Source: Deltaproteobacteria bacterium (lineage in GTDB: Bacteria > Desulfobacterota > Desulfobulbia > Desulfobulbales > VMSU01). Taken from it: a stretch of 41,357 bases of DNA. Below the pieces are notes generated by a model. It saw only the letters and a list, made by a program, of their open reading frames with translations. It made no database searches and had not been told where the DNA came from. Both the position numbers and the translations under genes were made by a program. Shown here piece after piece: positions 1 through 41,357 of the stretch; position 1 is the first letter of the stretch; each line of letters starts with the position of its first letter. The stretch is taken from positions 1-41,357 of the forward strand of contig JAADIV010000194.1 in assembly GCA_013151175.1 (NCBI GenBank). Direction: 5' to 3'.

Positions 1-61
1 GCTGATTGGCGGCCATGCGGCGGCCCACCCCCCCAGCGGTGATAATCGCGGCGTTGGTCAT
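1..61 (-). CDS. IspD/TarI-like cytidylyltransferase, N-terminal fragment (cut by window edge)
   Basis: Reverse complement from 61 reads ATG ACC AAC GCC GCG ATT ATC ACC GCT GGG GGG GTG GGC CGC CGC ATG = MTNAAIITAGGVGRRMAANQ, matching the nucleotide-binding start of IspD/TarI proteins. Too short to appear in the ORF track. Confidence 0.6.
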   Translation of the reverse strand, partial: MTNAAIITAGGVGRRMAANQ

Positions 62-138
62 GGGGTTGCTTGTCGTGTTTCTGTGGCTAAGCCCAATGCG
101 GGGAAAGTACACGGGCCGAAATTAACTTCTAAGATAAT

Positions 139-290
139 GTAACCATTCAGCGTGGGCAATAAATTACCCTAAACTCAGAAACGTAAGCGTTCAGATGTGC
201 TCCAGGTTCGTCCGTTTTGGCTACCGATGCGTACACCCCGTACGTGAGGTGGACAAAACGGACGAACCTGGGGTGCAGCTTAATGGTTAC
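139..290. mobile_element. MITE-like element, copy 1 (152 bp), IS66-type ends
   Basis: Starts gtaaccattcagcgtg, ends cttaatggttac. Flanked by identical 8-bp direct repeats aagataat (131-138 and 291-298). Contains a 37-bp-arm imperfect palindrome (183-218 / 254-290). Confidence 0.8.
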
Positions 291-308
291 AAGATAATAA
301 TAAAAAAA

Positions 309-661
309 GGAGTGGGCTATAAGCCGGATTCTGTATTCGCCTGCGGCGAACCATGATCATTTATCTGGGACAACAGTCACCTGCCGCCTCTAGCAATCTA
401 CCCGAAAACATCGGGCGGGCCGCCCTCAATCGTTTCCCTATTTGATCTTGCTCCAGGTGGGGTTTACCATGCCTTGTCTGTCACCAGACAAGCGGTGAGC
501 TCTTACCTCGCCATTTCACCCTTACCACGAACGAGCCGTGGCGGTATATTTTCTGTGGCACTTTCCTTAGGGTCACCCCCAGTTCGTGTTACGAACCACC
601 CTGCCCTGCGGAGTCCGGACTTTCCTCTGGCCTTGCGGTCAGCGATCATGCGCCCACTCCT
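309..661 (-). ncRNA. rnpB: RNase P RNA, bacterial class A
   Basis: Minus strand begins AAGGAGTGGGC..., contains CAGAGGAAAGTCCGGACTCCGCAGGGCAGGGTGG, and ends ACAGAATCCGGCTTATAGCCCACTCC followed by a T-rich tract. These are hallmark rnpB conserved regions and P1 pairing. Confidence 0.95.
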
Positions 662-667
662 TAAAAC

Positions 668-1390
668 TTATTCTTCCCCAGAGACCTCTGCCTTGTGATA
701 CATCATGCGGTTGCAGGTGGGGCAGGAAAGGATGGAGTCTTCCCTGAGCAACTCGTTGAACATCTGGGGCGGAATGTTCATATTACAGCCCTGGCAGACT
801 CCATTTGTAACGCCGGCAACTGCCAGGCCATTGCGCCGTTCTTTCAGGGTCTCATAGCGTTTCAGGAATCTTTCATTTACCTTTTTTGCCTGACTGTTAC
901 GGGCCTTGATTATTTTTTTCTTCTTGTTCTCCAACTTGGTGGCGGCAGCCTTTATTGTCTTGCTTTCGGCGGCTAATTTTTTCTCGTCATCATCACATTT
1001 TTGGGTAATCTCGACGATCCTGCTCTGCATAGATTCAAGTTGCTCAGTTAAAATCAACAGCTCGTCCTCGTTATGCTTCGTGGACGTTTTGGTGTCTTCA
1101 ATTTCTTTCAGGATACTCTGATATTCCCGATTGGTCTGAATGTTCATGAGCTTGACCTGCCGATCCTTTATTCTCTCCAGTTCATCCGCGATGATTGTTT
1201 CTAGCTCCCGGCATCTTTTCTCGCCTACTTCTAACTGCTCCTGGTAACCATTAACGGAATCTCTGTCTGCCGCAATATCTCGCTGCTTCTCATCAATCCC
1301 GGCAAGTTCATTGACCATTTTTGCATCAATTTTATAAACTTCAAGATCAATTGTCTGTAATTCTATAAGATTTTGAATGTCCTCTTTCAA
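668..1390 (-). CDS. Coiled-coil protein with C-terminal C4 zinc ribbon (CdsZ/DUF164-like)
   Basis: 240 aa; long coiled coil, then VCQGCNMNIPPQ...ILSCPTCNRMMY zinc ribbon. Confidence 0.85.
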   Translation of the reverse strand: MKEDIQNLIELQTIDLEVYKIDAKMVNELAGIDEKQRDIAADRDSVNGYQEQLEVGEKRCRELETIIADELERIKDRQVKLMNIQTNREYQSILKEIEDTKTSTKHNEDELLILTEQLESMQSRIVEITQKCDDDEKKLAAESKTIKAAATKLENKKKKIIKARNSQAKKVNERFLKRYETLKERRNGLAVAGVTNGVCQGCNMNIPPQMFNELLREDSILSCPTCNRMMYHKAEVSGEE

Positions 1391-1428
1391 TGTAGCTACC
1401 TCAGATTATGTTATAATTATTATAAAAC

Positions 1429-2259
1429 TTACCTGCTTAGCGGGTAAAATAGTGTAAACGGATTCTGCTGCCGTGTAGACGCTGCAAGAGGGATATCTAT
1501 CTCTCGTCCGGCCAGTTTTTGGCCCAAAATTTTTGTCAATTCGGCAATCACCACATTTTCGGTACCGAAATGGCCGGCGTCAACAACGCAAAATCCGGCC
1601 TCTTCAGCCCAACGGGCGGTATTATGTTTCACCTCACCGGTAATATAAACCTGGACACCAGCCTTTTGGGCCACAGGCGCGAATTCGGAGCCGCTGCCAC
1701 CGCAAACGGCAACACGCTCAATGCTTGCCGGAATAGGACCACTTATATTGACGGCCGGCAGGTCAAGCTTTTGGCAAATGTTGGTAAAAAAGCTCTCCGC
1801 CCCCAGGGCTTTGGGAAGTCTGCCGATCAGGCCAAGGCCAATGGCGGGCGGCGGCAATGTTGCCGGCACAAGAGCCGTGACACCAACAAGACCGAGTTTC
1901 GCCGCCAGAGCCGTATTTACACCGCCGGCGACTATATCAAGGTTGGTATGACAAGCGACAACGGCAATATTGTCTTTGATGGCTTGGACGATAAAGGCTG
2001 CATCCGGCTCGCCGGCTTGAATATTTTTTAGGGGGTGAAAAATGGCAGGGTGGTGAGTGATAATAAGGTTGGCGCCAATATCCCTCGCCTCGGCAAGTAA
2101 GGCTGTGGCAGGGTCAAGCCCGGTAAGGATGCCGCTGATCTCCTGGTCGGGATCACCGAGCATCAGTCCGACATTATCCCAATCCTCCGCCCATGCAAAC
2201 GGCGCAATGTCGTTAAGGATGTTAATGATTGTCTGCAGCGTAATTGGGGGAAGTATCAT
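1429..2259 (-). CDS. Nif3-like dinuclear metal center hexameric protein
   Basis: 276 aa; AEDWDNVGLMLGDP, ITHHPAIFHPLKNI, ACHTNLDIVAGGVN, VVDAGHFGTENV motifs. Confidence 0.92.
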   Translation of the reverse strand: MILPPITLQTIINILNDIAPFAWAEDWDNVGLMLGDPDQEISGILTGLDPATALLAEARDIGANLIITHHPAIFHPLKNIQAGEPDAAFIVQAIKDNIAVVACHTNLDIVAGGVNTALAAKLGLVGVTALVPATLPPPAIGLGLIGRLPKALGAESFFTNICQKLDLPAVNISGPIPASIERVAVCGGSGSEFAPVAQKAGVQVYITGEVKHNTARWAEEAGFCVVDAGHFGTENVVIAELTKILGQKLAGREIDIPLAASTRQQNPFTLFYPLSR

Positions 2260-2279
2260 TTCCTGGCTGAAAAATTTAT

Positions 2280-2310
2280 AAAAAAAGGCGTAACCTGGTC
2301 TGGTTACACC
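2280..2310 (-). terminator. Rho-independent terminator downstream of the tRNA
   Basis: Minus strand: GGTGTAACC-AGACCA-GGTTACGCC followed by TTTTTTA. Confidence 0.75.
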
Positions 2311-2419
2311 TCTTTACTGATAGACCCACTGATAATGGCCTGAAATATATTCTTTTGCTTAGGGCAATATCTCTTGAATTCACCGTTGCCGCTCTCGTCT
2401 TAATGTCTTGCTGTTAAAG

Positions 2420-2496
2420 TGGTGGGCCCACCTGGACTCGAACCAGGGACCTACCGGTTATGAGCCGGTGGCTCTAGCCAACTGAGCTATAGGCCC
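2420..2496 (-). tRNA. tRNA with CAU anticodon (Met elongator or Ile2)
   Basis: Minus strand GGGCCTATAGCTCAGTTGGCTAGAGCCACCGGCTCATAACCGGTAGGTCCCTGGTTCGAGTCCAGGTGGGCCCACCA. Full cloverleaf, 7-bp acceptor stem, encoded CCA, anticodon loop CTCATAA. Confidence 0.95.
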
Positions 2497-2581
2497 GATC
2501 GCATATGAACAGATAAACGAGTCCAAAGGGAGACTCTAAGGTCATGCAGCCATCATAAGAAATCCCGTCACTATGATTTAA

Positions 2582-3619
2582 TCAGTATGTATTGTCAAGA
2601 AGTTTTTTAGCGCCTCCCATCTCCTGTTTCAGCAGACAGCATGAAATCCGGTGATTTGGGCTGCCGTCCTTTTTGTACCGCAGATTGTCAGGCTGCAGAA
2701 GTTTATTCATCACGCAGCCTTCCGCGATATGCAGGGTGAAGAATTTTTTTTCAGTCAGACCAGAATTTTCCCGCAGGGTGTTACCCTCAATATTATAGGC
2801 ATGAATGGGGAAATCCTCGCAAAGAGGGCAGGCATATACCCGACCGTTGGGAAAGATGAAGAAATTTTCCGCATATTCTCCGGCGCAGACGAAGGGTTCA
2901 CCCGGCTCAAGAAAGACCTTGGGATAGATGACGTGCAGACCGAGTTCAGCCGCCTGTTTCGCGATAGGGGGAACTGTCTTGAGCCAGGCCTCCGGAGTGA
3001 TTTGCATTTCATTGGCCTGAGATATAGCGGAATTACCACGCAGCCCAATGATCTGGATAAAAAAGTGTTTGACGCCAAGCCCTTTCACCAACTCCGGCAT
3101 CTTATGAAGATGAGAAATATTTTTGGCGCTTACCGTGTAAATCAGGCTAGTTTCAAAATTCTTGTCCACGGCCCTGTGGATATTTTTTGTGCATACATCA
3201 AAGACACCGCGGCCCCGTAGCGGATCATTTACCTCCGGAGCCGGGCCGTCCAGGCTGAAGCTCAATACCGCGTCCTGCGGAGTGAGCCGATTCAACAGAT
3301 CGTGGTGCAAAAAGCCGTTGGTATCGATAGTTATGCTCTGGTAGCCTAGTTCCCTGGCAGTTTGGACGGCAAAGGGCAGGTCGGGGTGCAGGGTCGGTTC
3401 ACCGCCCAGAAAGATGAGATTGCTCAACTTGGCCGGGTCATAAAATAATTTGAGCCAGTTGGCAATGGTCTCTCTAGTCAACGTGTTTGTGCCATGCTGC
3501 GCCCTATTTATGTAACAATGGCGGCATGAGAGATTACAGGACGTGAGGATATGAAAAAAGATATTCCGTTCCTCGGCCTGGAAAGCCAGAGTTTTGGGCT
3601 TTAGCCCTCTGCCCCTCAT
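2582..3619 (-). CDS. Radical SAM protein with SPASM-like C-terminal Cys motif
   Basis: CNLSCRHC [4Fe-4S] motif, GGEPTLHPDL, C-terminal CAGEYAENFFIFPNGRVYACPLC. ATG at 3619 overlaps the hemerythrin stop (ATGA); the longer ORF start at 3682 is less likely. Confidence 0.88.
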   Translation of the reverse strand: MRGRGLKPKTLAFQAEERNIFFHILTSCNLSCRHCYINRAQHGTNTLTRETIANWLKLFYDPAKLSNLIFLGGEPTLHPDLPFAVQTARELGYQSITIDTNGFLHHDLLNRLTPQDAVLSFSLDGPAPEVNDPLRGRGVFDVCTKNIHRAVDKNFETSLIYTVSAKNISHLHKMPELVKGLGVKHFFIQIIGLRGNSAISQANEMQITPEAWLKTVPPIAKQAAELGLHVIYPKVFLEPGEPFVCAGEYAENFFIFPNGRVYACPLCEDFPIHAYNIEGNTLRENSGLTEKKFFTLHIAEGCVMNKLLQPDNLRYKKDGSPNHRISCCLLKQEMGGAKKLLDNTY

Positions 3620-4026
3620 CCACGCTGCTGGGCAAACAGCTTGTATTTCATGTCCTCGATCATGATGTGCTGCACAAGCCAATTCCGCACCATCTTTATG
3701 ATTTTTGTATTTAAAACAGTATGACCGTCTTCAGCATCACGGTAACATTGGTAAATCTGGGTGTCAAAATCTTTGTGAAGCCGCCGGTGAGCCACCAAAT
3801 CCGGGTATCCTATGTTGGCCATGTATTTTTCTTCAAAAGCAAAATGCACTTTGGCGTAGTCTAGCATATCCTGTAATGATTGCGTGGTCATGGCTCGGTA
3901 GTCGGTCAAATCGTCATTCAGCATCGCGTCATGCAAATCATTGAATATGCCGATCCATTTTTTATGCTGCCGATCAATTTCATCATTACCGACACCGAAA
4001 GAGTCGTTCCAGTCTATTTTTGGCAT
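3616..4026 (-). CDS. Bacteriohemerythrin
   Basis: 136 aa with DRQHKKW, HFAFEEKYM, HRRLHKDF, HIMIEDMKY di-iron ligands. Confidence 0.93.
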   Translation of the reverse strand: MPKIDWNDSFGVGNDEIDRQHKKWIGIFNDLHDAMLNDDLTDYRAMTTQSLQDMLDYAKVHFAFEEKYMANIGYPDLVAHRRLHKDFDTQIYQCYRDAEDGHTVLNTKIIKMVRNWLVQHIMIEDMKYKLFAQQRG

Positions 4027-4056
4027 TTTCTATCTCCGACTGCGGGTTTTGGTTAA

Positions 4057-4566
4057 TTATCCAGATAACGTGTATTCGGCCAGTATGGTGTCACGCAGGT
4101 AATCGGGACGGGCCTCAAAAAAACGTTTAAAAAGGGCCAGGCTCTCAGCCCTCATAACAGCAGAAGTAATTGACACCTGTATGTTTTTATACAGGGGTTT
4201 AAGTTGATGCAGCGGCAGATTAGTACCACCGCCCATGACATCTTCATAGGCATAGACAAAATGGCGGATGCCATTGACCAACATGGCGCTGTAGCACATG
4301 AGACACGGCTCCATGCTCGAATAAACAATTACCTGCTCCGGCGCAATCTCCGGGCGTTCAGCCAACAGGTTACGGAGGGCAATGATTTCGGCATGATCGG
4401 TTTCATTTGCCGGCCGGCTTCTGCTCTGCTGACTGTGCCGCCGCCGGCCGCGGGCGACAATTTCGCCATCAAGGCAGATCACGCAGCCAACGGGGAAATC
4501 TCCCTGAGCCAGGGCAGACTCAGCTTCCGTCAGAGCCGCCCGCATCTGTTTTTCATCGTTTACCAT
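4057..4566 (-). CDS. Nucleoside deaminase (TadA/guanine deaminase family)
   Basis: HAEIIALRN and EPCLMCYSAM zinc-binding deaminase motifs; 169 aa. Confidence 0.88.
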   Translation of the reverse strand: MVNDEKQMRAALTEAESALAQGDFPVGCVICLDGEIVARGRRRHSQQSRSRPANETDHAEIIALRNLLAERPEIAPEQVIVYSSMEPCLMCYSAMLVNGIRHFVYAYEDVMGGGTNLPLHQLKPLYKNIQVSITSAVMRAESLALFKRFFEARPDYLRDTILAEYTLSG

Positions 4567-4644
4567 GATTTAATAAAGAATAGCTTGCGATTGCAGGCAA
4601 GACAACGTATTTTTACAAAAAAATTATTTTGACGTGCTAGGCGT

Positions 4645-5682
4645 ATGAATATTCGTGAAAAAGCAGAACAAAGAGAAAACGAGTTGCTTTCTCCCTTTGG
4701 CTGTCGCAGTGAGGACTCCAGGGGCCGGGTGCGACAGGAGAGGGACTGCCCTTTAAGAACAGCCTTTCAGCGTGACAGGGATCGGATTGTCTATTCCAAA
4801 GCCTTTCGCCGCCTGAAGCACAAGACCCAGGTGTTTCTGGCTCCCACGGGAGATCACTATCGTACCAGATTGACCCATACCCTGGAGGTGTCTGAAATTG
4901 GCAGAACGCTAGCGCATGGCCTTGATATCAATGAGGATCTGGTTGAGGCTATTGCCTTGGGTCACGATTTGGGGCATACCCCCTTTGGGCACGCCGGGGA
5001 GACGGTGTTGAACGAGTTGGTGCCAGGCGGTTTCTCCCATTATAAGCAAAGTCTCAGAGTGGTTGATGTTCTGGAAAATGATGGTATGGGACTTAACTTA
5101 AGCTACGAAGTAAGGGACGGTATTGCCAAACATTCCAAGGGATATGGCGAGGTTATTCCCGCCAATAACCATGATATGCCCGAAACAGCGGAAGGCTGTG
5201 TGGTGAGGTTTGCCGATATCATTGCCTATTTGAGTCATGATCTGGATGACGCCCTCAGAAGCGGGATCATCCGCCGGAGCGATATTCCCGTTCAGTGCCG
5301 CCGGGTTCTGGGAGATACGCATTCAAGGCGCAATATGGCGATGATTCAGGGGGTTCTTGATGGTACCGGGCCAGAAAATGGCCGTCTGATCTTTGGTGTT
5401 GACCCCGAAATTGGCAAGACCATGCAGCTCCTGCGGACGTTTTTATTTCACAATGTTTATCGTTCGGAACGGGTACATACCGAGTTTGTTAAGGCGACAA
5501 AGATGCTACGAGAATTATTCGCCTATTTCATTGAGAACAAAGAATTTTTTGAAGATGAGATCGGCGGTTTTGCCACCAGTATCTCCCATGTCAGGCGGGT
5601 GTGCGATTATATTGCCAGTATGACGGATCGTTTCGCCCAAAATATGTATTATCGTATCTTTATCCCCCAGGAACTTTCCTGA
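4645..5682 (+). CDS. dgt: Deoxyguanosinetriphosphate triphosphohydrolase-like protein
   Basis: HD-domain: YRTRLTHTLEVSEIGRTLA, LGHDLGHTPFGHAGE, IAYLSHDLDDALR. Confidence 0.92.
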   Translation: MNIREKAEQRENELLSPFGCRSEDSRGRVRQERDCPLRTAFQRDRDRIVYSKAFRRLKHKTQVFLAPTGDHYRTRLTHTLEVSEIGRTLAHGLDINEDLVEAIALGHDLGHTPFGHAGETVLNELVPGGFSHYKQSLRVVDVLENDGMGLNLSYEVRDGIAKHSKGYGEVIPANNHDMPETAEGCVVRFADIIAYLSHDLDDALRSGIIRRSDIPVQCRRVLGDTHSRRNMAMIQGVLDGTGPENGRLIFGVDPEIGKTMQLLRTFLFHNVYRSERVHTEFVKATKMLRELFAYFIENKEFFEDEIGGFATSISHVRRVCDYIASMTDRFAQNMYYRIFIPQELS

Positions 5683-5721
5683 GTCCTTGCCCCCCCAAAA
5701 AAAGTTTAGCGGAGAACACTA

Positions 5722-5997
5722 ATGTCAGATAAGGTTAATTTTATTGCCTATGAAGAGGCGGTGAAACTGGTTGCCAATGTGGTGGAAGAAGAGCATGTTT
5801 ACGAAACAAATCGAAGAATACTAACCGTTTATGGGCATGATGGCCAGGAGCTTTGTTGGTTTGATGCCGAGGAGGTTGTCTCCGAGGTTGGCGGCCAACC
5901 CACAAAACATGACTTCGAGCAGGAACGGGACGAGATTAAAGAGGCGGCAGTGAAGTATATTATGCACCGCATCCCGGATTGGTGTCTTACAGAGTAA
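5722..5997 (+). CDS. Hypothetical small acidic protein
   Basis: 91-aa ORF following dgt on the same strand, AGCGGAG ribosome-binding-like site upstream; no recognised domain. Confidence 0.6.
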   Translation: MSDKVNFIAYEEAVKLVANVVEEEHVYETNRRILTVYGHDGQELCWFDAEEVVSEVGGQPTKHDFEQERDEIKEAAVKYIMHRIPDWCLTE

Positions 5998-6826
5998 TGG
6001 CCAGGTTCTCTACGCCTGGCGGCATGGCAGATGTCTGATCGTGGCCCAGGCAATAGCCGCCGTCCAGACGGATGGCGGCGCCGGTCATAAAAGTGGCGTC
6101 TTTGACCAAGAAGAGAACGGCCCTGGTTACCTCCTGCCGCCTGCCGGTTCTTTGCAGCAGGGTATGGCTGATAATTTCCTGGCGGGCTTCTTCGGTAAGC
6201 AAGTCCCAACCCCTGGTACCCTGAGCGTGTCTGCTTTCTATAAAACCAAGCATCAACTCGTTAACCCGTACCGGGGCTGCCTGCCTGGCCCAGGTTTCCG
6301 TAAATGACGATACGGCCCGATTAGCGGCGGCATAGGCCTCGTTAAATATCATCCCGGCAGGCCCGGCCCGCCCGGGTTCACCGGCGATAGATGAGATGTT
6401 GACCACCGCAGCCTGTTTGGACTTTTTTAGGAGAGGCATAGCCTCTTGGAATACCCACCATTTGGCCTTGAGGGTGGTATCCATCTCCAGATCCCATTGT
6501 TCCGGGGTATAAGACCCGTGGACAATGGGCATACCGCCTCTTTCAATATTATTTATCAGGATGTCCAGGCGGCCGTAGTCATTATCTATCTGCCGGCACA
6601 GCTCTTTAATTTGGTTGGGGTCGCGGAGGTCAGTCTTGACGACCAGATGATGGCCAGGCAGAGCTTGAAATTGTTGGATGGTTTCCCGGCAGGCCTGCGG
6701 CCAGTCGTAATAGGGCAGAATGACATTGGCGCCATCCCCGGCAAAGGTAAGGGCAATGTCCCTGCCGATTCCTCTGGTGGCGCCAAGAACCAGGGCATTC
6801 AGGCCAGCTAAAGACTTAACACACAT
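5987..6826 (-). CDS. SDR family oxidoreductase
   Basis: GATRGIGRDIALTF Rossmann motif, NNIERG, FLVKDATFMTGAAIRLDGGY. Start at 6826 (MCVKSLAGLNALVLG) preferred; the track's extra N-terminus (from 6865) runs into the MITE. Confidence 0.88.
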   Translation of the reverse strand: MCVKSLAGLNALVLGATRGIGRDIALTFAGDGANVILPYYDWPQACRETIQQFQALPGHHLVVKTDLRDPNQIKELCRQIDNDYGRLDILINNIERGGMPIVHGSYTPEQWDLEMDTTLKAKWWVFQEAMPLLKKSKQAAVVNISSIAGEPGRAGPAGMIFNEAYAAANRAVSSFTETWARQAAPVRVNELMLGFIESRHAQGTRGWDLLTEEARQEIISHTLLQRTGRRQEVTRAVLFLVKDATFMTGAAIRLDGGYCLGHDQTSAMPPGVENLAITL

Positions 6827-6847
6827 ACAAGCTTCTCTTAGATCGCT

Positions 6848-7000
6848 GTAACTATTCAGCAGCACCCCATCTTAGCCCATTTAGGCCTTCTCGAATACCA
6901 AAGTATGCTTCGAAGTCCTAAAATGAACTAACCTGGGGTGCTGCTGAACAGTTACGCTCTGGGGTTATCGTTACTTTTAGGCATCACGCTGAATAGTTAC
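6848..7000. mobile_element. MITE-like element, copy 2 (153 bp), IS66-type ends, inverted relative to copy 1
   Basis: Perfect 13-bp terminal inverted repeats gtaactattcagc / gctgaatagttac, flanked by identical 8-bp direct repeats agatcgct (6840-6847 and 7001-7008). Palindrome 6848-6954. Confidence 0.87.
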
Positions 7001-7007
7001 AGATCGC

Positions 7008-8714
7008 TTATCCTTCATTATTTTTCAGGATGAGTTTTAGTCCGGGATGAATGAGGTTATTTTTTAGATTATTCCAACGCTTTATGTTATCGGTATTGGT
7101 GTTGAATTTTTGAGCGATCGTCCATAGACTGTCACCACCCTGCACATTATAATAGCGAATGCTGTTATTCCCGGCACCAGTTAGATGAATTACCAGTTTC
7201 TGGCCGGCCCTGATTTTGTTGATGCTGTGCAGGCCGTTCCAGGACGCAATCATATGAGATTGCGTGTGGTAATGCTCGGCAATTGTCGAGACTGTTTCCC
7301 CCGCTCGAACTCTGTGGATAATGATATTGGGATCCCTGCCGGCATGCACCAGACGTTGACGCTGGGCATATTCTCTCCGGCTGAGCAGGGTGTATTTCGT
7401 CTCTCGATAGGGAATCCGCAGATGCCGCCCCGGAGTTAGTTTGGCCTTGTGCAGGTTATTGGCTTTTAGCAGGGTTGTCAGGCTGATCCGATATTGGCGG
7501 CATATCTTGCCGACGGTGTCGTGGCGGCGGATAACATGGATTTTAAAATGTGTCGAGGTCGCGGCCACAACTCTGGGAAGATTGGCGGCCAATATCTTTT
7601 TTTTGCCAAGCGGCACTTTTACTTCGCTATCCATTGAGGGCGGGGTTATGGCCCGCCGCAGGTGCTGATTCAGGCGGCGGATTGTCTTAAAATCTGAGCC
7701 ACAAGCCAGGGCAATGGCATGGAGAGAGGTCCATGGCGGCACCTCAACGGTATCATAACTCAGCGGCCGATCATATTGCAGATTACGGAAACCGTATTTC
7801 TCCGGATTGGTGGCGATTATTATGGCGGCGGTGAGTTTGGGTACATAACGTTTGGTTTCGACAGTTAAATAGCTGTGCCGGGCGATCTCCCAAAAATCAT
7901 GGGTCTTGTACATCCTGACGGCCCTTGCTATCTTGCCCTCACCAGCATTGTAGGCCGCCACAGCCAAGGGCCATGACTTAAATTGACCGTACAGATCCGC
8001 AAGATAGCGGCAGGCAGCCTGGGTGGATTTGAGAGGGTCACGGCGGTCATCCTCATAATGATTGACCGTTAGTCCATAATTTAATGCCGTGGAACGGATG
8101 AACTGCCAGGGGCCCACAGCCCTGGCCCTTGAATAAGCGGTAAGGCTGTAGCCGCTCTCAATCATCGGCAGATATGCCAGATCTTCTGGAAGCCCCGAGG
8201 CCCGCAATTGGCTTTTGATCATGGGCAGGTAACGTCCTGACCTCACCAACCAACGCCTGAATGATGCAGAATTTTTATGTTGGAAAAAATTAATATAATA
8301 TCTTACTTGGCGGTTGATGGTTACCGGGAAATCATATAATTTTTTTGTCTTGGGCGGCGGTGACGCGGCATTTTCATCCCAAGGGCCAAGGGTATCCAGA
8401 TCCTTCACTTCCTGTGCGGCGGTCTGCTCCGGCTCAGGCGGAGTTTCGTCATCCACTTGTGCCTGAGATTGAACCTCCGGCACGGCGATTGTCCTAGTTA
8501 TCTTGGTTACAGGACGAGAGAGGGAGCCGCTAGCTGTCTGCTGATACGCCGCGCAGGAGCATAAAAGCGGAATGGCGCAGACAGCAGTTATCAGTGTCCG
8601 GCAATAAAATTTAGGATGCGGCATAAAGAATGGTGTGGCAAAGTTAAATAAGATGACATATATAATGTTTTTGGGGACTTGATAAGCAAAGCTCATACCT
8701 TTTCTACATGACAA
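7008..8714 (-). CDS. Membrane-bound lytic murein transglycosylase D-like, SLT domain plus LysM repeats
   Basis: LPMIESGYSLTAYSRARAVGPWQFIRSTA, AVAAYNAGEGKIARA (SLT family 1); three C-terminal LysM-like repeats (HDTVGKICRQYRIS, GETVSTIAEHYHT, GDSLWTIAQKFNTN). Confidence 0.92.
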   Translation of the reverse strand: MSCRKGMSFAYQVPKNIIYVILFNFATPFFMPHPKFYCRTLITAVCAIPLLCSCAAYQQTASGSLSRPVTKITRTIAVPEVQSQAQVDDETPPEPEQTAAQEVKDLDTLGPWDENAASPPPKTKKLYDFPVTINRQVRYYINFFQHKNSASFRRWLVRSGRYLPMIKSQLRASGLPEDLAYLPMIESGYSLTAYSRARAVGPWQFIRSTALNYGLTVNHYEDDRRDPLKSTQAACRYLADLYGQFKSWPLAVAAYNAGEGKIARAVRMYKTHDFWEIARHSYLTVETKRYVPKLTAAIIIATNPEKYGFRNLQYDRPLSYDTVEVPPWTSLHAIALACGSDFKTIRRLNQHLRRAITPPSMDSEVKVPLGKKKILAANLPRVVAATSTHFKIHVIRRHDTVGKICRQYRISLTTLLKANNLHKAKLTPGRHLRIPYRETKYTLLSRREYAQRQRLVHAGRDPNIIIHRVRAGETVSTIAEHYHTQSHMIASWNGLHSINKIRAGQKLVIHLTGAGNNSIRYYNVQGGDSLWTIAQKFNTNTDNIKRWNNLKNNLIHPGLKLILKNNEG

Positions 8715-8905
8715 ATGAGACTATAGCAATTAAAAACATCCAAAATGTAGTTAAAAATGACTAGCGCTAGCGGGCGAAATAAGTGCTTTGCCAGTAAATA
8801 CAATAGCTACAATGTGGCCTTTTGAAATTTTTCAGAGCCTTAGCCGCCTGCTTCTTGTAACAAAAATTCACCACTAAGGCATTAATTTATCGTAATTCTT
8901 ACCAA

Positions 8906-11900
8906 ATGCACAAAAAAATTTTCCATATTCTCCTAATTCTCACGGTTATAGCAGCTCTCGGCACCGGGATATTGCTCTACTGGTTCATCGCGGTACAGCC
9001 AGGAAAAGCAATTGAACCCAATAATTTGCAGAAGGTACTGGCCGTTGAATCGCCGGTATTTTATCACGACGGCCGGCTTAAGATCGGGGTATTCTTCCGG
9101 AATGACCACCGGCAATATCTTACTTACGCGCATATCCCGCCGAATTTCGTTAAGGCCATAGTCGCGGCGGAAGATCATAATTTTTTCAACCATCACGGCG
9201 TGGATTTTTTGGGCATCGCCCGCGCCCTGCTCGCTGATATTATGGCTGGCCGGGTGGTTCAGGGCGGCAGCACGCTTACCCAACAGGCGGCCAAGAACCT
9301 GTTTAAACGCCATGGCCGTTCCATTGCGGCAAAACTGAGGGAACTGTTGTACGCCTGGCGGCTTGAGTACCATTATTCAAAGGAAAAGATCTTAGAGTTT
9401 TATGCCAATCAATTTTATGTAAGCGGCAATGGCCGCGGGCTTGGCGTGGCATCGAAATATTATTTCGATAAAGAGGCCGCCAAGCTCACTGTATTAGAGA
9501 GTGCCTTTATTGCCGGCAGTGTTAAACGGCCGAATTATTATAATCCCTTTATAAAACATGATGAAAAAGCTGCCCTGCAAGCCAGAAAGAGAGCCCGCAT
9601 CCGGACAGGATATGTCCTGCGGCAAATGTATAATTTAAAGATGATAAGCCGAGCCGAATTTCAGCGCGATTTCGGCCGGGATATTCCCTTTAAAAAAGGG
9701 CGGATGTCTTATGCCTCAAATACAGTTATGGATCTGGTGCGGGATGCCCTGGCAGAACCGGAGGTGGAGGAGGCCATGATGAGTCATGGCATTGATAATG
9801 TCGCTACCTCCGGTATTCGGATTTTTACCTCGATAGACAGGAAATTACAGAATTTTTCTCTCAGCGCTCTGCGGCATGAGTTGTCCATCTTGTCTGTCCG
9901 TCTGGAGGGCTACGATTTTAAAGAGCTGCGGCAGTCTTATCCAAAATTGGCGGATAAGTACAGAGGGAAGGCCCTGGTGCCAGGGGCCTTTATATTCGGC
10001 CATATTGTGGGGATAGACCGCCGAAAAATGACGGTTAGGGTTTCCCTGACCGCAGCCGGTCAAACGGCGCCGCAACCGACCGCAATTATCGATAAGCAGG
10101 GGCTGAAGGACGTGATTAACGCGGAGGTTAAATACCAAAAACAGCGCTGGTCCGAGGCCGCCGCTGCCGATTACAGAAATTTTTTGGCTAATTTCCGGCT
10201 TGGTGATTTGGTTTATGTCAGGGTAGATGATGCGGATAAGACAACCGGGGCACACCTGAGCCTTGAAAAATACCCCGATGTCCAGGGCGGCGTGCTGAGT
10301 CTGCGGAACGGTAAAATTGATGCAATGATCGGCGGCGTGGAGAACCGCTTTTTTAACCGGGCCATTGATGCCAAGCGTTTGGTTGGCTCTGTAGCCAAAC
10401 CAATAGTTTACACGGCGGCCATTCAACTAGGTTGGAATACCGCAGATCTTTTGAATAATCAACGTGATGCCTTTGTCTATCAAAAACAGGTCTATATTCC
10501 CAGACCCGACCATGCCAGCCCCTATAAATGGGTGTCAATGAACTGGGCCGGCACCAAATCGGAGAACATCGCCTCGGTATGGCTACTTTACCATCTCTGT
10601 GACCGCCTGTCGCCCAGGCAATTCAAAGAGTTGCTAGTCAAGGTAGGCCTGGCCCGTCATGATGGTGAATCATATCAGCAGTACCGGGCGAGAATCAGGG
10701 ATAAAGCGGGGATATTGATTGATAACATCAGCCTGAAACGGCAGGCTTTCAGCCGGGCCGTGGCTGATCTGGAGCCAGATTTACTCTTTGCCGGTAAGAA
10801 TGAAGACTATGGAATTATTCAGCATTTGCATTATCAGTTGAACGAGGTGGTTCCAGACGAAAAAAAAGACGCTGAATCAGAGATTCGCCGGGGTATATTA
10901 CAACGAACCTTTGTTAAACAAAAAAACTTGTATGACAAATTGCAGAGACTGCGCCGCCTGATTGAGACTGCCGGGGCAGCGGGCTGGCTTAACCCTGACG
11001 ATTTGGCGAAGATTACCTCTGCTGCCGACCTTTACCGTGATAATGCCGGTCATTATGACCTTGCCGTTCAGGCTCCGGGGCCGAATTTTCGGCGTCTGAC
11101 CGGCAGGCAGATCATCCAGGGCTGGCGGTTGGCCGAGGATAAAGGGCAGTTTTGGGGTAATATCAGGCTTGGCGGCTTGTTGACGGCAAAAACCTGCGGC
11201 CAGGTAGCGGCCTCACTTGCCAGGGAATACAACACCCTTAAGGCCCTACCTGCCTATGGCCCAAATGTTTTATATCAAACGAGGGATTTTAGGATTCTGG
11301 CCGGCTTGAAATATTTAATCGCCCTATGCCGGGAAATGGGGATAAAAAGCAATTTACAGCCGGTTCTTTCTTTTCCGTTGGGTTCCAATGTGATAAGCTT
11401 GCTAGAGGCCGCCAGGGCCTACGAAACTATTGTAACCGGCAATAGCGTCAGAATAGGCCGGCTAGGTTCCGGCGAGTCGTTAAGGATAATTGACCGCATC
11501 GAGAACCGTGATGGAGAGGTAATTTATCAACCCCATCAGTTACTTAAAAGGGTAATTGATCCCAAAACCTCGTTGGCAGTAGGTGATATTATGCGCCATG
11601 TTGTGAAATATGGCACCGGTCGTTGGGCTTACAGCCATGTCAGGTTACACAGTGCCGATCCGGCTCGTAATAAAACATTCGGAGAGCTTGATCTCCGGGT
11701 ACCGTTGCTTGGTAAAACCGGAACTGCCAACCAGTTTCGGAATTCGACCTTTGTGGGGTATGTGCCGAGTCTTGGTAAAAATCATCAGGAGATGATCCCC
11801 CGCGATGGATACACGCTGGCGGTCTATGTCGGTTTTGATAATAACGCCCCCATGGTGCGTTCCTCAACTCATATAACCGGCTCTCAGGGGGCTTTGCGTA

Positions 11901-12223
11901 TCTGGACTAATTTGGCTGATTCACTGCTGACCTCTATTGCCAATCAGTTTGATTTGGGCCGGCTATTTTTTGCCAAGGTTACGGAAATCCCCTTGGCCTA
12001 TCCTGACCTTGGCCAGATTAAAATTGCCGCAGCAGCGGGGGACAGAGTGGTGCGAAATGTGGATGACGACCCTTTGGCTTATGGGGATGATGTCGACCGG
12101 GGGAAAATCATGCTAGGGCCGGCGTTTATGACTTTTGGCCGCAAAACAGCCAATGGCCGGATCCATTTGACCAGATATTTCAAACCATTTTGGCGGAGTA
12201 CCGATAATGCGGCAACTAACTGA
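8906..12223 (+). CDS. PBP1A-family bifunctional peptidoglycan glycosyltransferase/transpeptidase
   Basis: AAEDHNFFNHHGVDFLGIARAL, QGGSTLTQQAAKNLF (GT51); GSVAKP (SxxK), SEN, LLGKTGTANQFRNSTFVGYVP (KTG). 1105 aa. Confidence 0.92.
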   Translation: MHKKIFHILLILTVIAALGTGILLYWFIAVQPGKAIEPNNLQKVLAVESPVFYHDGRLKIGVFFRNDHRQYLTYAHIPPNFVKAIVAAEDHNFFNHHGVDFLGIARALLADIMAGRVVQGGSTLTQQAAKNLFKRHGRSIAAKLRELLYAWRLEYHYSKEKILEFYANQFYVSGNGRGLGVASKYYFDKEAAKLTVLESAFIAGSVKRPNYYNPFIKHDEKAALQARKRARIRTGYVLRQMYNLKMISRAEFQRDFGRDIPFKKGRMSYASNTVMDLVRDALAEPEVEEAMMSHGIDNVATSGIRIFTSIDRKLQNFSLSALRHELSILSVRLEGYDFKELRQSYPKLADKYRGKALVPGAFIFGHIVGIDRRKMTVRVSLTAAGQTAPQPTAIIDKQGLKDVINAEVKYQKQRWSEAAAADYRNFLANFRLGDLVYVRVDDADKTTGAHLSLEKYPDVQGGVLSLRNGKIDAMIGGVENRFFNRAIDAKRLVGSVAKPIVYTAAIQLGWNTADLLNNQRDAFVYQKQVYIPRPDHASPYKWVSMNWAGTKSENIASVWLLYHLCDRLSPRQFKELLVKVGLARHDGESYQQYRARIRDKAGILIDNISLKRQAFSRAVADLEPDLLFAGKNEDYGIIQHLHYQLNEVVPDEKKDAESEIRRGILQRTFVKQKNLYDKLQRLRRLIETAGAAGWLNPDDLAKITSAADLYRDNAGHYDLAVQAPGPNFRRLTGRQIIQGWRLAEDKGQFWGNIRLGGLLTAKTCGQVAASLAREYNTLKALPAYGPNVLYQTRDFRILAGLKYLIALCREMGIKSNLQPVLSFPLGSNVISLLEAARAYETIVTGNSVRIGRLGSGESLRIIDRIENRDGEVIYQPHQLLKRVIDPKTSLAVGDIMRHVVKYGTGRWAYSHVRLHSADPARNKTFGELDLRVPLLGKTGTANQFRNSTFVGYVPSLGKNHQEMIPRDGYTLAVYVGFDNNAPMVRSSTHITGSQGALRIWTNLADSLLTSIANQFDLGRLFFAKVTEIPLAYPDLGQIKIAAAAGDRVVRNVDDDPLAYGDDVDRGKIMLGPAFMTFGRKTANGRIHLTRYFKPFWRSTDNAATN

Positions 12224-13964
12224 ACCTGCACCGAGAAAATTGCTAGCGTTAGTCCCCACCGGCGTAAGTTGGTTGGGATTCACCGTCTGGTTGCTGTTAA
12301 TGAATGGCTGCGCTGTGGTGCCGCAATTCATCGTTGGCCCCAAGCCGCCGGTGGCTCCCGGACGGACTGTTGCAAAAGTCCCCGGACACCCGGCGCCAAT
12401 CCCCGTCAAAGCTGTGGCGCAGCCTAAAGCATCGCCCGCGCCCCTTGCGGATATATTGAACCGGGCGCCGACAAACCTTGAACTATCCGGAAAGGGCCAC
12501 CCTCGGCCGGTAACGAAAGTCGATACTGGTTTCATTGTTCGGCGGCTAGCTCTTTACAGGCAAAAGCTCGCGGCCTGGAATCAATTGGCCGGTGATTTGG
12601 TCACCCTTGATATGGGTGGGGCCTGGCCGGCCGGTTGGTATGGCTGTGTACAAAATCTGGAGATGGTATTTGCCGGATACCGCCGTTTGCGGCCAGATGA
12701 AATAGCCAATGGCGCTAGCGCGGCAGCGGCCCTGACGGCCTATCAGCGGGATATTGAATATTTGGCAGGCGGCTGCGATGATATTATGGCGGCCAGCCAG
12801 GGGCGGCTCTCTAAAAATTTAGCCAATGCCAGGGGCGTTATTGCCAATCAGGCCATAGCGTTGGTTCGACAATACCTGGCCCAGGATAAAAATCTACAGG
12901 CCGGTCAAGCCTATGAACACTTCATTAAACTTTACGGCGTCGGCGCCGCAACTAATGAATTGAAGGCTTTGTACAGCAAGGCCTTAAGGCGTCAAGGCAG
13001 GTTGACGGCGGCATTGGCGCCTCTAGCTGATATTTGGACTGAAAACACCTCGCTATATAGCAAAGAGCCGGTTGCACTTGAAAATTTAGGCATTACTTAC
13101 GCCGATTTGCTATTGGTCAATGGTAAACCGGAAGCGGCCCGTAAAGTTTACGAAAAGATTGCCCAAGACTTGAGTAGCAGCAGTGCCCGCGAGCGTTGGG
13201 TAAATAATCAGCTGCGTATTCTGGACAGCGGGGAAGAGCCAAGCCTATTGACCGCCTATACCGGGGTTCTGCAAGCATATTATCGTTTTAACAGCCGTAA
13301 TATTTCCGATAATTTTACCGCCAAACTGGCTAAAATAAATAAGTTTGGCACAGCCGCCATGTCAGCTAACTCCGCAATTATCAGCAGGAGATTAACCGCA
13401 AAGATTGCCGAGCGGGCGGATAGGCAGTTAGCCAAGATCGCGGAACTGACTGGCGGCGGGGAATTTGCGCAGGCTAGCGCCATAGCGGACACATTATTAT
13501 CTTTTGTACCTGCTGACCGCCGCCCAGAAGTAGTGGCAGTCAGCGCGCAGATTAAAAAGGCTCAAGCAGCGGCCCGTCAGGCCAGGTTACAGCTTGATAA
13601 ACAGAAATTGGCCAGGCAATGGCAGGCCGCCGAAGATTTACTTGACCGCCGGGAGTACAGGGCGGCTATCAGTACCTATCGTCAATTGTTGACAAGCTCG
13701 TATGCCAATGAGGCCCGCGCTAAAATTGCCGCAGCCGCTAATATGGCAGCCGTGGAAGCACGCAGAAAAGCAGCTAGCCTTTTCTTTAAGGCCCGTAAAG
13801 CTGATGATCCGCAGTTAAAAAGACAGCTTCTGCTCCGGTCGCGGGATATTTTAAGGCAGATAGTTGTAGAATATCCAGATGCCGGGATTATCTCTAGCAT
13901 TAAGCGAAATTTGCAGGTTTTGCATACGCAATTGACGGCCGAGCCGCCCTTGCCAGAGAAATAA
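12207..13964 (+). CDS. Putative lipoprotein with helical/TPR-like repeats
   Basis: 585 aa; N-terminal hydrophobic stretch ending LLLMNGC (lipobox-like), Ala-rich helical repeats. Start overlaps the PBP 3' end by 17 bp. Confidence 0.7.
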   Translation: MRQLTEPAPRKLLALVPTGVSWLGFTVWLLLMNGCAVVPQFIVGPKPPVAPGRTVAKVPGHPAPIPVKAVAQPKASPAPLADILNRAPTNLELSGKGHPRPVTKVDTGFIVRRLALYRQKLAAWNQLAGDLVTLDMGGAWPAGWYGCVQNLEMVFAGYRRLRPDEIANGASAAAALTAYQRDIEYLAGGCDDIMAASQGRLSKNLANARGVIANQAIALVRQYLAQDKNLQAGQAYEHFIKLYGVGAATNELKALYSKALRRQGRLTAALAPLADIWTENTSLYSKEPVALENLGITYADLLLVNGKPEAARKVYEKIAQDLSSSSARERWVNNQLRILDSGEEPSLLTAYTGVLQAYYRFNSRNISDNFTAKLAKINKFGTAAMSANSAIISRRLTAKIAERADRQLAKIAELTGGGEFAQASAIADTLLSFVPADRRPEVVAVSAQIKKAQAAARQARLQLDKQKLARQWQAAEDLLDRREYRAAISTYRQLLTSSYANEARAKIAAAANMAAVEARRKAASLFFKARKADDPQLKRQLLLRSRDILRQIVVEYPDAGIISSIKRNLQVLHTQLTAEPPLPEK

Positions 13965-14067
13965 AAAGCTTGCAATATAAGCTAAACTTACGCAGAATGG
14001 GTAGAATGTGGGTTCTGTCCCCATTCTGTTACAATTTAACCACTATTTTAGTTCCAGGAGAATAATA

Positions 14068-16344
14068 ATGGCGGAAAAAATGGCACTTATTGAAAAGATG
14101 CTTGACGATATGGCCTTGAAGATAATGATGGTCGAGCCGGGCGATCTTTCGGTCGTTGGCGAATTGGTAACACTGGTTGAGGCCCTGGTTGAAAAAGCTG
14201 GCGCTAATGGTATGCCAGTATTACAGCGACTGGCCAGGTCTTTTGGCGAGGTTGTGAATAGACTTGTCATGACAGAACTGGATGATTCTCAAGAAAATTT
14301 TGACCTGTTGGGGCAGAATATCAGCGTTATGCAGGAACTTTGCCGCAAAGGGGATAATGACCCTGAAGGTGAAAAAACCTTTACCACCAACCTGGCTGCC
14401 ATGCAAGTTGGCAGCAAATCTTCTGAACCAACGCCTGCCCCCTCTGCTGCTTCAGCCGAGCCTCCAGATGGGCCGACGGTGCTTTCTGAACCACCGGAAT
14501 CACTGGACTTTATGGAGGACATGGATCTTTTAAATGGCTTCATTGAAGAGACTCTGGAACATCTTGAATCCATTGAGGTAAATGTTCTCGAGTTGGAAGA
14601 TAACCCTGGTGATCTGGAGATAATTAACAATATTTTCAGGCCATTCCACACCATTAAGGGGGTATCTGGTTTTCTCAATCTTACCAATGTCCAAACTCTG
14701 GCCCATAGCACCGAAAATTTACTTGATGATGTGCGGAACAACAAGAGGGCCATGGATTCTGAGGTGATTGAGGTGGTTTTGAAGGTTGGCGACTGCCTCA
14801 AACTCATGGCAGAAAATTTAAGAACAGCGATGGATGAGGGGGTTGAACAGTATAAAAATTATGATATTTCGGGCTATGTCAATTGGGTAAAGAGCATCCA
14901 GGGCCAGGCAGAAGTGAGTTCTGATACGGTTGCGGCACCTGAGACCACGGTAGTTTCCAAAACAGCCAAAGCGCCGGTATCAGCAGCGCCGCAGGCGGTG
15001 CCCCCCCCAACAGCGCCGGCCGCAGCAGTATCTGCCCCTAAGCCTAAGACTGGCAATGGCCCGGCGCCAGCCCCAAAAAAAGCCAGAGTCGGCGCCACAA
15101 TTAAGGTTGATGTCGATAAATTGGACGGTCTGGTTAATGCCGTTGGCGAATTGGTGATTATGCAGACCATGGTCAGGGAAAATGCCTTGGTATCCAGTAT
15201 TGCCGATCCAAAATTAAATAAGGACTTTGGCCAGTTATTCCGCATTACGACAGAACTGCAAAAAACGGCTATGTCCATGCGTATGGTGCCCATCCGCCAG
15301 ACATTTCAGAAGATGATCCGCTTGGTGCGTGATTTATCCAAAAAAACAGGCAAACAGGCAAATCTGGTCATGGAGGGCGAGGAAACGGAGATAGATCGGA
15401 ATATGGTTGATTCTATTTATGACCCGCTAGTGCATATGATGCGTAATTCCGTCGATCATGGGGTGCAAATGCCGGATGAACGTGAAAGACTTGGCAAACC
15501 CATTTTTGGAACTGTGAGCCTGAGGGCCTACCAGAAGGGCGGCTATATGGTCATTGAGATTGAGGATGACGGCCAAGGCCTAAATACCCAGAAGATCAGA
15601 CGTAAGGCCATCGAGCGCGGGATAATTCAGGAATCTGATAATGTATCTGATCACGACTTGAATAATCTAGTCTTTATGGCCGGTTTTTCCACCGCTGACA
15701 AGATTACGGATGTCTCTGGCCGTGGTGTTGGCATGGATGTAGTGAAAAAAGCCGTGGAGAAGTTGCGCGGCAAGGTAGATGTGGCCAGTGAGCCAGGCAA
15801 AGGCTCTATTTTTACCATTCGGCTACCCTTGACCCTGGCGATTATTGACGGTATCATAGTCCGAGTAGGAACGGAGCGCTATATTATCCCCACCATTGCC
15901 ATTCGTGAGTCATTTAGGCCCACCCCTGATTGTTACAAGACGGTAAGAGGCAAGGGGGAAGCCTTAATGGTACGCGGTAATCTTGTGTCCGTTGTCCGCC
16001 TCTATCAATTTTTTAACGTCAAACCCTCCACCAAGGATATTTGCGAATCTATTGTTGTGGTTGTGGATTCCGAGGGCAAGCAACGGGCAATTATGGTTGA
16101 TGAGCTGCTTGGCAAACAGGAGGTGGTAATTAAGAATCTGGGCGGTTTAAGCGATATAGACGGAGTGGCCGGCGGCACAATTCTTGGCGATGGCCGGGTT
16201 GGTCTTATCCTGGATCTGGCCGGGTTGGTAATGGCTCAGACTACATGCGATGTCGATAATACCGAAATTGTTGAATCGGCTGATAACAAACGGGATGCGG
16301 CCGGCACCGATGAGCAGCAGGCCGCGCCGGCCGTAGCCGGGTAA
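14068..16344 (+). CDS. cheA: Chemotaxis histidine kinase CheA
   Basis: Hpt motif FRPFHTIKGVSGF, HATPase DPLVHMMRNSVDHGVQ ... GRGVGMDVV, C-terminal CheW-like domain. ATG 14068 preceded by CCAGGAG. Confidence 0.95.
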   Translation: MAEKMALIEKMLDDMALKIMMVEPGDLSVVGELVTLVEALVEKAGANGMPVLQRLARSFGEVVNRLVMTELDDSQENFDLLGQNISVMQELCRKGDNDPEGEKTFTTNLAAMQVGSKSSEPTPAPSAASAEPPDGPTVLSEPPESLDFMEDMDLLNGFIEETLEHLESIEVNVLELEDNPGDLEIINNIFRPFHTIKGVSGFLNLTNVQTLAHSTENLLDDVRNNKRAMDSEVIEVVLKVGDCLKLMAENLRTAMDEGVEQYKNYDISGYVNWVKSIQGQAEVSSDTVAAPETTVVSKTAKAPVSAAPQAVPPPTAPAAAVSAPKPKTGNGPAPAPKKARVGATIKVDVDKLDGLVNAVGELVIMQTMVRENALVSSIADPKLNKDFGQLFRITTELQKTAMSMRMVPIRQTFQKMIRLVRDLSKKTGKQANLVMEGEETEIDRNMVDSIYDPLVHMMRNSVDHGVQMPDERERLGKPIFGTVSLRAYQKGGYMVIEIEDDGQGLNTQKIRRKAIERGIIQESDNVSDHDLNNLVFMAGFSTADKITDVSGRGVGMDVVKKAVEKLRGKVDVASEPGKGSIFTIRLPLTLAIIDGIIVRVGTERYIIPTIAIRESFRPTPDCYKTVRGKGEALMVRGNLVSVVRLYQFFNVKPSTKDICESIVVVVDSEGKQRAIMVDELLGKQEVVIKNLGGLSDIDGVAGGTILGDGRVGLILDLAGLVMAQTTCDVDNTEIVESADNKRDAAGTDEQQAAPAVAG

Positions 16345-16421
16345 GCTACAGGTTTTAATTCTTTTGTCTCTCTGCTTTACGGGATGACAATAGCCTAACA
16401 AGATAATTGGAGGTAAGGAAT

Positions 16422-16931
16422 ATGGCAGCGGAAGTGGCCGAAAAAAGTGTTGATAGCGTAGGCGGTGATTTGGCGGGCAAATATCTGACTTTTAACCTTG
16501 GCAGCGAGGAGTATGGTGTCGATATTATGAAGGTTCGCGAGATCATTGGAGTCATGGAAATAACCGCTGTACCCCATACTCCTGAATACATAAAGGGTGT
16601 GATTAATCTGCGTGGCCGGGTAATTCCTGTCCTGGATTTACGTCTGAGTTTCGGGCTTGAGCCGAGGGAATACGATGACAGAACCTGCATTATTGTTGTT
16701 GAGGTGGTGAGCGGTAACGGCAATATTATGATTGGTATGTTGGTGGATTCGGTGTCGGAGGTATTGAATATAGAGGGAGATAACATTGAGCCGCCGCCTG
16801 ATTTTGGCACGGCTGCGGAAACGGAGAGTATCCTCGGTATGGGTAAGGTCAAGGAGGAAGTAAAAATTCTGTTGGATGTTGATCGGGTGGTTGGCCGGGG
16901 AGTTATGGAACACCTGGAGCAAGTTCAATAG
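16422..16931 (+). CDS. cheW: Chemotaxis coupling protein CheW
   Basis: YLTFNLGSEEYGVDIMKVREIIG..., VINLRGRVIPVLDLR; GGAGG upstream of ATG 16422. Confidence 0.95.
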   Translation: MAAEVAEKSVDSVGGDLAGKYLTFNLGSEEYGVDIMKVREIIGVMEITAVPHTPEYIKGVINLRGRVIPVLDLRLSFGLEPREYDDRTCIIVVEVVSGNGNIMIGMLVDSVSEVLNIEGDNIEPPPDFGTAAETESILGMGKVKEEVKILLDVDRVVGRGVMEHLEQVQ

Positions 16932-16935
16932 GCTG

Positions 16936-17772
16936 ATGGCAGATTTCAACCAATTAAGCGACAGTGAGTTCAGAAAATTCAGTGATTTGATCTATGCCAA
17001 TATTGGCATTTCCATGAAGATGGAAAAAAAAGAACTGCTGAACGCCCGTCTCGGTAAAAGGTTGCGAATCTGCCGCATAAATTCATTTGCGGCGTATTAT
17101 GAATTTATTAACCAACCGGAGCAGAAAAAGCTTGAATTCGTCCATTTTCTAGATAGTGTCTCCACTAATTTTACCAGTTTTTTCCGGGAAATAAGTCATT
17201 TTGATTATCTGAAGGATAATGTCCTGCCGGAATTTTTGCGGCTTAATGGCACCAGTGGGAGAGATCTGTCTTTTTGGTCAGCGGCATCTTCTTCCGGCGA
17301 AGAACCTTACACCCTGGCTATGGTTCTCAACGACTTTAAGGTTCTTAACCGGCATTTTAGATATAAAATCGTGGCCACGGATATCTCCACCAAGGTTCTG
17401 GCACTTGCGGCGCGGGGAGTATATGCCGTTGAGCAAACTGCCAAAACGCCGCCAGAGTATCTGAAGAAATATTTCCAGAAAGGGGTTGGCAAAAGCTCTG
17501 GAAAAGTTAAGGTAAGAGACGAGGTACGGCAGCAGGTCTCTTTTCAACGCTTTAATCTTATGGATGATTTCCCTTGGCATAATGAGTTTGATGTGATTTT
17601 TTGCCGGAATGTTATGATCTATTTTGATCGTGATACCCAACAGCGCCTGGTAGAAAAGTTTTACAAGAGCGTTGCCAAGGGCGGTTATTTGTTCATCGGC
17701 CATTCTGAAAGTATTTCCGGTCTTAAGCATAATTTTTTACAGGTAGAGGCTACGACCTACAAGAAAGTATAA
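16936..17772 (+). CDS. cheR: Chemotaxis protein methyltransferase CheR
   Basis: SFWSAASSSGEEPYTLAMVL, FDVIFCRNVMIYFD, GGYLFIGHSES; start MADFNQ at 16936. Confidence 0.95.
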   Translation: MADFNQLSDSEFRKFSDLIYANIGISMKMEKKELLNARLGKRLRICRINSFAAYYEFINQPEQKKLEFVHFLDSVSTNFTSFFREISHFDYLKDNVLPEFLRLNGTSGRDLSFWSAASSSGEEPYTLAMVLNDFKVLNRHFRYKIVATDISTKVLALAARGVYAVEQTAKTPPEYLKKYFQKGVGKSSGKVKVRDEVRQQVSFQRFNLMDDFPWHNEFDVIFCRNVMIYFDRDTQQRLVEKFYKSVAKGGYLFIGHSESISGLKHNFLQVEATTYKKV

Positions 17773-17838
17773 GCTCCGGATTATGTTTTTTTATACAGAC
17801 ATTAAGTTAAATTTTTTTCACAGATTAAAGGTAGTCTT

Positions 17839-18318
17839 ATGAAGGTAATTATTGGTATTTCAGATATGCGCATCGGCACCAAGGCCGATGACGTTTTAAT
17901 CACTTATTCATTGGGGTCGTGCATTGGCGTTGTTCTTTGGGATCCTGATGCCAAGGTGGGAGCGCTGTTGCACTATATGCTGCCTGACTCCGGTATTGAC
18001 GCGTCCAGAGCGGCGACGAAGCCCTTTATGTTTGCCGATAAGGGAGTGCCGCGAATGTTTAAAGAAATTTATAAGCATGGGGCCAAAAAGTCCAGGATGA
18101 AGGTCTATGTGGTCGGCGGTTCTCAGGTAATGGATGAGGCGGGGATGTTCAATATCGGCAAACGTAATCAGATGATTATCCGCAAGATGTTCATGAAAAA
18201 TAATGTCATGATCACCAGGGAAGACGTGGGTGGTAATGTTAACCGGACTATCAGCCTAGAGGTGGGAACCGGTCTGGTACGTATGAAGGTATCAGGCAAG
18301 GGGGAGGTTATATTATGA
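17839..18318 (+). CDS. cheD: Chemoreceptor glutamine deamidase CheD
   Basis: YSLGSCIGVVLWDPDAKVGALLHYMLPDS, VGGSQVMD. Confidence 0.93.
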   Translation: MKVIIGISDMRIGTKADDVLITYSLGSCIGVVLWDPDAKVGALLHYMLPDSGIDASRAATKPFMFADKGVPRMFKEIYKHGAKKSRMKVYVVGGSQVMDEAGMFNIGKRNQMIIRKMFMKNNVMITREDVGGNVNRTISLEVGTGLVRMKVSGKGEVIL

Positions 18319-19166
18319 GTCGGATTGACGAAATTTTAAATATTGCCAACCACCTGCCGCCATTCCCCAAGGTTGCCCTGCAGGTTATGAAAATGCTTAA
18401 TGATCCCAAGGTTAAAGCCAAGGATCTGGCCAAGGTAATTAAGTACGATTCGGCAATAACGGCCAATTTACTGAAGACCTGTAATGCTGCCTATTTCGGC
18501 CTGAGCCGTAAGGTATCGTCTCTGGATGACGCCCTGGTGATTGTCGGTCAGGACATCCTGAAAGACATTATTATCGCCAGTAGCAGCTCCAGATTTTACA
18601 AGGGTGGCGCCGGAGAGGGCTATGAACTGGAGCAGGGTGAGTTGTGGAGACATTCGGTGGCCACAGCAATTATGGCCAAACTGTTGGCCAAACATTTTCC
18701 AAAAGTGTCCCCTGATACCGCCTTTACTGCTGGTTTGCTGCATGATATCGGCAAGAGATTTTTGAGCAGTTTTGTGGCCAGTGATTTTGCCAAGATTGTG
18801 AAATTGGCTTATGGCGGCAAGATGTCCTTTGTAGAGGCGGAAAAAGAGGTCCTTGGCATGACTCATGCCGAGCTTGGCGGGATGATAATGGAAAGGTGGG
18901 AGTTTGATGAGGAATTGAGGAGGGCAGTCAGACAGCACCATGATCCCGATGCTCTGGAAAAGGGAGAGCTTACCGCCCTGTTGGCAATCGCCAACACACA
19001 GGTGATTACCCTTGGGGTTGGGGCAGGAGCCGATGGCTTGACGGGTAAGTTGCACGGCGAGGGGTTAAAAAAGTACGGTATCAGCAGTCTTGACCTGGAA
19101 TGTTATCTGGCTGAACTGCTGACGGAAATGGACAAGGCAGAAGAGATGTTTGCCCTGGCCGAATAA
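18315..19166 (+). CDS. HDOD domain protein
   Basis: LPPFPKVALQVMKMLNDPKVKAKDLAKVIKYDSAITANLLKTCNAAYFGL; AFTAGLLHDIGKRFL. ATGA overlap with cheD. Confidence 0.92.
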   Translation: MSRIDEILNIANHLPPFPKVALQVMKMLNDPKVKAKDLAKVIKYDSAITANLLKTCNAAYFGLSRKVSSLDDALVIVGQDILKDIIIASSSSRFYKGGAGEGYELEQGELWRHSVATAIMAKLLAKHFPKVSPDTAFTAGLLHDIGKRFLSSFVASDFAKIVKLAYGGKMSFVEAEKEVLGMTHAELGGMIMERWEFDEELRRAVRQHHDPDALEKGELTALLAIANTQVITLGVGAGADGLTGKLHGEGLKKYGISSLDLECYLAELLTEMDKAEEMFALAE

Positions 19167-19176
19167 GGACGTAAAA

Positions 19177-19620
19177 ATGGCGTTTAATATACTGGTTGTT
19201 GACGATTCAGAGACCATGCGGGCGGTCATTAAAAAGACCGTGAAGATGTGCGGCGTTGATATTGGCGTATTGCTAGAGGCCGAAAATGGCAGAGTCGCTC
19301 TGGATATTATGGCCAACGAATGGGTGGATGTGGTGCTTTCTGACATCAATATGCCGGAGATGGGCGGTGTCGAGTTTTTAAAGGAGGTTAAAAATGACAG
19401 AGTTTTAAAGAATGTACCGGTCATTTTTATCTCGACAGAATCCAGCCAGGTGAGAATAGATGAGGCCCGGAAGATCGGTGTTGCCGCCTACGTCAAGAAA
19501 CCGTTTGTGGCCGAGCATATAAGAGAGGTGCTGCTTGATGTACTAAATAAGGCCTATGCCACCCGTATAAAGGAAGAATCTGGTTCCGAACCGACTGTTG
19601 ATGATGCTTGTGATTTTTAA
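19177..19620 (+). CDS. cheY: CheY-like response regulator
   Basis: ILVVDDSETMRAVIKK, DVVLSDINMPEMGGVEFL, VKKPF; start MAFNILV at 19177. Confidence 0.92.
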   Translation: MAFNILVVDDSETMRAVIKKTVKMCGVDIGVLLEAENGRVALDIMANEWVDVVLSDINMPEMGGVEFLKEVKNDRVLKNVPVIFISTESSQVRIDEARKIGVAAYVKKPFVAEHIREVLLDVLNKAYATRIKEESGSEPTVDDACDF

Positions 19621-19719
19621 CGCCTTATTGGCAGATTCCTGCCACAAAAAAAACAGATAATTAGAAAAGTACTTTTGGGGTTAGGGACTAACCCCCTTTG
19701 CTTAGAAAAGGTATGGCTG

Positions 19720-20184
19720 ATGATTAATGATGATACCAGACAGAAGTTGAATGAGGCGGCAGTAGCGGTTTTTGGTAGTATGTATTTTACTCCCATTGAG
19801 TTGTTGCCTGACATCCCGCCAGAAGATAAATGGCATCTGCAGGACAAGTATGTTCGGGCTGCGATCGCTTATAGCGGCCCCCATAGCGCAAAAATGACAC
19901 TGTATTTCCCGGAAAAACTCGGAGCTAATATCGCTGCGGGATTTCTGGGACGGGATATTGACCAATTAAGCGCTGAACAGATTATTGATACCATGAGAGA
20001 GGCCGCCAATATGATTGTGGGGTCTTTCCTGGGAAAATTGGATCCCCATGGTGCCTGTAAGTTAGAAATTCCTGTTGCAGAAATAGTGGCTAGTTTCTCC
20101 CCCGTTGCCAGTGCGCCGGTCGACAGTGCGGCCCTGGCATTTATGTCTGATTTTGGCTTTATGTGGATTTTTGTGAGTAATTAG
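19720..20184 (+). CDS. CheX/CheC-like chemotaxis phosphatase-type protein
   Basis: LSAEQIIDTMREAANMIVGSFLGKLD resembles the CheC/CheX E..N helix; located in the che operon. Start MINDDTRQ at 19720. Confidence 0.68.
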   Translation: MINDDTRQKLNEAAVAVFGSMYFTPIELLPDIPPEDKWHLQDKYVRAAIAYSGPHSAKMTLYFPEKLGANIAAGFLGRDIDQLSAEQIIDTMREAANMIVGSFLGKLDPHGACKLEIPVAEIVASFSPVASAPVDSAALAFMSDFGFMWIFVSN

Positions 20185-20273
20185 CAGGCAGTACAGCATT
20201 CCGGGGTTATGCTCATTACGGGTATTTCGCTGAATAATTGCTATCATGCCGCATAATAATGAACCCCGTTTAA

Positions 20274-21326
<1,053 letters not shown>

Positions 21327-21615
21327 TCCCTTTTCGTATAGACCGATAATCATTGAAATGGAAAAATCTTTAAAATCGGCATATTACGGCTGAGGCGGCG
21401 CTAGGCACCATATCTGGTAGATCTGTGGCGCGGCTATACGATATGTTGTGTTTTACGTGGTAAAATTGATTGGCGGTTTGTATCTGTAGTAGCTAACTAA
21501 TCGATAATATTTCAGAAAATGCTTGCCTTTTTCGCTTTTCTAAAATCTAATCATCAAAGGGACTTGAATCATACAGGTTCTCTTGATTTTAAATTATGAA
21601 TAGAGATTATGTAAA

Positions 21616-22653
21616 ATGAGTCTGACTGCCCGGTTTCTATGTCTCCTGTTATTTATTCCTCTTATTGGCTCGAATAGCGCTCCCGCTCAAGCCCGTAACG
21701 TGCCATTGGTTACCGGGAGATACAAGTATTTACCCGCCAAGGTTCCGGTTGGCTTAACCCTGATTACCGACAGCCGGTTCACGGTGAAACACCGGCCGGC
21801 CAATTATGGCTTGCGGCACTTATCTTCAAGGTCTTTGACCAACAGCATCTCGGCCAGGAGTGCCATGGTTATGGACGCGGTATCAGGGGACATTATTTAT
21901 ACCATAAATCCTGATTTGCCACGGCAGCCAGCCAGTACCATCAAGGTCTTGAACGGCATTATATCCATTGACTCCCTGCGTAAAAATGATTTGGTACCTG
22001 TCAGCCGGCGGGCGGCTGGTATGCCGCGCTCCAAGATTTACCTGCGACCGGGGCACAAGTACAGGGCCGGAGATTTGATTAATGCCATGCTGTTGGCATC
22101 CGCCAACGATGCCAGTGTGGCTCTGGCCGAAAAGATAGGCGGCACAGAGAGAACTTTCGCCAAATTGATGACGGCCAGGGCCAGAAGTCTTGGCGCCACG
22201 CACACCGTCTGTAAATCAGCTAGTGGGCTTACCAGGCGGGGGCAATATACCACGGCCCGTGATCTGGCAAAAATTTTTAATTATGCCATGCGAAACCCCA
22301 TTTTCGCCAGAACTATGGAACGTACCAAGATAAGAACTAGCTATGGTAAGATTATCCGCAGCCATAACCGGGCGCTATGGCAGGTCAAAGGAGCGGAGGG
22401 CGGTAAAACCGGTTATACATATTTGGCCAGACAGACCTATGTCGGTTCTTTTAAACGTGGCAACGATGAATTGGTCGTGGCGATTATGGGCAGTGAAACA
22501 ATGTGGAATGACTTGAAAAAGTTGGTACGTTTTGGGTTTGCGAAAAAGGCGAGGACACGCCGAACCCTGGCATTGACGAGGCGGCCAAAGTCTTTCAAAC
22601 TGGTACAATTGGGGGGCCGAGATACCTTGGCTCACTTTACAACTGTCCAGTAA
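21616..22653 (+). CDS. D-alanyl-D-alanine carboxypeptidase family protein
   Basis: PASTIKVL (SxxK), LLASANDASVALAEKI (SxN), GGKTGYTYLA (KTG). Confidence 0.92.
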   Translation: MSLTARFLCLLLFIPLIGSNSAPAQARNVPLVTGRYKYLPAKVPVGLTLITDSRFTVKHRPANYGLRHLSSRSLTNSISARSAMVMDAVSGDIIYTINPDLPRQPASTIKVLNGIISIDSLRKNDLVPVSRRAAGMPRSKIYLRPGHKYRAGDLINAMLLASANDASVALAEKIGGTERTFAKLMTARARSLGATHTVCKSASGLTRRGQYTTARDLAKIFNYAMRNPIFARTMERTKIRTSYGKIIRSHNRALWQVKGAEGGKTGYTYLARQTYVGSFKRGNDELVVAIMGSETMWNDLKKLVRFGFAKKARTRRTLALTRRPKSFKLVQLGGRDTLAHFTTVQ

Positions 22654-22659
22654 ACATAC

Positions 22660-23340
22660 GTGTTCACCCAGACCGCAGTCCGGCAGTCTTTACAGAATAT
22701 AACGGCTAATCCCGGCTGCCATGGCCGTCTTGCTCAGTATCTTCGGCAGATAAAATCATATCATAGCGCCCGGCAGTTATTTATTTCCCCCGCCCCGATG
22801 CTGGCCCAACTACGTATTAATGCCTTGAACGATGGTAAAGATGTTATTATGCCGGGGCCAGGCCTTAAAGATGGGTTTTACCTCCTGAAGCCCTTTACTG
22901 TTCCGTTTACCAAACTCTCCTTTGCCGTAAGCAATAAAGGTTTGCCTAAATTTGGCAGGCGGCTCGCCGCCGGTGATCTGGCCGCCCTGGCCCTTGATCT
23001 GCTGATTACCGATGCCTGGGCCGTTGATGAACAGGGTACAAGATTGGGCGATGGCCAGGGTTTTTTTGACCTCTCATATGCCATTATGACAGAGCACAAG
23101 GCCCTCAAAGATTCCTGCCTCAAGTACGCCGTGCTTGACAACCCCGAAAGACTACTGTCAGAAACAGAGCTGCCAACCAATGACTGGGATGTAAGAATGG
23201 ATGGCGTTATTCTGCCCGCCGGGATTATGGCTCTCCCTAAGGCAGCAAAGCGCAATCACCCTATCTATTGGGATAAACTACCAAGGAAAAGAATTAAAAA
23301 GCTTAAACCCCTATGGGAAATATGGCGCAGCCTGAATTAA
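22660..23340 (+). CDS. 5-formyltetrahydrofolate cyclo-ligase family protein
   Basis: [16 protein letters not shown] and [13 protein letters not shown] motifs. Confidence 0.8.
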
Positions 23341-24950
23341 GCGATCATTTTTTGCCCTCCACCTTTCCGGCTAGGAGCATGCGGACCGGCTTCCGACGTC
23401 TTTTTTCTGCCGTCCAACAGGGTCATCAGGGCGTTGACCATTTCGTAAAGTTCCGCCGTCAGGGTACTCAACCCCTTAGCAGTGTTAGCGAAGACATCTG
23501 TATCTGCCGAGTTCTGCTGCACTATCTGGCTCTGGCTAGCCACCGCAGAATTAATTTGTTTTATGCCGTTATTCTGTTCACTTGAGGCCCCCGAAATCTC
23601 AAATATCAGGCTCTTAACCTTATCAAGTAATTCATCAAGTTTGGTAAATGAATCATTGACCATGGCTGTTATCTTGGAGCCGTTACTGACGGTGCCGGCA
23701 GTACTTTCGATAACCGCTTCTGAACTTTTGGCGGCCTCTCCGGCCCGCATCGCCAGGTTGCGCACCTCATCCGCCACTACGGCGAATCCGGCACCCGCCT
23801 CCCCGGCCCTGGCCGCTTCGACGGCAGCATTCAAAGCCAGAAGATTGGTCTGAAAGGCTATATCGTCAATAATTTTGTTAATCTTGGATGTCTCATCGCT
23901 GGCTTTAGCTATTTGCGCCATAGCACTGGTCAGTTCCGCTATCTTTTTTCCGGTCTCGGACAGATTACCAACAACCTCCTTCATAAACACCTCCGCCTGG
24001 GAGGTGTTGTCAGCATTCTGGTTGGTCATTGCCGATATTTCTTCCAAGGTTGAAGAGGTCTCTTCCAGGGCGGCAGCCTGTTCCGAACTACCATCAGCCA
24101 GGCGCGTACTGGCATCTGTTATTTCATCGGAACCTTTCTCCACCTTGCTAGAGCTTGCATGGAGATTGCCCGCAATTTTATACAGGGGGTCTGTTACCCA
24201 TTTTCTGGTGAAAAAGGCCAGCAAGGCGAGGATAATAGCAAGTATCAGCGCCATAGTGCCAACAATCCAGATGAGGAGAGAACGATTATTCTCTCTGGCG
24301 GTTATATGGGCAAATTTACCGGCTTCGATGACAGCCTTTTGATTCAAGTCGGTGATCTGGTTAAGTAATCTTTTGTTATCCGAGTCAATATCCTGGAATA
24401 TTTTATTGACATTGGCGATAGCCTGCAGTCCTTGAAGGCTGACCTGCAACTTAATATTTAAAAAGGCAAAGTCCGACTTTATTTTTCTGCTGTAAATTTT
24501 ACTGTTATTCTCCACCTTTTCACCAAAGGTGTAAATGTCAGATGATTTAGGTGTGGCACTGGTGGAGTATTGAATCCAGGTGATCGCGGCAGATGATTTC
24601 TGTAATTTGCTGACCACTGCATTGGCCGAATCAAAATCAAAATTGCCAATCATCGGGAAAATCTGATTGGCAGTAGAATTAACCAGGGTTTGGTAGGACG
24701 TATCGTAGAGACTGCGGACAATTTTTGTGATGGTATGATCCGTGTCAGCCAATTTTTTGATAAGCCCGGTCACATTGCGGCGTAACAGTTCATCTGATTT
24801 TTTCTGATTTTCTTTCACTACGGAAAGAGTGGAGTTGACTATGCTGTTGGATGATTTAATGGCCTGAATGTTTATCACTAACGTAATAACGACAAAGGCG
24901 ATCAGCAGGATAGAGGTAATCCCCAGGGCTATTTTTCTTAAAAGTCCCAT
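23337..24950 (-). CDS. Methyl-accepting chemotaxis protein
   Basis: Two TM segments, HAMP-like region, signalling hairpin [41 protein letters not shown]. Confidence 0.95.
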
Positions 24951-25057
24951 AGTTTCTCCAAATCAGGATTGTTAATCGAAGTGACTGCCAAAAGGAGGAG
25001 GATGCCCGTAAACAACTCCAAAATAATCTCCAGGCATCCCCCATTTCTCCAATTGCT

Positions 25058-25864
25058 TTACCAGGAGTAGGTCAGGGGGTTAATTTTAGCCTTTTTCATC
25101 AGATTCAGTGAAAACTGAATCTGTGATACGTCAAAGGGCACCATCTTGGGAGCACCAAAGGCGTCCTTGCTAGCAATAGCCGCCTCTTTAATTTTCTGGG
25201 CATCGGCTTTAGGAACCGAATTGGAGACTGTTAAAACATTATCCGGATTGCCAATGATAGAAATGCCGGGCGTCTCAGACATGGCAAGTGTTGGATATTT
25301 GCTCTTATGAGTATCCCACCACCAGTTCTTCACATAGCCGGCCTTGGCTTTACCTGCCAAAATAGCGCCGCAAGTAGCACCATGATTAGCTGTGGCTATT
25401 GCCGCCTTGCCATTGGTAGCGGCCTTGGCGCTAGTCTCTCCGGAATCAGCCCCTTTGGCATAAGCAATCTGCCGGGGATATTTGGCTAAAATGGTTTTTG
25501 GATCCTGCCCCTTGGGATAGATCATAACCCCGGAATACAACTCATGACCATTGATATTCTGTACCAGGGGGGTGCCCAGTTTACGGGCGTGAATGATGGC
25601 TTGGACGAAGGAGCCGACATAGACAATACTTGGTTGTTTGGCACTGAAGGCCGTCAATATCTGGGGATAACTTTTGGCGATTCTGGGCCGGATAGTCAGG
25701 CCGGAATTCTTGCTCAGGGCTTTGGCTATTGCCATGGCCTTGGGCGCCTTACTCTTCCATGCCGGCGGGAACCAGCAGGTATAGGTCCCCGCAGCGGCGG
25801 ATGCGGCGGCTATGGTTACCAGGGTGAAAACAGTGGCTGCCAATAATGCGGTAAATTTCTTCAT
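25058..25864 (-). CDS. PhnD-like periplasmic substrate-binding protein
   Basis: Signal peptide MKKFTALLAATVFTLVTIAAASAAA; AFSAKQPSIVYVGSFVQAIIHARKLGTPLV ... GATCGAILAGKAKAGYV typical of the phosphate/phosphonate-binding-like fold. Confidence 0.7.
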   Translation of the reverse strand: MKKFTALLAATVFTLVTIAAASAAAGTYTCWFPPAWKSKAPKAMAIAKALSKNSGLTIRPRIAKSYPQILTAFSAKQPSIVYVGSFVQAIIHARKLGTPLVQNINGHELYSGVMIYPKGQDPKTILAKYPRQIAYAKGADSGETSAKAATNGKAAIATANHGATCGAILAGKAKAGYVKNWWWDTHKSKYPTLAMSETPGISIIGNPDNVLTVSNSVPKADAQKIKEAAIASKDAFGAPKMVPFDVSQIQFSLNLMKKAKINPLTYSW

Positions 25865-26128
25865 AAGATTTCCTCCAAACAAAATTAGATGTTATGGAAC
25901 CTGTTTGCCGTAATTGACATTATGTAATGCATAGGCGATCTGCTGATTATCCCTATTATTTTTTAAGTATGTCAAGCTTTTTTTGTTGTTTACAGGCGAT
26001 TGTCCACCTTTGTTGTAACTCATAAAGCCCCTGCAAACACTACATTGTAGGACATAGGCAGCCTTGGAACTGCTACCATTGCCAACAACGCAAAGGCCTG
26101 CAATCCATGGGCACAAATAAATTATCTT

Positions 26129-27286
26129 TTACCAACCCACTGATTTTTTCCGGTTTTTGCTCAAGAGGATAAATAAGAGAGCAGCAATAGCAAAGATAAC
26201 TACCAATAAACCGTTGCTGAGGAATGAAAAGCCGTAGCCCCAATAGCGGTTCAGAACACCGGCCAGGAGAGCTGCCAGGAAGGTGGCGGTGGTACGGACG
26301 GCATACATAAATCCGGCGCTGCCCCCCAAACGGGCGGCAGGGAATAAGATACTGACCAGAACGCTTAGTTCAAGAAGGGCGAAGGTGTCGCCCATAGTGT
26401 GTAATAGACGGACGGTAAGCAGCCAGGGCAAAGTAGTTACGAAAGCGGTTAGCAGCTGAAAGATACCGGATATGCCCAGACCAATTATTAGGAAGAGAAA
26501 AAGGGATTTATGCCGGTCATGGAGGCGACCGACAAAAGGCACCATAAAGGCCATCCACAGGCCTATAAAGCAAAAAATAAGGCCAATGGCCTGCGGGGAT
26601 GCATTTAAGTCTTCCTTAAGCAATAAAGAGAAGGAGGTTTGCTCTACCCCGAAATGGGTGCCGAGCATAAAGACACAGGCGGTGAGTAAAAGCACCTTGG
26701 GTTGTTTCAGGTCAGCACCGTATTGCCGGAAAGAAAAGTGGATGGGTTGGCAATCCTTGAGTCCCAGAGCCACCAGAAAGATCAGCAGGCAGGCACCCAA
26801 TGCAGCGCTGAAAAGGGCGGTCGTGGAGTTAGTAAGGAGAAAACCACCGGTTAGCGGCCCCAGACCAAAGCCAAGATAAGTACTCAATTGATAGAGGCCG
26901 ATTCTTGCACCGCGCTCTTCGTTACCAAATAATTTCAGATAGAGGGATTCACTGACCACAATAAGGGTGGCGACTCCCAGGCCGCTTAAGGTAATGGCGC
27001 CCATGATTGGCCAGAAAGAAGTAAAAAACATCAGAGCCAGAAACGACATCCCGAAGAGCAGGGCACCGCCTAAAATTGTTCGTTTGGGTGAAAAAAAATC
27101 GGAAAATGCCCCCAAGGGCAGCATCAATACCATGGAAGAGAGGGAATAGAGGCTGATCGCCAGCCCTATCTCTATGTCAGTGAAACCGCTTGTCTTTAAC
27201 AGCACCGGCAGATAGGCCAGGATCATCCAGTGGGTAAAATAAATCAGAAAACGAACAATAATGGAGAGGACTATCTGACGGCGCAT
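26129..27286 (-). CDS. MFS transporter
   Basis: ~12 hydrophobic helices; GAFSDFFSPKRTILGGALLFG loop 2-3 motif. Confidence 0.9.
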   Translation of the reverse strand: MRRQIVLSIIVRFLIYFTHWMILAYLPVLLKTSGFTDIEIGLAISLYSLSSMVLMLPLGAFSDFFSPKRTILGGALLFGMSFLALMFFTSFWPIMGAITLSGLGVATLIVVSESLYLKLFGNEERGARIGLYQLSTYLGFGLGPLTGGFLLTNSTTALFSAALGACLLIFLVALGLKDCQPIHFSFRQYGADLKQPKVLLLTACVFMLGTHFGVEQTSFSLLLKEDLNASPQAIGLIFCFIGLWMAFMVPFVGRLHDRHKSLFLFLIIGLGISGIFQLLTAFVTTLPWLLTVRLLHTMGDTFALLELSVLVSILFPAARLGGSAGFMYAVRTTATFLAALLAGVLNRYWGYGFSFLSNGLLVVIFAIAALLFILLSKNRKKSVGW

Positions 27287-27288
27287 AT

Positions 27289-28149
27289 CTACGCCTTATT
27301 CTCTTTGAATATAGGCTCCAGGCCGCATAGTTCGGCGTAGGCGGCGATTTGCTCCCGAAACTGCTTAACATAGGGACAATCCCAGATGGCAAGCAGCTTA
27401 CGGCGGGCAATATAGACCGCTGTGCCCGTGCCCCCCTGAGCGTCAGGCTCCAACAGATAGGGGAAAATCTGGGGCTGCCGGCAGACTACAGGACGTTTTG
27501 CATAGATGAGACAGCGGCCGTCTTTGCCCAGATTCGGGCATGAGGTCTGCCGGGGCAGGATAAGGCTCCAACCTCCGCGCCAGTGGTAGAGAGCCGGGTT
27601 TTCTCTGTGGTAAAACAGTTGGCCGTCATCAAGCTCCAGGGCCTGGTCGTCACCCGCCGTGTGTCTGCGGCTGCCAGCAGAATCAATTTTAGTGAGATTG
27701 AATATACCAGTCTCATCATCCATGAGTGGTATTTCAAAAAAATTCTGTCTAGCGGCCTCTTTTGGCCCGGTACAACAGAGATCACAATGTTCATTACCAC
27801 AAAGTAGGCTGTTTATGCCGCCAAGCTCTCTGGCCAGTATTTGTTGCCCGACCCAAAGTTCCAGAGCCTCCATACGGTCAAGCCTGTGATTCTCCTCGTC
27901 AACAACGATAAAATCCAGGAGCTTATTGCTCTTCACTGCTGTAAAATTTTGCAAAATATCCAGATAGGGGCCTGCGGCGGCCTGCGGGTCATCGTAGCGG
28001 CACTGGCTCTCAACCGGCTCGTTCAGTTCGGCCAGGACATCCTCAATTCTGCTAAAAGGGCCGGTGAGAAAGAGAAGCAGCAGGAGACGGGCCAGGGGAA
28101 GGACGGGTTGCAGCAACCCGGCCGGGGCAATTTCAGGCTTTTGATTCAT
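27289..28149 (-). CDS. YkgJ-like cysteine cluster (zinc/iron-chelating) protein
   Basis: CGNEHCDLCCTG..., CPNLGKDGRCLIYAKRPVVCRQPQIFPY Cys cluster. Confidence 0.78.
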   Translation of the reverse strand: MNQKPEIAPAGLLQPVLPLARLLLLLFLTGPFSRIEDVLAELNEPVESQCRYDDPQAAAGPYLDILQNFTAVKSNKLLDFIVVDEENHRLDRMEALELWVGQQILARELGGINSLLCGNEHCDLCCTGPKEAARQNFFEIPLMDDETGIFNLTKIDSAGSRRHTAGDDQALELDDGQLFYHRENPALYHWRGGWSLILPRQTSCPNLGKDGRCLIYAKRPVVCRQPQIFPYLLEPDAQGGTGTAVYIARRKLLAIWDCPYVKQFREQIAAYAELCGLEPIFKENKA

Positions 28150-28246
28150 AGCGGGGTTGACCTATTATGCGGTTATGTGGTATCGGTATCATGCCGTGAA
28201 CCTCTACAAATAATCCTTAAATCTGATGGTGTAAACCACAATCCAT

Positions 28247-29010
28247 ATGAGCAACCTGAAAAAACAGGCTCTTACTGAGCATTTGGCCGAATTGCGACAA
28301 TGTCTTGTTGCCATCATTATTGCTGTCATTATTGGATTTGCCGGGGCATATTATTTCATTGATGATATTGGCCGTTGGTTTCTGGCCCCCCTTTACAATG
28401 TCCTGCCCAAGGGTAGCAGCATAATCTTCACTTCCTACCAAGAGGCCTTTTTTTTTATCTGAAATTGGCCGTGGTCTGTGGGATTCTCCTAGCCAGCCCG
28501 GTAATTTTTCTCCAGATTTGGCGTTTTGTGGCCCCCGGACTTTACCGGCATGAAAAGCGCGTTCTCCTGCCATTTTCACTCTTGTCCGCCCTTTGTTTTC
28601 TGGGTGGAGTCGCCTTCGGTTTTCTGGTGGTATTCCCGCCCGCCTTCCGTTTTTTGACCAGTTATAACACCTCCTATCTTCATCCCATGCCCACGGTAAA
28701 GGAATATTTTTCCCTGAGTATTCGTTTGCTTATCGCCTTTGGTTTTATCTTTGAAATGCCGATATTTATGGTATTACTTGCCAAGATGGGTTTGGTAACC
28801 ACCTCATTTTTAAGGAAAAACCGTAAATACGCTTTTCTATTTTCCTTCATCATAGCAGCCGTTGTTACCCCAACCCCTGATGTGGTTAACCAGACCATGA
28901 TGGCCCTGCCCATGGTAGTCCTCTATGAGGTGAGTATCCTGGCGATCCGAATTTCAGGAGGCAAGAGGCAAAAGACAGAGGACAGAGATCAGAGGACAGA
29001 TGGACGGTAG
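28247..29010 (+). CDS. tatC: Sec-independent translocase TatC, split into two frames at a T9 run
   Basis: 71-aa ORF MSNLKKQALTEHLAELRQCLVA...IIFTSYQEAFFFI* followed in another frame by ...VVCGILLASPVIFLQIWRFVAPGLYRHEKRVLLPF. One extra T (or a -1 slip) at 28448-28456 gives EAFFFYLKLAVVCGILLASP, a continuous TatC. Confidence 0.9.
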
Positions 29011-29063
29011 GGGCGGGTTTCAAACCCGCCCTGCGGAATGATGTTTTAAAAATTCCGCAATCC
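29007..29063. repeat. 57-bp two-hairpin dispersed repeat, copy A
   Basis: gtaggggcgggtttcaaacccgccctgcggaatgatgttttaaaaattccgcaatcc; hairpins GGCGGGTTT/AAACCCGCC and GCGGAAT/ATTCCGC; 49/57 identical to copy B. Confidence 0.88.
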
Positions 29064-29160
29064 GCAATCTACACAGCTCTTGACTTCCTCCGGGGCAAAT
29101 CTTACCTGTTTATCCAGTTATGGAATGTGTAATTGCAAAAGGGCAATGGGAGGTCATGTC

Positions 29161-31761
29161 ATGCAACAGGATAAATTCACCTTAAAATCGCAGGAGGCTC
29201 TGCAAAACTCACAGCACCTTGCCGAGCAGAACGGGCAGCAGGAGATCATGGCCGAGCATCTGTTAAAGGCCTTGCTCCAACAGCCGGAAGGGGTGGTGGT
29301 GCCTATTCTGCAAAAGATTGGCGCCAGTCCCGCTGAAGTCATGGTTGCGGTTGATGAATTGTTGGCCGGTCTGCCCAAGGTCTCCGGCAGCGGTTTCGGG
29401 CAGGTATCTCTCTCCCTGAGCTTGAAAAAGACACTGGATCATGCCTTTAAGATCGCCGATGGTATGCAGGACGAGTATGTCAGCCAAGAGCATCTCTTTC
29501 TGGCAATTTTGGACGACAAGGGCTCAAAGACAGCCCAGGCCCTAAAAGATAAGGGAATTAATAAAAATGATTTTATGCAGGCTCTGGTTTCTATCCGAGG
29601 CAGTCAGCGGGTTACCGATCCTGACCCGGAGGGCAAATACCAGGCCCTGGAAAAATATGGCAGAAACCTCACGGTTCTGGCTAAACAGGGCAAACTTGAT
29701 CCGGTAATTGGCCGTGATGACGAGGTGCGCCGGGTGGTACAGGTTCTGGCCCGCCGTACCAAGAACAATCCTGTTCTGATTGGTGAACCGGGGGTAGGTA
29801 AGACCGCCATTGTCGAAGGCTTAGCCCAACGGATTGTCATGGGCGATATTCCGGAAAGCCTGAGTAATAAGCAGGTTGTCGCTCTGGATATCGGCGCTAT
29901 GCTGGCCGGCGCCAAATATCGGGGTGAATTTGAAGACCGCTTAAAGGCGGTGCTTAAGGAGGTGCAGAGCCGGGCCGGTGAAATTATCCTCTTTATCGAT
30001 GAGATGCATACCCTGGTGGGTGCCGGAGCCTCTGAAGGGGCCATGGACGCCTCCAATATGTTGAAACCGGCCCTGGCCCGCGGGGAACTGCATTGTGTGG
30101 GGGCAACAACCCTGAACGAGTTTCGTACCATTGAGCGCGATCCTGCCCTTGAGCGACGTTTTCAGCAGGTTCTGGTGCAGGAACCGACCGTAGAAGATAC
30201 CATCGCTATCCTGCGCGGGATTAAAGAAAAATACGAGGTGCATCATGGCATCAGGATTACCGATGCCGCGACAGTAGCGGCGGCCACCCTCTCCCACCGC
30301 TATATCTCTGACCGTTTTCTGCCCGATAAGGCTATCGATCTGATTGATGAAGCGGGTTCCCTCCTGCGGATGGAAATTGATTCCATGCCCACCGAGATTG
30401 ATGAAGTTGACCGGCGGCGCATCAAACTGGAGATCGAACGTGAAGCCCTGAAAAAAGAGAAAGATGCCGCCTCCAGAGAGCGCCTGGCCAGGCTCGAAGC
30501 AGAACTGGCTGATGTCGCTGAAACGTTGCACAGTATGAAGGGCCATTGGACGCTGGAAAAGGATAAAATTCAGGCGATCAGAAGAATTAAAGGGCAGATT
30601 GACGAGGCCAGGATTGAGGAGCAGCGGGCCGAACGTCAGGGCGATTTAAGCCTGGTGGCGGAGATCCGTTACGGCCGGATTGCCGATCTGGAGAAGCAGC
30701 TGCAAGCCGCCAATGATCAGTTACTTGAGGTTCAGAAAGATCGCAAGATGCTAAAAGAGGAGGTTGACGAAGAGGATATCGCCCAGGTGGTAGCCAAGTG
30801 GACCGGTATCCCTGTTGATCGTTTACTGGCCGGAGAGCAGGAAAAGCTGGTGCATGCCGATGAATATCTGGCCCAAAGAGTGGTGGGGCAGGAGCGCGCC
30901 ATTACGGCCGTGGCCAATGCGGTGCGCCGCTCCAGAGCCGGGCTGCAGGATCCCGATCGGCCCCTTGGCTCCTTCATCTTCCTGGGACCAACCGGCGTCG
31001 GCAAGACGGAATTGGCCCGCACTCTGGCGGAGTTCATGTTCAACAGCGAGCAGGCCATGGTTCGCCTTGATATGTCGGAGTTCATGGAGAAACATTCCGT
31101 TGCCCGGCTCATTGGCGCCCCTCCCGGATACGTGGGTTACGATCAGGGCGGCTATCTCACAGAGGCCGTGCGCCACAAGCCATATTCGGTTATTCTTTTT
31201 GATGAGATTGAAAAGGCCCATCCCGATGTCTTTAATGTCCTCCTGCAAATTTTGGACGATGGCCGGATGACGGACGGCAAAGGCCGCACGGTGTCATTCA
31301 AGAATACAATCCTGATTATGACCTCCAATTTGGGCAGTCAGTTGATTATGGATATGGGCGGCGAAAAAAGCCCGGAATTGGCCCATCAGCTTGATGATCT
31401 TCTGCATCGCCAGTTTAAGCCGGAATTTTTGAACCGGATTGATGAGATTATTACCTTCCACAGCCTGACAAAGGAGCATCTGGTAAAGATCATCGATATT
31501 CAGCTCGCCAACCTGCGAAAGAGAATCGCCGGGCGGAATATTCACCTAAGTTTTGCCGACAGCGCCAAAGAATTTTTAATCAAGGCAGGATTTGACCCAG
31601 CCTTTGGCGCCAGGCCCCTGAAACGGGCCATCCAACACCATGTCCAGGACGCTTTGGCGATGAAGATATTGGCTGGCAGCTGTAAGGACGGTGACCATGT
31701 ATTGGTGGAAGCGGTACCAGACGGGATCAGGTTTCAGGTATCAGTAGACGGAGAACAGTAG
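29161..31761 (+). CDS. clpB: ATP-dependent chaperone ClpB
   Basis: Two AAA+ modules: [63 protein letters not shown]. Start [14 protein letters not shown] at 29161 with GGGAGG upstream. Confidence 0.97.
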
Positions 31762-31814
31762 GGGCAGGTTTTAAACCCGACCGGTGGAATGATATTGCAA
31801 AAATTCCGCAATCC
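31758..31814. repeat. 57-bp two-hairpin dispersed repeat, copy B
   Basis: gtaggggcaggttttaaacccgaccggtggaatgatattgcaaaaattccgcaatcc; same length and orientation as copy A, 8 differences. Confidence 0.87.
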
Positions 31815-31850
31815 AGAAAATTTAATCAACCACACACAGGATCTAAAATA

Positions 31851-33155
31851 ATGAAAATCGCGATGATCGGCACCGGGTATGTGGGGCTGGTGACGGGCGC
31901 TTGTTTGGCCGAATTTGGCCATCAGGTTACCTGTATGGATAAGTCGGAGGAAAAAATAGAGTTCTTGCAGGCTGGCGGTATCCCTATCTATGAGCCTGGT
32001 CTTGCCCAATTGGTTGGCAAAAATATCGGTGAGGGGCGGCTTTCCTTTCAGACAGATATGCGACAGGCAGTGCAGGGGGCGCAGGCCGTATTTATCGCAG
32101 TTGGCACCCCATCGTCAAGGCGGGGGGACGGTTACGCCGACCTCACATATATCTACGCGGCGGTACGGGAATTGGCCCATTGTATCTCCGACTATGTAGT
32201 GGTGGTTGATAAAAGCACGGTGCCGGTGGGCACGGCCCGCCAGGTAGCCAGAATCATCCGGGAGGAAAATCCGGTGGCGGATTTCGATGTGGTGTCAAAC
32301 CCGGAATTCCTGCGGGAAGGGGCGGCAATTAACGATTTTATGCGCCCGGATCGGGTGGTTATCGGCACGGAATCAGAGAAGGCTCTTGCGGTGATGAAAG
32401 AGGTATATGACCCGCTCTATCTGATTTCCACCCCCATCGTGGCGACTAATCCGGCCACGGCAGAATTGATAAAATACTCCGCCAACGCCTTCCTGGCAGT
32501 CAAAATTTCTTTTATCAACGAGATTGCCGGTATCTGTGAGGCCGTTGGCGCCGATGTTGTTGATTTGGCTAAAGCGGTCGGCCTTGACGGCCGTATTGGC
32601 AGTAAATTCCTCCATCCCGGCCCCGGTTACGGCGGCTCATGTTTCCCGAAAGACACCTTGGCCCTCCTCCGTATCGCCCAGGAAAACGGGGTGGCGGCCA
32701 GATTGGTGGAGGCCGGAGTGGAAGTTAATTCAGCGCAAAAGGCCCGGATGGTCAAAAAGATTATAGATGCCATGGGCGGTTCAGTGGCTGGCAAAACCAT
32801 CGCGGCCTTAGGCTTGACCTTTAAGCCGGAGACCGATGACCTGCGTGAGTCTCCGGCCCTGACTATCTTGCCGCCACTAGTGGAACGCGGCGGCATAGTC
32901 AAGGCGCATGACCCCAAGGGTATGGACGAGGCGGCTAAGATACTGCCGAACCTGCATTATATGAATTCAGCATATGAGGCCTGCAAAGAGGCCGATGCGG
33001 TGGTATTGCTCACCGAGTGGAATCAATATCGGGCCTTGGATCTAGCGAGAATAAAGGCCGGAATGAAAACACCCGTATTCATTGATTTGCGTAATGTTTA
33101 TGACCCAACCCGAATGCGGGAAGCAGGGTTTGCCTATACCGGCGTTGGCCGCTGA
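31851..33155 (+). CDS. UDP-glucose/GDP-mannose dehydrogenase family protein (UDP-glucose 6-dehydrogenase)
   Basis: MKIAMIGTGYVGLVTGACLAEFGH, FLHPGPGYGGSCFPKDTLAL, GLTFKPETDDLRESPAL. Confidence 0.95.
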   Translation: MKIAMIGTGYVGLVTGACLAEFGHQVTCMDKSEEKIEFLQAGGIPIYEPGLAQLVGKNIGEGRLSFQTDMRQAVQGAQAVFIAVGTPSSRRGDGYADLTYIYAAVRELAHCISDYVVVVDKSTVPVGTARQVARIIREENPVADFDVVSNPEFLREGAAINDFMRPDRVVIGTESEKALAVMKEVYDPLYLISTPIVATNPATAELIKYSANAFLAVKISFINEIAGICEAVGADVVDLAKAVGLDGRIGSKFLHPGPGYGGSCFPKDTLALLRIAQENGVAARLVEAGVEVNSAQKARMVKKIIDAMGGSVAGKTIAALGLTFKPETDDLRESPALTILPPLVERGGIVKAHDPKGMDEAAKILPNLHYMNSAYEACKEADAVVLLTEWNQYRALDLARIKAGMKTPVFIDLRNVYDPTRMREAGFAYTGVGR

Positions 33156-33160
33156 TTTCC

Positions 33161-36100
33161 CTACTGAATATCAACCGTTGACCAGGCGGTGGTCAGGGTA
33201 TTGCTCGGGCAGGTGCTATCCACGGCGGTAAGCCGGAAACGGTAGCCGAGACCGGCAGTGGAGGCGCTGGTTTGGGATACGGTAACATTATTGCCGCTGC
33301 CGGTTAAGACAAAGCCGCCGGGATCATTCCCCTGCCATTGTATGGCCCAGCTGGTGAGAGAGCCCACCGTTGGCCCCGAGGCAGTGAAATCCTGGCCGCA
33401 GGTGATTGAATTATTGGCCTTGCAACTTAGTGAGGCCGCAGTGGGAATGACTATCAGGCTGCCGTTCTTGACAGTAAGGGGCAGTAGCTTGCTGTCGGTT
33501 ACACCATTGGCATCGGTAAGTTTTACCTCCACCGTATAATTGCCGGAGCAGCTGCCGATGGTACCGCTAATTTCACCGGTGCTGTGATTAGCCATAGTCA
33601 GACCGCTGACGGTAGAAGTCCCCATATCCCAAGCGTAATTGAGAGTTCCCCCCGTGGCGGCGGGGGTGTCGCTATAGACGGCTCCAACGGTACCATCGGC
33701 CAGGGCGGCGGTGGTTATGATCGGATAATTATCGGGGCAGGTGGGGGAGCTGTTATAGATGGCCGCGATTTCGTTGACCGCCAGAGCCCGGTCATTGATC
33801 AGCGCCTCATCAATCCTGCCGCCGAAGAAATTACGGGGATTGCCGGAGCCACGGGCGCCAATGAGGAATCTGGATGAATTACTGCCCATGGCGCCGCTCT
33901 CATCCCTGGAATATACCTGCTCACCGTCTTTATAGAGAAGCTGCCGGTGGCCGTCATATACCACGGTCACATGATACCAGGTATTGGCGGTCACCGAAAA
34001 ACTGGTGCCGCCGTCCCAAGCCCAATGCGGCCGCCAGGCATATTGCAGATAACCGCCATTTACCCTGATCTCGTAAAGATTTTCCTTATTGCTGATGATA
34101 TTCTCACCACTTGAACCGTCCCAGTTAAACCAGGCGCTCATGGACCAGGGCTTGTTTCCGGGGCTGAAGACATTGCCGAAATCCAGATAATCACCGTCCG
34201 TGCGGCTGAAGCTGGCCGCCCGGCAGACCTTGCCGTTTGCGGGCGTGGTTGGAGCGGGCAACGCCCCGCTGCCGGTTTTGGCGGCAACGCCGTTTTCGGC
34301 GGGGCTGGCACCGGTGTCCTTGACCTCACCCTCGGTGCCGTCCCATGTTGGGCCTTCCATACTGTACCGGCCGATGGGATCGGTGTAGCAGGCGCCGGAG
34401 CAGGTGTTCCTGTTGAGGTTATAGACTGTGGTAATATCGTCCGCTGTCAGGGCCCGGTTCCAGACCATTAATTCATCAAATTCCCCCCAATTCTGGTTAC
34501 CGCCTATGTAATTGCCCAGGGTCTTGATATCCGTGGTGGATTTATAGCTGGCGGTTCCCACCTTGCTGCCGTCAATATAGAAATCGGTCTGGCTGTCATG
34601 GCCCACGGCCGCCAGATGATGCCAACCTGAAGACAGGGTGGACATATTAAAGCCGCTGCTGTGGAAACCGGTTCCGTGATTATCATAGGTGCCTAGCAAA
34701 TTGGAACTGCGGTTGACCAGGATTTGGTGATCCTGCGTTCCCCTGGTAAGGGTCCACCAGCCCGTGCCGGTGCCGGCCAGCGGCCATCTGAACCAGGCGG
34801 CTATTGTCCACGAAGCGCCAAGAGTTAAAGGCGGATCCAGGAGTAAATATGCCGTACCCGTATCCGTTGAGGCGGCGCGGCATATTCTGCCGGAGCCGGT
34901 TGTAAAGGCGTTATTGACGGCGGTGGCGTTATTCCCGGCACCGCTGGAATCAATCACCTCGCCAGCCGTGCCGTTCCAGGCGCATTCATCCATGCGCCAT
35001 TCCCCCGCCAGACCATCGCTGTAGGGAGAACCGGCACCGTTTGCCGTAACCTCAACCGTCATGTTTTTGGAGATGGTATTATCGGAGCATTGACTGTCCG
35101 TGGCGGTGATGGTGGCGTTGTATGTATTGGCCGCCACCGAGCCGGTTTTCTGCAGATGCCCCTCGGTGGCGGAGAACTTACTGATGGCAAAGCCGGTGGG
35201 AGCTGGTGAGCCCCAGGTCAAGCCCCAGTTAAAGTCACCCAGAGCCGGGCCGCTAGCAGTAATGGTGCGGATCCAGGCCGAGGTATCGCAGACCCAGGTC
35301 CCTGTCCCGGAGTTATCCCCGGTTTCGTAGGTTGGAGTCAAGATCAGGCTGCCGTTATTCACGTTGAGGCCGAAGGTATGGTTGTCAGAGTTGCTTAAAT
35401 CGGCCCGATCCTCCACCTTTACGGTAATATTATAGGGGGTTGTCCGGCTGCATACGTTAATATCGCCAGAGAGAACCCCGGTGAGACGATTGATGGTCAG
35501 ACCGGGGATATCCGCAGAAACCAAAGACCAGTCGAATTCTCCGGATCCCCCCGTGGCCTGAAAGGTATGGCTGTAATTATTACCGATGATTGTAGCTGAC
35601 AGGGCCGAGGTGTTAATCTGGACGGCCGTATTACCCACGCAGGCAGGATTAGCCTGGCAGTCCTGATCGGCACAATCGGTGTAACCATCGTGGTCATTAT
35701 CGATGCCGTCGGTACAATTCGTCTCGGTGCCGCTAGCTCCACTGCCACCGCTGACCCCGCCGCCGCCATTGCAGTTGATTCCATATATATAGTTGAGCGA
35801 GGTGGCCGTGACCAGATCGTCATATTGCTTACCGGCCGTGGTATAGTCAGGCGGCCGATTGGGATGATCCATCTGCAGGTCAGAGCCTTCATTATAACCA
35901 TCGAAAAAGCCATCACCATTGCCGTCAAGATTTTTTGGGCCGCCGCTAGCGATAATATAGGCTTCATTCGTATTGATGCCGCCGGGGGAGGTGCTATAGA
36001 GTCTGGTGGTGGTCTGGGGGGCATTAATCAGGATTGCCAGTTCGGTACAAAGGGGATTGCTGCCGGTGGCGCCCGTAGTCCGTATCAGTTCTTGGTATAC

Positions 36101-36472
36101 CCCAAATTTTGGCACATTATTCCAGGCATCATTGCCATCAGCCATGCCCAGGGTCAAAAAGGGCAGTTTACCGACATAGGAGGCGCAGGTATCATCACTG
36201 GGGTTGCCGCTTAGAGCGTTATCATTGCGGTTTTCCCAACCGTCATTATCGGTATCCGGACAGGGCAGATGATGAGTGGCCCCAATATATCCCCGGACGG
36301 AATAATCAATTTTTTCCATAATCGCTTTGGTCTTCCTGGCCTTGGCGGAGGCGATCAGACTGGGAAGAACCGTTATCATGGCCGAGATGACAATACCGAT
36401 AATAATCAGGACAATAGCCATTTCAACCAGGGTAAAACCCCTGTTCTTTATCCGCGTTTGGGAGTAAGACAT
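33161..36472 (-). CDS. Large prepilin-signal protein with Ig-like and two LamG/concanavalin-like domains (putative pilus-associated adhesin)
   Basis: N-terminal RGFTLVEMAIVLIIIGIVISAMI type III signal; DGIDNDHDGYTDCADQDC Ca-binding-like motif; two LamG-like modules (SWTIAAWFRW...FDELMVWNRAL; PWSMSAWFNWDGSS...GRIDEALINDRAL); putative Ig repeats. Confidence 0.88.
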   Translation of the reverse strand: MSYSQTRIKNRGFTLVEMAIVLIIIGIVISAMITVLPSLIASAKARKTKAIMEKIDYSVRGYIGATHHLPCPDTDNDGWENRNDNALSGNPSDDTCASYVGKLPFLTLGMADGNDAWNNVPKFGVYQELIRTTGATGSNPLCTELAILINAPQTTTRLYSTSPGGINTNEAYIIASGGPKNLDGNGDGFFDGYNEGSDLQMDHPNRPPDYTTAGKQYDDLVTATSLNYIYGINCNGGGGVSGGSGASGTETNCTDGIDNDHDGYTDCADQDCQANPACVGNTAVQINTSALSATIIGNNYSHTFQATGGSGEFDWSLVSADIPGLTINRLTGVLSGDINVCSRTTPYNITVKVEDRADLSNSDNHTFGLNVNNGSLILTPTYETGDNSGTGTWVCDTSAWIRTITASGPALGDFNWGLTWGSPAPTGFAISKFSATEGHLQKTGSVAANTYNATITATDSQCSDNTISKNMTVEVTANGAGSPYSDGLAGEWRMDECAWNGTAGEVIDSSGAGNNATAVNNAFTTGSGRICRAASTDTGTAYLLLDPPLTLGASWTIAAWFRWPLAGTGTGWWTLTRGTQDHQILVNRSSNLLGTYDNHGTGFHSSGFNMSTLSSGWHHLAAVGHDSQTDFYIDGSKVGTASYKSTTDIKTLGNYIGGNQNWGEFDELMVWNRALTADDITTVYNLNRNTCSGACYTDPIGRYSMEGPTWDGTEGEVKDTGASPAENGVAAKTGSGALPAPTTPANGKVCRAASFSRTDGDYLDFGNVFSPGNKPWSMSAWFNWDGSSGENIISNKENLYEIRVNGGYLQYAWRPHWAWDGGTSFSVTANTWYHVTVVYDGHRQLLYKDGEQVYSRDESGAMGSNSSRFLIGARGSGNPRNFFGGRIDEALINDRALAVNEIAAIYNSSPTCPDNYPIITTAALADGTVGAVYSDTPAATGGTLNYAWDMGTSTVSGLTMANHSTGEISGTIGSCSGNYTVEVKLTDANGVTDSKLLPLTVKNGSLIVIPTAASLSCKANNSITCGQDFTASGPTVGSLTSWAIQWQGNDPGGFVLTGSGNNVTVSQTSASTAGLGYRFRLTAVDSTCPSNTLTTAWSTVDIQ

Positions 36473-36664
36473 GATTACACCTGTATGAAATTTTCATAAT
36501 GAACGGCCTCTCTATCATTGCACCGCTAATTGGAGTCTATCACAAAAATATCACCTTGTAATATTGTCTTGCCAATTTTTTTTAGCTTGATTATAACTCG
36601 TTGCAGTTATTGGTAAAAATTACGATATTGTGCCGTGTTTAAACAAAAAATGAGGAGAGAACAA

Positions 36665-37330
36665 ATGAGATGGCATAAATCAGTGAAGAATGAAGTGGGC
36701 TTTACCCTGGTTGAAGTTGCCATTGTCCTGATTATTATCGGCCTGATTCTCGGAGCGGCGATAAAAGGCAAGGATCTTATCCAGTCGGCCAAACAGAAAA
36801 AGTTTTATAGTAACTTCGTTAAACAATGGGAGGTTACGGTACTTGATTATTATGATCGTACCGGTGGGGTTATTGGCGACGGCAACACGAACGGGGGTAC
36901 GACAGCTACTACCGACGGCCGCTTTGACAATATTAACAATGCGACCAAATGGGGTGCGGTTGGCAATCCCGGCACCGGCGTTTTAGGACGTTTGCAGGCC
37001 GTTGGCCTAGATCTCCCCACTACCAACACCGGCACGAGTTATACCTATTCTTTCAAGGGCTCAACAAGTGGTTCCCGCACCGTCACATTGGCCCTTGATA
37101 GTCTGAATGCAACCACTGGCGGCGGGGGCAGCAGTGGAACCAATATGGCCAACAATGTCCTGTACTTTACCTTGATGCCCACCGACTTGGCTATTGCCCT
37201 GGATAATGTTATCGATGGCAGCGCCAATGGTAAAAATGGCAAATTCCGCCATTATCCGGATACTACTGATTGGCCGAATGTTAATACCACCACGACTGTC
37301 AACGCCATGTATATCCTTGATGTACCGTAA
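36665..37330 (+). CDS. Prepilin-type N-terminal cleavage/methylation domain protein (pilin-like)
   Basis: MRWHKSVKNEVGFTLVEVAIVLIIIGLILGAAIKGKDLIQSAK; start at 36665. Confidence 0.9.
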   Translation: MRWHKSVKNEVGFTLVEVAIVLIIIGLILGAAIKGKDLIQSAKQKKFYSNFVKQWEVTVLDYYDRTGGVIGDGNTNGGTTATTDGRFDNINNATKWGAVGNPGTGVLGRLQAVGLDLPTTNTGTSYTYSFKGSTSGSRTVTLALDSLNATTGGGGSSGTNMANNVLYFTLMPTDLAIALDNVIDGSANGKNGKFRHYPDTTDWPNVNTTTTVNAMYILDVP

Positions 37331-37351
37331 TGCCAGAATGAAGGGAAAATA

Positions 37352-37903
37352 ATGGGCCGCAATTCGGCTTTAGCTATATTGGGAGTTGTCATTTCCCTAG
37401 CCGCGACCTTTTTCCTCGCCTACTCCGCTTGGATTTTTACGGGCCGTTACAGCGATTATGAGTTGCAGGGCAAACGTTTGCGCATCGCTGATTTGGCCGT
37501 AAACCATGCCCGGGAAAAGCAACATCTGGTACGGAAATATAATCTGATTATGGCCGATTTTGCCAAATTCAGCAGTCAGGTGAAACATTTTGGCGTTGGC
37601 CCCGGTCGTTGGCAAACATACGATGTAAACCTCGATAAAATACTGCCGCTTACCGAAGCCGGTCATCTTATCGCCCAACTCTCCTCCGGCCCTAATTTTT
37701 ATTTCCAACCGCTCAGCCTCTCGCTAGGTACGGGTGATTATATAAAAGCCGCTCCCATTACTACCGCAAATTCGTCACCGCAAACCGCCGCAGAGTCCCC
37801 ACCCTCTCCCCCTGCGCCGCCATCATCCTCGTCCCGTAAGATACATGCAGGTGATGTCTTTCTGCGGGTACAGGGTAAGTTTATTGTGAGGGATAAACAG
37901 TGA
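37352..37903 (+). CDS. Single-TM protein, possible PilO/GspM-like pilus assembly component
   Basis: N-terminal TM ALAILGVVISLAATFFLAYSAWIF followed by charged helix; position upstream of PilM/N-like and secretin genes. Confidence 0.45.
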   Translation: MGRNSALAILGVVISLAATFFLAYSAWIFTGRYSDYELQGKRLRIADLAVNHAREKQHLVRKYNLIMADFAKFSSQVKHFGVGPGRWQTYDVNLDKILPLTEAGHLIAQLSSGPNFYFQPLSLSLGTGDYIKAAPITTANSSPQTAAESPPSPPAPPSSSSRKIHAGDVFLRVQGKFIVRDKQ

Positions 37904-39213
37904 TTTTTGCGGGTAAGCGCCAATATATCATTGAACTGGATCAGGCGGTATATACCTACAGCAGCGGCTGCTTAAGCCGAATTTCCGCCGAAGAAAAACC
38001 GGGGGGAGAAACCTGGCTGTTGACCGATTTCACCACCGATACCTCGATACCCACATCCAGAGTCGCCATAGTGGATACCAAGGCCAAATACGCCCCCACC
38101 ATGATTAACCGCCAACTGCAGGAAGAGGGCGAATTTACCGAGCCGGTCTCTGTCATCATCCATGCTACCAAAAAGGCGGCAACGGAACGAACCGAGGTTT
38201 TTTATACAGCTCTGCCGGTTACCTTGTTGCGGCAATACCGGGAACGCATTGCCCGCAGGCAAAACTTGCAGATCCTCTTTCCCCTCTACGGCGTCCTTCT
38301 CCACAGCATCCGCCAGATGGCCGGCCGACAGCCCCTGGCTCTGGTCTTTCGCCACAAAAATCATGCCGACCTGCTCATTGCCAACAAGACCAGAGTCTAT
38401 TACGCCAATCGCGCCACCCTCTACGATATTTCCGCCGCAGAGGTAGAGGTACAAACCCTATGGGGGATTGTGCTTAATGATATCAAGACGGCAGAGCGCG
38501 AGCAGCATATCAGTATCGAAAAATGCGTTATTTGTAACTGGTTTGACGCCCCGGATAAACCTGATTGGAGCGCAGAGCAAGATATGGCGGTGGAGACCCC
38601 AACCGCCCTGGTTACGATAGATAACGAGAGCAGACCATGCTCTTTTCTACCGTTGCTCGAAGGACTTACCCTCAGGGCTAGCATCTCGCCGGCCCTGGAC
38701 ACTATCACCAGTTATTGCCGGCGCCTGCTGCCCATGGTTCAGATTATCGTTTTGCTAGTGGCCCTGGGGCTGTTGGCCGGTGGTCGTTTCCTCGGCACCG
38801 CGACAACCGACCTGAAACAGGAGATTGCGGCGGACAAACAAAAACTGACCAAACTGACCGACTTTACCCTGCGGGAGGCACCCGCGTACAGGCCGGCCCT
38901 GGCTCTCCTGCAACGGCTCGACATCCTGAGACGCTCAAAATCATTTAAGACGGTAATCGGCGATCTCACGACCGCCGCCTCACCTCATATGACCATCGAT
39001 CAGGTCAAAGTCGATGTCCAGCACCAACTGATGAAAATAGAGGTTCACGGTATTATCAACATTGATTTCAAGACCGCCTATCGGGAATATCGGGATTTGC
39101 AGAACCGGCTGAAAAACAATGGCTACACCATCGTTGATAATACCTTTACGACAGAGATTGATCAGGCCCAATTCCTGTTGACCTGTACCAGCCCCATGGG
39201 CGGAGACAAATGA
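37900..39213 (+). CDS. GspL/PilM-PilN-like bitopic assembly protein
   Basis: GTG start overlapping the upstream TGA; cytoplasmic N-domain, TM at MVQIIVLLVALGLLAGGRFLG, periplasmic PilN-like C-domain. 437 aa. Confidence 0.5.
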   Translation: MIFAGKRQYIIELDQAVYTYSSGCLSRISAEEKPGGETWLLTDFTTDTSIPTSRVAIVDTKAKYAPTMINRQLQEEGEFTEPVSVIIHATKKAATERTEVFYTALPVTLLRQYRERIARRQNLQILFPLYGVLLHSIRQMAGRQPLALVFRHKNHADLLIANKTRVYYANRATLYDISAAEVEVQTLWGIVLNDIKTAEREQHISIEKCVICNWFDAPDKPDWSAEQDMAVETPTALVTIDNESRPCSFLPLLEGLTLRASISPALDTITSYCRRLLPMVQIIVLLVALGLLAGGRFLGTATTDLKQEIAADKQKLTKLTDFTLREAPAYRPALALLQRLDILRRSKSFKTVIGDLTTAASPHMTIDQVKVDVQHQLMKIEVHGIINIDFKTAYREYRDLQNRLKNNGYTIVDNTFTTEIDQAQFLLTCTSPMGGDK

Positions 39214-39740
39214 AAACCAAATTCATCCCTCTTCTGGCTTTCCTGCTGCCGCTGTTGGCCGTGGGCTACGCCGGTTGGCTGGCCGTCAGCCGCGCCCCGG
39301 CGCCGGTCAGCGCCAGGGATATCTTTGCCTGTCAGCATCATAAGAATGATTTTGTGGTTCCCGATACCGCAGAGGTGAAAAAGGTGAACGATATTACCAG
39401 AAAACTCACCCTTATCACCTATCCACCGGCAGCCGAGAGCCGTGATCTTGACCTGAAGATATTCGGCCAAGAGGTTGCCGCCCAGGGCCAGTCTGGTGGC
39501 AGGAGGCCCCGGCCGGCGGCAAAAACGGCCTATGACATCACCTTTACCTTTGTCTCCGCCACAGACCGTTATTGTTACATAAATGGCGTCTTCTACCGGC
39601 AGGGTGATGTCATGGCAGATGGCGGCAGGATCAGCAAAATCATGCTTGCAGAGGTACTAATCATCAAAAACAATATTTCGCAATGGGTACCCGTCCAACG
39701 CCCCAATATCAATAGCGGCAATATTAAACCCGGCAAATAG
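39210..39740 (+). CDS. Membrane-anchored protein, possible PilP/GspC-like component
   Basis: N-terminal TM, VFYRQGDVMADGGRISKIMLAEVLIIKNN resembles a pilot/PilP/GspC-type beta domain; ATGA overlap with upstream gene. Confidence 0.45.
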   Translation: MKTKFIPLLAFLLPLLAVGYAGWLAVSRAPAPVSARDIFACQHHKNDFVVPDTAEVKKVNDITRKLTLITYPPAAESRDLDLKIFGQEVAAQGQSGGRRPRPAAKTAYDITFTFVSATDRYCYINGVFYRQGDVMADGGRISKIMLAEVLIIKNNISQWVPVQRPNINSGNIKPGK

Positions 39741-39755
39741 GGAGGTCAGCAGCGC

Positions 39756-41306
39756 ATGTCATTCACACGACCAATAAGTTCAGGCAGGGCAATTTCCTCT
39801 ATTCTGCTGATGCTCTACATCACTTTTGGTGCCGGTTGCGTTGGCAGCATGGGCTCCAGAACGAGTTTATCCGCCGCCGACAACCCTCAGGCGGGTGTGA
39901 TTCCGAAAATGACTGCCAATGAATCCCGGCGGCTTAATCATGAACAACAAAGTACCCGCCGGAACATTGAAAGAACCAAGTCTGAAAAAATTGATCTGGC
40001 ACCGGTGATGCCAAGCTATAATCCCCTGGAAGGCCAACTTGTCTCTCTCTCCATAATCAATGAGAAACTGGAACTCGTCCTTCTGTCCATCGCCAAAAGT
40101 ACCGGCATGAATCTGCTCATCGACCCGAATATTGATATGGACAATAAAAGAATTACCTTAAATTTCGAAAAGATGTCGGCAGCGCTTGTTCTCGACAAGA
40201 TCCTCCAGTCTGCGGGTCTCACCTATACCATCAATCATAATTTAATAACGGTACAGGGAATTACAGAGCGGATTTTCAAACTTAATTTTCTGGACACCTC
40301 CACCAAGGCCTCATACAAGGTGGGCGGCAATGTCCTGGGGGGCGGCAGCGATTCCCTCAATGTGGGCGGCCTTACCGGCAGTTTTGCCATTACCGGCAGG
40401 GGCGGCAAGGAGACCAACCCCTACAAGAAACTTGAGTCCATGGTCGCCAAATTAATAACCCCCAACGGCCGTTACGCGCTAAACAGCATGACAGGTACCC
40501 TTTATGTGCGGGACACCATCAATACGATTCGGGCTATCAGCAGGATTATAACCCAACTCAACGAGATGATGAACCGCCAGATCCTCATTGAGGCCCAGAT
40601 CATTGAGGTACAGCTACGGAACGAATATCGGGCTGGCATCGACTGGAATAGTCTGCGCAGTTCACTCGCCGCCTCCACCTCGATGGTTGATTCCCTTTCC
40701 TGGAACCTGAAAACCGGCCTGGTTCTGAATCAAGCCGCCGGTATCCCCACTAACCAATTTAACGCCGTTATTAATGCCCTTCGCACCTATGGCCGTACCG
40801 TGGTGGTCTCCAATCCGACTATTAGGGTCAAGCATAACCAACCGGCCCTGATCAGTGTGGGTACCTCCAATACCTATATCAAAAACCTGACCGTTACCTC
40901 GGGGGGAACTGATGGCACAAGTTCCACCGATATCGAGACCTCATCGGTCTTTGACGGACTTATCCTCGGAGTCATTCCTTTTATCGAGAATGACAGTCGT
41001 CTGGTTCTGCAGATTAACCCCATTAAGAGCGATGTGGAGGCAAAAAGTCTGGATCTCATTAATGTCGGCAACGGGGTCAATGTTACCCTGCCCAAGGTGG
41101 ACGTCAAGGAGCTAAGCACAGTAATCGGTCTCCACAGCGGGGATACCGTTATTCTTGGCGGTCTTATTGACCGGCGCAAGTCGGATGTCTCCCTGGGTGT
41201 ACCTCTGCTAGCGAAAATCCCGCTGCTTGGGGCATTGGTTCGCAATGATTATAAGCTCTCCGAGAATACCGAACTGGTTATAATCCTGAAGGTCTCCATC
41301 CTATGA
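39756..41306 (+). CDS. Secretin, MshL/PilQ-like, lipoprotein signal
   Basis: STN domain LELVLLSIAKSTGMNLLIDPNIDMDNKRITL; secretin domain RQILIEAQIIEVQL, VVSNPTIRVKHNQPALISVGT, DTVILGGLIDRRKSDVSLGVPLLAKIPLLGALVR. Confidence 0.92.
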   Translation: MSFTRPISSGRAISSILLMLYITFGAGCVGSMGSRTSLSAADNPQAGVIPKMTANESRRLNHEQQSTRRNIERTKSEKIDLAPVMPSYNPLEGQLVSLSIINEKLELVLLSIAKSTGMNLLIDPNIDMDNKRITLNFEKMSAALVLDKILQSAGLTYTINHNLITVQGITERIFKLNFLDTSTKASYKVGGNVLGGGSDSLNVGGLTGSFAITGRGGKETNPYKKLESMVAKLITPNGRYALNSMTGTLYVRDTINTIRAISRIITQLNEMMNRQILIEAQIIEVQLRNEYRAGIDWNSLRSSLAASTSMVDSLSWNLKTGLVLNQAAGIPTNQFNAVINALRTYGRTVVVSNPTIRVKHNQPALISVGTSNTYIKNLTVTSGGTDGTSSTDIETSSVFDGLILGVIPFIENDSRLVLQINPIKSDVEAKSLDLINVGNGVNVTLPKVDVKELSTVIGLHSGDTVILGGLIDRRKSDVSLGVPLLAKIPLLGALVRNDYKLSENTELVIILKVSIL

Positions 41307-41357
41307 GTATTATCTACGATGCCCTGAAAAAAATTCGCCAAGCAAAGAAACCGACCA
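41303..41357 (+). CDS. Start of GspB/MSHA-type biogenesis protein (truncated by window)
   Basis: ATGA overlap with secretin; MSIIYDALKKIRQAKKPT is the typical start of GspB-like proteins encoded near secretins. Confidence 0.6.
   Translation, partial: MSIIYDALKKIRQAKKPT

Follow-up and report, generated by a model that had tools for sequence, protein, structure and literature searches.

The 153-bp element at positions 6848-7000 of the window (the whole stretch of DNA that was analysed, 41,357 nucleotides long) is very probably a non-autonomous mini-transposon (MITE) of the IS66 family, served in trans by an ISBst12-like transposase. It is the second of two copies in the window (copy 2; Table 1) and has the properties by which MITEs are recognized: it is a short, non-coding TIR element that contains no long ORF, it occurs in multiple copies, duplications of constant length flank these at independent sites, and relatives carry the gene pair around it free of insert.

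The original prediction had placed an 8-bp duplication, agatcgct, and perfect 13-bp TIRs at the borders of this element, and direct reading confirms both: in the forward strand the TIRs read gtaactattcagc (6848-6860) and gctgaatagttac (6988-7000), perfect over 13 bp, and the flanks at 6840-6847 and 7001-7008 are the same exact 8 bp. Copy 2 is also inverted relative to copy 1, as had been stated, with copy 1 tail-first and copy 2 hairpin-first. The two were said to have arisen by independent transposition, and the different duplication of copy 1 (aagataat, at 131-138 and 291-298) bears this out. Their assignment to a single family holds, with the refinement that they are 64.9% identical and belong to different subfamilies of it; copy 2 has closer kin elsewhere in the genome, at 95.4, 94.7 and 92.1% identity. 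The internal TIR at 6943-6955, the three-TIR layout and the transposase family (IS66/ISBst12-like) had gone unmentioned. An RNase P RNA gene (Rfam RF00010, 304-661, minus strand) lies ~5 bp from the end of copy 1, which sits just past the 3' end of that gene.

Table 1 Features of the two MITE copies and of the genes next to copy 2.
Feature	Position	Strand	Basis or remark
Copy 1, left target duplication AAGATAAT	131-138	.	Sequence
MITE copy 1, 152 bp, opposite orientation; tail 139-182, hairpin 183-290	139-290	-	Sequence
Copy 1, right target duplication AAGATAAT	291-298	.	Sequence
Short-chain dehydrogenase (adh_short_C2)	5987-6826	-	Start taken as ATG 6826-6824
Left target-site duplication AGATCGCT	6840-6847	.	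Read in sequence; 8-bp class confirmed genome-wide
MITE copy 2, 153 bp, hairpin-first	6848-7000	+	Best other genomic copy 95% identical
Left outer TIR (GTAACTATTCAGC)	6848-6860	+	Sequence
108-bp hairpin module	6848-6955	+	MFE -52.7 kcal/mol as RNA; arms co-vary among copies
Third TIR copy, internal (GTAACTGTTCAGC); pairs with the left TIR in inverted orientation and closes the hairpin	6943-6955	-	1 mismatch
45-bp tail with the right TIR at its end	6956-7000	+	Tail length class from duplication-validated copies
Right outer TIR (GTAACTATTCAGC)	6988-7000	-	Sequence
Right target-site duplication AGATCGCT	7001-7008	.	Overlaps the transglycosylase stop codon (TAA) by one base, 7008, the final one of that codon
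SLT-type lytic transglycosylase with LysM domains	7008-8714	-	

The TIR/duplication pattern is not a product of chance: the host, a Desulfobulbales MAG with a draft genome of 2.2 Mb, contains 144 TIR matches with ≤1 mismatch, and the reversed pattern, used as a control, has 1. BLASTN returned 66 matches to copy 2 in this genome. Genome-wide duplication statistics were computed on the fetched loci rather than on every copy. Among these host loci, 24 pairs of outer TIRs lie 140-190 bp apart; 13 of them have exact 8-bp duplications and 18 have duplications with ≤1 mismatch, compared with 0/264 for shifted flanks. The target duplication is exactly 8 bp. It had been argued that other copies without flanking duplications would make the pair at copy 2 a coincidence; most intact copies have the duplication, and truncated tail-only fragments are without it. 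Immediately before one tail-only remnant (L018, G000:C36, near 8382) runs a reading frame that looks, by eye, like the terminal part of elongation factor Tu; its stop codon may come from the remnant.

Neither a plasmid collection searched for the MITE nor an exact-sequence literature look-up for GTAACTATTCAGC gave a match. A scan of named genomes for exact matches to the element end found it only in records of Desulfogranum, Desulfosediminicola, ‘Candidatus Desulfobia’, Desulfobulbus and Desulfocapsa, in Desulfobulbaceae/Desulfurivibrionaceae MAGs, and in records titled only Deltaproteobacteria, Desulfobacterales or Pseudomonadota. The Chunjie MITE of Geobacter uraniireducens likewise has many intact and partial copies in a single genome, one of them inserted in an operon (review PMC10969869); it measures 178-235 bp against 153 bp here, and the comparison covers copy number, insertion in an operon and length.

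The MITE has no ORF for a DDE_Tnp_IS66 transposase, or for any other, and so does not itself qualify as an IS66 element; at most it is a relative of one that is mobilised in trans. Profile searches with PF03050 across the order Desulfobulbales returned matches that fell in two groups: classic IS66 elements of about 2.4 kb with GTAAGCG ends, and single-ORF elements of ~1.6-1.7 kb with GTAAC ends. The MITE TIR, which starts with GTAA, is identical at 13/13 positions to the ends of two complete elements that carry GTAACTATTCAGC at both ends, L272 and L277; the latter is 1712 bp long, with an exact 8-bp duplication (ATTTGTTT) and a 479-aa ORF that matches DDE_Tnp_IS66 (2.7e-40). Two others are close: L278 (1730 bp, exact 8-bp duplication GCCCACAC, longest ORF 313 aa, DDE_Tnp_IS66 match 3.9e-47) has the MITE TIR with one mismatch at one end, and L283 (exact 8-bp duplication GAATATTT) has GTAACTATCCAGC ends, one base different from the MITE TIR. 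The TIR is also near-identical to that of ISDge4, a member of the ISBst12 group with TIRs GTGACTACTCAGCA/GTAACTGCTCAGCA, an 8-bp repeat and one transposase ORF (PMC12898284). The MITE has in common with this group the TIR GTAAC(T/C)(A/G)(T/C)(T/C)CAGC and the 8-bp target duplication. The complete ISBst12-like elements have a single transposase ORF, which the MITE lacks, and they in turn lack the hairpin, third TIR and tail that make up the interior of the MITE. Classic IS66 was considered as the direct partner and rejected, given its TIR (GTAAGCG...ACCCC) and element size of 2.2-2.5 kb; ISBst12-like elements fit better.

Complete ~1.7-kb IS66 elements in relatives have the same 13-bp ends and 8-bp duplications, which argues that the MITE is mobilised in trans by an IS66/ISBst12 transposase. 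Such a single-ORF enzyme would recognise the 13-bp outer TIRs, and the 153-bp element would be inserted at an 8-bp target that is duplicated in the process. Because the host draft assembly holds just an IS66 fragment, the actual mover is one that we infer. PF03050 searches of the host and its genus-mates, all draft genomes, found no intact IS66 with the TIR of the MITE, and two further drafts (G004 and G012) have many MITE copies and no PF03050 match. Repeated IS are often lost from draft genomes. The transposase could also be gone from the lineage, or be of another kind.

The interior of the MITE is conserved as a module. The left TIR and the internal inverted TIR form a 108-bp hairpin, and a tail of ~45 bp comes after it. 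We surveyed this architecture in all fetched loci, taking elements of 95-200 bp with exact 8-bp duplications (n=66, several families). The internal inverted copy of the left TIR is present in 56 of the 66, and the tail measures 44-48 bp in 55 of those 56. Where the left and right TIRs differ, the internal copy is nearer the left in 30 elements and nearer the right in 5. In another family, represented by G012, the same 152-bp layout with exact duplications recurs with the TIRs switched to GTAAGCGTTCACC/GTAACCGTTCACC. This conserved three-TIR hairpin-tail layout distinguishes the MITE family as a new variation. Across 22 aligned copies, 24 pairs of the hairpin have changes on both sides, and the both-side-changed cells number 95, versus 26.7 when shuffled and ≤24 when slid; relatedness of the copies inflates the first of these comparisons and not the second. 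The near-perfect hairpin is probably kept by correction within the element, through template switching or inter-arm conversion, by selection for the folded strand or paired transposase sites, or by both.

The hairpin also occurs without the tail, flanked by exact duplications, in two copies, L128 (107 bp, AAGAAAAT) and L159 (124 bp, of which 17 bp are an insert; GGCTATTT), and these suggest that the internal TIR can act as an alternative end. Together with the tail-only fragments, they could be taken to mean that mobility resides in the hairpin by itself (107-108 bp), the 153-bp form being a composite with a second end or a fragment. We give this little credence: hairpin-only copies are rare, and most validated copies have a tail of near-constant length with the duplication outside it, which makes the outer TIR pair the usual end for transposition. 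The duplication-less tail-only fragments fit with loss of the long palindrome.

An origin by internal deletion of a complete IS was likewise rejected, as the TIR is common to both and the interior is not. Complete elements that end in GTAACTATTCAGC-type TIRs all lack a further, internal TIR close to either terminus; simple deletion therefore does not account for the MITE. MITEs are usually seen as short-lived scraps of one IS; here, one layout, with arms that co-vary and TIRs that have been exchanged, persists in several families of a single order, which makes the survival and structure-keeping of a non-autonomous element testable.

Copy 2 at its site is an ordinary MITE insertion. It lies between two minus-strand, co-directional genes, and a mechanical ORF call starts the dehydrogenase inside the MITE, at 6865; the ATG at 6826-6824 was taken instead. 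The right flank had been described as abutting the transglycosylase stop codon: the two do adjoin, but more closely than that, base 7008 being common to the duplication and the TAA. In the genus-mates G001 and G003 the same gene pair occurs without the element, and the genes nearly abut, with 0-2 nt from stop to likely start (alignment read by eye). Their spacing in the host is 181 nt, 161 nt of which are the element plus one duplication. The site is filled in one lineage and is an uninterrupted gene junction in its relatives. The insertion fell between the transglycosylase stop codon and the ribosome-binding region of the dehydrogenase, which keeps its own leader. The effect at the site is likely small, amounting to 161 bp of added spacing that includes a strong hairpin.

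A position between co-directional genes could also suit an element kept for a regulatory or RNA function, in which the hairpin between the transglycosylase and dehydrogenase genes would work as a leader, a processing site or a terminator and the copies would persist as useful. The very stable fold of the whole of copy 2 (-68.9 kcal/mol, z = -7.4) and its co-varying arms would agree with such a role. However, the element contains no promoter-like sites (0 vs 0.4 expected) and no terminator-like ones (0 vs 0.3 expected), Rfam has no match over it, the genus-mates keep the gene pair without the insertion, and the copies occupy unrelated sites in both orientations. We therefore consider a regulatory function most unlikely, and the proposed promoter read-out from the element into the dehydrogenase gene finds no support in the sequence. 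The reading of copy 2 as a mobile element is preferred.

Many MITE copies contain a precise insert of a 17-bp class, CGGAGTCT-N-CGCTTACC, at various positions and in both orientations; its presence in some copies explains why element lengths increase in steps of 17 bp (107/124, 153/170/187). In longer versions the middle part varies and is often a mini-hairpin; the inserts measure 17-33 bp, with spacers of 1-16 nt. Such inserts occur in MITE hairpins and other repeats at L011, L019, L060, L062, L075, L132, L142, L159, L163 and L172, among others. The host genome has 36 copies; the window has none, even at 3 mismatches. The pattern CGGAGTCTN{0,30}CGCTTACCT is found in 120 of 194 Desulfobulbales genomes, with up to 286 copies each, and the reversed-pattern control had zero matches in every genome. 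In a phylum-wide sample it was present in 9 of 395 genomes, seven of them Desulfobulbales; the two carriers outside the order have 46 copies (G261) and one copy (G398).

Of 99 insertion contexts, 56 have an ungapped counterpart that lacks the insert, with a few self-matches of tandem copies among them. Most of these counterparts are seamless and without target duplication, and a T follows the insert at most filled sites. The nested inserts offer numerous pairs of occupied and unoccupied sites at which a mobile sequence close to the lower limit of size can be compared.

A literature look-up for the 17-bp class gave no exact match, its hits being unrelated human primer or repeat sequence, and CGGAGTCT-N-CGCTTACC is apparently an undescribed ultrashort dispersed element. 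The small dispersed repeats (SDR) of Nostoc-type cyanobacteria and REPINs are also very short, dispersed and often hairpin-bearing. They provide an analogy for the CGGAGTCT...CGCTTACC inserts, from which they differ in sequence and host order. The cyanobacterial SDR are mentioned in PMC3116915. An IS200-type Y1 transposase (PF01797) was considered as the mover of the 17-bp inserts and is not supported, as its content does not track copy number: among incomplete drafts, G004 (219 copies) and G172 (185 copies) have no PF01797 match, and G011, G019 and G053 have 11-13 matches and no copies.

We lean, by a modest margin of belief, towards a joint reading in which the three-TIR mini-element is a long-lived Desulfobulbales lineage that has tracked changing transposase ends with its architecture kept, rather than a recurrent deletion derivative of individual IS copies, and in which its copies serve as landing pads for the new ultrashort CGGAGTCT-(1-16 nt)-CGCTTACC element, which would insert precisely, usually before a T and without target duplication, and be almost confined to the order.

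Several other repeat arrangements were observed. L301 and L302 (G084) contain tandem runs of a 25-bp form, TGGAGTCTCCCTCCGGTCGCTTACC, a local expansion of the ultrashort repeat, and the 51-bp form at L219 resembles one ultrashort repeat nested in another. Also in G084, the repeat family at L296-L315, with GTAACTGCTCACAGGG-type and GTAAGCG ends that resemble IS66-type TIRs, is rich in the ultrashort insert. A second dispersed repeat, with the core ACCGCAGGCATATAGTTGATAT / CCGAGGATAAAATT, is common to several genera (L126, L158, L159, L173, L211, L238 and L239) and repeatedly carries the ultrashort insert at the same spot.
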